From Quercus robur (taxonomy: Eukaryota; Streptophyta; Magnoliopsida; Fagales; Fagaceae), in contig NC_065535.1 of the NCBI RefSeq assembly GCF_932294415.1, positions 68,689,362 through 68,753,361 of the forward strand: a stretch of DNA of 64,000 nucleotides, given 5' to 3'. The position numbers and the translations under genes were made by a program. The notes under the pieces are model-generated. The model searched no databases. It was not told the origin of the DNA and was given only the letters and a program-made list of their open reading frames with translations. Shown here piece after piece: positions 1 through 64,000 of this stretch. How positions within the stretch are numbered: position 1 is the stretch's first letter; every line of letters begins with the position of its first letter.

Positions 1-107
1 ATTGCTACGTAAAGGGTTTAAAAAAAAAAAAGTTTATTAATTGCTACTATTTGTTTATGATTATTGAGAAGAATATTAGATTTGAGAATATTGACAGACT
101 TAGAATT

Positions 108-405
108 TGGGTGTGTTTCAATTAAATTTAAACTTTCAAACTATTTTCTTTGATTTTTAAAGTTTCTAAAAACGTGTTATTTAAACCTTATTGTTTCCTA
201 TAGTTTTATTTAAATTAAACCTTATAATTTTTTGTGAGTTTCCTTTAAATCTTAAAGTTTGAATTAAGTTTTATTTAAACTAAATGATGACATGATAGTT
301 AATAGGGTTAACAAAAACAAAATATAAAAAAATGTTTAAAAATGAAACGTACTAGAAACTTTTAAATAATTCATTTTTGAAGTTTGAGGTATAATTGAAA
401 CACAC
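108..405. repeat. Foldback MITE-like element
   Basis: The two ends are inverted copies: the left starts GGTGTGTTTCAATTA and the right ends TAATTGAAACACACC. The inside is AT-rich and non-coding. I could not settle a target duplication, so the superfamily is open. A similar motif (runs of TTAAACCTTA) recurs near 31.9-32.2 kb. Confidence 0.5.
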
Positions 406-528
406 CTAAACACTAGACTCTATGGTTTTAAAAGTAATTTATATTTTTTGGTTTAGAAAAATTATAGTAATTGGAGATATTAGAATTTTATCATTACAAT
501 TTTTAAAGGATAAATATTAGAATTAAAA

Positions 529-715
529 GGGCAATGCTAACGAGTGTCCTAAGGGCACTGGTTAAGAATCTAGTTAAAGAAAATTTTTATGGGAAAAGAA
601 AAAAAAAAACAATTAATGTTTTGACAGTTTTTTTCATTTTCCATAAAAGTGATATTAAAACTTTTTTTAAACGGATTCTTAACCAGTGCCCTAAGAGCAC
701 TCGTTAGCATGACCC
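529..715. mobile_element. Mutator-type MITE, 187 bp
   Basis: The ends are inverted repeats of about 40 bp (AATGCTAACGAGTG on the left, CACTCGTTAGCAT on the right, with the inner match GGCACTGGTTAAGAATC). The flanks are GAATTAAAA (520-528) and AAATTAAAA (716-724), a 9-bp target duplication with one mismatch, which is the length Mutator elements make. No coding capacity. A diverged relative of the interior lies at 52080-52236. Confidence 0.7.
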
Positions 716-753
716 AAATTAAAATTACTATAAAGTTCACTTCTTTGAAAAAG

Positions 754-756
<3 letters not shown>

Positions 757-784
<28 letters not shown>
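757..784. repeat. (TA)n microsatellite
   Basis: An uninterrupted TA run directly precedes the Stowaway element, which itself targets TA. Confidence 0.8.
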
Positions 785-1044
785 CTTCCTCCGTTCCACT
801 TTGTTTGTCTTATTTGAAAAGTCAAACTTTTTAAGGAAACATCATTTATTATCCTGTCTACCTTTTGAAAATGTATAAGTTTCCAAAACTACCTTTAAAT
901 AAATTTATCAAAAAATTGAATTAGTAAATTAATAGGGGTATAATAGGAACATTAGTAAATTAATAACTTTTATTTTTAAAAATAGGACAATATTTTGGGA
1001 CATCCCAAAATGGAATAGAGGACAAACAAAGTGGACGGAGGGAG
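785..1044. mobile_element. Stowaway MITE (Tc1/mariner type), 260 bp
   Basis: The terminal inverted repeats are CTTCCTCCGTTCCACTTTG on the left and CAAAGTGGACGGAGGGAG on the right, the classic Stowaway ends. The element is flanked by TA on both sides (783-784 and 1045-1046). Non-coding; it would need a mariner transposase supplied elsewhere. Confidence 0.88.
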
Positions 1045-1239
1045 TATATATTTTTAGAGAGTTTTAACTTATGACGTCCATTCTGATAACTCTCTATTAT
1101 TAGACCAAGACATCAATCGATTTTTGGTATAGACGGAGATTGAACTCTAAATTTCTTATTTAACCATCAGAGACTTTATCAGTTGAGTTAAATTTACCAG
1201 TCAAAGAAATAGTTAAATGCATCCAATCTAAGTGAATAA

Positions 1240-1758
1240 GGGCATGTTTAGTAGACTGTAACGGTAATTACATAGAAATTAAAATAAGTATTACAAGGAA
1301 TACAAGATGTTGTAATATAATACTTAATATTATTCATTTGTTTAATGACAACACAATAATAGAACCTTGAAGACAATGAAATGAAAACATTTTAAATCAA
1401 ATCTAAGATATATTTTAGGAAATATTTTACTCATATAATTATATATCCTACTTTAAAAAAAAAAAAAAATTGAAAGAGAGATTAGTTAGTTTTTTATGAT
1501 TTTTTATTTTCATAATTGTTAAGTGCATATGAAAAGTTTGTTTATTTGTAAATATATTAATTTTAGAAATTAATACATTTAATAAGAAATAGTTATTACA
1601 ACCCTTTAAAGATGAATAATTATTCCTCATTTTAAAGAATAGCTATTCATAAAAAATAACTATTCCCTTTAATAAAAATATAACCAAACTACTAAATAAC
1701 TAAATCATAGAAATAACTATTACATTACAGTATCTATTACAGTCTACCAAACATACCC
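1240..1758. mobile_element. Tourist-type MITE (PIF/Harbinger), 519 bp
   Basis: The left end GGGCATGTTTAGTAGACTG matches the reverse complement of the right end (CAGTCTACCAAACATACCC). It is flanked by TAA at 1237-1239 and 1759-1761, the 3-bp target duplication of PIF/Harbinger elements. The interior is AT-rich with no gene. Confidence 0.75.
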
Positions 1759-1761
1759 TAA

Positions 1762-4700
1762 TTTCTAAAAATACAATAATTTGAGAAATTATACCTGATT
1801 TTTTTCACTTATTTATTTGGGTAAGAAATTATTTTGTCAAAGTAATTTTCATAAAGCTTTCCAAAGTATGTAATGATCACTGATCACTGATCACAGATCG
1901 GATTTTAGATGAGTAATCAAAATTCAAAATCAACAACTAGGTTGAGCGCAGTATAACATTTTGGATACCATTCGTGTTAATTTTTTCGTTCCGCTTTGTG
2001 AGATAAGATTTGAAAATGGTACCTGAATCCTGAACGATCGAGGTCACTTTTGGGGACGTGGGGACCCACTAAAAGAATACATGGGTTCCTAAAAACAGTG
2101 CCACCTCATCTAGAAACAAGTGTCAAATTCTGATTTTAGGTGCTGAAAAAGACTTGGGCGGTTGGGCCGGTGTTTTGGTGTGTACCTGCGTGGGTAAGGT
2201 ACGTATATACTGTCACACATCTTCACCAAATCTTGTGACAGCCCGAGCCTAATATCACCACAAGGTCCACAACTTGAATCTCAAAGAGTTTCATAAGGAA
2301 AATTAATAGTACATAACATATGTTTACGAAACATAATTAAGTATGATTTTTGATGTACCAATGGCATTTGAGATTAATCATATTTCCGTCCCTTGTAAGA
2401 TTTTGAATTGCCAATAAGGTTTTGAGTTCTAGATCTGATTCTATCAAGTGTGTAACCAAATTATTACGGTAATGTAATGGTTGTATTACATTATTTATTT
2501 ATTAATTTTGTTTTTTGGTAAACTTGTATTACATTATTTCTCTCATATATTTTACCTTTTCAATCTCCATTTGATACTTCTTTTGGAGTTCAACTTCAAC
2601 CTCCTCTTTGATGGAGGGACAAGTCACAAGAGAAAAAAAAAAAAAAAAAAACATAAAGCAGGACGTCTGGTTCACGAGCTCATCTACAAACAAAGTATAA
2701 TAACGTTAGATTAAATGAATAAATTTATCATCTCCTAAAAATTTAAACTTTTGGAAGAATCAGTAATTTAACATATACATTTGTAAATTTATGTTGGCTC
2801 ATGAGCTCAACATAAAAGAGCACCACGTTTGCAAAGTCAACTTCCAAACAAAGTATACATTTATTAAAATTTTCAAACCATATCATTTGCAAATTCATGA
2901 AATGAAAATATATTTATGAGAAGTCTTTAATAGCATGGAATGAAACTTTCTACCATTCGGTTATATTGAATCCTCCGAATTCCCCCTCTCAAAGCATGTG
3001 AAAAGTGGAAACTATAATCAAGTGGAATTTACATGTGATTAGCCCTCTTATAACGTGTGGAAAGTGGAAACTACAATCCTGTGGAATTTACATGTGATTA
3101 GAAGAATGATGCATAAATGGGATGAATGAGATGCCTTCTCCTCAACATCTTTCTCAATACTAATAAATGGAAAATTTGCCTATTTTCCTCTTTCCTGGTG
3201 CTTAAAAATCTTATAGATGGCATGATACACATGATAAGAATCGCTCCAAGAATTCAACTAATCACCCACCTTCAATTTACATGTGATACTGTAATTTTGC
3301 CGGGAGGTAACTCTAGATGAAGTGAATGATTGACAAAATTGTCTTAGGAAATACTAGCTTTGGTCACAAGACAAACTATCAACAAATGCAAATCTTCTGA
3401 ATCGCCAAGCTAGCATTTCTTGGTTTTAAAAACCAAACCAGAACTGCAATCCAGCCACAAGTCCGGTTTTTTTCAAAACCCAAAAAAACTAGGAAAAACA
3501 AAAATACGCCGCAAACTGGCCAATCCATCTCTCTTTTCCTTCAATTGTCTCAATAATCATCCAAAGTGGCCAAATCTGCAAGTCATGCTCCTTAGTGCTT
3601 TGGTGTTGGGATGAGCATGTCTTCCTTTGGGCATTTGTTAATAAACTATTTTAGAAAAGTTTTAAATCTTTTGATATCATTTTCATCTATATGTATACTA
3701 CTATTTAAGAGGCTTCCCCTATTTGAGATGAACATTTCGGTGGTTCAAAAATACTCTTTACATGTAACAACTTTAAGTAGTGGAATCAAATAAGTAAAAC
3801 TAAGGGCAATAAAATATTTAAGCAAGTAATTTATTGGTTAAAGAAATTAATGTAATTGCATATTAATTAAGTTGAATTTCTCAATGCTTCAAAAAAATTA
3901 ATATAACCATACATTGATGGTCTAAATAAAGCTATATTGTAGTAGCTTCTACGCGTGCTCAGAAAATCTTTTATTTTTTTAAGTACTTTCCATTCATCAT
4001 AATTTGGGATTACTACATTTTTCAATCACAAAATTACCTATGGGTATGATGAGATTTATGGTATTATTTGTTTGTGTTTAATTTGGATTCTTTAATGTGG
4101 GTAGTGTATAGGAAAATGATTAGTATGAGATAGGATGATAGCCATTTGACTCTTCGTGGTAGGGTCAGATAACTATTATCCTAATTCTAAACTTTTTTTA
4201 ATAGGCACGAAGAAATGGGGAGAGAAAAGCCAAAATTAGGAAGAGAGCGAAAATAAAGTGTATATATCTCAAAAACCAAAAAAGGGGTTGAACTCTAAAC
4301 TAATCTATTTCTATATTCTTCTCACAAATTATGAGGATGGATGAAAAGATGAGATCTTAAAATAACTCTAGCTTTGAATTCAATTGGTTTTTCTAATAAA
4401 GAAAAAAAAAAATTGCAATTTGAAACTGTTTTATACGTTTTGTTAGTCTTAGTTTCTTAAAGTTAAGCTCCATCCAAAAAAAAAAAATCTCTATCATGGT
4501 AGATGACTAAAAAAATAAAAATAAAAAATAAACTCCTTCGTGTTAAAAAAAAAAAAAAAAGTTTACATGAGTATAAATGGCAAGCTCAATTTGACCAGTA
4601 TTTCAATGAGCAAACTCTGAAGAAAAAGTAGTTTTGATTTGTAGTTCATCCATATTGCATTATAAAATCAAAATGGTATTGAAAAGTATAAATAATCTTT

Positions 4701-4922
4701 CAAACTTTTTCTTCTTCTAATTTTAGATATATAATTAGATATATGATTGGGTTTTTTAATTTTTATGATTTATTTATATTGGACTTCTCATAATTAATTT
4801 GCATTGAATTAACTCATTTGACATAAAAATTTAAAATTTTATATGAGAGGTTAGATAAGACACATGACACAAAATTAGATTCTAATTGAAATCCAATTTT
4901 GATTCTAATTATATTTTTTCAG

Positions 4923-4990
<68 letters not shown>

Positions 4991-6113
4991 GATTTGTATT
5001 TGTCAACATAATTATACAATATAAATCATTACAAGTCTTAAAATATAAATATTGTCAAGTCATTACTCATTATTACTAACTAGCATGTAACTCTATGCAT
5101 ATGCATAGACACACTTAAAAATATACAATAAGATGCATAATATAATTCCTAAATATATAATTTAAATACTATTGATAGTCATTTTTATATTTTGTTAACT
5201 CTTTAAAAAAATTTGTAAGAATATTATTAGGTATAAAATGTAAATTTTCCATATTTTTTTTTTAATTATTGTGAAACGTACTTTTAATTTTACGATTTAT
5301 TTATTCTAAACTCTTTGGTTTTTGTACTTAATAAATCACTTAGATGAATATTTATGATGTAGTCTCACGTTTAATTCTAAAATTAAGAAATAAAACTTTT
5401 TAAGAATAAATAATTTAGGACACATGGTGCAAAATTAAAACACTAATTTAGAATTCTAATTTGAGTTTCTCTCAGTTTCACCTATTATTATTTTTATTAT
5501 TTTTATTATATATATATAGAGAGAGATTTATATAATATATATACATATATATATTAATTAATTATAAAATTATTACATTTTAAACCTCAAAACCTCCAAC
5601 CTCTCATTTTTTTTTTTCGGTTCCGAGAACAAATTGGCTTTTAAAGCCATGAATGCCAACGAATTTGTGCCACATATGTTTCATTGATATCCCACATTCA
5701 ACAAAAATCAATACCATTCAACCAAAAAAAAAAAAAAAAACCAAAGCCACCAAATCTCTTGGGAAGATATATCGAATCTCATGCTTTCATGAAAGTACTA
5801 TGATACTAGTATTGTTACTTGTTAGTACTCCACCATAAACTTCTAAACATATAGTCAAGTTATAAGCAAAACAAATGTTCTTAGGAATGAGAATGGTGGA
5901 CATACTGCATGATGAAACTGTTGAAACCACAGCTCTAAGTAGAGTGGACCGAGTTGCTTGGGATAGAGGATACATGATAGAGGCTTTGACTTCCAGTTTT
6001 GCAATTTGTTTTCCACTTTTTGGGGAATGTCTTTGTATGATAAGAAATGAGAATGATGCTTTGGCTTGAAGAATAGCGATCCGAAGTAGTCGGCATTTGC
6101 AGGGTCTGTTTTA
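1762..6113. other. AT-rich intergenic stretch without a recognisable gene
   Basis: No coding similarity or splice structure found. It holds a duplicated piece of about 60 bp near 2993-3102 (GTGGAAACTA and GTGGAATTTACATGTGATTAG occur twice), poly-A runs, and the compound microsatellite at 4925-4990. Small open frames here (for example 3126-3320 and 5875-6069) resemble no family I know. Confidence 0.6.
4925..4990. repeat. Compound (CT)n(AT)n microsatellite
   Basis: About 20 CT units run directly into about 12 AT units. A shorter AT/GA tract follows at 5507-5550. Confidence 0.9.
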
Positions 6114-7508
6114 GTGCCTGTTTGTTTCAGCTTTTAGAAGCTGAAATGCACGTTTTGAAGAAAGCTGGAGCTGGAAACGCGTTTGGTTTAACTAAAACGC
6201 GCTTTTGCATTATGGAGCTCTGGAGGTCCATAAACAAAAAGTCCATGTGCGATTCTGAACTATCCATTGGGCTTTTCCTTCAATTACCAAATTACCCTTG
6301 ATAAAAAGTCCTCAGTTCTCACACCTGTCCCTCATTCCTCTCATCTCATCTCTCTGCTCTCCCAACAAATTTCCAAATCCAAACACAAAAAAATCTATAA
6401 CAAATTCCCAAATCAGCTAAGGAAAAAAAAAAAAATCAATCCCTTGCAAATTAGGATTCCTCAAAATGCAAAACAAAAAAACATCAGAATATAGCAAAAT
6501 GATAGAATTACAAGACGAAATTGAAGGCGAATGCGTCAACAACACCGACTTCTACTTTGATCAAATCGGCGAACCCCTCCCAATCAAACCCTCCGACTCC
6601 AACTCTGACTCCGACTCCAACCCCATTTTCGATCTCCAAGCCCTTCCCTCTTAGCCACTCGCCGTCTCCGAACTCCACCGCCTCATCTTCGTCGCACACT
6701 CTGATGGATTCTACGTCGCCAGAACCAAGGACGCTATCAATTTCGCCAAGAACCAACAGACGAGGTGCTAAGAGGAAAAAAAAAAAGAGAGAGAGAGGAA
6801 GAAGGAGAGCTCTAGAACGTTCTGGAGTTTGGAGGAATGACAGGGAAAAAAAAGGAGGAAAGAAGGATAAAAAAGAAAAGAGTAAGGGTACATGTGTGGA
6901 GGAGAAAAAAAGAGGGAAAAAAAAAAGGAAAAAAAAAAAAAAGAGAAAGAAATGCCGTGTGTGGAGGATAAAAAAAGAAGGGAAAAAAAAGAAAAAAGAA
7001 GAAGAAAATGTTTTCACAATAAATTTTAAGGGGTAGGTTATTATTAGCTAATATTGGTGAGAAAAAAATAATTTTTTTAGAAAGAGAAAAAAATAATTTT
7101 AATAGTATGTTAAAATTAAAATCAGTATCAATTTTTATCACAATATTTTCACAATACTTTCACAATAAATCTTAAGTAGTAAGTTATTATTAGCTAATAT
7201 TAGTGAGAAAAAAATAATTATTTTAGAAATAGAAAAATTGATTTAAGTATGATGAAGTAGTTGATTTAAGTACGAAACAAACTCACATAAAAAATAAAAA
7301 TAAAATAAAATAAAAGTATGAAATAAACTCCCTTATATATACATTGTCCTTTTTGGTAATTTATCCCTCAAATTGCCACTTTTATAAGTGCTAGCCAAAC
7401 ACTCAGTTTTTTCAAAAATCACTTTTTAACAGTTTTTACCAAACACTCAACTTTTTGAAAATGCACTTTTTCATTATGCACTTTTACAAAAAGCTGAACC
7501 AAACTCAC
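6114..7508 (+). mobile_element. Pack-type TIR element carrying a NUP214 fragment
   Basis: The left end (GTGCCTGTTTGTTTCAGCTT) and the reverse complement of the right end (GTGAGTTTGGTTCAGCTTTT) are imperfect inverted repeats of about 20 bp, and both inner flanks hold AAGTGCATTTTC-like sequence. Inside lie a leader-like region, a NUP214-like coding piece (separate entry), purine-rich sequence (6780-7015) and a block repeated at 7018-7076 and 7147-7210 (GGTTATTATTAGCTAATATT-like). No target duplication was found, so the superfamily (hAT or Harbinger) is unsettled. Confidence 0.55.
6499..6765 (+). pseudogene. Captured NUP214 N-terminal fragment
   Basis: The frame from ATG 6499 reads MIELQDEIEGE, then FYFDQIGEPLPI, a Ser/Asp-rich stretch, and FDLQALPS. 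An in-frame TAG follows, and the same frame continues [19 protein letters not shown] and [12 protein letters not shown]. This matches what I remember of the start of plant NUP214, a nuclear-pore beta-propeller protein (EIEG..., F..IGE, PSQPLAVSE, VFVAHS.GF...RTKD). The stop stands where the family has Gln (CAG to TAG). Only the first ~90 codons are present; downstream sequence is low-complexity. It sits inside a TIR element, so it is a transduplicated piece rather than a decayed local gene. The identity is from memory. Confidence 0.62.
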
Positions 7509-9035
7509 CCAAAATCAAATAGGATAGTTATTTTATTCTAAGGATAACAAACCTTGGATTTTGATTTTGTGCTCGATCAGAACCCTAAAAGTTTTAATAC
7601 CTAAAACTTGCTTTGTGTTAAATTACTGATTTTCCTAAAAGTTTAAACTCTTAAAAAATGATAAATTTATTCATTTAATCTAACACTATGTATTGGAGAA
7701 TAATTCTAAAGATTAGCCATCTTTTCATGAAAATTGTTTGCATAAAGAATAAAGATTACCAATGGAGAGAATGTTAAAACCTTGGGGGTTGCCTTCAGGC
7801 CCAATCAGATTTCAAAGCCAAATGGCCCAAAACCAAAAAAAAAAAAAATCATTGCTATGGGTTAAAGACTTTATAAGATCATATTCTCCCCAATGGGCCA
7901 GGGATAAAGTTTCCTCTCTTTTTTACCCTTATATGCTATTAATACAGGATTTCTTAACATCTTTAAAACAGAAATGGAGTATTCTCTAAATCTGCTTATT
8001 TAGCACACCAAAATGACAGGCTATCCTAAGAGTCAGTTCCTCGGTTTAAAAATATAATAAAACAATTAAAAAAATTCACAATAATTTAACAAGCTCACAA
8101 CATATAATATGAATTTTTTACTTATCATTTCAATGCTTTCATATGAATAATTACAGATCATATGTGAATAAATTTAAAATAGTAAAAATAATAAGATAAA
8201 TATATCAATTTGGTTGAGTCACAACTATCTCACTTTTTTTAAGGTGTTTTGCTTCATCACAGGAGAAAATTCATCATACTGCTCAACTAATGCAGTAGAT
8301 TCAATAGCGCGTTGACCCCATGATAAAACACCCTAACTACATATGTTGTAAGCGCCATTGGCCTACACCACACCATAGAGCAAAACCTCGATCCAAAATG
8401 ACCCTTCTTTACCCACAAAATCATGTAACAAAATTCTCTTCATTTCACTGGAAGTTGAGAGAGTCCATTTCATGGTTGTTTTTATTAATTTTCAGGATCT
8501 AAAAATATACAACATGCCATATCATTTAAAATTTTAAATGATATAGCAATTGATAGATATTTAGATTTATAATTTTAATTTGAGTCATAATATGGACTCA
8601 TTTTAATTAAAGATTCTAATACCAAAAGAAATATATATATATATATATATAAATAAATGTTTGTTCTATACTCACAAGAATTTCTAAGTAGGAATCTTAA
8701 GGGTGGTGATACTTTTTTTTTTTTAGTGTTAGAATACATATGATTCAATCAGAATAAAAATAAATAAATTATAAAGATAATGGGGTTGGTGGGATATAAA
8801 ATTTTTGATGAGGGTATTCATAATACTTTTGTAATAAACAAATTTTGAACCTATTTACTTTTTTATATATATTAAAATACACAAACACCAACCTAGCTAG
8901 CTCTCTTTCTTTCATATCTTGAGTGCAATGAGTGGAAAAAGCTATGGAAGTGGTCTAAAAATATTTTGGGACATTCTTCCCACCAGAAGTGGTCTAAAAA
9001 ACTTTAAATGCCATATTCCCAATAGATGATACCTC
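7509..9035. other. AT-rich intergenic stretch, nothing recognised
   Basis: No gene, TIR pair or tandem array seen. Contains a short AT microsatellite (about 8631-8651) and scattered poly-A/T. Confidence 0.55.
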
Positions 9036-9690
9036 TTACACTCTTTGCCAAGAAGTAGATGAATCTAGCTTGCATATATTCATTTTCTGCCCCTTTGCTA
9101 GGATTGTTTGGCCATATTCCCCCATGGCAGCTAAGAATTGACTCTACCTCTCGACTTACCCTTCTAATTCAGGTCTTGCTAAATGCAAATAATTCTTTGG
9201 GAATTGACAAAGAAGATGAAAAAGCTTTCATCTTGTTTGTTGCAATTTGTTGTGATATTGGACATGGAGACTCACCAAAATCCCCCATAGAGGTGTCCAA
9301 CGAAATTTCCAAATCTTTTTCTTTCTCACAAACAAGCATGGGAAGCCAAATTACTCACAACGTATGATCCCATCTACCTCCTTGCTTTACTAAAATTAAT
9401 TTTGATGCAGGCATAAGAGATAAGACCTTCTAATGTAAGTTTAGCTGCTGTTGCTTGCAGACCATATTGGCAACATTATCCCTGCATGAAAGGCTAAGGA
9501 GCTCCCGGGTGACGTGTTATGTATTGAAGCCAAAGCAGCAGCACTAGCTATCACCAAAACCAATATCATTTTGGACATGGATGCCTTAAATGTTCTTAAC
9601 CCTATCCATTGCTATATATATATGGTCCTCTTTCTAATCTTCAAGGAAGGAGAAAAAGCTTGTAGGTGTGTGCAAATTCATAACGTGATT
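9036..9690 (+). pseudogene. LINE (L1-type) 3' remnant: reverse-transcriptase zinc motif and RNase H
   Basis: Reading across frames, the sequence gives DESSLHIFIFCPFARIVWP, the zf-RVT signature that follows plant L1 reverse transcriptases. Next come INFDAGIRD (first RNase H Asp strand), then CIEAKAAALAITKTNIIL (the Glu helix) and LDMDALNVLNPI (second Asp strand). The order and spacing fit the C-terminal RNase H of plant L1 ORF2. Several stops and frame changes separate the pieces, so it is dead. The 5' part of the LINE is absent. Confidence 0.65.
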
Positions 9691-9777
9691 TTTGGCATTT
9701 CTTAAAACACGTTTCCATTATAAACACAATGTCAACACACGTGAATTTCGCGATATTAGAGTTCTAATTATCGTGGG

Positions 9778-10676
9778 CATAGTTGTCAAAACGTGAATCA
9801 TATCGTGAATAGATTTTTAATTTTTTCATATCATGTATCATATAGTATCGTGTATTGTAAAATACATAAACACTTAATAAAATTTATAAAAAATTATAAA
9901 TATACATATATAAATGGTAAATTCATTATAAATTTTGAATATATTTAACTAATTTATTCATCACTTATGTAATAATATTTAACAAGCTAACTAAATAAAT
10001 CAAACTAGCATTTGTTCATAATATACACATTCAAATTACTTAAATTTAAAAGTGATAATATATTACAAATGACCCAAAAATAATAATTTATTTTCATCAT
10101 ATTTATCAAATTACCTAGTCAACCCCATCTAAGTCAACGCTATCATCATGTTTATAATTTTGCAAATTTATTTCTTTATTAAATTTTTCTTTATCGTCAT
10201 TCGTCATTAACATTTACTATCTCTTCTTGTTCTTTTTATTTTAATAATTTTTTTTTTTGGCATTCTAGTTTCTTGGACTTGTAACAATAATGATAAAAAA
10301 AATTAAAATAAAATTTTAAATATTAAAGTAAAAGATAAGTGTGTACTGTGTAGTCCAATTATAGGAGAGAGGGGAAAAAACTTATAAATATGTTATTTTA
10401 ATAGGCAAAATTAAGTAAACTAATAATTGTGTGTTAAAAACAAGTCTAACAACTTATTAGATTCAAATAAAAATACAAATTTTAACAAAAAAATCTTATT
10501 TTAAAGCATTTGTCTATGTATTGTACGATACGTATAATTTTACAATACGATACGATTCATATGATACGCATACTGTATCGTACGATTTATGAGCACTTAC
10601 GATACGCCGATACGATACAGAACTTTTTATACACGATACGATACGTATCGCGTATCGTACGATACTGACAACTATG
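9778..10676. mobile_element. hAT-type non-autonomous element, 899 bp, GATACG-rich
   Basis: The ends are CATAGTTGTCA and TGACAACTATG, an 11-bp perfect inverted repeat. Flanks are ATCGTGGG (9770-9777) and ATCGTGGA (10677-10684), an 8-bp target duplication with one mismatch, as hAT elements make. The left and right subterminal regions are full of CGTGAATCATATCGTG and CGATACGATACG motifs, a possible array of transposase binding sites. No coding capacity. Confidence 0.72.
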
Positions 10677-10684
10677 ATCGTGGA

Positions 10685-11616
10685 GACAAAAGAATTCAAA
10701 GAGATGGCACTCTTGTTCTCTTTCTCATAAGGCAAAGCACCATAAATATTCGATACACCATTTCAAATCTTAAGAATGGACTTTTGCATCGCTTTCTAGT
10801 TTCTAAGGACCACTTTTGCAGATTAGGAATTTTTTTTCTTTACCAAAACAAAAGTAGTCACTGATTTTGTAGCATAACATCATTAACTTCGTAGTAGCGT
10901 ACGGCTTAGGAAAAAGTAATAGAATGGCTTTAGAATTAATACAAACACAATCGTATGTTGAGTTGATAAATTGTGATTATTATAACATTACTTTTGCTGA
11001 AACAATCACTAATATTGTTTTTAATTTACTGGAATCACAATATGCTAATTTAATAGTTGTCAAAAACATTGTGAAATTTATTATGTATTTAAACTCATTA
11101 TTAAGATTAGTCCTAAGGAGGTTGTTTGCTTTCATACAAATAAAATGTATTTAGTAGCCAATGGCCTTAATGTTTAATAGGATTACTTGTTCTCCTTTAT
11201 CATGGGAACCAAAATTTGAATTCTTCCTCATTGATGTAACACGCGCGCGCGCACACATACACACACAAAAAAAACCAACAATAACGTGTTTAGTATTTCT
11301 AACTTAGTAGATCATGTAATAAGTGAAATAGCGTCTAAATATCCCATTTGATTTTAGTTTATTTGATTATTTGAGCCCAAAACTATGTTCTTTTAGAGTT
11401 TTAAAGATCTATATTAAGATTAAGAGAGATAATTTTTTGGTGATTAATCTTTAAATGATCTAAAATATTCTCACACGTTAATCACAATAATTTGAAAAAG
11501 AAAAACTTTAAATATAAAAATAATGTATTCCAAATTTAAAACACAATATAAAGCTATAAACTAAATAACTATTAAAAGAACTAGCTATATAGTATGTTCA
11601 AGAACTCACATTTTTT
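10685..11616. other. AT-rich stretch, nothing recognised
   Basis: Short open frames only, none like a known family. A CG/CA dinucleotide tract lies at 11241-11267. Confidence 0.5.
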
Positions 11617-11885
11617 ACCACCGCACACCCTTGGTACGATGGTCACTTCACAAGAATAAGTGCTTGTGGGGTGTGAGGGGTAAGGGCCGGGGTTCAAGTC
11701 TCCAGGAGGGAGCTTCACACACATATACACTTAGATTAGGTTAAAGTAGATATTGGTCTAGCCTAATCTAAGTGTATATGTGTGTGAAGCTCCCTCCTAG
11801 AGATTTGAACCCCGGCCCTTTCCCCCCACACCCCACAAGCATACATACTTGTGGAGTGACCACTGCACCAAGGGTGTGTGGTGGT
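11617..11885. repeat. Inverted pair of tRNA-derived SINEs (palindrome)
   Basis: The + copy (11617 to about 11750) starts ACCACCGCACACCCTTGG, has an A-box-like TGGTACGATGG and a B-box-like GGTTCAAGTCTCC (11691-11703), and ends CACTTAGATTAGG. From about 11757 to 11885 the same sequence runs in reverse complement. The two copies meet tail to tail and could form a hairpin of roughly 130-bp arms. A third copy on the minus strand at 51907-52025 shows this is a dispersed family. RNA polymerase III boxes support a SINE; the family name is not known to me. Confidence 0.68.
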
Positions 11886-12666
11886 CTTCTAAACCTATCT
11901 CTAAACCCAAAAAAAGTTTGACTTCTAACTCTCTCTCTCATTTATGTTTCTCTCTATCTCTCTCTCGCTCTCTCTCTCTCTCCGTTTCTCTCACTCTTTC
12001 TCCTCCACCTCCTCCACAGGTTGCTGGCAAAAAAAAAAAAAAAACCAAGATGGCGTACAAAGATGCTGTTGCTGGCGTACAACCATATCCAAGGAATAAT
12101 TGCGGCTTCATAGTCCTTAATAATAAGTAAATAACAATAAGTTGTACACCACAATCAATCAAATATAATGATGATGACTAACTAATTGCTACTACTTGCT
12201 TGCTTAATTATTAGGGTCTTCTAGGGTCTGAGGCATTAGAAGCTATTCAAAACTTATTACCCCTTCACGTCAATGGCGACCTGTCGGCCCTTTGTACATG
12301 GCCTGACCAAATCCTGTATTGGCATAAATATCGGTGGACAAGCCCACTTCATTTCATTGACACACCCGATGATGAGTGCACTTTCAATTATCAAAGTAAG
12401 CCAAATATTTTCTTCTTTTTGGTGATATAAGTATATTTGCAATTAATATTTTTTTTTATTAAAAAAAAAAAATGTTTACATGGCATGGGGTTAGGGGACT
12501 GTCATGATCCGCATGGAGTGGAGGACGTGTGTTACATGTGTGTTGCAGTAAATATTTTCTGTCGGCAACCGGTGGAGGAAAAAGAGAGAGAGAGAGAGAG
12601 AGAGAAACATAAATGAGAGAGAGTTAGAAGTCAAAAATTTTTTGGGTTTAGAGATAGGTTTAGAAG
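11886..12666 (+). mobile_element. Pack-type TIR element carrying an S1/P1 nuclease fragment
   Basis: Long inverted repeats of about 120 bp: the left begins CTTCTAAACCTATCTCTAAA and continues into GACTTCTAACTCTCTC and CATTTATGTTTCTCTCT; the right end (12555-12666) is its reverse complement. TIRs of this length with a gene fragment between them fit a Pack-MULE. No 9-bp target duplication is seen; the left side abuts the SINE palindrome, which may have destroyed it. The captured nuclease exons are listed separately. Confidence 0.68.
12215..12549 (+). pseudogene. Captured S1/P1 nuclease (ENDO/BFN type) exons with intron
   Basis: Exon 12215-12395 reads GLLGSEALEAIQNLLP, VNGDLSALCTWPDQI, YRWTSPLHFIDTPDDE. 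A 99-bp GT-AG intron (12396-12494) follows, and exon 12495-12548 continues RDCHDPHGVEDVC. These are the hallmarks of plant S1/P1 zinc-dependent nucleases: WPDxI, WTSPLHFIDTPD (His and Asp zinc ligands) and DCHDxHG (zinc ligands). The split Arg codon across the intron is intact, so the piece was copied from genomic DNA, not cDNA. It lacks the start (Trp-1 zinc ligand) and everything after VEDVC. Not a working enzyme; it could give a chimeric transcript. Confidence 0.78.
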
Positions 12667-14029
12667 GTAATAAATGAGGATAATTAATTAAATTCTAATA
12701 AGAATATTTATAATAATTATAGTCTTTTTTTAATTGTTAGATCCATTTTAATCTAATTTTTTAAAAAATATGTAACTCTTTAGAGTTACATAAAATGTAA
12801 CTTGAACCTATTTTATTTTTCAAATAGTGTGAGTTTGTTCAAGTTACTTGGATTGAAAAATTTTGTCAACCCAACCCAATCTGAACTTCAAAAAAATAAA
12901 ACTAAAAACTACTTCAATCCATGAACCTTCAAAAATCCAACACAATATGACGGGCGGGTTGAGTCAGATTTTGGAGGGTTAAATTCACACCCATAAATGT
13001 AAATAACAATTAAGTGGACCATGAACCGTTCTAATTAACCTTGCCTTACATAATGGATCATGGATGTATCGTTTTTACGGTAGGAATATTATATTTTCAT
13101 CTAGCAATTGGAGCTGTTTGTTGACTTCTAAATGAGCAGCTCGAAGAAATGTACTCTGAAAAGTACTTTAAAAATTCCAAAGATGAAAGTGAGTTGTGTC
13201 GACCTATGTATGCAGTCAATGTCATACTTCATCTTCTCAGCCTCTAAATCTTGTTTCTTCCATTACACATATTAGTCTTTCTATGCGAATCATACAAGAA
13301 AGTTGTCTGTGTTATTTGGCTATTAATTAGCTAGGTCAGGTGTGAGTCGCTATGTGTAACAATTGGAGCATCTGAAGCTGATATTGGATTGACAGTATAG
13401 TGTGTGTTTGGAACTAGTTTGAAAGCTAGTTTTTTATTTTTTTTTAGATTTTGGTTGCATTTGGATACCGGTTATTTTACTGAAAACTAAAAATTGAAAA
13501 CAATAAAAATAATAATAAAAAAGTTACTATTCATGCTGAAAGTACTGTTTATTTGTCTGTTTGCACAGTTCATGTCCCATGAATAGTACATGAACTGTGC
13601 AAGAGGCGCTGGTCAGTAAAAAAACAAAAAAAAAACAAAAAACGCAACCGCAGGAAATTTCATCAGTATCCAAACGTTTTCTTTATGTACAACTTTTTAA
13701 AATCTCATTTTTTTTTTCTTACTATTTTTCACTTTTTTTATATTCAAGTATATTTTAACACACTTTTAGCAAAACGTTTTTAGCAAAAGTAAAAAATTCT
13801 TCTGAAATCAAGTTCTAAACTTTTGGCTGAATAATCCTACTAGTCTCCATTAATGCGTTTAGTTTGGCTCTTTTGGTGGAGTTTTATTAGCTTATTTATT
13901 TATATGCAACTTATAACTTCTTTTTTTTTTTTAGAGATACGATTGTACTTTTATCCGCTTTCCAAGCAGGTTCACTAAATTATTTTTTTATTTCTGGTCC
14001 TTTTTGTTGTATTATCGGTTTGTGATATA
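12667..14029. other. Intergenic stretch with a possible MITE and one unexplained exon-like piece
   Basis: A probable Tourist-like MITE lies at about 13452-13675 (left TTTGGATACCGGTT, right AGTATCCAAACG, with the CATGAATAGTACATG core typical of the family), without a clear target duplication. At 13138-13236 the + strand has a clean frame reading QLEEMYSEKYFKNSKDES then ELCRPMYAV, which looks protein-like but which I do not recognise. Confidence 0.45.
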
Positions 14030-14038
14030 ATAGTTTTA

Positions 14039-14232
14039 GAGTAATGTTATATTCACAAACTAATTTACAATATTTTTACAAACTGCTGATGTGACTTTAG
14101 TATTATTTTAAATAATTATTGGTAAACATAAATATGATGTTAGTAGTAGACCCATATTAGAACTAATAAGAATATGTCACATCAATAGTTTGTAAAAATA
14201 TTATAAAATAGTTTGTATCTGTAACATTATTC
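14039..14232. mobile_element. Mutator-type MITE, 194 bp
   Basis: Inverted repeats of about 57 bp (GAGTAATGTTATATTCACAA at the left; the right end is its near reverse complement, ending GTAACATTATTC). Flanked by a perfect 9-bp duplication ATAGTTTTA (14030-14038 and 14233-14241). The 9-bp size points to a Mutator transposase. Non-coding. Confidence 0.85.
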
Positions 14233-14241
14233 ATAGTTTTA

Positions 14242-15432
14242 ATCCTGATGCCTATTTCAACAGGTACAATATTTGCATTCCAGATAAATCATTTTCTGTT
14301 GAAAGTGATGGAACCCAAAAATCCCTATGTGCATGGAAGATGCTGATTGTGAACTTCAAACTACTGTAAAACCTGCTACTTTTGGAAAAAGTTTAGGACC
14401 ACAAAATGGTAAATCAACTTCTTGCCACAACTGTAATGTGGTAGAGTGTGATTAGTGAAGAAAAAAATGGTAAATCTATACGTAAGTAATGGTTAACCCC
14501 TCACATTTTGCCACATCAGAGTTATGGTAAATTAAAAAAGTTGTAGAATAATTTGTGGTCTTATAACTCCTTATTACTTTCATCTATTTTGTCAGCACCT
14601 TCGGTTCATAAGCATCTTTCCTAATTCATTAGCAATTTCCTTTTTGTCTTCCTTGTATTTGGTACGAATTATTGACAAATTATAAGAACTTGTTGCTATA
14701 ATTTAGGAGTTGTTATTTAGGTAGGATGGTTCTGGCACTGACAGATCATATATTTGATGCTCATAATTCTGGGGAAGCTAGCAACTTGCCCAAAGAAAAT
14801 GAAGTCTAGGGGAGGTTTTGTCACCATCTAGTAAATCTTTGTTCTCGACTCCTTGCACCAATGACCTCATTGATTGGGATTGGTCCAATATTCCTAATAG
14901 AGAAATAGACTAAAAGGGAGACTAATGGTTCTTTTGTTTGTTTTTTAATATATATACAAACAAATAGAATGGTAGAGTTGGAAGGGAATCAAAATCAAAA
15001 TTAGCAGAAAATTGGAGAGTCATTGACTTATTTGCTATTTCATGCGTATAAGTTTGTTATTAGTCCAAGTTTTTCAATCTAATGCCAAATTTTTTTGATT
15101 ATTGGATCACATTCACATTCAACAAATTAAATAGGCCAACCAACGGAAGGTTGAAATTTTCTTGGACGACGACATCCATCATCCATGACGTGGGGTATTG
15201 CTATACAGGCATTCAATCACACGAGCAAATCCTTTGTATATTAGTCTACAATGCAAATGAAAATGATTAACAAAGATAGTCATCTTAGGCATATCTATAA
15301 TTGTTGTACACCTTCATCTCAAATATTGGCCCAGACAAAAAAAATTATAGGAATATTCTTATGCATTCACCAAACTAAAGGCAATGATTGCTTATTTATT
15401 CTGAAATATGAACTATATTATAATCTGAAGGG
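14242..15432 (+). other. Possible decayed exons of an unrecognised host gene
   Basis: After an acceptor-like TTTCAACAG, 14265 onward reads RYNICIPDKSFSVESDGT and continues QKSLCAWKM. Around 14805-14910 another frame reads GEVLSPSSKSLFSTPC then TNDLIDWDWSNIP. Both look like protein rather than random AT-rich sequence, but I cannot name the gene, and stops separate them. A MITE-like inverted repeat (ACCACAAAATGGTAAATC and TTTGTGGTCT ends) may occupy 14393-14563. Confidence 0.25.
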
Positions 15433-15940
15433 ATGTATCAAATGTTGCTAGGAAATGAAGTTCTCTATTACACGGTACTGACCATTGATATGGGTCAATC
15501 ACCTTTGAATATCCCAAAAAATATATATAGTGTTTCAATTTCTTTTTGATGTTGTATAAAATGTTACTAGGAAATGAAATTCTCTATTACATGGTACTGA
15601 CTATTGATATGGGTCATCTTTGAATACCCAAAAAATATATATAAGGTTTCAATTTCTTTTTGATGTTGTATCAAATGTTATTAGGAAATGAAATTCTCTA
15701 TTACATGGTACCGAGTACTGACTATTGATATGGGTCATCTTTGAATACCCAAAAAATATATATAAGGTTTCAATTTCTTTTTGATGTTGTATCAAATGTT
15801 ATTAGGAAATGAAATTCTCTATTACATGGTACCGAGTACTGACTATTGATATGGGTCATCTTTGAATACCCCAAAAAAAAAAATATATATATATATATTT
15901 ATATATATATATATATAATGTTTCAATTTCTTTTTGATGG
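15433..15940. repeat. Tandem repeat, four copies of about 118 bp
   Basis: Each unit contains AGGAAATGAAATTCTCTATT, TGACTATTGATATGGGTCAT and TTTCAATTTCTTTTTGATG. Copies begin near 15433, 15552, 15667 and 15787. The middle copies are almost identical; the last carries an expanded TA run (15882-15917). Non-coding minisatellite. Confidence 0.9.
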
Positions 15941-16796
15941 CTTGCTTTTGTTTATCTTGTTAAGAAAATTAGGTTGTAATTCGTGGTTTCCATAGTAGTG
16001 GCCGGTGATAAGAAGGTCTTACTTAAGTGAGTAAGTTGGTCATCTTAGCTTTTACATCATATCATATCTATTTATATTAAAGTAAAAGTTGAGAGAAAAG
16101 TTCAATAAAAAATCAAATTAGATTCTAATTACACAACAATTTTGCACCAATTGTCCCGCTAATTGTCCACTAATTTGATGCCAAGTGTCTTTTACTTTTA
16201 AATTGAATTCATTTGTGCCAAGTGTCATTCTATCTCTAATTTCTTGCCAAATGTCTTTACATGTAGGAAAATGCTCAATTAAAAATGTATTATATTTTTA
16301 TGTAAAACTTTTGAATGCATAATACTTCTAAGTTATTTAATATTATTTTAATCCATCTAAATTTACTTCTAACCCATTATAATTAAATCTCATTTCAAAT
16401 CCATTTAAAACTAATCTAGATTTTCATACAAAATATTATTTATTAGCTCAAATATAAATTTCAATGAAAAAGTATACCATATTTTAAAATTTGGTTAAAA
16501 TATAATTTGAAAAAACACATGAAAAAAATTAATTTTATCAAAATAACAAAAATTAAGTTAATAAGTAATATTTTTTAATAAAAATAATTAAAACATTAGA
16601 AAAAGAACATTAAATATTCTACCAAATAATATCCTTAAGAGTTTTTTTTTAAGTGTTGCCAAAATATACAAATGAATTCGATTTAGATCCTAATTGTACT
16701 ATCGCTATAATATATTATATATGATTCTTTTTATCACGATTCCTTTTTAGGTTTGAGATGCTTCTTCTTTTTTATTTTTTAGGTAGACATTGTTAT

Positions 16797-17320
16797 TAGG
16801 GGTGTTCGCCAAATTATACAAACCGCAAAAATTGTACCAAAACTGCCCACAAAATAGCATAATCGCACCACACCGCAAGTAATAGTGCACCGCACTGCAT
16901 CATATCGCATGGTGCAGTGTGGTTTGCCGTTTTATAATAAGAAAACTGCACAAACCGCACCACGCCCTCTCTATATATTAATATATTTATTTATTTTTAA
17001 TATTAAATATATTATTAATAGTTTAATAACCCTAATTTTCAAAAAATAAAAAAAGTTTGATAACTCTAGCAAGTGTTGACTAGGAAAGCTAACCCAAAAT
17101 AAAGAAAAAACTAGCTAAATAGTTTAAAACTTGGCCCAAAATAAATGGAAAAATTAGTTTGGGCTGGATAGGAAAAGCCCAAAGTTTGAAAAATATACCA
17201 AACCACACCGCACATGTGATCGCAAAAATAAGGTGTCCAATGTAGTTATGGTTTTTGCTAAACTACACCACAAAATGCGGTGCTAAAAAATGGCCCAAAA
17301 CCGCACTGCAAACACTCCCA
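16797..17320. mobile_element. hAT-type MITE, 524 bp
   Basis: Ends TAGGGGTGTTCGC and GCAAACACTCCCA form a terminal inverted repeat. Flanks ATTGTTAT (16789-16796) and ATTGTCAT (17321-17328) are an 8-bp duplication with one mismatch. Subterminal regions are packed with CCGCACCACACCGCA-type motifs on both sides. Non-coding. Confidence 0.8.
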
Positions 17321-17468
17321 ATTGTCATATGTGATGTTGTTCTCTTAAACTTGGAAATCTTTAACTATGTTGTTAGTGGTGAAGCTAAAATTTTTTATTT
17401 GGGAGAGGGGGAATTATGCTATAAATACACCAATGAAGATAAACTCAAAAAGCAATTTTTTTTTTTAC

Positions 17469-17492
17469 GCGCGTGTGTGTGTGTGTGTGTGC

Positions 17493-17554
<62 letters not shown>
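17469..17554. repeat. Compound (GT)n(CT)n(TA)n microsatellite
   Basis: About 11 GT units, then about 15 CT units, then about 14 TA units, directly before a foldback element. Confidence 0.92.
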
Positions 17555-17555
<1 letters not shown>

Positions 17556-17558
<3 letters not shown>

Positions 17559-18190
17559 ACACTACCCAATAACTTGTTATTGAATACATTTTGAAAATTC
17601 CACCATTAGATTGCATATTCTATATGTTCTTAACATGCATGCTAATGTTCATGTCAATTAGATGTTATCTACCATTCATTCATAAACTTATTTTTTATGC
17701 ATTATTTTAAACTACAAAAATTTAAATTTAAACAATTAATTGATAACATGATTATTAATCTTTGATCACCTTGAAATTTTTTATGCATTATATATATATA
17801 TATATATATATATAGTTTGAGTTCAAGTTACACCTTGTATAATTTTAAGCAATATTACACCACACAATATTTTTTTAATTGGATACGAATTTTGACAAAT
17901 CCACTGTTAGATTACATTATCTTTGTATATTCTTCATACTTGCAAAATTTCAAAGTGATCAAAAATTAATAGTCATGTCATCAATCAATTGTTTAAATTT
18001 AAGTTTTTGTAGTTTAAAATAATGCATAAAAAAAGGTTTATGAATCGAATGATAAACAACATCCAATTGACATGAAAATTGGCATGCATGTTAAGAACAT
18101 ATAGAACATATGATTCAACGATAAGATTTTCAAAATATGAAATTTATAACAAGTTATTGGGTAGTGTATTATAACTCTAAACAATGTTAC
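17556..18190. mobile_element. Foldback element with long inverted arms
   Basis: The left arm (from TTACACTACCCAATAACTTG, through TTCTTAACATGCATGC and TTAAACTACAAAAA) is matched in reverse complement by 17945-18175 (GCATGCATGTTAAGAACATA, AACAAGTTATTGGGTAGTGT). Arms are over 200 bp and diverged by many substitutions. The centre holds another TA run (17791-17813). No transposase. Confidence 0.72.
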
Positions 18191-18219
18191 ACAACTCAAT
18201 AACTTATCATCTTCCTAAA

Positions 18220-18900
18220 TTTTTTTTCTTTATGAATATTATAAACTCTGATTAGTATATAAAAATGTCTAGTTTTCTATAGATATGTGTGAAAAATAAT
18301 TTAGCATCTCTCATTAAATTTTTGCTTGATGATGATTTTTTATAAAATAAAAATCATAAAACCATCCATTATCAAATGCTAAGGAAGTTTTCATCAATTT
18401 CAATTTAATATTTTTAAATTTCCCATATTCAAAATACTAACAAATAAAATCACCTGCATTTTAAGATAAGTTTTAAAAAATCTCTCTTATTCTTCTAGCC
18501 ATATTATGTGCAACATTATATCTGCAGTTCCATTTAATTATTCCTTTTAAGTACCATAACGAATTTAGAAGTTCGAACTCGTTTAATTTAGAAGTCTCAA
18601 TCAAATGTAGACAAATAATTGAAAATTTTATATATAGATATATATATATTACAATTCTTTATGATACAGATCCATAGTTTGAACTCATTACTCATACTGG
18701 TTTCAAACGATGCACTAGTACATAGTTTGAAACCAGTTCTCTTTTATTTAAAAAAAAAAGTAGACAATTTTTGTTTTTTAAAAAAATTAAAAATGGAGAC
18801 CAACTAGGCCAGTTTGTAGTGTCAAAGCTCAAAATTTTAAAAGATTTAAAATATATATATATATATATATAATAAGAAAATACTCAAAATTATGGGGAAC
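18220..18900. repeat. Duplicated segment, copy 1
   Basis: This block (CTTGATGATGATTTTTTATA, TTTAATTATTCCTTTTAAGT, then a TA run and CTCAAAATTATGGGGAAC) recurs at 19125-21080, where it is split by a solo LTR and a Tourist MITE. Non-coding. Confidence 0.7.
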
Positions 18901-19285
18901 TAAGCTGATCCATAATGAGGCATATCATGCTTCAATATATTATTTAACCTCTCACAATGTATGAATCCCAAACATGGTGTGAAAGAGAGTGCATATAATG
19001 TGTGCATGAGATAATTGTGCAAGAGGTTTTTTTTTTTTTTTTCCTATTTTTGATAGATAATCATATGCAACAAATACGTGAAAACGGAAGTTCTCATCAA
19101 ACATACAAAAAAGAATGAAGAGACCTTGTTATCTTCCTAAACTCAATTAAATTTTTTTTTTTTTTTTATGAATATCCTAAACTCTAATTAGTATATAAAA
19201 ATGTCTAGTTTTCTATGATATGTGCAAAAAAATCCAAATAAATAAATATCTCCCATTAAAGTTATGCTTGATGATGATTTTTTAT

Positions 19286-19956
19286 TGTAAGGACACAATT
19301 TGTAACGACCCGTAATAATGTTGGGTTTGCACGTAAAAAGGCCCAAACAATATCACTTATAGAGCGTGGGTTTGAAAGGTTAAGCCTTGGTCACAAGACG
19401 GTGGATTCTGCGTGGTATTCATACATAGTTAAATCGTGTTCGCTCTAGGAGTTTTTCTCCAGGAGACGGGCTGGGAGGCTCTGGTTTTTGGCCATTTTTC
19501 CCAGCCCCTACTCTGGATTGCTTACTTTTCCTTTTATACTAGCCTGTATTTCTTATCCTTCGTCCACGTGTAGGATCGACTTTTTCAAGACTGATACTTG
19601 TCCCATCAGCCCATACTCAGAGTGGTTGGGGGTGGTTGTAAAAGCTGGAGAGTATGGCTCTGTCAGGTGCAGAGTATTGAATGGCAGTAAGGGCAGCTTT
19701 CCCTGGTCGTTATACTTTCCAGCGTACCCTTCTCTATTGACCTAGATATTTTAGATTTTTTTTCCAAACTGTTCCTATACCATTTTTGCCCTTCCTTCCA
19801 GTGAGATCTCAGATATGCCGAGGACAGAATCATCCTCGGCTGTGTCTCAAGACTATTTGGACTTTTATTACCTATCCTCGGTTATAACCTTCCTCGGCTC
19901 GGGTCTTGGGCTCCAATGTAAAAATGGGCCAGGGCCACAAATTATTGGACCCCACA
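19286..19956. mobile_element. Solo LTR, 671 bp
   Basis: Begins TGTAAGGACACAATTTG and ends GGACCCCACA (TG...CA). It is flanked by the perfect 5-bp duplication TTTAT (19281-19285 and 19957-19961), and the related segment at 18.3 kb lacks it. A lone LTR is the usual relic of recombination between the two LTRs of one element. Copia or Gypsy cannot be decided from the LTR alone. The intact duplication suggests a fairly young insertion. Confidence 0.88.
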
Positions 19957-20154
19957 TTTATAAAATAAAATTCTTCCATCATCATGTGCAAATTAAGTTC
20001 TCATCAATTTTAATTTAATTTTTTAAAATTTCCCAATTTTAAAATTCTAAAAAACAAAATCACCATTATTTAAAGTTAGTGTTTTAAAAAATCTCCCTTC
20101 TACTTCTATTGGTATTATATAACATTATATCTCTCATATTTAATTATTCCTTTA

Positions 20155-20735
20155 GGCTCCGTTTGGGAGTTCATAAAGAAATGGAATGGAATGATCATAA
20201 GGGAATGGAAAAAAATGAAATGGAATGGAATGTATTTAAGTAAATGAAATGAATGGAAAAGAATGGAATGAAATGGCATAGAATTAAGTAACATTGATTA
20301 GATGTTTTAAAATAAAGGAATGGAAAGGAATGAAAATGAATGGAATGTAAGTAATCTTGTTTGGGAGCAATATGGAGGGAATGGAATGAAATCATTTTAT
20401 GACAATATTACTATTAGACCTCCTATTTTAAAATAAACGGTTGAATATATAGGAGTATTTTGGGAGTTTTAGTAAAAAAATCATTAAATCTAATTCTATT
20501 CCCTCTCATTTCTCCCAATTTTAGGGGGAATGAAAATTTGAGGTTTTAAGGGAATAAAAAGGAATGAGTGTTCCCTCCTACTCATTTCATTTCCTCTCAC
20601 TTAAACTCCTAAACAAGGAAATGAGTTTTCCGTTCCCTCCATTAAAACTCTCAAACAAGGAAAATGAAGAATATTCTAAAACTATTCCTTTCATTCCTTT
20701 CCTTTCCATCCTATTCCCTCCTCCTAAACGAGGCC
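20155..20735. mobile_element. Tourist-type MITE (PIF/Harbinger), 581 bp, GGAATG-rich
   Basis: Left end GGCTCCGTTTGGGAG, right end CTCCTAAACGAGGCC, imperfect inverted repeats. Flanked by TTA at 20152-20154 and 20736-20738. The left half is built of many ATGGAATGGAATG-like repeats and the right half of their complement (CATTCCTTTCCTTTCC). Non-coding; open frames inside come from the simple repeats. Confidence 0.82.
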
Positions 20736-20928
20736 TTAAACACTACAAAGAATTTAGCAGTTTTAGTCTCAATCAAAGGTTGACAAACAATTAAAAAAGA
20801 ACTATATATATAATAAAATTTATTATGTTACACATCCATAAATGAACTCATTGCTCATAAACAAATAGACAAGAAGCATATCATTCAGAACCAATTTCTC
20901 TTTCCTTACATTTTAATTCTTAAAAAAA

Positions 20929-20959
<31 letters not shown>

Positions 20960-21099
20960 GTTTTTTTTTTTTTTTAAGGGAAGCCAGTTCATAGGGTAAA
21001 AGCTCAAAACTTTTAAAAACATATATATAAAAAATAAAAAAATAATAAAAAAATTATTCAAAATTATGGGGAACACCCCATCCTAAGATGAGGTATCTA

Positions 21100-22200
21100 A
21101 TGTATGCGTGAGATATTTATGCTCATATGCCAAATATGTCTTTTATTTTTTCTTTCTTTGATAGGTAACGATGTGCCATAGAGTTTTGTAATCATCTAAA
21201 GTAAGTGACACTATTGACTATTATCTCCTACTGAAGACATGATTTGCCTTCTAAAGCTTTTCTAACCTTTCTTACCTTTTTAACCCTTCAAAAATCTTTG
21301 ACCTCTCATAACATATGCATCCCATGCGCAAGTGTAAAAAATGGTGCATATAATGTATGCTTGAGATAATTATGCATGATATGCCATAGAGGTCTTTTTC
21401 TTTTTCTTTTTGTGATAGGTCACCATATGCCATAGAGTTTTGTAATCATCTAAACTAAGTGATACTACTATCTCCTAGTGAAGACATGATTTGCCTTCTA
21501 ATGCTTTTGTAACCTTTCTTAAGGTCCCTTTCTTATCGTTTTAACCCGTCAACAACCTCTGACCTCTCATAACGTATGCAACCCGCATGCAGTGTGAAAA
21601 ATGGTGTATATACTGTATGCATGAGATATCTATGCACCATATGCCAAATAGGTCTTTTTCTTTTTCTTTTTTTGATAGGTAATGATGTGTCATAGAGTTT
21701 TGTAATCATCTAAAGTAAGTGATGCCCTAGTGAAGACATGATGTATGCTTAAGATATATAATTATGCACGATATGCCATAGAGGTCTTTTTCTTTTTCTT
21801 TTTGTGACAAGTCACCATATGTCATAGAGTTTTGTAATTATCTAAAGTAAGTGACACTACTATCTCCAAGTGAAGACGTTATTTTCCTTCTAATACTTTT
21901 CTAACCTTTCTTAAGGTTCGTTTCTTGCCGTTTTAACCTGTCAACAACCTCTAACCTCTCATAATGTTTGCAGCCCACACGTGATGTGAGAAATGGCGTA
22001 TATAATGTGTGCGTGAGATAATTATGCACGATACGCCATAGAGGCCTTTTTCTTTTTTTTTCTTTTTTTTGATAGGTAACAATATGCCATGCATAGAGTT
22101 GTAATCATCTAAAGGAAGTGACACTATTGTTTCCTAGTGAAGGCATGATTTTCCTTCTAATATTTTTTTAACCTTTCTTCTTCCTTTCTTACCTTTTTAA
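21100..22200. repeat. Tandem array, about 4-5 copies of a ~265-bp unit
   Basis: Each unit contains ATATGCCATAGAG, GGTCTTTTTCTTTTTC, TGATAGGT, ATAGAGTTTTGTAATCATCT, AGTGAAGACATGAT and CCTCTGACCTCTCATAA. Copies start near 21121, 21388, 21640, 21775 and 22035; the third is shortened to about 135 bp. Diverged fragments of the unit also occur at 18.95-19.10 kb. No coding potential. Confidence 0.85.
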
Positions 22201-23247
22201 CCCTTATATGTTGATTAATGAGCTCACTCAGTTGTATTGGACAAAGTACGAAGTTCTGGTGGTTGTGGATCAAATACCACCTGGGTTTAACCCTACTTTT
22301 CTAATTGAACTGGCCCGATTGCGTGGATTTTGTTGACACCCCCATATTTTTTGTCAATTAAATCAAGCATCTGAGTGTTTTAATAGATAATGTGTGACTT
22401 GAAAAATACGGTTGGATGAGTAATGCAGCTGATTTACCCCTTCAATTTTTATCAATTTCTTATTACAAAATTTTAAGGACCTAAAATGTTGGAAATAGAA
22501 ATGTTAGCACAAGAACGAGAAAGAATTGGATCTTTTGATAATTAGGTAAAGATCAGAAGCAACACTGGTTGTTTCCTTTCGTACTTCTTATTAATTAACA
22601 CCAACTCCCAAGTTAACTATGTCATCTTGCTAGTTTAGTTATTTATTAAGGTTCCAAATACCAAATGAATCCATGGTAGGAATTTTATAGCACTTCCATG
22701 TTTTTGGTGAAGGCATCTATTTCTTTAAACAAAGAGATGAGAAAGAGTTACCCTCAAGGACAAAAGTGGCCAGCTCTTAAGGGGTCAAGGAATCCTTTAA
22801 AACTTTTATTTTCATAGGCTCTTTTGGCTTACATAAAAATAAAAATAAAAATAAAAATAAAAAACCCAATAAGAGATGACTTTGGCTGCAAAAAAAATTG
22901 AAAAACAGAAGGCATAAAAGCAATTTTGTCAACAAGTTTGCCCCACGTCTGGTTCTTTCCTGTGATGTTTCTCAAAGACATGACCTTTTCCATTGTCTCA
23001 ACAAGAGAGCTGGCCAATTTATAATTACAACCTTCCTTGTTTTTTTAGTGATCAACTCAAAATGCTTTCCACCCAATCATTTATCTCCCCCCATGAACAA
23101 CATCCTCCTCTTTTTAAATGTCTGAATGACCTGGCAGCATCTTTGCCTGGACTATAAGCTCCTTTTTAAGCAACACTTTTATTGCTGACTCGCAAAGGTT
23201 CGAGGGTGTTCCTAACTTTTTTTTTCTTGGTAAGTAAAGCTTGTAAA
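22201..23247 (+). other. Upstream region of the MYB gene
   Basis: No gene recognised. It contains a (AAAAT)n run at 22836-22862. A CTATAAGC TATA-like motif at 23151-23158 lies about 95 bp before the start codon and is the best TATA candidate, but it is not proven. Confidence 0.35.
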
Positions 23248-24349
23248 ATGGGGAGGCAACCTTGTTGTGATAAGGTTGGATTGAAGAGAGGTCCATGGAC
23301 AATTGAAGAAGATCACAAGCTCATGAACTTCATCCTCAACAATGGTATCCATTGCTGGCGAATGGTTCCGAAGCTTGCAGGTATCCTTGGAATTATGACA
23401 CCTCTCTTGTAGTCTTCCCTCTCCTCTCACTCTCAAACCTTTAGTTTATTTGTGTTTATTGTTTTATTAACACAATGCAATATGTACGGTAATGAAGGTT
23501 TACTCAGATGTGGGAAAAGTTGCAGATTAAGATGGATTAATTATCTAAGGCCTGATCTTAAGAGAGGTGGTTTTACAGAAACGGAAGAGAATCAAATAAT
23601 TCAACTCCATTCACGTCTTGGTAACAGGTATAACATGCCTTTCTTTTTTTGCTTTCGTTCAAAACAAGATTGCCAGATATATAGTAGCGTTGTTAAGGCT
23701 AAAATGTGATGGTCAAATATCAATTTGAAAGCGATGTTATAGGATGCTGAGTTGCTATAAGCTGGTTATTTCTTCTCCTAACACAATCAACAACTTTTGC
23801 AGGTGGTCTAAGATTGCTGCACACTTTCCTGGACGCACAGACAATGAAATCAAGAACCACTGGAATACGCGAATTAAGAAGAGGTTAAAGCTCCTTGGCT
23901 TAGACCCTGTGACACACAAGCCTCTTGAGCAAAATGAAAATAGTGGTGATGATAAAGATGAGATAACATTAGAGTCAAATTCATCAAAGGGACAAGAGGA
24001 AAGACAGCCGGAGGTTAAGTCCATAGACGAGGACAATGATGCCAAGCAAGATTTTGTATCAACAGAGGAGATAAGGAATGAGGTTGAATTAACCTTGGAT
24101 GAAACAAATGATCTTTTAAACAATTATGATATCTGGTGTGGAAGTTTGGATTTGGGATCATGGATGAACCAAGAAACCAACACCAATACATCCTACAGTT
24201 CTACTTCATTTTCTCTGGAAAACTCAAGTAACCCTTCCATGGGTGAATCCCCCTCTCTACAATGGGTTGAAAGTGTGGATTCCATGCTTTCATGGGATGG
24301 CTTTAATCATCTGGAACAAGACCTTTTTTTCTTGGAAAATAGCCAATGA
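23248..24349 (+). CDS. R2R3-MYB transcription factor, MYB40-like
   Basis: Three exons, 23248-23380, 23498-23627 and 23803-24349, give 269 residues. Both introns are GT-AG and at the two conserved R2R3-MYB positions (phase 1 in KLAG/LLRCGK, phase 2 in LGNR/WSKIA); exon 2 is the usual 130 bp. The protein starts [19 protein letters not shown]2 (about 14-61) and R3 (about 67-112) keep the spaced Trp residues, with Ile/Phe replacing the first Trp of R3 as usual (GGFTETEE). The DNA-reading helices [19 protein letters not shown] and [19 protein letters not shown] are intact. The acidic, Ser/Thr-rich C-terminus (about 130-269) ends in DLFFLENSQ and is probably an activation region. It acts in the nucleus. 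The R2R3 sequence looks closest to Arabidopsis MYB40 and neighbouring subgroups, remembered not searched. No defects seen. Confidence 0.95.
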
Positions 24350-24429
24350 ACATACTCTCATCTGTCTCCCAAGTTTCTTTGCTTTCTTTTTGAATGAAAA
24401 GTGTCTTTTAGTTTCATTAACACCGGAGC

Positions 24430-24435
24430 AATAAA
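24430..24435 (+). promoter_or_regulatory. Candidate polyadenylation signal of the MYB gene
   Basis: AATAAA lies 81 bases after the MYB stop codon, a normal distance for a plant near-upstream element. Confidence 0.4.
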
Positions 24436-27400
24436 ATTGTTTAAAAAGTTAGTGTGAATGATTGTGATTGACTATCATCAAGTAAGAAACTCCCTAGTCC
24501 TTTCCATTTCTTCCTTGGCCTTCTTGTTGTACTCAATACTTGGAACTAATTATAATTTATTATGATGGTGTCATTTTCATCCATATTTGATCATTGTAAT
24601 TTCTTGCTTTAACTGTTGGGATTGGTCAGCTCGTCTACACCAAAACCAGTGGGGCTTAAAGCCCTGATCAATGACCCCTCGTGTTGATGGAGTAGCTCTT
24701 TTTTTGTTTCCTTTGTAATTGTAAAATTTTCCCCTGGTCTCATACATCATTATGAAGTGTCCAAGGTTACTTCTTGATATTCTTCATATGTGCAGTCCTT
24801 TTATTCTCCTTTTAAATGTGACATCATAATAAGGACAGCCAAAGGAAACCATAAATTGCTAGATGACCATGAGTGTCTGCCAAGCTCAAGCTTCTTTTAA
24901 TCATTCTAGGATATATTATTTAAGCTTTCTGATTTTTATTGAGCTTTGTGTTGGGACTGATTGCAATAAAATATATGGAACTGTTAAAGCTTTTTTGAAA
25001 TTTTATATTCATTTGGACCAGGGTTATTGGAGGTAGGTCGTGCTAAGCACTGAAAATGAAGTGGAACCTTATTAGCACTTGTTTATTTAGTGCATGCACC
25101 TGTAGATAAATATATAGGGCAAAGAATCCGACATGGAATCCCATATATGATCTCCTCCTACCAAATTTTGTGTCTCATTCCGGAACTACCGAAGGCATGG
25201 TCTCCTAAAACCAATCTTTGAGACTAAACTAGGGCCAGTTCATTGATTTTGTGGTTGAGATGACCATTAAGCCCAACTCATTAGAAAATAGTTCAAGAAA
25301 TTAAGTAAATAGGGTTATTTGTAGCTTAAACCATACCTTAAAATAAATAAATAAATAAAGGTCGTAACCAATGCACAAAACTCTCACTTTTACAGAGTCT
25401 GTAGAAAGTTACGGTAGACAGTCTTATCCTAATTTACTTGTCTCTAATTTATTGGAAAGACTGATTTCTAGACTTAAACCGTGGTTTATCGTTTTTTTTA
25501 GTAAAAGATATTTGTCATCACGTCAAGTCTTGACCTCTATAAAGTCATTAATTTGTAATGTCCAGCCTAATGCAATATTGATTGCATTATGCATCTCAAC
25601 ATTCAAAACAGTGTAAAATTAGAAAAGTGGGATGGGATGGCCATTACAAATTAACATATACTATGTTAAGTTTGACAAATTAGTGCATCCTACTATGTGA
25701 CTTGCACATTAATTTGATAATCTTGACACTAATTTGAACGTTGAAAGACTTCATAAATTAAAGTATTGAATGAAAAAATTTATAGTTTAGAATAGATATT
25801 ACAAAAGACTTCATAATTTAAGGCAAAAAACTGAAATTGATTCAAATAAATAAATAACTAAAGAGAAGGGGCAAGCAATCAAAAACAGGTTAAATTCCAG
25901 CATGTTCGATGGACTGTCCTCCACATTAGCTGAGAAAATCGCACCCCAACTAATAAACACCAACTTGGTGATTAGAGTAATTTTTATTAGATGGTCCAAG
26001 CAGGTGCATTGCGTCATTTCACTCCTCACTATCGTCAATATCAAAACCATCATCATCATTGCTTAGTAGTATTAAATTCATAAGAATAATTGTGTATACT
26101 TTGAGGTCATTTAATATAAGAGAAATTGATGTTAAATAATTAATGCTCATTAGTCATTATTTTCAAATATATCATCATCATTGCTTATTAGTATAAAATT
26201 CATAAAGATACTTAGCAATATTAAAATTCATAAGGATAATGATAGATACCTGGAGGTCGTTTTGTATTATTTGATGTTAACTAATGCTCATTACTTTCAA
26301 GCAAGTTGTGTCCTATTTTGTCCATTGCTATTTCAGTATTAGTTTGATAGAATGCATAAACTAGAAAGATAATGACTGAGAATATGAAGTTAGTTATGAT
26401 GAGAGAGGATCAAGGTTATAGGTGGGAGGAAAAAACAAGACTTATTTATGGTCATCTTTTATGTTATCTTCCTTTACTAAAATGATGTCTCCCCGAAAGA
26501 AAGTTATCTTAAAAATCATGAGACCTCATATATTAGGTGGCGGAAAAAAAAGACTTATTTATGGTCATCTTTTATGTCTAAGTTATGTTTTCGTTTACTA
26601 AAATGATGCTTCCCCTAAAAAAAAGTGATCGTAAATTACACTCATAAGATCTCTCTCTCAGAGTATGTGTGGGTCCCTTACTCGAGAAATTGGTCTCATC
26701 AAACAATCTCATAAGATAACCCCCTCGTGTATCTCCTCCCCTAGGACAGGAATTTGAAGCACCTAGACGGAAAAGCAAATTTTGATGCAGAAGTTACCCA
26801 CTTCTGCTGAAGATCATCCAGGGTCCATGACAAAACTGAAAAAAGTTGGAACCCAAAAAAGATGGCCATACTTGTGCCAAGTGATGATTCTTTGTCATAA
26901 CTAGAGGCCTCAGACCAAGACAATGAATGTGTTGGTGGCATCCCTCCAGCATCTTTACAGAAAATGGGAGAGGATCATCCTCAGTCAATGATTCTTCCTG
27001 TTATACATTTCTACCCTTGTTAAAAACAAAAAGCATAAGCTTTCTGAGATTGTGCAAGGCTAATAGCAGAAAAATTCCAAGCCATGGCAACCCTTTTTAC
27101 CAATAGGTAGCAGGAAAGTAGCTCTTATAAAGTGAATTTAGCTATTTAAAATGCATTCATGCATATCCTTCTAAGCAGAAGTAACACAAACAGCTTTATA
27201 CAAGGAGGGGATCAAAGAAATCTTTATCAAGTTAATCAAATTACCCGACAGTTGCATTGTTACAAATCTTGCTTCTCTACATGCAGACTACTCAAAATTC
27301 AAAAATGCAGATAATGTAACTAGAAATATCAATTGATTTTTAAATTGTAACGATACAATACATCTCCTCTCACTCTCTCTCTCTCTCACAGAAACCAATA

Positions 27401-27441
27401 GAAAAAGAATCAGGTATCATGGTTAATGGAAAAATTACCAA
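24436..27441. other. Intergenic stretch between MYB and the zinc-finger gene
   Basis: No gene recognised. A block of about 110 bp is tandemly repeated at 26420-26525 and 26530-26640 (GACTTATTTATGGTCATCTT in both). Similar AT-rich lines with TTCATAAGGATAAT recur at 26070-26250. At 26750-27000 the + strand looks like a decayed coding piece (EFEAPRRK, TKLKKVGTQKRWPYL in different frames) that I cannot assign. Confidence 0.45.
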
Positions 27442-28058
27442 CTACGAGGGCTTTTTCTTTTGCACACTTTTTGAGATGCGCTTCAGCTGTACCGTTTTCC
27501 CTTTCATTCCCCTGCAAAGTTAAATAACAAACATTGTGAATCCCTTTAAAAACCTGCCATAAATAGGGAAACAAAGAAAATAGAGAGTAAATACCTCCGG
27601 TGCATATAAATGAAGATGTAGAAAAGCAGCAACAGCATCAAAGTCAAAATGGAAACAATAAGGTAGAACACATTTCTAGTCTTCTGCACATATGAAGCAG
27701 CATGGATATAAATAAATAAGAAAGAACCAACAAAACTTCCCAAGTTTTAAATTTAAGGATAGCTTATATACAGTTTAGCTGGAATCAGCCTCCTAAAAAA
27801 TAAAAAAGGGGTAAGGGCGTAAGGCTGCTAAACAATCACCTCCCAAACTCCGCAAAAGTGGGAACAATGTGCATTGGGTACAACCTTTTTTTCTATACAC
27901 AGTTTAGGTTTATCAAATGTAAAAAATGTGTAGGATTCCAAATGTAGCATGAGCATGCTTGAAGCTAACTGCAGTCTGATTGTAAGGGGTGTGTATCACA
28001 GAGAGCTCCCTTTAGGTAGATGAATTAATCTGATTTACTTCAATCATCTGGTTTTGAT

Positions 28059-28089
<31 letters not shown>

Positions 28090-31000
28090 GCCAGAGTTTC
28101 CTAAAATCTAAAATCCGTAGTGGCAGAGGAGTGTAGAAAAAAAGAAGGATATCCATTTTCCTTCTATCAGACTTTAAAGATCAATTACAAAATGTAGAGC
28201 TATATGGTTTGGTACTTGTTTGCATGCTTGGAAAGTATAATTGATCATAAAACAAAGTACATGTGATGGTGAACTTTACCCTGTGCCCCCTAGAGAAGGG
28301 TTTCTGACCACCGTTACAAGTGTGGGCATCACAGAATTGCCGTAGGAAGAATTCTGTCATAATTGGATAACATCAAAATGCAATATCACTATCTGGTAGG
28401 ACTATATATGAGATCATAAAGTTGCTATTATGACAAAGTCACAATTACCATGAAGGCGGCTTGCTGAAGGACCCTCATTGACTGGAAAACAACTGTCAGC
28501 TAGGCTCTGCACAGAATAGTTAAAATATGAATACAAGGAATGCTAGAATCAACAATTTATAAGATATCAATCATAGGCCACCTCACACAGATGTTGATTC
28601 CTTGAAGCAGCAGCAGGATTGCACTTAGTTTTGCGAGGAGTGGAGTCCATCACAAGGTCACAATGCAATGCACCACATACATCTGCCAAGCACCTGCTGT
28701 GACTCTGGATTCAGCACAAGTATCCCATGGTTCAATTACCAATGTACCATTTAAACTTAAGACAATGGAAGGACTATGTTTGCCAAAGTCCTGGAAGAAT
28801 TTTGATTACCAAGCAAATAAGAAGAAATGCAATCTAAACGTGAAACCATGAACCAAAGATGTGGGATATTAAATCAAATAGACAGGCCAAAGACATCAAC
28901 AGAAGAGAGAATGGTAGGTGAAAAAAGATGCAGCTCCATAGAAGTGTTTAGTTATTAAGACATTAAAAATGAGATGACAATGATTGTAAAGTGAAATTTG
29001 AGGCACAAACAAAAATGAAGAATTATCAAGATAACCCAAAAGTACTAGGTTAAAATAAAACAGATATAAACTTTGGCCAATGAAAATTGGAGTCTCTATA
29101 TTTTGTGTGTCATACTTGTGATGACGGTAGTATAGTCTGTTCATAAAAAATACCCTGCATTTATTATGTTTTCTTTGTCATGCAATTGTCTAAAATAGAT
29201 CACTGATCTAATAGTTGTCTTGTTTAAGGAATGTCAATGAATATAGGCCTTTTAGAGAGAACATTCAAAATGACTTTTAGGTTAAAAGTTTTGCATAGGC
29301 ATGCAAGTTAATCTCTCTTTCTTTTTTTGGTTTTCTTTGGGTCCTAGGGATCACTTTTATGAATAGTCTTCTACAATCAAAATCATATATACACCTCCTG
29401 CTACAAAAATTTAAGTAAAATCCACCTGTAGGACGCTACAAGGCTTATAATGTGTACCAGAAATTCCTGCTTTTTGGGGTTTGCATTTCACTGGATTGTC
29501 CAACAAATGAATTAAAAAAAACATAGATCAAGTCCCCTTATCACAACCACTCCTACGTCATGTAAATGTTTTAAAATGAGGTACCCATGTCAAGCACACC
29601 ATGTTATACAGACACTTCATATTACCTTGAGATGATTGATTGGAAAAATCTAAAACATCACAAAATCGGCCATGTTCCCTCATCCTAAATTCCATGGATT
29701 GACAAATCCAACACCTCCACAAATTCATCTAATACATACTGTAGGTTATGCCATAGAAGAGTATGAGAGGTATCATTTCTCTTACCAGAGAGACCAAGTA
29801 TAACTAACATCATCATCAGAATCACTATGAATTATCTCAACTACTAGGGTCAGTATTACAATTCCTAAGCCTCTTAATCTTATTTTTCCAATGCAAGAAA
29901 ATGAAGACCCACAAAATAACCAAATGGGACATTACCTGTATGATTTGTAATTTACAACCCAACTATGTTAAATGTTCTAAAACAAAAAATAGATCAATTA
30001 CCATCAATTCTAGGAAAAATAGCTCCACATACATACCACATTCAGCAAATCATAATGTCTATTGTCAAAATGCTGATCGAGGTGTTTCTCTTCATAAAAC
30101 CTTTTTCTACAGTATCCACATTTCCATTCATTTACATCTACACGGATCTTGTGTTGTTCCTGATCTCTGTAAAGGTCATTGTCTGAGTGAAGCCTACACC
30201 TTCTTGACATTTGATATTGTTCTTTCTCCACAAAGGGCATTAGATACTGCACCCATCACGAGATAATGTTTCAAATTAAGTACCACGGATACTGTCTTTT
30301 AGAAATTTTAATCAGAATCTTCTGATACCTCCTCAATTATCTTCTGTGCAGCCCTACTCCTTTCTCTTGAACAATGTACCTCATGAGCAGCATTCCCCTG
30401 CTCCAGCTTTAGAGTTCTGAACATCAAACTTAAATATTACTTATAAACATTGACAAATTGACCAAGGCAGATAATATATGCCACCAAAACACAATCATTT
30501 AATACTTTTTTGCAGTTATAAAATTTAGGGTGTTATTAATGCCACATTTTTCAAGTGGCATTCACAATTTAGGTTCCCCTTAATTAAAGAACCTGCGTCA
30601 GGAAAATAGGTAACACTAAGACAGAGACACCAAAATTGCTAGCCTAATCCAATTTTTCAAATCCAACAATCTAAACCACTAACCTTGCAGTTTCAGATTC
30701 TTTATAACCCTGGGGAAGCAAACAATAATGGACGGCGTCAGTAATATTGCAGTATAAAAGGCACATTCATTACACCAAGAAAAATGATAATGTTGTTCTA
30801 AAATATTGCAGAAGAGGTTCAAGAAAGAACCAAAAAAAAAAAAAAAGTAAACATAAATTCATATAAAAAATTTCAGTGTAGATTTAGCTAAGAGCAAGAC
30901 ATTTACTTCAATGTAGTACGCTCTGCACTAACTTGAGTAGAACACGTGTTCATGAATTCTATCCAGTGTCCAAACCCACAGTGACTTTATTTTCATCCCC

Positions 31001-31314
31001 CTATAATCTAGATCAAAATATTTTGCACACACAAAACATTACATTTTGGAACTTATCTTGAATGTTGGTATACAAAACAAACATGGGTTTTTGTTATAAA
31101 AACAGTAAATTTAACAAAGAAGTAACTAACCCAAGGTTTACATGGAACCCACTACAATATCGAATTGAAGGGGTTTTTGAGATATCTCATAGAAAGATTG
31201 ATATGGGTTTTGCACGTATATACATATAAATATCAGAAAAGATACCTGAATAATCTGCAGAGAAAGCAAGAGGCAAAAGCAAAGCGAGACCCATTTGGAA
31301 TTGGAGAACCTCAT
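27442..31314 (-). CDS. Secretory-pathway C2H2 zinc-finger membrane protein, nine exons
   Basis: Exons, in transcript order: 31314-31246, 30709-30684, 30416-30329, 30246-30037, 28704-28582, 28506-28449, 28353-28280, 27683-27595, 27511-27442. All introns are GT-AG and all phases join, giving 807 nt and 268 residues. Residues 1-22 (MRFSNSKWVSLCFCLLLSLQ) look like a signal peptide. A basic helix follows, then one C2H2 finger (C104, C107, H120, H125: WKCGYCRKRF, LDQHFDNRHYD), a Cys-rich region (135-205, with CLADVCGALHCD and HTCNGG), one membrane span (about 221-243) and a short basic tail (RISKSVQKKKPS). Type I topology would put the finger in the ER lumen or cell exterior, unusual for C2H2. I recall similar plant proteins annotated only as C2H2 family; function unknown. 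An in-frame ATG at 31437 lies upstream but would bury the signal peptide, so 31314 is chosen. Confidence 0.85.
28705..30036 (-). other. Large intron 4 of the zinc-finger membrane gene
   Basis: A 1332-bp intron, by far the longest of the gene. It starts GTATGTATGTGG and ends CTGAATCCAG on the minus strand. No nested gene or transposon with clear ends was seen in it. Confidence 0.7.
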
Positions 31315-31849
31315 TTCTGAATTCTTGACTTTCCTTGCCTCAAAGAAGAGAAGACTATTAATAGTATACTGCCACGCCTCTGCTAAGGCAAATGAGAAGT
31401 TGCCACATGGGATCTCTCGGCCTCTTTGACTTGCCATTTGACTTTTCTTGACGTGGCTAAATTAACCCCTTTTTTTATATTATAAATAAATAAAAATAAA
31501 AATCTAAAACTAGCCCATATGAATATGATAATCAATTAAATATTAGATTTTCAAAATAAACAAAAACAATAAATTAAGCCTCAACCCTCTAAGATTTTGT
31601 AAGGTTTATTTTTATTTTATTTTTTTTCCTCTTATTGTAAGGGAGGAGGAGACTTGATATTTCTATTGAACCATAAATCTAATGAAAATCCTTAAAACAA
31701 AGACTTACTAAGGTCACCTACCAAACCATTATTTTGTTGCCTATGAAGAGTCAAAGTTGCTTATTAAACCTCTTTTTTTTTTGTTGCCTATGAAGAGTCA
31801 TGGGCTAAACCTTGCAATTAAGCATCAATGTCATTGAGGTGCTCATGGG

Positions 31850-32215
31850 TTAAAGTTTTAAATTATATTTAAACCCCATAATTTAAGGGTGGTTTCAAAG
31901 AATAATGTACAATTTCAAAATATTCAAATTAAACCTTACACTTTAAAAATCATTTCAATTCAAACCAGAGGCCAATTATATGTGATGTTGTTAGTAGAAA
32001 ATGTTCAAACAAAATGATGCCATTTGCCTTGGAGTAAAATAATGTCCATATATATTAGACACATGTATAGAAACAAATAACCACATAACATCATTCTATT
32101 TAAGTATTTTGTGTTAATGTCACCATAATGGGCGTGGTTTGAATTGAATTACTTTTTAAAGTGTAAGGTTTGTTTTGAAACTTAAGAAAGTGTGAAGTTT
32201 AATTTAAATCCAATA
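31850..32215. repeat. Foldback MITE-like element
   Basis: The stretch AAATTAAACCTTACACTTTA plus TTCAATTCAAACCA (31924-31965) is repeated in reverse complement at 32136-32180 (TGGTTTGAATTGAATTAC, AAAGTGTAAGGTTTG). Arms are about 100 bp and diverged. It resembles the 108-405 element. Confidence 0.55.
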
Positions 32216-32239
32216 AACGAAAATAAACTCTCCCAAACA

Positions 32240-32911
32240 CGGGGGAGCTAAGAATTTTTGTTTGGGGGGTCAAGTTGCAATACTAATATATTTATCTAGA
32301 CAAACCCACACACACTTGTTTTTTTATTTGATAAGTTATATATATATATATATATATATATATAGATAGATATACATACCCAAAAAAAAAAAAAGTTTAG
32401 TATTTTCAATCAAAATTATGTTTGATGACAATCTTTCATAAAATAAAATTCATTTTTACCATTGTCATGGTGATATTTTTAAAAATTTTCATTTTCAATA
32501 CAAATTATCAAATTTTATACTAAAATAAGTAAAAAATATTTCAATTGAACTAATGAAATTTTCAAAAATATGAATATCCAAAACTTTGAGGAATAAGTTA
32601 GACTCCAAACATATTTGAAATTATTTTGCTCTAAGCTATTACGTGGTAACTCAAGAGACATTTCATATATAGTTTTAGTGACAATATCTTTTTAAGGAGC
32701 CTATGACTTGTTAATAGCCACATAACGGATTGAAAAAGATAAATCCAAACATATTTGTTACCAAACTTTATCAAATATTTAACATATATAAGAGGACATT
32801 TTACAATAAAAAATAAAATTGCAAAAAAATAAAGTTGTTTCTATAACTATTAGACCATTATTTTTTTTAAGAGCATTATTGGACTAATTCAAATAATTAA
32901 AATAATTATTC

Positions 32912-32942
<31 letters not shown>

Positions 32943-33006
32943 TTAAAGGAAATTTCAAAATTTTGGGGGGTCATGGTCCCCACCCTTGTACATAGCTCCA
33001 CCCCTG
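32240..33006. mobile_element. hAT-type non-autonomous element, 767 bp
   Basis: Left end CGGGGGAGCTAAG, right end ATAGCTCCACCCCTG, imperfect inverted repeats followed inward by GGGGGGTCA on both arms. Flanked by a perfect 8-bp duplication CCCAAACA (32232-32239 and 33007-33014), the hAT signature. The interior is AT-rich and non-coding, with two TA runs. Confidence 0.85.
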
Positions 33007-33502
33007 CCCAAACATTCATACTAATACCACAATTTTTTTAACAATTGGTTTAGAATTCTCTACCGTTATAAGTTATGAGCGATGGTCCATTAATAATTAA
33101 CTACATGAGACTCATCGAGAATCATTCATAACTTGCTGTCTCACAGAGTGAAAAGTTTGTAAAAACTGTGTAAATAGATCTCTTATTTATTTGTGTCCTT
33201 TGTTCATAGAATTAAGGCTAAATTATATAATATCCCCCACTTTTTCCCACTAGTTTACAAAAAATTCTGCAAACAAATGAAACTGGTCTGTCCACCTGTT
33301 GGTGATGACTGATGACAGAGGATGCATAGAAAGGGCATTGTAACTGTAATCTCCCATGACCGAAAGGTGGTAAGTGGTAACCAATATCATATAATTTGGT
33401 ATTTTGAGGTCATGACTCATGAGGTACATAACATGTAGCTCAGTAGCTCACCATATGAAAAAAGGAGTGCGGAATTCCAGCCAAAACAGAACAACAATGA
33501 AA

Positions 33503-33584
33503 CGTGGGCGGCAGGATTCGAACCTGCGCGGGCAAAGCCCACATGATTTCTAGTCATGCCCGATAACCACTCCGGCACGCCCAC
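33503..33584 (-). tRNA. tRNA-Ser (anticodon AGA), copy 1
   Basis: The 82-nt gene folds as a class II tRNA. The acceptor stem pairs GTGGGCG with CGCCCAC, discriminator G. The A box is TGCCGGAGTGG-like, the anticodon loop CTAGAAA gives AGA, there is a long variable arm (GTGGGCTTTGCCCGC), and the T arm holds GGTTCGAATCC. CCA is not encoded, as in eukaryotes, and there is no intron. The sequence is identical to the copy at 36388-36469, but the flanks differ. A clear T-run terminator is not seen close to this copy's 3' end. Confidence 0.96.
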
Positions 33585-34498
33585 CACATGCTATGTTAGA
33601 ATTTAAAATAAGTTATGGTCTAAACATTACAGTTTATGTCCAGGCTCCAAAAAACTTCAAACTTTTAAATTTGGGGTGGTGAGAATTCCAAATATAGGAA
33701 CTCTAAAAGATGGAGATGCTTCATCTCCTTCAATGTATTTGGCCCATTTCTTGTCTCCCTTTTTCTTTTCTTCATAAAATGATTGTCATGTCCTGACAAA
33801 CCCAATAACCATTAACTGGTTGAGAATAGCTAGCCATGCTCTTTAATAATATAAAGGGCCAATTTTTAAATCCTGAAACCAAAATGAAGTGCTAAGAAAG
33901 AAGGCAAGCACTCTTTACTCTTTAGACAAGAAATAAATACTTAGCAGTTAGCAGTAGAACTAGATAAAAGGTTTACCGACCTCCTTAAAGCTATGATAGG
34001 AAGAATTCAGTCTAACCTTGTTAATGGAATAGTTTGGTTTAACATCCAGCCAAATAACTTTATTTCAATTAATAATCCAAAATTTGGTTCTGCATACTAA
34101 GTGAAGTCTAAGCTCTGGTCAATAAGAACGTGATGCAAGACCATACGAGCTTAGCTCTCGGTAATGAAACAACAAAATGAGACAGTGCAAATACACACAG
34201 GCATGCACTCAACGGAAAAAGATCCTCTTCATTTGCTTTGAAATGGAGACAATTCATTTCATGGTTATAATTTAGTTTTTCATGCATATAAAAAGTGTAC
34301 ATAATACCACCTTTAATGATTAAACCAATGCTACATGCTGAGTACATGAGAAGCACCAATTTATCTATCATCAGATTCACACCAGTATTCACTATATGAA
34401 GCTGATAACTCTGATACATTCAAAGGCCACCAAAATGTTACATCAGGTCTAAACCAACCTCAGCATACACCAAATATCTATTCTGGAGGGTTTTACTT
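33585..34498. other. Intergenic stretch, nothing recognised
   Basis: No gene or repeat ends found. Part may be the old 3' flank of the PPR pseudogene that follows. Confidence 0.5.
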
Positions 34499-34865
34499 TT
34501 ACACGTGTTGCTCACGAAAGAGCTCCTCAAAGTCTTGCTTGACTCTGTTTCTGAAAAGGGGATGTGGAAGAAGTCCTTTCAACATAATCCTGAATATATG
34601 GCAACTCCTCAGGTGGATCTGGAGACTTCTTAATGTCTTCATATGTGTTCATTGCATCTGCAGGAGTTCCATGCCTCAAGAACCCCGTTATAACTTTCAT
34701 CTACATCTGAGAGTTGGGGAACAAATCCTTCTTTCTCATGTCTTCCCACAGCTGCATGCATTGTATCATTTTTTTATATTTCGCTAATGCAATAATCAAG
34801 TCCTTATATAGGTAGACATCAGGCCTGTAATTGTACCAATCTTGCTTTTGTATCACCCTAAACAT
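34499..34865 (-). pseudogene. 3' exon of a THA8-like PPR protein, decayed
   Basis: After an acceptor-like TTTTCAG, the minus strand from 34865 reads MFRVIQKQDWYN, RPDVYLYKDLIIALAKYKKM, CMQLWEDMRKKDLFPNSQM, a stop, then GFLRHGTPADAMNTYEDIKK and SPDPPEELP. A one-base frame change follows, and the end reads LKGLLPHPLFRNRVKQDFEE, LFREQHV, stop (TAA at 34499-34501). This is the C-terminal half of the short-PPR family of THA8 and At1g62350 type, organelle RNA-splicing proteins with few PPR motifs. One stop and one frameshift mark it as dead. I found no upstream exons, so it may be a truncated copy. Confidence 0.75.
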
Positions 34866-35749
34866 CTGAAAATTCAATGAGTTCTTGTAACCTCAAGTTT
34901 ATAGTCATAGCTAAAATAAACAACCGCATCAAAACCTCAGCATAAGATTACAAATAAATGAAGTCAAGCATAAGATGGTGTTATTTGACAAAATATTATT
35001 ATAATTAAAGATAATGGCCAAACCAAATCGTATTTTCCAAATTATGAAGAAACCTAACTTTGAACAAAATACAGAAAACATTAAAATTGTAGAATAGTTG
35101 CGTATTGAAGAGGGCAGGCAGGGATTCCAGCAAAGGAACTATATTTTCATTAGAGAACGTGTAGAAATAAGCAAAGGAACTATTATTCATGTATGAACTT
35201 TCCTTTCTCCGAATGTCAACTAAGATCCAAGTTTGAGACAAAAGGTGTATTTGACAATATTTCAATGATAGAAATTCCCACTAAAAGGAACAATTTGCAT
35301 TGAATTCTGGCATGGTTCATAGGGACGCCTAGCAACCACATGATCAAGTTAAGTTGACAAGGTGAGTATGTTGTATTTGTCTATGAAGCTTCCATTTAAA
35401 TTATCCTCAAACCTTTATCAAATCAAAAGCGCAGGTCGAAATTTTCAAGACCTAATATTTCCTTGAAAGCATTCTATCCAACACTTACTTGCCATATTCA
35501 CTCTACTAATTTTCTTATTTAGTAAAAAAAAAAAATTACTTCATATTCCAGTAAAAAAAAAAAAAAAAAGACTACTTCAACAAAGTAGTGAGGAATCAAG
35601 AACAGAAAATATGAAAATCTAAAAGCAACCCAAATAAGATTGTGAACAAGAAAGTACAATTCAAACAAAGAATTGTAACGGTTGGAACTGAGCAACAACA
35701 CTAATAATAATAAGCAATGAAATTTAAAACTGAATCACAAAAGTTTTAA
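34866..35749. other. AT-rich stretch, nothing recognised
   Basis: I looked here on the minus strand for the 5' exons of the PPR gene and saw none. Confidence 0.5.
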
Positions 35750-35869
35750 GGCATGTTTGGTTGTGTTGTTTAAACAACACAACACGTATTTCCATAACAC
35801 TTTTTCACTTACACATATTATCACAATATTTAAATAACATTACTAGAAAAATATTACCAAATGTGCCCT
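35750..35869. mobile_element. Small Tourist-like MITE, 120 bp
   Basis: Left GGCATGTTTGGT, right ACCAAATGTGCCCT, with TAA on both sides (35747-35749, 35870-35872). The inner part TTGTTTAAACAACA is itself palindromic. Confidence 0.6.
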
Positions 35870-35949
35870 TAATGGTTAGAACTTGGGACCTGAAACAGCA
35901 AAAATCCTCCTAACAAAGCTTAGCCAAAAACACCCATTTAGCACAGTTA

Positions 35950-36167
35950 GTCTGTTTGGATACTGTTTATTGCTAAAAATTAAAAACTAAAAACACTGTA
36001 ACAAAAAAAATTTTAAATGTGTGAATAGTGTCATGAAACCCAGTTTTAAAGTTGTTTTTGCCGAAAAAAGTACTTACGGGTTCTGCAAACAATGCATAAA
36101 ATCCACTAAAAAAGCCAAAAGCAGGCATTGAAATAATTTCAATGTAATCCAAAATCCAAACGTAGGC
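35950..36167. mobile_element. Tourist-type MITE, 218 bp
   Basis: Left GTCTGTTTGGATACTG, right ATCCAAACGTAGGC; TTA flanks at 35947-35949 and 36168-36170. It shares the internal GTGAATAGTG and ACACTGTAACA motifs with the element at 39459-39739, so both belong to one family. Confidence 0.75.
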
Positions 36168-36387
36168 TTAAAATTAGGAAACTCAAAACTGGAAAACCAT
36201 AGGATCCTCACATGAGATAAGCCCAAGCCTTCTTTCTTTTCAAATTTTTTTTTTTTTTAAATTCAAATATTCAAGTACTAAAGTATTAACCACATGCTGG
36301 TGAAACCAAACCATAAAAAAAAAAATAATAAATAAATAAAACATGTCATGGAAGACAAAGAAAAAAGACACAAAAACTTGAGGACGT

Positions 36388-36469
36388 CGTGGGCGGCAGG
36401 ATTCGAACCTGCGCGGGCAAAGCCCACATGATTTCTAGTCATGCCCGATAACCACTCCGGCACGCCCAC
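36388..36469 (-). tRNA. tRNA-Ser (anticodon AGA), copy 2
   Basis: Base-for-base the same 82 nt as the gene at 33503-33584, same strand, 2885 bp away. All stems pair. A T5 tract lies 12-16 bases beyond the 3' end on the minus strand and a longer T run further on, suitable for polymerase III termination. The flanks show no similarity to those of the first copy. Confidence 0.96.
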
Positions 36470-36768
36470 TACATGACATATCATTGTTTAAAATAGTATT
36501 AACTCTAAATTTCAGAATTCAATAAACAAACCATTAAACAAACTAAAATTTTAAATATTTGTGATCAGCACTCGCTACATAAATTCTTTAACTTAAAATT
36601 TTTCAATCAAATGTGGGCTCTTGGAACTTGGAAGCAAAAGTGGGTTGACAACCATCCTACACAGAGCATTTATTTGAACAAAATTATAATCTTGTAGAGC
36701 GCATAGCTCGTTTAATGGGCTCACTACTAAACTAGGCTCACAATCTATTTATTGTTATGGGTGTTAGG

Positions 36769-37250
36769 ATTTCCTACAATGGGAAGGTCCTAAGGGTGAA
36801 AGTTCATACCCAAAGTACAATTGATTGTTTCCATCCCAAGCAGGCTTGCTTCCTTACTCTAATTCTCTGGTTCCCCACCTTAAAGTGTCTACCCCATGCT
36901 TTGTTATTTTCCCTCTATTTATAGGCAACCTAAGTGGGTCAATGATGATTACTTTTGATGAATTTTCGTGCAGGTGGGGCCCTTTAGGATTATTCCTGAC
37001 AAAAAAGGGCCCTACTTTGGAAATAGGTGCGTCAGTTTTAGGACTTGCAACAGACGTCAAATGTTGCTCAACGGCGACCTCCCCCAAGGCATTACCAAGA
37101 TACCCTGGAGCGGGCCCCGAGCAACATTAGACCCCGAGAATGAAACAGTCCATAGCTATTTCAGCCGAGCATCATGAATTGGGCCTAAAAAAGAACTCTT
37201 ATCCAACCTACGTCCCATGGGCTTCCCAACGATGGGCCGATAACCGTACA
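36769..37250. mobile_element. LTR-like retroelement fragment
   Basis: Starts TGTTAGGATTTCC and ends GATAACCGTACA, about 480 bp, with higher GC than its surroundings and a CTCTATTTATAGG TATA-like motif at 36912-36924. It looks like a lone LTR, but no target duplication was found, so borders and family are unsure. Fossil. Confidence 0.4.
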
Positions 37251-37774
37251 AATCTTATTACCGATAAGTTGTATATACCAATTACATAAATTGATTAGTT
37301 ATTCATACAACATTTTCTTGTCAATTATTTTTAAAATTGAAGGGAAAAGAAATAAGGAAAGAGAGTGAGAGAGAGGCTTTTTTGGTTCCTTTCTTATAAA
37401 AACGATACTTGTTTAAAGATATGTTTAAAGATGTCAACAAATTCTGCCAATTTTGGCTCAAGTTTGTTGAAACTTAATGAGTATATTTTTTAGTAATACA
37501 CATTGGATTATACAGTACTTAATTCATAACTAGAATTGGGTTTATAGTATTATTTTATATTTCTATACATAATAGAAATATAATATATTTTTTAAAAAAA
37601 ATCTTAATCATCAAAATTTTATTTGAGTTCCTCAAGGATAAATTCATAACTCTTCAACTGATTAAGTGATTCTATATGTTCATGAAATAGTTTTTTCAAA
37701 AAAAGATCTCATTATTAATTAAAAAATAATTTAATAATTAATGAACCACACGACAAAGGCTTATTATTCCCTGT

Positions 37775-38775
37775 AACACCTACATTAAGCCACATAGCAC
37801 AACTACAACTAAATCTAATGATAGCAAATAATAACACTAAAGTGGCTCTAAATAGAAGATGGTCTCAGCATGATCTTCATCGTGTTTTTTGTAACCATTC
37901 TAATGAATCCATTGAACATATTCTAATATCTTGCCCGTATACATCAATTATTTGGTCTTTATCTCTTTGGCCAATCATTGCTGCTTCTCTTGGGCATTTA
38001 TCTCCTTGTGACATTGTGAAATATGCAATTTTTCCTCATAAGCATTTACAGGTTTCTTTAAAAGATAGATACAAGATCACTCTATTTTGCTAATCCTCTT
38101 TGACAACATTTGGAGAATAAGGAACCAAACAATATTTGTAAATCACATGTCTAGTCCTAAAAGGGATGTTGATGTAATTAACAGGGCTTATTCAAAACAT
38201 ATAGTAGATTGGACATCTCACCTAGTACGTCCAACCTAGAAATAGTTTCCTTCCCAACCCGGTTGGATTAAAATAAATTTTGATGTTGCTATTAGACCTC
38301 ATGTCACAATCACTGATACTATTAGGAGAAATGAATTTGAAGATATCTTATTTGCTCATTCAAATCTCTTCCCTCCGACTCTTAGAGAAACACAAGATGC
38401 TTTTCAAGCCATCAAGATTGTAGTCTACCACAAGTACTCATATGTTCTCTTTAAAGGTGATTCCAAAGGAGTTATCGAGACTTTGTAGAACATCAATTCG
38501 TCTCCTCCTTGGTTCCTTGCCTCTTTTCTCCCAAATGTCAAAGTTGCTCTTAGTTCACTCTTTTGTTGGGATTTTTCTTTTGTTTCTAAGGATGTTAATT
38601 TCTTTCCCCACAACTAGGCCCATTGGGCTACTTTTTGTATTTGGGATGGATCAATTTTCATCTCTTCTCTTTCCCTTTGGGTTTTTTACCCAGAAGATTG
38701 AGACGAGTTGGATCCTTTATTTGGTCTCTTTCTTTATATTTATCCTTATTCAGCATACATGAAAAACAGAAAAAC
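37775..38775 (+). pseudogene. LINE (L1-type) 3' end with zf-RVT and RNase H
   Basis: 37818-38093 reads RRWSQHDLHRVFCN, SNESIEHILISCPY, DIVKYAIFPHKHLQVSLKDR, the zinc-binding region after the reverse transcriptase of plant L1 elements. After a stop, the frame gives GWIKINFDVAIRP (first RNase H Asp), LRETQDAFQAIK (Glu) and YSYVLFKGDSKGVIETL (second Asp), so the three catalytic acids are visible. Several stops and frame changes follow up to the end near 38770. The reverse transcriptase and ORF1 are missing: a typical 5'-truncated, decayed LINE. Confidence 0.8.
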
Positions 38776-38908
38776 AATGGGGACTGTGAGCCTGTGACTG
38801 TATTTCCTTACTATTTAATTCATTTACATATGCAATCAAGGTTGTGACTACAGTCTACAGCCACTGTGAATGCACAGGTAACTGATTCACTGAAAGTTTT
38901 CTGTTTTC

Positions 38909-38912
<4 letters not shown>

Positions 38913-38966
<54 letters not shown>

Positions 38967-38973
38967 TTTTTTT
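38913..38973. repeat. (AT)n-(T)n microsatellite
   Basis: About 18 AT units followed by 25 T. Confidence 0.92.
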
Positions 38974-39458
38974 TGAGTTAAAGTAAACTGAAGTTTAAGG
39001 ATTAGCAAGTCTCTGGTAGAAGCTGATAGAAGAAGTGCCTCTGAAATTATAGAGCTAATTTGTTCCAAACAACAAAACATCCTTCAGTAGTATATCATCA
39101 CATATATAAGAGTTTAATCTGCTATAGGAGTTCTGGGTCCATCCTATATATATATATATTAAATAATAATAAAAAAAAAAAATATGAAGCTAACAATAAT
39201 AATTTCTCTTTGATAGGAAACAATTTCATTTGAAATTACTGTGTACTTTTTTGGTTTTTAGCACCTAGATATATCAAATACTCGTCTGTTCCAAAAGTCA
39301 ACCTAGAAACAATAAGCCACAACTGAGGGAAAAACTAGCATGCTGAACACGAAACATTGTGGGCGCAACTAAATTATTGAATTTTATACATCATCACCAG
39401 TCACCACTTTGGTTTGGTTCTATAAGCAAAGCTTTAAGCAGGGACATTTTCTCATTAA

Positions 39459-39739
39459 GGGTCCGTTTGGATACAGCTGAAAACTGAAAACTGAAACTGA
39501 AAACTGAAAAACACTGTAGCAAAATAATTTTTAAATATGTGAATAGTATCGTGGGACCCACTTTTAATGAAAAAGTTGCTGAAAAATGTATTTTGTGGGA
39601 CCCATGAACAGTGCATAAAAGCACTGTTCACAACAAAAAAGTCAAAAAGTTACGGCTTGACCAAAAAAAAAAAAAAAAAAAATTTTTCTGAAACTTAAAC
39701 GTGCGTCTGGGAAGCAAAACGCGCTTCCCAAACGCACTC
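39459..39739. mobile_element. Tourist-type MITE, 281 bp
   Basis: Left GGGTCCGTTTGGATAC, right CTTCCCAAACGCACTC; TAA flanks at 39456-39458 and 39740-39742. It contains four AAACTGAAAACTG repeats near the left end and the GTGGGACCCA/ATGAACAGTGCAT motifs common to this family. It lies 0.2 kb past the 3' end of DPH1. Confidence 0.75.
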
Positions 39740-39965
39740 TAAATTTCTCTAGCTCAAAATTGAGAAAGACAAGAACCAATTAGGGACATTTGGTACCCAA
39801 TTTCTGAAACTATTTATTACAGAAATCATGCTGGCTAAAACACATCATACTATTTTACACATGAATCAATAAACATAGAATTTATAACTAAACCATTAAC
39901 ACCAGATCAAAACTGCAAGTGGTGAATCAAATCAAAGCATTACAGCAACATGGCCTGTAGAAGTT

Positions 39966-41243
39966 TCAGACATTTCTCCGCACAGGGCGAGACGGATTCT
40001 TCTTCAAATAAGTGGAATTCCACTCCCCACCATCCTGAGCATAATAATCCATTGGATAATCCCCATTCTCACCCCCACAACACTTGTCATTTTTCATGCA
40101 TCCCAATGAATTCACTGCCAAGTTCTTCTCCCACCAACCTGGTATAAACCTGAGTGCAATCTCTGCCTCAAATGTAGTTAAGAGCGGCTTTTTAAAGGCA
40201 TCACCCCAGTCAATGGACAACCTAGGACATGCAATTTGGATCCAAGCATCCACAGAGTCCTCAAACAACGCTACCCTCCCTGGGCTAATCTCCGACATCA
40301 AAACAACTGTATAATCCAAATCCTTCTCTCTCATTTTGGCCTCCAACCTCTCAAGACTCCTAGGATTCCCTTGCCTCCCTAGAGTCCCCAACACAATGCC
40401 CCAACTCTTGGCCTCCCTGGCCTTCAAAATTGCGTCCCTCCTTGACTCCTTCATCCCCTTATGATCATACTCCTCCAATAATAACTTTCCCAAATAAGGA
40501 TCATACCGAAATGCCTTAATTTCCGGGTTCGCTATCATAATCGCTTCCAAATGAAACCGCCCATCTGCCACAAACACTATGGCCTTATCCTCACCTTCAA
40601 TCTTAGGGACTCTTGGTGCAGTGCAACCAAGAACCTCACCTGCTGATAATGGCTTGGATTGCGGAATTGAGACACGGAATCCAATTTTCTCCAAGTCGGG
40701 CTTGATGGCCCGGATAGCAGAGGCAAATTGGATGGTACCAGCGAGGAATAATGTTGTGGTGGTGGGTAGATTAAGCTTGAGGGTCTGGAGCAGGCGACTC
40801 GTGTCAATCTGGATGTCAACGAAGACGTAAAGGCAGGGGATGGAGGTGGAGTCGATGGGGACCAGGCAACTGTGGCCATAATGGATGAGGAGGTCAGCAC
40901 CAAGGGCCGAGGCAGCGAGGTCGTCAACACAACACGCACCATAGGTGACATCACCAAGGACGAAGCAGTGGGAGATGGAGGCGAAGGAGGTAAAGATGTC
41001 AGAGAGGACGAGGGAATACATGAGGAGGCCTTCAGGCAATTGGAGGGCTAGGCGCTTGGCGCCCGTGGAGAGTACTCGCCACACGCACTTATGGACCTCA
41101 AAGTTGTAGTTAGAGGGGAGGAGGGCAATGGCGGCGTTGAGAGCTGGGTCATTAAGGATGGAGTCCGGGATTTGGTTCTTCACAAAGCGTTTTGGTGTGG
41201 GTCTAGCCTTCGGTTTCTCATTAACTGATAGCGACTGCTCCAT
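39966..41243 (-). CDS. DPH1: Diphthamide biosynthesis protein 1 (2-(3-amino-3-carboxypropyl)histidine synthase subunit 1)
   Basis: One uninterrupted frame of 425 residues. With DPH2 it forms the [4Fe-4S] enzyme that cuts S-adenosylmethionine to a 3-amino-3-carboxypropyl radical and adds it to the target His of translation elongation factor 2, the first step of diphthamide synthesis in the cytosol. The three cluster cysteines stand in the expected places: C104 (GDVTYGACCVDD), C207 (GEVLGCTAP) and C339 (QIACPRLSIDWGDAF). Other family landmarks are HYGHSCLVP, YVFVDIQID, DGRFHLE and WGIVLGTLGRQGNP. The start at 41243 (MEQSLSVNEKPKARPTPKRF) is preferred over an in-frame ATG at 41381, because the upstream part is Lys-rich and unlike the family. 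No intron and no lesion, so it is likely functional. Confidence 0.95.
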   Translation of the reverse strand: MEQSLSVNEKPKARPTPKRFVKNQIPDSILNDPALNAAIALLPSNYNFEVHKCVWRVLSTGAKRLALQLPEGLLMYSLVLSDIFTSFASISHCFVLGDVTYGACCVDDLAASALGADLLIHYGHSCLVPIDSTSIPCLYVFVDIQIDTSRLLQTLKLNLPTTTTLFLAGTIQFASAIRAIKPDLEKIGFRVSIPQSKPLSAGEVLGCTAPRVPKIEGEDKAIVFVADGRFHLEAIMIANPEIKAFRYDPYLGKLLLEEYDHKGMKESRRDAILKAREAKSWGIVLGTLGRQGNPRSLERLEAKMREKDLDYTVVLMSEISPGRVALFEDSVDAWIQIACPRLSIDWGDAFKKPLLTTFEAEIALRFIPGWWEKNLAVNSLGCMKNDKCCGGENGDYPMDYYAQDGGEWNSTYLKKNPSRPVRRNV

Positions 41244-42566
41244 GAATAAGACTAACAAACTGACACAAGAGGAGATGAGACGAGGGTCAGCCTCTTGTTT
41301 CTTTCTCAGGTTTTCCTTACTTTTTTTCTTCTTCTTTTTTAATACAATAGGTGCTCCCCAACTATCTGCAATAAAAATCAAAATTCCATAAAGGGGTAAG
41401 TAGAATACCTAATAAAATTTAATAAACACTAGTATGCTTATGCGATGCATGGAATAATTAAAAATTATATGTGAATTAAATAAAATATCTTACGAACATC
41501 ATTGAAACTATCTCAATGATTAGTGAGTCACTTAAAACTTTAACCAAGTTTCACCTAGAGTAAATTAATTTTCTTAAGAATTAACGAGCACAAAAACACA
41601 TTAATTCATGACGTGTATACATACCTATGTTGAGCTACTTTGTGGAATCACTATATGCAGTGTTAGTTTTTTTTTTTTTTTTTTTTTTTAGAACACAAAA
41701 TTATGATATATAATCAAAATAACTAAAATAAATATTAAATTTGATTTCAAATTAATTGAAACTTTTGGTAATAGAATTTTAAATCTCTTTAAACTTGACC
41801 TAGGTAAACTATCCTAGCAATAAATAAGTCAATTGACATTTTGGTAATAAAATTTAGTCTATGGTACCCAATAGCATAACTATGATTTCTACTAGTACCC
41901 AACTTTTATTATATAGTATATGATATGATATATAGCACATCATATCCATTTGTGTTTTGTGTTCAATGCCCGATCAAACCAATCAAGTAAGGGAACAAAT
42001 TCTAAATTTTCTATTACCTTTTTTACCCAAAACCCCCCATTCCAAAGAATTCTATTTCGTATCTAATGCTTGCAACTCATAGCCCTCCAACTGGCACATC
42101 AAGGCTGCCTCAAACTTGGGTGGGCTGGAATAAATTGCATAGACAAATCATTAATGGCTAGAAATTAAAAAAGACAAAAATAACTACTCAGCATATCTAA
42201 TTTATTAACTATACATGAAATCCCAATTATTCATTTTTAGCACTTTGAATCAGATAGAAGCAAATGAAGGAACACCTAGATAAAAAAGAAGAAGAAGAAA
42301 TGGCATGAAATTTAAAGCTGAATCACAAAAGGTTTAATATTTAGAACCCGAAACAACAAAATTCCTTACAAAGCTTAGCCTAAAACACCCATTTGGCACC
42401 AATTAAAGGTAAAAGACTCAAAATTTGAAAGTCATAGGATCCTCACTTAAGAGGACAAAGAGAAGGAAACCTACAGATGAGATAAATCATAAATATAACA
42501 AATGGAATTTTCGTAAGATAAACATTCTTGTAATACGACTAAATATTATAAATTTTTTGGCAGTGA
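41244..42566. other. AT-rich region upstream of DPH1
   Basis: No gene or bounded element recognised. A long T run lies at 41666-41688. Confidence 0.5.
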
Positions 42567-43256
42567 GGCCAAAGCCCACCTCAGATAATAAAATCAACTC
42601 TGTCCCTTTGTCAGGACAGGGAAACTAGCTTGTTTTGAAACGGGTCAAAAGAAAAAAGAATGAATCATGAGCTAAAAGAAGCTTTGGACCAAAATCAGAG
42701 AGTATTTTTGTGAAATCTAATAATAAAGTCAGGCTATGAAGCCCTTCCTTCAGCTGGTTTTGGCTTGCCCCCTAGTAAGCAAGTTCTTGGTTCACTCAGT
42801 ATTTAAGCACAAAGGCTTCAGCGTTTTCTATTGAGGAAGACAAAGAAGACCGACACTAGTTTGATGATGAACATGCTTTCATTGCTTATGGCGATAGAGG
42901 TTCCAATGCTCTGCAAATTTGGTGATTTGATGTGTAATGAGGGGCTAGTTCTAGGTTGGGGAGGAGAATGCGTCTCATGCATTGGATATATGCATCCTTT
43001 CTTTCACAATGTGTGGGTCACACACAACTGTAGGGGTCCAAACACTATGAGAAAGAGGATTCATATATCAGATCTATGAGATCATTTTTGATTGGGGAGG
43101 TGGAAAAACTAAAAAATATATTTCTATATAGGTTTGAATGTGTCCTGGGATCATTTCTAAGGTTTTGTGGTGGGAGTAGTTTTACTTGACAACACTGGAT
43201 CTTGTGTAGCAACAGGCAACATCCTTTCCTTAGGACTTTAACACTAAGTGCTAAGT
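42567..43256. repeat. Duplicated segment A, copy 1
   Basis: Shares continuous similarity with 45273-45931 (ATAATAAAATCAACTCTGTC, GAAGCCCTTCCTTC, TTTCACAATGTG, ACACTAAGTGCTAAGTA). Several small indels separate the copies. Non-coding; its origin is unknown. Confidence 0.8.
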
Positions 43257-43554
43257 AATCGTTTGGGAGAGTATTCATTGGTTTATTGGATTAAAAAAAA
43301 GAGGTGGGAACAAGTTCATATATAGCTAAACAAAATAAGTATGGCTGCAGCTAATAAAACATAAGGCTCTAACAAATTGTACATAAGCCAGAAAAAGCTA
43401 AAAATAAACCCTGGTCAGACCCTGAGATAATTTATTTATATGCCCTCAAAATATATTTTTTTTCTTAAATAATCTGATGCTTGAAATGTTAGAATTTTAG
43501 AGAGTAAAAGAAATTAACATGTTTATCTAATTATATATAGAAGATATTTAGATA

Positions 43555-43862
43555 AAGAAGGAGAAAATTTTAAAGTTTAAACCCAAAAAATAAAAATTGT
43601 TTATGAAGAAATTGTATGGGCTTTGTGTAGTGATGTAAGGTTTGGTATATATACAAGAAGAAAACATAACAAAAATCGTGTTCAGATTATATAAAAGAAG
43701 AAAAAATACCAACTAAACAACGACGACAGTGATCAGTTTCACATGATACCAGCTGCAACAATCATGTTTATATACAGATGGATACAAGAGCAAGTGAGGT
43801 TTGGTGTATCGCATAAAAAAAAATAAAAAAATAAAAAATAAAAACAGCATTAGCCCAAATTG
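43555..43862. repeat. Duplicated segment B, copy 1
   Basis: Matches 47262-47525 (AGGAGAAAATTTTAA, TTTATGAAGAAATTGTATGG, CAGTGATCAGTTTC, ATGTTTATATACAGATGG). It ends at CATTAGCCCAA, exactly where the hAT-derived coding sequence begins. Confidence 0.78.
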
Positions 43863-45272
43863 GGTTGCATATATTCTGTGAGGGATTATGTTTTGAATGA
43901 TTTGTGGTGGGACAAGGTTGCATATATTCTGAGATTCACAGGACCTATTTATAAGATGCTTCGAGTGGCTAACACGGATGCGCCTATTCTCCATAATGTG
44001 TATGAAATGTGGGATTCCATGATAGAAAATGTGAAGAAAGAAATATACTGGCATGAAGGCAATGAAGACTATGAGGAGTCTCCATTCTATGAGGTGGTAC
44101 ACAGTATACTCATTGAATGTTGGACTAAAAATTGCACACCACTTCATTGCCTAGCCCACTCCTTGAATCCAAAGTAATTTTCTATCTCTTTAATCTTTTC
44201 TTTTATATTCTTTAGGCATTTTTAAACAAATAAACTAAAATCATTAGTTGTACTTATTTGTTTGCTTTTAACTAGGTATTATACTAATCAATGGATTGAG
44301 GAAGTTAGAGGCCGTGTTGCGCCACATAAGGATGCTGAAATTTCTAGGGAGAGAAACAAGTGCCTCAAAAGATTCTTTCCTGATCTTGATGATAGGAAGA
44401 ATGTTGCTGTGGAGTTTGGTTTGTTTTCAGGAATTATGGCTTATGATGATGATAACATGGATGATAGGTGGACCTTCGATCCAATGCTTTGGTGGTCAAA
44501 TTATGGGTCCAAGTTACCAATGCTTCAAACTTTAGCTCTAAAGCTTCTTGGACAGCCTTGCTCATCATCATGCGCCGAGAGAAATTGGAGTACATATGGC
44601 TTCATCCATTGTATGAGGAGGAATAGAATTACTCCTAAACGTGCTGAAGATTTAGTGTTTGTTCATTCTAATCTTCAACTTCTTTCAAGGATGAGGGAAG
44701 AGTACACTAAAGGAAACTCTAAGAAGTGGGACATTGGTGGAGATACTTGGGATGAACCATTTGGAGGACCTGGGTTGCTTGAGATTGCTCATCTCACACT
44801 AGATGAGCCAGAGATGGAGATAAGTCTTGTAGAATGATGACTATGTTGATGAAGATGATGTTGTTGTTCTGTGATAATCTTGAAAGTTTAAAACTTGTTT
44901 TTCTTTTATGTTTTTAGTTTGATGTTGAACTTGTTGTTCTATGGTAATCTTGAAAGTTTAAACTTTAAAGCTTGTTTTCCTTTTATGTTTTTAGTTTGAT
45001 GTTGAATGTAGCCTATTTAAACCTATGGTTTGTACTCTAAACATTTTATGTGTATTATTGTCCTACTTTGGGTGTTAGTTTACTTATTTGTAGTTCTTAC
45101 ATAATTTAAATTCTAGACATAAACGTATTTTATGTCTAAAAATATTAAAAAATATGCCTAAATATAAAATTTAATTAATTATTTAATTGCCATACTCACG
45201 TGGTGTCGTACACTTATTTTCAAAAATTGCCATACCCCTGTATCCGTACCCGTGTCTATGTTGGTGCAACTT
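43863..45272 (+). pseudogene. hAT transposase, C-terminal remnant
   Basis: Frames at 43866-44173 and 44276-44837 join across a GT-AG intron (44174-44275; split Lys codon). The first part reads VLNDLWWDKVAYILRF, GPIYKMLRVANTDAPILHNV, WDSMIENVKKEIY; the second LWWSNYGSKLPMLQTLALKL, SSCAERNWSTYGFIH and LVFVHSNLQLLSR, the hAT dimerisation domain (Dimer_Tnp_hAT). The BED zinc finger, the DUF659-like part and the first catalytic Asp are absent, so about half the protein is missing at the 5' side. The retained frame is clean with stop TGA at 44835-44837. The 3' flank (to about 45272) holds GTATCCGTACCCGTGTC, probably the element's 3' terminal region. Confidence 0.75.
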
Positions 45273-45931
45273 AGGGCCAAAGCTCACCTCAAATAATAAA
45301 ATCAACTCTGTCCCTTTGTCAGGACAAGGAAACCAGCTTGTTTTGAAACGGGTCAAAAGAAAGAAAGAATCATGTCCTAAAAGAAGCTTTGGACCAAAAT
45401 CAGAGAGTATTTTTGTGTAGTCTAATAATAAAGTAAGGCTATGAAGCCCTTCCTTAAGCTGGTTTTGGCTTGCCCCTTGTAAGCAAGTTCTTGGTTCACT
45501 TGGAATTAAAGCACATAGAGCTTCAGCACTATCTATTGAGGAAGACAAAGAAGACCGACACTATTTTGAAGATGAACATGCTTTCATTGCTTATGGTTAC
45601 CTAGGTTCTAACGTTCTGCAAATTTGGTGATTTGATGTGTAATGAGGGGTTAGTTATATACTTATATGCATCATTTATTTCACAATGTGTAGGTTGCAGA
45701 CAACTGTAGGGGTCCAGACACTATGAGAGAGAGGATTCATATATCCGATCTATGAGATAAGTTTCGGTTGGGGAGGTGGAAAAAACTAAATATATATTAA
45801 CATATAGATTTGAATGTGTCTTGGGATAATTAATAAGGTTTTGTGGTTGGAGTAGTTTTATTTAACAACACTAGTTTTGTGTAGCGATGGGCAACATGCT
45901 TTCCTTAGGACTATAACACTAAGTGCTAAGT
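45273..45931. repeat. Duplicated segment A, copy 2
   Basis: Second copy of 42567-43256, same orientation, about 2.7 kb away. It stops at GTGCTAAGTA, where sequence with a TAGGGCTATACGCAG end begins. Confidence 0.8.
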
Positions 45932-47260
45932 AGGGCTATACGCAGTTCGGTTCAGTCCGGTCGGTTTTGAAGAGGTTTTTTGCACCACACCTATAGGGTG
46001 AAGTTTCACCTAATGCATGACTGCACCTTAGTTTTAAAGGGTAAAAACCAGTCTACACAAGGTGCGGTTAATTTCAGCGGTTTGGTGCGGTTAGTTCGGT
46101 TATTTGGGCTGGACTTTTAAAAATTATTATTCTAAATTTTGGGCTTTTAGGCCTCTAAAGAATAGCATTTGAGCCCATTTTGACTTAATTACAACATATA
46201 CACAAACATTCACCAAGTTCTATAACCATCTGCAGATAACAACCATTCAAGCAGCTTTCTCAATGCTAAAAAGACACATTAGCTTGTATAATAAAATAAT
46301 AACATTAGCTTTTTCATTGCTAAAATCACAACAACAAGATAATCACCGAAAACCACAATAGCAGGACATAATCAACTAAAATCACAGTAGAATAATGGAA
46401 CAATAGGATAATCAAGAAATAAAATTACAATCTTTGAACCCTAAAAAAAAAAATCAAACATCAGTGAACTAAAAAATAAATAAAAAATAGACTTAGAAAA
46501 TACCCTAGAAGTCTTTGATCCTTTCAAATTTAGTCCTTTATGAGGCTAAATCGCTTAAAACACCCCTGAAATTGCAAGAAAATAACCCAAAAAACAAAGA
46601 TTAGAATCACCAAATAAGTTGATCGTTGAACAAAAAATACCCAAAAAAAAAATTAGGGATTAGGGTTTACCAAATAGCTCTGCGGTGGAGAACTGAGAGG
46701 AGAGAGAGAGAGACTGATTGGCTTAGGAAGTGTGAGACTGTGAGAATAAATTTTTTTCAGAGGGTGAGAGAGAGTGAGACCGGGACTGTGTGTTCTTGAG
46801 ATGAGCGAGAGGAGAATACGAGGGAAAAATACCGTTTGTTGGGCGGGATTGGGCTGTGTATATTTTAGAATTGGAAAAATACAGAGTAAAAGAGTTGAAA
46901 AAAAATATTGCACAGTAATAATAACCCCTAAACGAGAGTTGTGTAAAAAAAGAACTCTAAAACGACATCATTTGGTGATGGTTTAAAAAGAGAAGTCTAA
47001 AACGACACAGTCTTTTCAAATTAGATATTATTACTCCTATATTATAATGGCCAAACTACCAAACGTGAAATGACATAAACTTAGTTATTCAGCCAAAAAA
47101 AAAAACCGAAATGGTCTTGAACACGCTCACTAACTCTGTATAAGTCTGTAACTCAAGTTCCAATATATATATATAAGGTCGGTCAGTTTTCTCTTCGGTG
47201 TGCAAATCTTGCAGCCGATCACCGGACCGGCCGACTTCGGTAACGGAAAACGTCGGCCGA
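45929..47260. mobile_element. Probable hAT-like insertion between segments A and B, copy 2
   Basis: Begins TAGGGCTATACGCAGTTCGG followed by repeated GGTTCGGTT/CGGTTTGGTGCGG motifs, as at the ends of plant hAT MITEs. The inside is non-coding, with a GA-rich part (46684-46830). I could not find a matching right terminus near 47.2 kb, so the element is either truncated or wrongly bounded. Confidence 0.4.
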
Positions 47261-47261
47261 C

Positions 47262-47482
47262 AATAAAGGAGGAGAAAATTTTAAGGTTTAAATAAAAAAA
47301 AAAAGGTTTATGAAGAAATCGTATGGGTTTTGGATAATGATGTAAGGTTTGATATATATACAAGAAGAAAAAAATACCAACTAAACAACAACGACAGTGA
47401 TCAGTTTCAAATGATACCAGCTGCAATAATCATGTTTATATACAGATGGATACAGGAGCAATTGAGGTTTGGGGTATTGCAT

Positions 47483-47523
<41 letters not shown>

Positions 47524-47525
47524 AT
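47262..47525. repeat. Duplicated segment B, copy 2
   Basis: Second copy of 43555-43862. It carries a 39-base A run at 47484-47522 where copy 1 has a shorter, interrupted A-rich run, then CATTAGCCCAA as in copy 1. Confidence 0.75.
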
Positions 47526-48022
47526 CATTAGCCCAATAAGCGTAATTAAATTTAGTGGGGAGAAAGAGAGAGAGAGAGAGCAGAGTTTTAGTGAATGGAT
47601 ACCTGCTAGAACTTCAACTCAATTTTAATATTAAATGGAAACAAATTTTATCAATTGTATCAATTACCTTAAACCAAGCAAAAGAATGCAAATTTAGGGT
47701 CACTACAGAAAGAAGTTATCATCAAAATCAATTATCTTTACAATTTAACAATTCAGCATCAACCTTAGTTATGACTCATTGAAGTTGTCTATTCAGAAAT
47801 TCAATTAAATAAAAATAAACTTGGCTCAGACATAATAGAGCTTCAATTCAAGCTAACATTATTAATTTGGCTAAAAGCATAGAACAACACAATATATATA
47901 TATATAGAAACTTGGGTGGTCTTATGATTGAGGTACAAGTAAGTAACAAACGTTGTTATATTTCAAACTCAAACAAATAGTGACAAAAAATGAAACCCAT
48001 GTCTTTCCGTCCCAACTGCTTG

Positions 48023-48059
<37 letters not shown>

Positions 48060-50225
48060 ATAAAACATGGCTAGTTACAGAACGAATTCAAGCTTTCAAA
48101 AGCCAATTTCAAGACAACCCAATTAGAAGAAACAAATGTTATTTATGAAAAGAAATTATAGAAATAGGAAACTATACTCAAAAAGTAGACTTAGCTGGTG
48201 GCATAAATTATTAGATCGTTACTTGAGAGTGAGATAGAGCCAGACGCGGCGGCAGCAATAAGCGGCACGGTGGAGTTGAGGAGCAACGGTGAGGAAGGAC
48301 TGATTCGGTTTTTATTTATTTTATTTGATGATTTGGGAATTAAGCGTAATTTAGCTTTTTAGGGTGTTTTGGCCAACAATTAGCATGTAAACCATATAAC
48401 CCTATGCCACCAACTATCTTCTTTTGTTTAGATTTTTTTTTTTTTTTTTTTTATATACTTTATTTCTTGATTGCTTTTTAATTTAAGCATCTTTTGTTTT
48501 TGTTTTTGTTTTTGTTTTTTTTTTTTTTTTTTGTCGTGCATAGTGTTCTTATGACATTTGTTTATTTTCCTTGTGAATTTTATAGAATTTCTAACGCTAT
48601 TGCTTATGAAACATTGATTTTGAATTATAACGCATGGCAAGTTTAATTTAGGCATATGTCTTTTTTTTTTTCTTTTTTAATTTACATATTCAAGTTATGA
48701 TTTCTCAAATTTAATTTTATATATGTTTAATTTAAAAAAAAAAAATTATTTGACCTTACAGTTCAACCGATAACCCACTAGTTGAACCAGTAATCTAGTG
48801 ACCCAACTCATAAACCGGGTCAATGTCTGGTCTAGGTTTAATAACTATACTTTCATGAAAAATATAAAAATTACAATTTTAAAATTAATTGATTTTTTCT
48901 TTTTTCCATATAAAACTTCTAAAAACATTTTCTAAATTAATATCCTTAGAGCATCTGATAACTTTTTCTCTCAATATTTTAAATTATCACTATATCTTAC
49001 CTTCGAAATTTTGAGCTAAAATGTTTCCGGCCCGTCCATGGCTATTGAATTGCCACCTACTATAGCTCGAAGAATGGCTCAGCGTCTAGGCCTTTTAGTG
49101 ATAAACAGTCTTTCGGCCTAGAATTCTAACATTCTAATTATTTCACAGGGTATGCTACTGAGAAGGACACACACAACCAGGCCCAAACCCAAGCCCCTCT
49201 TAGGCCCAACTTCAATTTCATTTCCATCGCGAACTCATAATGACACTCTCTCCGTCGTAACTTCCAGTTCCAGTTTTATAGACTGTGTCTGCGTTTGATC
49301 TAACTCACTAAAATTGAAAAGAAGAAGAAGAGGGTTTTGGGCCAAACTATCAAATCTCCAGCTGCAAAGTTTGGGCCTTGGAGTTTGGGGTTTGTTTGCT
49401 ATTCACATGTTGGAAATTTTGAGGATTTGGGGATGTAATTTTGAAGCATTTGTGGGCCATTGGATCTTTTTTATTTATTTATTCATATCTTAGTGAAAGA
49501 AGGCCCAAAATTACATAATAAGCAATAACTAGGATCAAAGTCTCAAAAAAAAAAAAAAAAAAAAACTAGGATCATACCACAATGTGATCATACCATAATG
49601 CGATTCACGGAATATATTTCACTTTGTTTAAAATTTCAATCACTTAAAATTAAAAAACATAAATAATTCTAATATAAATTAAAATTTAAAAAGAAAAAAC
49701 ATTAATAACTTATCAAAATAAACATAAAATATACAATATTCATCGCAAAATGTTATTTGAGAATAAAATTACCATCAAATGATATAAAGAAAAATTTAAT
49801 GTCCAAACAACTCATCAAGGTGGAATTTGCTTATTACTAAGATCCTATATGTAACTTACCAGAAAGATATCATGTCAGTTTTGATTTTCATTCTTTTTTT
49901 GCATATTAGTTAGTTATAACTTTTAACTTCTATGTAAATTTTTGTTTTAACACAATTGTTATCTTGAGATAAATCTATAGTCATCTCATCTTTACTACCG
50001 GTACTCATCCCATGCCTATTGCCATTGTTATCCTTTCTTCCATAAAAGCTTTTACAAAATCCAAAATTGAATAATCCTTTTTTTTTTTTTTTGGCCGTTG
50101 GACATCATCAATATTCCTAAAAGACCAAACTTTGGATGCTCCCACAAAAAGTCATACATGTGCAAATAGTAATGTGTAGTAGAAAGAGAACTCAACATAC
50201 AAACACAATTATGGCTTGTACAGAC
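47526..50225. other. AT-rich stretch with long homopolymers
   Basis: No gene recognised. Long A or T runs occur at 48025-48058, 48427-48452 and 48517-48532. About 48750-48850 has GTTCAACCGATAAC and AAACCGGGTCAATG motifs that look like one end of a further MITE. A 48-codon frame at 49149-49295 (MLLRRTHTTRPKPKPLL) is too short and lone to call a gene. Confidence 0.45.
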
Positions 50226-51752
50226 TGTTAAATATATTATTAGCAAAGCGATGTGTTATACCATATTGTATATACTAGAGTGAATGCAGAAGGAGAAGCA
50301 TAGAATAGACATCCATGGAGAAATCCCTTAAGGGCTACATCTTTATTGTATAAGTGTGTAATACAAAATCTGTGTTACAATGAACCCTAACATGAGTATA
50401 TATAGGCGACTAAACCCTAGACTACTAGTACAAGTAAGAGTGGGTTTGGGCCTATTATATTGGGCTAATATATCTAACATATCTCTAACACCCTCCCTCA
50501 AACTCATGGCGGAAGCTCGATGAAGACTTGAGGTTGGATAAGCATGAGAAGATCACTTGGAAATGCCTTGAAGAATGCCTTTGAAGAAACAATATTGAAT
50601 AATGTGCCAATTGACCAATTTCGGAGCTTCAAATGAAGAAATGGAGTCCAAAATCGGAATCTACGCGAAAAACTAAGTAAGATAGATCCTATTGAAAATT
50701 TTAACTTTTGGTCAAAGGTCAATGCAAAAAGTCAGAGTCAACGAAGGCAAAAGTCAACGATTAGTGCTCACGGGTTAGATCCAGGTGGTCCAGGTCGAGT
50801 CAGTCAGGGTCAACAGTCAACGAGGTGACGTGTTGTTAACGTGGCGAGCTGCGTGGCTGATAACGTAGCTAGGACTGACGTGGATCAAGTTGACGTGGCT
50901 TTTGCTAACATCATTAAATGACGTCAGCATGACATCATCGAAGATTTTCGACGTGTGGTTTGCGCATGTGAAGTTCCTTGGCATGTGGAGTAGAAGCTAG
51001 AAATCCTGGATGCGGGTTAGGGCGTGTGTAAGGTCATAGAGGGTCAGATTCTTAAGCTGGGTAGATCGGCGGACGACAAGGCCTTCATGGCGGCGTGTAT
51101 GCCCAGAAGACGATTTAGGAGTCAGGAATCTATGGCGGCACGTGGGAGATTTTCCGTAGACAATCGTGGCGCGTGGAGGCGTGTGGAAAGGCTTTAAGTA
51201 ACCGGATTTCTAAGTTTTCCTTACGGGAGGCCGAGGAGCACGCCTGTGGGGTTGGTTTCGTCAGGTGTGCTCAATTTGCACATATGTGAATAGTGAGTGG
51301 CATGGCTTGCTTGAGAGATTAAAGACCTAGCGGTGAGGAAGCAACAGAGTTTCCATGGGAGATGTGTGATGCTGTAGGCCCAGATCTAAAAAAAGGTGTG
51401 GGCACTGTTGTGGATCTGTGTTGCGCGTATAGGAATCTTGTTTGCTGTGTAGAGATGTTTGTTTGATGCCAAGAACGAAGTTTAGCTCTGATACCATGAT
51501 AAATATATTATTAGCAAAGCGATATGTTATACTATGTTGAATATGTTAGAGTGGATGCGGAAGGGGAAGCATAGAATAGACATCCGCGGAGAAATCCCTT
51601 AAGGGCTACATCTTTATTGCATAAGAGTGTAATACAAAACCTGTGTTACAATGAACCCTAACATAAGTATATATAGACGACTAAACCCTATACTACTAAT
51701 ACAAGTAAGAGTGGGCTTGGGCCTATTACATTGGGCTAATATATCTCTAACA
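50226..51752 (-). mobile_element. Short non-coding LTR retroelement (TRIM), 1.5 kb
   Basis: Two direct repeats, 50226-50490 (265 bp) and 51497-51752 (256 bp), begin TGWTAAATATATTATTAGC and end ATATCTCTAACA. Next to the right copy the minus strand reads TGGTATCAGAGC, the primer-binding site for initiator tRNA-Met, so the element points to the minus strand and the right copy is its 5' LTR. A purine tract (GAGTTTGAGGGAGGG) precedes the left (3') LTR. The roughly 1-kb interior has no gag or pol. Structure looks complete for a TRIM; it depends on other elements' proteins. The LTRs differ at a modest number of places, suggesting moderate age. Confidence 0.85.
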
Positions 51753-51906
51753 AGGACTACTAAATAGTTAGGATCAAGGGCAAGTTTTGAAATCTTAGTA
51801 GATCCAAGCAAGGTTCTTCTATCCTAAATTTGAAAGGTAAAAATATATCATTTTACCTCCAATCTCCAAATTGTTTTACATTTTTCTTCTAGTATGATAG
51901 ATTAAT

Positions 51907-52025
51907 AAGTATATATATATGTGTGAAACTCCCTCTTAGAGACTTGAACTTCGACTTTTGCCCCTTTCACCACATAAATATTTATACTTGTGGAGTGACT
52001 ACTGCATCAAGGGTGCGCGGCGGTA
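51907..52025 (-). repeat. tRNA-derived SINE, third copy
   Basis: Reverse complement of the family seen at 11617-11885: GTGTGAAACTCCCTC, the B-box complement GAGACTTGAAC, TTGTGGAGTGAC and AAGGGTGCGCGGCGGT. More diverged than the palindromic pair. Confidence 0.7.
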
Positions 52026-52079
52026 AATAATAAAGGGTTAAAAGTATACTTTAATATATTTTTAAATAATTTTTATGAC

Positions 52080-52236
52080 ATTACAACTTTTTTTAAAAGA
52101 AAAAGTTAACAGATGTTTTAAAGACATTAGTTTATGAAATATTTTTAGAAAATTTTTATAGGAAGAGAAAAAAGAAAATTACTTGTTTTTTTTCTTTACA
52201 ACTTTTTATATATTCTATAAAAGTGTTATTAAAACT
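52080..52236. repeat. Diverged MITE fragment related to 529-715
   Basis: Shares AAAATTTTTATRGGAA near the left and CTATAAAAGTGTTATTAAAAC near the right with the interior of the first Mutator MITE of the window. The terminal parts are gone. Confidence 0.4.
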
Positions 52237-52237
52237 T

Positions 52238-53365
52238 TGGGCAAATTACTACTTACCTGTTCATCAAAAAATTACAACTTACCCACCTGTAATTTGACTG
52301 AAATTTATGTTACTTGTGATTTGAAAGTTGATATTTTAACTACTTGAGATTAGCTTAGTTAAAGTTTTGTAACCCACATCTGTTAAAAATATGGCTAAAT
52401 ATGTAATTTTATTCTACTTTTATGTCTCTCTCCTCTCAAAACATAAAACACATACAAAAACAAGAAAAAACAAGATCAAGAAAAATGAGGATTTTATACT
52501 TAAGTTGTCTGTTATTGAAATTGCAAATAAAAAAGGGAGGGTTATAAACAAGACAATTTTGTTCTTTGTTAATTGTAGGCCATCCACATTTGCACAAGCT
52601 GCGAAACATAGGAAGTTAGCAGCTGCCAAGGAGAAGGAACTTGCAAACTGTGAGGCTATTTGCAACTCCACTCATCCACTTATATTTACTCATTCAACAT
52701 TTTTAAAATTATCTTGAATCTAATTTCTTGAATGATAAATTGGGCTTTTCAGGTATTTTGAAGACCTATTTGACTAATCAATGATTAGTAATAATTTGTC
52801 TACAATTGAGGAACTTAACACGATATTAGTTTTCAGGTTGGGTAAGTTTTAAAAGCTGTATTGTGGATCCATATAGACTATTCAAGGGTGAAGTTGATTG
52901 GCAAAGAGAATAGAGATTAATTATTAGAGTGAAATAGGTCATTTTTTTTAGGTGGTGGATAAACAATTTAAATGAAGTATAAGAGTTGGAGAGCTGGCCT
53001 GAATTGATGTCATTTGTGCTGTTGCAATTCAAAGTAGAGAAAAGAAAGCAAAGTCTTTTATTTAGAAGAATCCACGTCTTTTGGACTCTACTTTTTGTCT
53101 ATTTTGTTGTAAGGATCTCCTATGAAGAAAGCCTCGACATCGCAAGGAATACTAGTTAAGCATGTTTCTTAATAAGTATAAAAACACCCCCCCCCCCCCC
53201 CTTTAATCTTGTTTTGTCTTGTTTTTGTATGTGTTTTTATTTTGAGAAGAGAGAGACATAAAAGTGGATCAATATTATATATTTAGCCAAATTTTTAATA
53301 GGGGTGGGTTACAAAATTCTAACTGAGTTAACCTCAGGTGGGTAAAGTGTCAAATTTCAATTATA
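52238..53365 (+). mobile_element. Pack-MULE carrying a GET1 fragment
   Basis: The left arm (TTTTGTAACCCACATCTGTT, ATGGCTAAATATGTAAT, ATGTCTCTCTCCTCTCAAAA, ACACATACAAAAACAAGA) is matched in reverse complement by 53195-53340. Arms are about 200 bp. The outer left end (AATTACAACTTACCCACCTGT) resembles the terminus of the MULE at 53935 (ATTACACATTACCCACCTGT), so the two seem to belong to related Mutator families. The right end lacks the last part of the arm and no target duplication was found. Confidence 0.62.
52579..52649 (+). pseudogene. Captured GET1 (WRB-like) exon
   Basis: Between an acceptor (TTAATTGTAG) and a donor (GTGAGG) the frame reads PSTFAQAAKHRKLAAAKEKE and LANC. This is the coiled-coil stretch of plant GET1, the ER receptor subunit that takes tail-anchored proteins from GET3 (family form PSTFAQAAKLRR.A..KEKELA). 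Only this one internal exon is clear; the flanking sequence may be GET1 intron. It sits between MULE-type inverted repeats, so it is a captured fragment. Confidence 0.7.
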
Positions 53366-53925
53366 ATTCAATATTCTTTCACCACGTGTCCATCTAAGTT
53401 TTGAAATTTTGTGGCAAATAAATTATTGGATGCAAAAATTGAAGAGTCTAAAACTAATTAAATTCTAAATCATATATAATATACACATATATAATGAGAA
53501 ACTATTACATATATTAGAAATGTATAATTGTTTTTAATTGTACTGTGTATATAGATAGGGCTACACACTAATTAAAATAATTACCAAAAAACGGATGATA
53601 ATAATTTAGAGTTGCTACATTTTCCAATTTGAGAAATACCTAGATGTGATGAGAATTAAAAAAAAAAAAAAAAAAAAAATGATCGCATAATTTCAAAATG
53701 GAACCTATGGATTTTTTATTCAATCATCAAAGACTTTATCGATTTAGCTAACTGAAACTCACATGGTTAATACAATTAGAAAGACCAATAAATTGTCAAA
53801 ATTGCCCCCCCCCCCCCCCCCCCAAAAAAAAAAAAAAATAGCATGGAGCCGCCATGGGATCCAAACGCATAAAAAAAAAAGATTTGGAGAAGCTTCTACT
53901 AAAAAAAAATTATTAGAGAAAAAGA
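53366..53925. other. AT-rich spacer with C and A homopolymers
   Basis: Holds an A run at 53660-53679 and a C18 run followed by A15 at 53805-53838. No gene seen. Confidence 0.6.
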
Positions 53926-53934
53926 AAAGAAAAA

Positions 53935-54684
53935 GGGATAATTACACATTACCCACCTGTGGTTTACCTCTAATTCTAAGTGCCTACCCGTGGTTTGAAT
54001 TTTGACATTTTGCCCACCTGTGATTATCTCCGTCTATGTGCCGTGTGCCCACCTCTCCCTCACCGTTATTCTAACATAGGAAATAGATTAAAGGTCACTC
54101 CCATCCAGATCAAAACAGTCTCTTTTCCAAAAACTACTCAGTCACTCTCATCCCGCTTACTCACCAAAAATCACTCAGTGTCACTCCCAAAAATCACTCA
54201 AAATCACTCACTCACTCCCCCTTCACCGTTAACGTAAGAAATAGTTGAAAAGTCACTCCCATTTCCCATTCGTTCACTCTTGCTCACCAAAAATCACTGA
54301 GTGTCACTCCCAAGAATCACTCAAAATCACTCACTCACTCACTCACTCCCATCGTTCGTGCAAACCGAACCGACGAAGACGGCTTCTCCGTTCAGCTGTG
54401 GCAGGAAGACTCACTCCTGGGTATCGCGCTTCGCTTCACTTGACTGGGATTTGAAAGCTTGAGGTCATGCATGCAAACCAATTTGAGGAGGATCAAGATT
54501 ATTGCCTCTGTTCTGTTCAGTCGTTGCAGGTAGATTAGGATTTTGCGTTTTAATCTTTGAAATCTAGGGTTCTAAATTGGGTCTTAAAATGCCGGTGGAT
54601 TTTAAAATGCCGGTGGTGGGTTTTAAAATGCCGGTGCCGGTGGTGGGTTTTAAAATGCCGGTGCCGGTGGTGGGTTTTAAAAAT
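53935..54684 (+). repeat. Left terminal inverted repeat of the MULE
   Basis: About 750 bp, roughly 130 bp longer than the right TIR. A block containing CTCACCAAAAATCACTCAGT and CTCAAAATCACTCACTCACT occurs twice here (near 54168-54225 and 54284-54345) but once on the right. The inner edge has three or four units of TTTTAAAATGCCGGTG and GCCGGTGGTGGG. Confidence 0.85.
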
Positions 54685-55424
54685 CCTTTTTTTTTTTTTT
54701 TACAGAGTCGGAGAAATTTCCAGCTGAAACCCAATTTTGTTTTTACAGTTGCTCCTCATTTTTGTATGTTGTAGGCTTTGATGATTGTTCTATTTAGTAT
54801 TACCCGCCTCTCCCTCACCCGATCATGCTCATGATTGTTCTGTTGTAGGCTTTCTCTCTGCCGTGATTTGTATTGTTTAATTGTTTTTGTGGAATGTTAC
54901 CAAATTGAAATCAGTTTGATCATTGGTTACTGCTTCTGTCAATTTGAAATCAGTTTGATTTACTGCTTCTGTTACCAAATTGATCATTGGTTCTGATTTT
55001 CAGATTAATTAGAATGTTACTGGTTGAGTCTATTGTGGACAGCATGTTATAGTTAGTGTCTAATAGACCAGTGAACTAATTATGAATTTGACCAGTGAAC
55101 TAATGGACCAGTGAACTAAAAACCCTCCATTCCCTTTAAAAGTTGAATAATGCTCATGATTTTATTGAAATAATTATTCAGTCAATTATGATATAAGCTG
55201 GATGGTTATATATGCATTTTTAAAATAAGTCCAACTGCATTTTAAGTTCTCTTGTTTGCTCAATTCTGTTTTGAAATAAGTTTGTGATAATAATCGACCA
55301 GTTAACTAATGGTGCTGCTCTTATTACTACTCTTATCCATATAGGTATTGAGTCTTTATTAACAATAGAACTAGATGCCTCATTTTTATATGTTGTGTTT
55401 TATTCTGTTGTGTTTTACATGCAG

Positions 55425-58400
55425 ATGGCTGACTTAGTATTCAATTTTGAGATTCATCATGGTGGGCAGTTTGTGTGGAACCCAGATTTGGTATATTTAG
55501 GAGGTAGTACTTCTTTTGTTGATAATGTTGACCCAGATAGACTTAGTTATTTTGAAATACAAGATATTTGTTGTGATGTGGGGGCACCTAGTACAAGTAG
55601 ATATCATTATCTTATTCCTGGAGGTAATTTGGAGTAAGGGTTAAGGCTTATAAATGAAGATGATGATGTTGTTTATATGTGTGAGATCCATGTTGCATGG
55701 CCTACAGATAAGATAACACTATATGTTGAGGGTGGTGAGGAGCCACTTGCTGTTGAACAACCATTTGGTAATGAGGAAGTAGCAAATGATGATGATGATG
55801 TGCATGAGGTGGGTGAGAGTGATGATGATGTGCATGAGGTGCATGAGGGAGGTAATGTGGATGCTGAAGGAGGTGATATTGATTGGTTAGAGGAAGGGTT
55901 TGAGGGGCCAGATTTTGATGATGATGTTTTTGGAAATGTAGATGATGGGTCATCTACACGTGCAGCCTCACATAGGCCCTCTGAAGGAGATGATTGGCCA
56001 TCTACACATGCAGCCCCACATAGGCCCTCTGAAGGAGATGATGGGCCATCTACCCATGAGGATGTACATATGTATGCAGCCCCACATAGGAATACTGCAG
56101 CTGACAATGACCCACCTCTTGAAGAGGGTGAATGGATTGACCCACCTCTTGAAGATGACATGGAAAGTCTAGTAGGGTCTGATGATGATCAGCCAGCACC
56201 AGCTGTAAAAGAACCTGAGTTTAATGTCCAAACTGACATGAGAAAGCCAGAGTTAAGGAAAGGAATGAAGTTTCCAAACTCTAAAGTATTTAGGGAGGCA
56301 TTGAGGGAATATGCGATAAAGAAGCCAGTAAATATCAAGTTCAAGCTGAATGAGAAGAAGAAGATATCAGTTTATTGTATCAATAAATGTGGATGGAGGT
56401 GTTATGCATCTCAACTACCTGAAGAGTTGACATTCCAAATAAAAACATTCAATCCGGAGTGCACTTGCCCTAGATCCTTCAAACACAGCCAAGTGACTTC
56501 AACTTATGTTGCAAAGAAGTTTATGCAGGAGTTTGACAAAAACCCCAATTGGAAAGTGGCTGGTGTTCAACATCATGTGAAGCAAGCACTTGAAGTTGAC
56601 ATAAGTTACAGTCAAGTGTATAGGGCAAAAAGGAAAGCTACTGACTTGGTTACTAGGGATGAACAGCTGCAATATGGGAAACTTAGGGATTATGCAGAGA
56701 TGATAAGATTGACTGATAAAGGAAGTAGGGTTATTTTGCAAACTGAAATGGAAGATGAAAATGCACAGCCGAAATTTAAGAGAATGTATATTAGGTATAA
56801 TGCACAAAAATTTGGGTTTTTGGGAGGTTGTAGACCAATTATTGGTTTAGATGGGTGCCACTTGAAAGGCAGATTTGGGGGGCAAATACTTTCTGCCATA
56901 GCTAGAGATGCAAATGACAATATTTTCCCAGTTGCATTTGCTGTTGTTGAGCAAGAAAACAAAGATTCATGGGTATGGTTTCTGCAGCAGTTTTCAGATG
57001 ACATTGGGGATCCACAGCAACTTAATCTGGTCTTCATCAGTGACAGACAAAAGGTATGACCTACGATTGTACTAACATATTTAGTAGACATTTTTAAAGT
57101 TCAATAATAATTGAGATGCTGTTTTGTAACAAAGATGCTGTTATGTAACAATTGTACTAACATATTTAGTAGACATTTTTAAAGTTCAATAATAATTGAG
57201 ATGCTGTTTTGTAACAAAGATGCTGTTTTGTAACAAAGATGCTGTTTTGTAACAATTGTACTAACATATTTAGTAGACATTTTTAAAGTTCAATAATAAT
57301 TGAGATGCTGTTTTGTAACAAAGATGCTGTTTTGTAACAATTGTACTAACATATTTACTTGTTCTGTTTTGTAACTTGTATAAGGGCCTTATACCTGCAA
57401 TTGAGATGCTGTTCCCAACTTGTGAGCATAGATATTGTGTGAAGCATATCTATAATAATTTCAAAGTGGATCATAAGGGCTTGGAGTTGAAGGATGCACT
57501 GTGGAGATGTGCTGGAGCCACAACAGTGAGGGAGTTTGAAAGAAGAATGCAGGAAATGAAGGATTTGGATGTCAAGGCATGGGAGTATCTTGCTGACATC
57601 AACCCTGCACAATGGTCTAAGTCTCATTTTAGTAGTAGAGCTTTGTGTGATTGTTTAGCTAATAACTTGAGTGAGTCTTTTAATGCCATGATTTTAGAAG
57701 CTAGGGATAAGCCAATTTTAGCAATGTTGGAGTGGATTAGAGTTAGGCTCATGACCAAACAATACAAAAAGATGAGAGGTATAACAAAATACACTGGAAA
57801 AGTTTGTCCTAATATTCAAGACAAATTAGAGAAGTTAAAACATGAATCTATACCTTTCAGTGCTACTCCAGCAGGCAGCTTCATGTATGAGGTTGATAAT
57901 GGTCATGAGAGACATGTGGTTGACTTGGCTAAGAAAGCATGCAACTGTAGGATTTGGGATTTGACAGGACTTCCCTGCAAACATGGGATCTCTGCTATTG
58001 TTAAGAACCTGGAGAAAGTGGAGGACTATGTGCATCCTTGTTACTTAAAAGAGACATTTGCTGAAACATACAAAGAGATAATACAGCCAATGCCTGGCCA
58101 GTCTGAGTGGGTTAAGACTAACCAACCTGCTCCTGTTGCTCCTCATGTGTATAAACCACCTGGCAGACCACCAAAGCAAAGAAAAAGAGATCCTGAAGAG
58201 CTAAGGAACCCTTATAGAGTTTCTAGGATGAACAAGACAATCAAGTGTGGGAAGTGCAAGAAAGAAGGACATAATGCAAGAGGGTGCAAGGCAGGCATAA
58301 CTGGTGAAACTCCATGGCAGAGAAGAGATAGACTTGCTAAATCAGCAGCTGTAAGTATTTCCATGCTTTGAACTATATTCATTTCCTCAAGTATTTCGTG

Positions 58401-58893
58401 TGTGTAACTTGTACTACCCTCTTTGTAGGCACAAGACAGTAAATCTACAAAAACAAAGCAGACTGCAACACCTCAAACTGCATCTCAGCCACCAAGTGCT
58501 AGATCTCAGAGTGCATACAGAGCTTTTGGTCAAACTGCATCTCAACCTGCACCAAACAATAGATCTGAGGCTGCAACTCAACCTGCAACTAGATCTAAGG
58601 CTAACTGGTTCTCTTCATCTTCACAACCAAGCTTCCATACCCCTAGAAAGACATGGGATTCTTTACCATCTCAGGCACTTCTGGCTTGTTCTATTTTGTT
58701 TATTTTTTTCCTCTTACTTGCTATTGTTGGATCATCTTGCTAATTGTTGGATCACTTTGCTAACTGTTGGATTTTGGTTATGCAGCCAAGTGCATCTGCT
58801 AGGGGGTTTAAAGGCAGAAAGTTTCAACCAGTTGGTGGAAATGGCAAGAATGCAGCTGGCAAGGGCAAAAATGCAGCTGGCAAGGGCACCTAA
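55425..58893 (+). CDS. MULE transposase (MURA/MuDR family), one in-frame stop
   Basis: Proposed exons: 55425-57053, 57385-58350, 58429-58674, 58786-58893 (about 980 codons). The first two introns are GT-AG; the third would be GC-AG and is less sure. The start MADLVFNFEIHHGG follows an acceptor-like TTACATGCAG, so a 5' leader intron is likely. Domain order: N-terminal MuDR region with an acidic repeat (HRPSEGDD units, about 175-215), MULE transposase domain with IIGLDGCHLKG (first Asp) and NLVFISDRQKG (second Asp), SWIM zinc finger (CNCRIWDLTGLPCKHG), CCHC knuckle (CGKCKKEGHNARGC), and a Gln/Ser/Gly-rich tail. Oddity: a TAA at 55635-55637 interrupts PGGNLE/GLRLI, where the frame otherwise continues; an internal start at 55677 would lose 84 residues. 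Confidence 0.88.
57064..57360 (+). repeat. Tandem repeat inside transposase intron 1
   Basis: A unit of about 85-103 bp (TTGTACTAACATATTTAGTA, TTTTTAAAGTTCAATAATAA, TTGAGATGCTGTTTTGTAAC) occurs three times and a fourth time in part. Copies are nearly identical, so the expansion is recent. Confidence 0.9.
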
Positions 58894-59654
58894 AGTAGTA
58901 AATGACAACTTGGAAGATGTTAAAGTTTCAACAACTTTTTTGTTATAGTTCACTTGTTTAATGTATAGGTCAAGTGTCAAAAACAATATTGGCAATTTCG
59001 GTTGGAAATATGTATGTCTGAGCACTAGTGGACTAGTTGGTGGGTTTTAATTGGAAGATGTGTAAAGTCACAGGATGTGCCAAAAACAATGTTGGCAATT
59101 TTGTATGCATGTGACATAAAACTTTGTTAATGTCTCCACTTTTATTTTGTAAAGTCACTGAATAGGTTGCTCTTCTTTTATTTTGTGAAGTCACAGGATG
59201 TGCTCAATGACTCTTCACTTTTATTAATGTTAATGTGCATTGAAATAGGATAAAGTATTTTGTTGTGTTGTGCTTGTCTTGTGCTTTTGGTGGACTTTGT
59301 TTTTCTTATCTTGTTCTTTTGGTGGATTTACACAGGTGTATGTATTCACACAACAAATCATGTGTCTGTGTAAAACATGTTCCATTTATAGGCAGGTGTG
59401 CAACAAATCATGTATATGTGTAAAACATGTTCCATTTATAGGCATGTGTGCATTGACACAGGTGTATATATTGAACCAACATGTTCCATTCAAGTTATTA
59501 TGTTATTAACATTTCCACATAACATTTTGTGCCAATATATATCAATCACAGGATGAAGTAAAAAGGAATAAAAAAATTATACTAAACAATATTTGCACAA
59601 AAACAACACTTTCCATTTCAATTACCCAATAACATTTCAACATCCCACCAAGCA

Positions 59655-60240
59655 TCATGGCAGATTAAGGTTCCTCGCTCTTACATTATTGTTCACTGAG
59701 GCAAAACACAACAACAACATTACAAAAATGAAAAATAACCATGACAAAACTAATGCCATCTTGTACAATCTCTCACTCTCTCTAACTCTCTTAAGTTTCT
59801 CTCTAATTTCTACATAAAGCTCATGAGTTTCTCTTTCCCTCCGGTTACATCTTTCTTCCATTTCCTTAGTTGTCATTTCTCTCTGATTTGCAAGCTGCAA
59901 TTCATTCTCAAGCATACTTATCCTTTCACGGTCACTCTTACAAGTTTTGTTATCCACCCACTGAAAGAAGCCACATTTGGGACCAACCTGAGCATTACAA
60001 TTATAACAATTAATTTCACAGTTCACAATTAATCACAACTAATAATTCAATTCAACTCAATTCAAATACAACAATGTAATTGTTACTTACATTAAATTGA
60101 CTACAACCAACGAATCTTCTTCCATAGTTACCAGCTTTTCGACTTGTTCTTAGGGCACAATTCTCAAGGGTACATAAATGACCATCTCCAGCACGGTAGA
60201 AACCACTAGTTGTAGAGCCATTGCCAGTTGATGAAGACAT
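59655..60240 (-). CDS. GRF-type zinc finger, coiled-coil, membrane-anchored protein encoded in the MULE
   Basis: Two exons, 60240-60091 and 59987-59655, with a GT-AG intron in phase 0, give 160 residues. The finger spans about 22-61: C23, C28, GRRF (40-43), C46, C55 and the closing CGFFQWVD. A helical, charged coiled coil follows (about 65-125), then a hydrophobic span (about 129-148, ALVLSWLFFIFVM) and a short tail. GRF fingers bind single-stranded nucleic acid in proteins such as NEIL3 and APE2; plants have many small GRF/coiled-coil/TM proteins of unknown role. The gene points toward the transposase and lies between the TIRs, so it is a MULE passenger or accessory gene. The frame is open and both splice sites intact. 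Confidence 0.82.
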
Positions 60241-60586
60241 AGCAAAAATTTGTTACAAGCTTATAGACCAACAAATCTGTTACGAGTGGTAAGAATCAAC
60301 TCATCTAAATTTAGTAACAACTACTCATGCTACAACCACATTGTTAAAAAAGTTGATGGGCCACAGACCTTTATTTTAAAGTAATAAGAAAATGCAGATA
60401 TATATTCATAACTGTTAAGCCAGTAATAAGAAAATGCAGATATAAACCAATTCCATGGTTAAGCAAGAACCGAATTTGGAAGAAAGAATTTGGAAGAAAG
60501 ACTACCCAATTTTAAAACCCACAGGAATTTTAACAAAGTGACCGTGCATATTAAGTGAGGAAGAAAGAAATACAATTATCACCGGG

Positions 60587-61203
60587 CATTTTAAAACCCA
60601 CCACCGGCAAAAATGGGTTTTTAAAACCCACCACCGGCACCGGCATTTTAAAATCCACCACCGGCACCGGCATTTTAAGACCCAATTCAGAACCCTAGAT
60701 TTCAAAGATTAAAACGCAAAATCCTAATCTACCTGCAACGGCTGAACAGAACAGCAATAATCTTGATCTTCCTCAAATCGGTTTGCATGCACGACCTCAA
60801 GCTTTCAACTCCCAGTCAAGTGAAGCAAAGCGCGATACCCATGAGTGAGTCTTCCTGCCACAAATGAACGGAGAAGCTGTCTATCTCGGTTCGGTTTGCA
60901 TGAACGATAGGAGTGAGTGAGTGAGTGAGTGAGTGATTTTGAGTGATTTTTGGGAGTGACACTGAGTGATTTTTGGTGAGCAAGCGGATGAGAGTGACTG
61001 AGTGGTTTTTAGAAAAGTGAGTGTTTTGATCTGGATGGGAGTGACTTTGATCTATTTCCTATGTTAGAGTAACGGTGAGGGAGAGGTGGGCACACGGCAC
61101 ATAGACGGAGATAATCACAGGTGGGCAAAGTGTCAAAATTCAAACCACGGATAGGCACTTAGAATTAGAGGTAAACCACATGTGGGTAACGTGTAATTAT
61201 CCC
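60587..61203 (-). repeat. Right terminal inverted repeat of the MULE
   Basis: About 617 bp, reverse complement of the left TIR but with a single copy of the CACTCA-rich block. It contains a run of seven GAGT units (60909-60934). Confidence 0.85.
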
Positions 61204-61375
61204 AAAGAAAAAACCCAACTAAAGTAAGTAAATCCTCTCAACAAAGCCCATTAAAGCAATGGGCCTCAAGCCCTCAACTTCACTGACCTACCCACCCATC
61301 CCCTGATTTGAATCCCGTAAAAACTCCTCTCTATTCTCTGATTGAATCGGATCTAAAACCCCCTAGAATCTTCAA

Positions 61376-62896
61376 ATGTCTGCGGCGGCGAAATTGAGTG
61401 AGAAGGGCCAATCATTGGCCCTAACATCACAATCTTCCACCTCTTCTTCTTCTTCGACAGAGATGACAAAAACCGTCTGCTTTCGTGCAATTTGTAAATC
61501 TCATCAATCGTACTGGTTTGCGGTTAATATTTCCTTCGAAGCCGAAGAAGAGTTGGAGAGCAAAAGAAAGGGAAGAGACGCAGATGAAGAAGACTTGATG
61601 GCCCGCTTCTGTGGACGTCGTCATCACCACTTCGATGGCGTGACTTATGGTAAGTTCCCAACCCTTGAACATGATATCCAACCTTACTCTACTGCTAAAT
61701 TGTCACACCGGTCATCCTGGGCACTCATGGGCTCTAAATTATATTGTGTTGGTGGTTCTTTGCACGAACTTAATAAGTCTAAGAAAAAGAAATCTGATTA
61801 TTCTCGTTTAGTACGAGTTTTTGATTTCAATTTCCCACACAATGGCTGGAATAAGAACCTTTCACTGATGATCAGTCGCAGAGAGATGCCTGGTTTGGCG
61901 GTCTTAGATGGAAAACTCTATGTTTTTGGCGGTACAGGGTGGTGTAATAAGAAGTCACCGTGGGCTGAGGTTTATGATCCCAGTGTAGACAAATGGGAAG
62001 CCTTGCCTCAACCTCCCCCTTATATTATAGATACTATAGAAGACACACCAAGTTTTGTTGTGGCTCTCCATAATTTAAAAAAGATTGTTCTTGATGAATA
62101 TCTGTTCGATGTGATTACTAGTTCCTGGGAGATTTTGAAGGAGGATTGTCGTGATTGTTGTGATAGAGCTGTTAACCAACAACCCGTGGCAGTACAAGAT
62201 ACCATATATTGGTGGTCAGATAGATACGGGTCAGATGGATATGAATCACTCGGAGGATGCCCATATATATATATGCCTACGATTTTAGTGAGATGAAGCT
62301 GTTTCAAGGGCCTCTAAAAGGTTTAGAGCATGATACTGTGATCTCGGATTCCCGGTCCAATCTTTTACACATGGGGGGTGAATGTTTTTGTCTGCTTTGG
62401 TGTCACGGCCTTACCAAAACGCAATACCATTGCACCCAACTTCAAGTCTCCAAACAAGGCCAAGGAGTTTTGAATGCACGTGTACTCTCATGCCAATCTT
62501 TTCTCGCTCCTGGAAAGACTTCTCTTTTTCAAGCACAAATGCTGTATGTTCAATACTGTTTTACTTTATTTAATTATTTGTTTTTATCATTTTTGAGGAA
62601 ATATAATGTAATATTTGCATTGCTTTTTTATTCAGTTTGTTCTTTTTAAGAAACCATTTTAAAATCCTAATATTTGGATACTAAAGCCACAAAAATAACC
62701 TACTACATACACCAAGTACAATCCATTATAACTAGCCTTTGTCATAGGCATCCGCCATTGCCATAATTTGTCTCTATGTGGCAGGGGTATTTCTTTGCAT
62801 GAGGATAACCGACAGGATGAGGCAAGTGCATCCCTAGAAGTAGCCAGCAACAATGGTAGAAAATTGCAGGATGTGACGAACCATCAGCTATACTAG
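61376..62896 (+). pseudogene. Kelch-repeat protein gene with a microsatellite frameshift
   Basis: The frame opens MSAAAKLSEKGQSLALTSQS and shows kelch-type blades: SSWALMGSKLYCVGG, REMPGLAVLDGKLYVFGG and WAEVYDPSVDKWEALPQPP. Such proteins form beta-propellers that bind partners, often with an F-box; no F-box is visible here. At 62263-62274 there are six AT units. This shifts the frame to MPTILVR and a stop, whereas the next frame continues YAYDFSEMKLFQGPLKGLE to AQML. Five AT units would keep one frame. A donor at 62544 (CT/GTATGT) and an acceptor at 62784 (GTGGCAG) join a last exon, 62785-62896, GISLHEDNRQDEASASLEVA. Without the shift the product is 425 residues. The change could be a real null allele, a polymorphism or an assembly error. 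A MULE ends 164 bp before the ATG. Confidence 0.75.
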
Positions 62897-63585
62897 TCTA
62901 AGCTAACATAAAACTTATGTAGAAGGTGAGGATGATTATACTTTGTTTTTTGTTTTTGAACTTACATGAAGAACATAATATTGATTACTTTGGATAGTCT
63001 TTGAAATATGCTTCTTTTCTAGATGTAGAGTGCAAATTTATTGTCTCACAGTACAGTTTGAGGTTGACCATATTATGACCAATTATTTGTTTTTATCATT
63101 TTTGAGGAAATATAATGTCATATTTGCATTGCTTTTTTATTCAGTTTGTTCTTTTTAAGAAACCCTTTTAAAATCCTAATATTTGGATACTAAAGCCACA
63201 AAAATAACTTACTACTCCAAGTGCAATCCATTATAACTAGCCTTTGTCATAGGCATCCGCCATTGCCATAATTTGTCTCTATGTGGCAGGGGTATTTCTT
63301 TGCACGAGGATAACCGACAGGATGAGGCAAGTGCGTCCCTAGAAGTAGTCAACAACAATGGTAGAAAATTGCAGGATGTGATGAACCATCAGGCTATGCT
63401 AGTCTAAGCTAACATAAAACTTATGTAGAAGGTGAGGATGATCATACTTTGTTTTTTGTTTTTGAACTTACATGAAGAACATAATATTAATTACTTTGGA
63501 TAGTCTTTGAAATATGCTTCTTTTCTAGATGTAGAGTGCAAATTTATCGTCTCACGGTACAGTTTGAGGTTGACCATATTATGAC
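62572..63585. repeat. Tandem duplication of the kelch gene's last exon, unit about 509 bp
   Basis: 62572-63080 and 63081-63585 are nearly identical (starting AATTATTTGTTTTTATC, ending TTGACCATATTATGAC). Each copy has part of the intron, the acceptor and the last exon. Copy 2 keeps the exon open (GISLHEDNRQDEASAS-like) but ends differently: NHQAMLV, stop TAA, against NHQLY, stop TAG, because of one base. Only a few per cent divergence, so a young duplication. Confidence 0.92.
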
Positions 63586-64000
63586 ACCTAGCAAACACTG
63601 GGTCATGTCTATATTTTATTTCTGGTGCAATTGTCTAAAAACCCTAAATATGCATGCGTTATTATGCATAGAAAAGAGTGGACCCTATAACAAAGGGCGG
63701 AAATGCTAGCAATTGATTGTCATCACAAGAATGTGAAATGGTGGCAAATATTGGTAATGTCTATAGTAGCCTGTGAAATAAAAAGCAGCTCTATATTTAA
63801 GAAAAAGCTACTTTAATTGTAGTAGCAGCTTTGCGCATATGCCATGAGCCAACTCTCATGTGTCAATGGTATCTTCCTTGCATTCTCATCTAATAATGGA
63901 AGTAATACTATCAATAAGACTCAATTACAAATTACACCCTCTACTTGACCTCTTTATTTTCATCCTTAAAAGTTTTTTTTTTTTTGAATTTTTTTCCCTC
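63586..64000. other. 3' flank of the kelch locus, nothing recognised
   Basis: No gene or bounded repeat; ends in a T run (63970-63983). Confidence 0.5.

What the first reader, a model, noticed from the sequence alone, without database searches (positions are those of the whole stretch)
59655..60240. MULE carries a second, intact gene: GRF zinc finger + coiled coil + membrane anchor
Plant MULEs usually carry only MURA; maize MuDR adds mudrB, which has no known relatives outside maize and close kin. Here a clean two-exon gene lies between perfect element ends, convergent with the transposase, like the mudrA/mudrB layout. Its protein has a GRF finger (a single-stranded nucleic-acid reader in other proteins), a coiled coil and a membrane span. 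If this gene recurs in other MULEs, many orphan plant GRF proteins may be MULE accessory proteins. The link to transposition is inference; the gene and its position are direct observation.
Basis: partly seen in the sequence, partly recalled or inferred. Interest (0 to 1): 0.75.

Follow-up and report, generated by a model that had tools for sequence, protein, structure and literature searches.

The report
Jumping genes sharing a zinc-finger helper
A small zinc-finger, membrane-anchored gene inside one plant jumping gene turns out to sit in the same place in scores of related elements, and in a second, unrelated kind of jumping gene in the same genome, so it looks like a shared helper gene rather than a chance passenger.

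Summary
The gene is real: two exons (60240-60091, 59987-59655, minus strand), GRF zinc finger (32.2 bits), charged helix, C-terminal membrane span, inside a 7,269-bp MULE (53935-61203) with long TIRs and a perfect 9-bp TSD. This copy's transposase frame holds a stop; its GRF frame is open. In the host plant genome the association is systematic: 92 of 117 listed GRF places lie within 5 kb of a related MURA hit, all 92 convergent and downstream (random maximum 4); 112 of 126 MURA hits have a GRF gene within 6 kb, convergent; 0 of 150 other PF10551 places do. Three MULE clades carry it, two sharing the intron position. Unexpectedly, two groups of PIF/Harbinger elements carry GRF genes too (31 of 36 and 25 of 51 places beside DDE_Tnp_4, all convergent); one group shares intron position and tail with the MULE genes. 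Fixed differences suggest purifying selection (5 nonsynonymous, 8 synonymous, p=0.0017). Function is untested, and only one genome was searched. Convergent second genes in MULEs are known; a GRF one shared by two superfamilies was not found in the papers searched.

The parts
53926..53934 (.). left 9-bp target-site duplication AAAGAAAAA
53935..54692 (+). left terminal inverted repeat of the MULE (terminus GGGATAATTACACA), with internal tandem repeats
55425..58893 (+). MURA-type transposase gene (DBD_Tnp_Mut, MULE and SWIM domains; introns about 57054-57384, from 58351 and from about 58678, placed by eye); in-frame TAA at 55635-55637 in this copy
60091..60240 (-). GRF gene exon 1 (start codon begins at 60240; N-terminal part of the GRF finger)
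59988..60090 (-). GRF gene intron, GTAAGT...CAG; corresponding position in MULE family C and Harbinger family E genes
59655..59987 (-). GRF gene exon 2 (rest of GRF finger, charged helix, membrane span, 15-residue tail ...VRARNLNLP, stop)
60609..61203 (-). right terminal inverted repeat; the GRF start codon lies 369 bp inside it
61204..61212 (.). right 9-bp target-site duplication AAAGAAAAA

Best explanation
The gene is a long-standing accessory gene of a group of MULEs, in the position mudrB holds in maize MuDR: just inside the 3' TIR, read inward, convergent with the transposase. SHOWN in this one genome: gene structure, TIRs and TSD, recurrence in three MULE clades with constant layout, corresponding intron position in A and C (absent in B), a low ratio of fixed nonsynonymous differences between two subgroups of family A, and homologous genes in PIF/Harbinger elements. 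INFERRED: each TIR drives one gene, so the two genes converge; the GRF finger binds single-stranded nucleic acid as in APE2; the helix makes it an oligomer; the C-terminal span makes it a tail-anchored ER or nuclear-envelope protein. Most likely role, itself inferred (about 0.3): a helper acting on the element's own nucleic acid, either the exposed strands or 3' ends of the excised or inserting element, or its transcripts, held at the nuclear envelope/ER. An anti-silencing role like that of VANC is the main alternative. Because unrelated transposases (MURA and DDE_Tnp_4) both keep such a gene, the service is probably not specific to one transposase.
For: Recurrence: 92/117 GRF places within 5 kb of a listed MURA, 92/92 convergent and downstream, most gaps 1.1-1.7 kb; random placement reached at most 4 of 117 in 2,000 runs. 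Reverse: 112/126 MURA hits have a GRF within 6 kb, the nearest convergent in all 112. Specificity: 0/150 top PF10551 places of other lineages lie within 6 kb of a listed A-D GRF. Whole elements: A window; B L057+L030 (TIRs near-identical, TSD TAATAAATA read by eye); C L029 (TIR, TSD TTTTAGTTT); all three begin GGGATAATTAC. GRF start codons lie 86 bp (B, L030), 162 bp (C, L029) and 369 bp (A) inside the TIR. Selection: fixed differences 5 nonsynonymous in 376.8 sites, 8 synonymous in 103.2, ratio 0.17, Fisher p=0.0017. Harbinger: D 31/36 and E 25/51 places within 6 kb of DDE_Tnp_4, 56/56 convergent; one D element with ends GGGGCCTGTTTGG / GGGCCGTTTGG and 3-bp TSD CTA (by eye) and a Myb_DNA-bind_3 ORF. 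GRF relation to NEIL3 and APE2 chains: 2.1e-7, 1.5e-4, 0.012.
Against: No expression, localisation or binding data. 14 of 126 MURA hits had no listed GRF within 6 kb; two have one 11.6 and 18.5 kb away, the other 12 were not examined. GRF places with no listed transposase nearby: 25 of 117 (A-C, 5 kb), 38 of 59 further C places (6 kb), 5 of 36 D, 26 of 51 E; the transposase lists are capped (126 of 1143, 150 of 596, 150 of 626 candidates scored), so these may be decayed, displaced or unlisted. 97 of the 150 listed DDE_Tnp_4 rows have no D or E gene within 6 kb; among the 18 E-type DDE rows of 78% identity or more, 9 have none listed. Pairwise dN/dS is not uniformly low: 0.07-1.38 within A, 0.36-2.54 within B, on few changes. 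The A copies fetched for this were chosen because one search showed no stop in their exon 2. The copy L029 has Tyr where other C copies have a GRF cysteine, and of three E copies only L060 keeps both frame and splice signals. [quoted passage not shown]
Confidence: 0.82

Rival explanations
1. Passenger capture: a host GRF gene was caught by a MULE (Pack-MULE style) and multiplied with it, doing nothing for the element.
For: MULEs are known to capture host genes; a host-like GRF plus membrane-span pair exists at C40:8.14-8.16 Mb (L009, L015) with no MURA or DDE_Tnp_4 found within about 5 kb; young copies decay, and pairwise dN/dS is often near or above 1.
Against: Three MULE clades keep the gene at the same place although GRF proteins have diverged to 38-61% identity (transposase exon 2: 67-74%); 11 of 14 fetched A copies (chosen as stop-free in exon 2) keep the whole frame and both splice signals; fixed differences have ratio 0.17, p=0.0017; a related gene is kept in Harbinger elements.
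Confidence: 0.12
2. Insertion preference: the elements merely like to land next to GRF genes of the host.
For: MULEs often insert near genes (established knowledge).
Against: In the window, L029, L030 and L031 the GRF gene lies between the two TIRs; orientation is convergent in 92/92, 31/31 and 25/25 cases; spacing is nearly constant.
Confidence: 0.02
3. Anti-silencing factor: the protein counters host silencing of the element, as VANC of VANDAL MULEs does, for instance by binding single-stranded transcripts or siRNA precursors at the ER, instead of helping the DNA reaction.
For: A MULE accessory protein with this role is published (VANC; starts of the abstracts of PMC5735166 and PMC10398659 in the listing). 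A membrane anchor fits a cytoplasmic or ER role better than a DNA reaction inside the nucleus. Presence with two transposase types fits a role not tied to one transposase.
Against: No sequence relation to VANC was tested here; VANCs are described as sequence-specific (same abstracts), while a GRF finger is expected to read single strands without sequence preference (inference).
Confidence: 0.3
4. Independent origin in the two superfamilies: MULEs and Harbingers each captured a member of the same host GRF gene family, with no exchange between transposons.
For: Family D differs strongly (no intron in the finger, no such tail, 29% identity over 97 residues to A, E=5.5e-5); the tree leaves A, D and E poorly placed; host-like GRF membrane genes exist (L009, L015).
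Against: Family E shares with A-C the intron position, the start of the protein, residues around the finger and the ...R.LP-like tail (tails by eye), and the place in the element is alike.
Confidence: 0.45

Closest known systems
maize MuDR (mudrA/mudrB)
   Same: Second gene read in the opposite direction to the transposase gene, in a MULE with long TIRs (described in passages of PMC9168764 sections 3, 13, 23 and PMC6446971 section 3).
   Different: Nothing in the passages read describes a GRF finger in MURB; no MURB sequence was compared here. mudrB is reported as needed for insertion; no such test exists here.
Abermu MULE family (ORFR)
   Same: Type II elements have ORFR between the transposase ORF and the 3' TIR, read in the opposite direction, faster-evolving than the transposase, Ka/Ks below 1, function unclear (PMC9168764). 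The layout here is the same.
Plant MUDR-type MULEs with an antisense PMD ORF; VANDAL (vanB, vanC)
   Same: Accessory ORFs, often antisense to the transposase, are listed for several plant MULE groups (PMC6446971 table and passages).
   Different: Different protein domain; 'GRF' does not occur in that main text.
PIF/Harbinger elements
   Same: DDE_Tnp_4 transposase, Myb/SANT ORF, short TIRs, 3-bp TSD.
   Different: Two ORFs are described for most groups (PMC4482050, passages); the family D element here carries a third gene, the convergent GRF gene.
GRF (Zn_ribbon_GRF) domains of NEIL3 and APE2
   Same: Same zinc finger by sequence; the APE2 finger is reported to bind single-stranded DNA (PMC6122073, passages).
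   Different: Here the finger stands alone with a helix and membrane span, with no enzyme domain found by Pfam.

Membership tests
MULE (Mutator-like element) | MURA-type transposase with DBD_Tnp_Mut, MULE and SWIM domains | tested here: met
   all three above cut-off; frame interrupted by a TAA in this copy
MULE (Mutator-like element) | terminal inverted repeats and 8-11 bp target-site duplication | tested here: met
   long TIRs, perfect 9-bp TSD
zf-GRF / Zn_ribbon_GRF protein | Pfam PF06839 above its curated cut-off | tested here: met
   window protein (A) 32.2 bits and D 30.1 against 25.9; relatives B 22.5, C 25.3, E 22.0 bits fall below the cut-off though E-values are 1.6e-5 to 1.8e-4
zf-GRF / Zn_ribbon_GRF protein | binds single-stranded nucleic acid | not testable with these tools
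   inferred from APE2 (PMC6122073)
mudrB / MURB | sequence relation to MURB | not tested
   no MURB sequence was fetched; layout alone is alike
Abermu family | nucleotide relation to Hvu_Abermu | not testable with these tools
   no plant collection held; layout alone is alike
PIF/Harbinger (families D and E carriers) | DDE_Tnp_4 transposase | tested here: met
   L024 4.3e-13; L034 4.2e-14
PIF/Harbinger (families D and E carriers) | Myb/SANT ORF, short TIR, 3-bp TSD | tested here: met
   one family D element only: Myb_DNA-bind_3 1.1e-19, ends and CTA TSD by eye; for family E the ends were not read
coiled-coil protein | heptad pattern above chance | tested here: inconclusive
   A p=0.57, C 0.053, E 0.03, B 0.02, D 0.0005

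The most novel reading that the evidence does not exclude
A GRF-helix-tail-anchor gene is a shared service gene of plant DNA transposons that has passed between MULEs and PIF/Harbinger elements, placed just inside one end and read against the transposase; it supplies a step common to both kinds of element (handling of single-stranded element DNA or RNA at the nuclear envelope/ER), and many small orphan plant GRF proteins are such transposon genes or their descendants.
Probability: 0.45. Interest if true: 0.8.

Novelty: new variant of a known kind. Interest (0 to 1): 0.64.

Why it matters
What mudrB and other second genes of MULEs do is an old open question (mudrB's function is called unknown in PMC6446971; that it has few relatives is recalled). 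Here is a second-gene family with a recognisable domain, dozens of copies, two unrelated transposase partners and a natural control (other lineages without it), which makes the question testable by sequence in other plants and by simple localisation and binding assays. It also warns that small GRF genes in plant annotations may be transposon genes: of the 20 Pfam GRF matches listed in this genome, 11 were family D and 1 family B.

Tried and rejected
Chance proximity: rejected by random placement and by the PF10551 control. One-off capture: rejected by recurrence. First idea that MURA clades of 68% identity or less lack the gene (3 of 30): wrong; a family C query raised this to 21 of 30. First idea that the 50-60% Harbinger group lacks it (1 of 17): partly wrong, several carry family E. 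Small MULE at 52260-53360 in the window: only degenerate TIR-like pieces, no TSD. Plant-wide test: not possible, no plant collection held. Papers: four searches asking for GRF terms together with transposon terms gave 0, 0, 1 and 4 papers; those listed are on other subjects by title and were not opened. In three looser searches only the best 20, 20 and 12 of many papers were shown. The library lacks most subscription papers, and Repbase was not available.

Rows dropped or classed by hand: rows (a cut list) were collapsed to 117 places (exon rows of one gene joined) and classed A/B/C by identity; rows already in A or B, second pieces and three tandem partial copies at C3:60628 kb were left out, giving 59 C places; the 44 rows were collapsed to 36 places; the count used 48 rows, the 47 best of 150 plus one lower row (C4:7863244) that I added and that is the 1 of 17; one search used all 150; (a cut list) only rows not belonging to A-C were kept (76 rows, 51 places); rows matching places were merged (10 new places, 160 in all). 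In the fixed-difference count L043 (frame broken), L047 (stop) and L048 were left out, 12 of 15 aligned copies used.

Full report
WHAT IS THERE. The window holds a 7,269-bp Mutator-like element, 53935-61203, ending in GGGATAATTAC... on both sides and flanked by the perfect 9-bp repeat AAAGAAAAA. The transposase gene runs left to right and has DBD_Tnp_Mut, MULE and SWIM domains; in this copy a TAA at 55635-55637 interrupts its frame. The second gene runs right to left: exon 1 60240-60091, intron 59988-60090 (GTAAGT...CAG), exon 2 59987-59655. Its 160-residue product has a GRF finger at 23-64 (32.2 bits, cut-off 25.9), a charged, Pro- and Gly-free stretch of 57 residues, and a membrane span at 127-145 with a 15-residue tail. 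By sequence its finger is nearest, among solved structures, to NEIL3 (2.1e-7) and APE2 (0.012). The coiled coil is likely but not shown for this copy (heptad test p=0.57; relatives B 0.02, C 0.053, E 0.03, D 0.0005).

DOES IT RECUR? The window lies in a genome of 785.7 Mb, of which 12 large contigs make up 784.3 Mb. A search with the GRF protein gave 180 matches (150 of 585 candidates scored; list cut), which I collapsed to 117 places: family A, two-exon like the window (39), family B, mostly one-exon and 40-59% identical in the matched part (76), and two of a family C. A search with transposase residues of window 57400-58347 gave 126 matches (126 of 1143 candidates scored). Of the 117 GRF places, 92 lie within 5 kb of a listed transposase; all 92 are downstream of it and convergent, most 1.1-1.7 kb away. 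Random placement of 117 points, 2,000 times, gave a mean of 0.21 and a maximum of 4. A family C query (157 matches, 150 of 427 scored, list cut) added 59 C places, of which 21 have a listed transposase within 6 kb. With A, B and C together, 112 of 126 transposase hits have a GRF gene within 6 kb, the nearest convergent in all 112: 31 of 33 at 80% identity or more, 60 of 63 at 69-79%, 21 of 30 at 68% or less. Two of the 14 without have the gene 11.6 and 18.5 kb away; the other 12 were not examined. As a control, the 150 best PF10551 places (150 of 1249 candidates scored), none of them within 3 kb of the 126, have no listed A-D GRF gene within 6 kb; three places within 10 kb are copies of one tripled locus.

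WHOLE ELEMENTS. Family B (L057+L030) has TIRs starting GGGATAATTACACATAACCC, TSD TAATAAATA (read by eye), open transposase frames of 598 and 337 codons and a one-exon GRF gene whose ATG lies 86 bp inside the TIR block. Family C (L029) has TIRs 97-99% complementary and the perfect TSD TTTTAGTTT; L031 is a second member. L029 has Tyr where L031 and L061 have a cysteine of the finger. The C gene has an intron at the position corresponding to A (after ...GRRFLGCSRYK), absent in B (L061). B and C proteins are 61% identical, A and B 38%, A and C 40%; transposase exon 2 of the same elements is 67-74% identical. So the accessory gene evolves faster than the transposase, as reported for Abermu ORFR (PMC9168764).

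SELECTION. Fourteen further A copies were fetched, chosen because one search showed no stop in exon 2. Eight of them are nearly identical to the window copy and keep frame and splice signals; of the other six, L044, L046 and L048 also do, L045 has lost the acceptor AG, L047 has a stop and L043 is frame-broken. Between the nine young copies (window included) and L044-L046, 8 synonymous (103.2 sites) and 5 nonsynonymous (376.8 sites) differences are fixed, ratio 0.17, Fisher p=0.0017. Simple pairs vary widely: 0.07-1.38 within A, 0.36-2.54 within B, most on few changes, as expected of copies decaying after insertion.

A SECOND SUPERFAMILY. The Pfam GRF search of the genome gave 20 matches (150 of 235 scored). 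Eleven belong to a different repeat, family D: a GRF, helix and membrane-span protein of 123 residues. In L024 it is convergent with a DDE_Tnp_4 transposase (4.3e-13) in an element ending GGGGCCTGTTTGG / GGGCCGTTTGG with TSD CTA (by eye) and carrying a Myb_DNA-bind_3 ORF (1.1e-19): a PIF/Harbinger element with three genes. A D query gave 36 places (52 of 52 candidates scored); 31 lie within 6 kb of one of 48 DDE_Tnp_4 rows used, all 31 convergent. DDE rows of 61% identity or more: 30 of 31 have it; 50-60%: 1 of 17 (the 1 is a row I added). One of those 17 (L034) turned out to carry yet another GRF gene, family E. An E query gave 175 matches (150 of 478 scored, list cut), 51 places after removing A-C rows; 25 of 51 lie within 6 kb of the 160 DDE_Tnp_4 places from two searches, all 25 convergent; 0 of 51 lie within 6 kb of a listed MURA. 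Mixed neighbours are rare: 1 of 160 DDE places lies near an A-C gene and 1 of 126 MURA hits near a D or E gene, by the coordinates an A and a D element side by side at C1:24.93-24.94 Mb. Against full coupling: 97 of 150 DDE_Tnp_4 rows have neither a D nor an E gene within 6 kb, and among the 18 E-type DDE rows of 78% or more, 9 have a listed E gene and 9 do not. Family E proteins (L058-L060) begin MSETSNYYSS, have C.LRTSLKLH.FGRRF, the intron at the corresponding position, C.FFKWLDTNTC, a charged helix, a membrane span and a tail such as DVRSRQMYLPG; A ends NVRARNLNLP, B GVKRPRLLPLK, C MMRLSLPDGL (tails compared by eye). Of the three, L058 has a stop and L059 lacks the acceptor AG; L060 keeps both frame and splice signals. 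E is therefore a full-length homologue of the MULE genes, while D is more distant. A small tree is not rooted and places A, D and E poorly, so the direction of any exchange is open.

OTHER GRF GENES. Of the other nine Pfam matches one is family B (L019) and eight look like host genes: L010 APE2-like and L012 TOP3-like (judged by eye), a cluster L017/L020/L021/L028 with a CCHC knuckle before the finger, and a tandem pair L009/L015 with finger, helix and membrane span but no MURA or DDE_Tnp_4 found nearby. The pair could be the kind of host gene from which the transposon gene came, or a tamed transposon gene.

HOW IT MAY WORK. Long Mutator TIRs are said to carry promoters (start of the abstract of PMC3310237, listing); GRF starts lie 86-369 bp inside the TIR in the three elements measured, so each TIR probably drives one gene and convergence follows. 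The APE2 GRF finger is reported to bind single-stranded DNA (PMC6122073, passages). A C-terminal membrane span with a short tail is the layout of tail-anchored proteins (general knowledge). I therefore think it most likely that the protein holds single-stranded element DNA or RNA at the ER/nuclear envelope and helps transposition or expression of the element; this is inference, about 0.3. The main rival is counter-silencing, as for VANC (starts of abstracts). That two unrelated transposases keep relatives of it argues for a service not tied to one transposase.

WHAT IS KNOWN. Convergent second genes in MULEs are known: mudrB, Abermu ORFR, and antisense PMD in several plant MULE groups (PMC9168764, sections 13, 15, 23 and passages; PMC6446971, passages). 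Most groups of the superfamily that holds PIF/Harbinger are described with two ORFs (PMC4482050, passages). 'GRF' does not occur in the main texts of PMC6446971, PMC9168764, PMC2213677 or PMC4482050, and the searches listed no paper joining GRF fingers with these elements by title. Presence of one accessory gene in several DNA-transposon lineages has a precedent in fungi (TET/JBP, PMC12730594, title and abstract start in the listing). I therefore call it a new variant of a known kind.

Noticed in passing
L009 (C40:8153800-8163700) and L015 (C40:8135800-8145750): Tandem pair of GRF, helix and membrane-span genes with open frames in a local duplication, no transposase found nearby: possible host source or tamed transposon gene.
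   Followed up: partly
window 52260-53360: Two degenerate pieces resembling the MULE TIR in opposite orientation (72-85% identity), probably an old remnant; no TSD found.
   Followed up: partly
window 61376-63580: Kelch gene starting about 170 bp beyond the element; a stretch of roughly 500 bp downstream of it is repeated nearly identically (about 62560-63060 and 63060-63580, by eye).
   Followed up: no
window 57063-57357: Transposase intron filled by near-perfect tandem repeats of 85-104 bp with an inner 19-bp unit.
   Followed up: no
G000:C40 5862434-5925441: A family A element appears three times 30,110 bp apart with identical scores, a recent triplication or an assembly artefact.
   Followed up: no
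L013:2623-4150: A small stretch bounded by TIRs about 80% like the window MULE, with no MURA or GRF match between them, sits inside a family D repeat copy.
   Followed up: no
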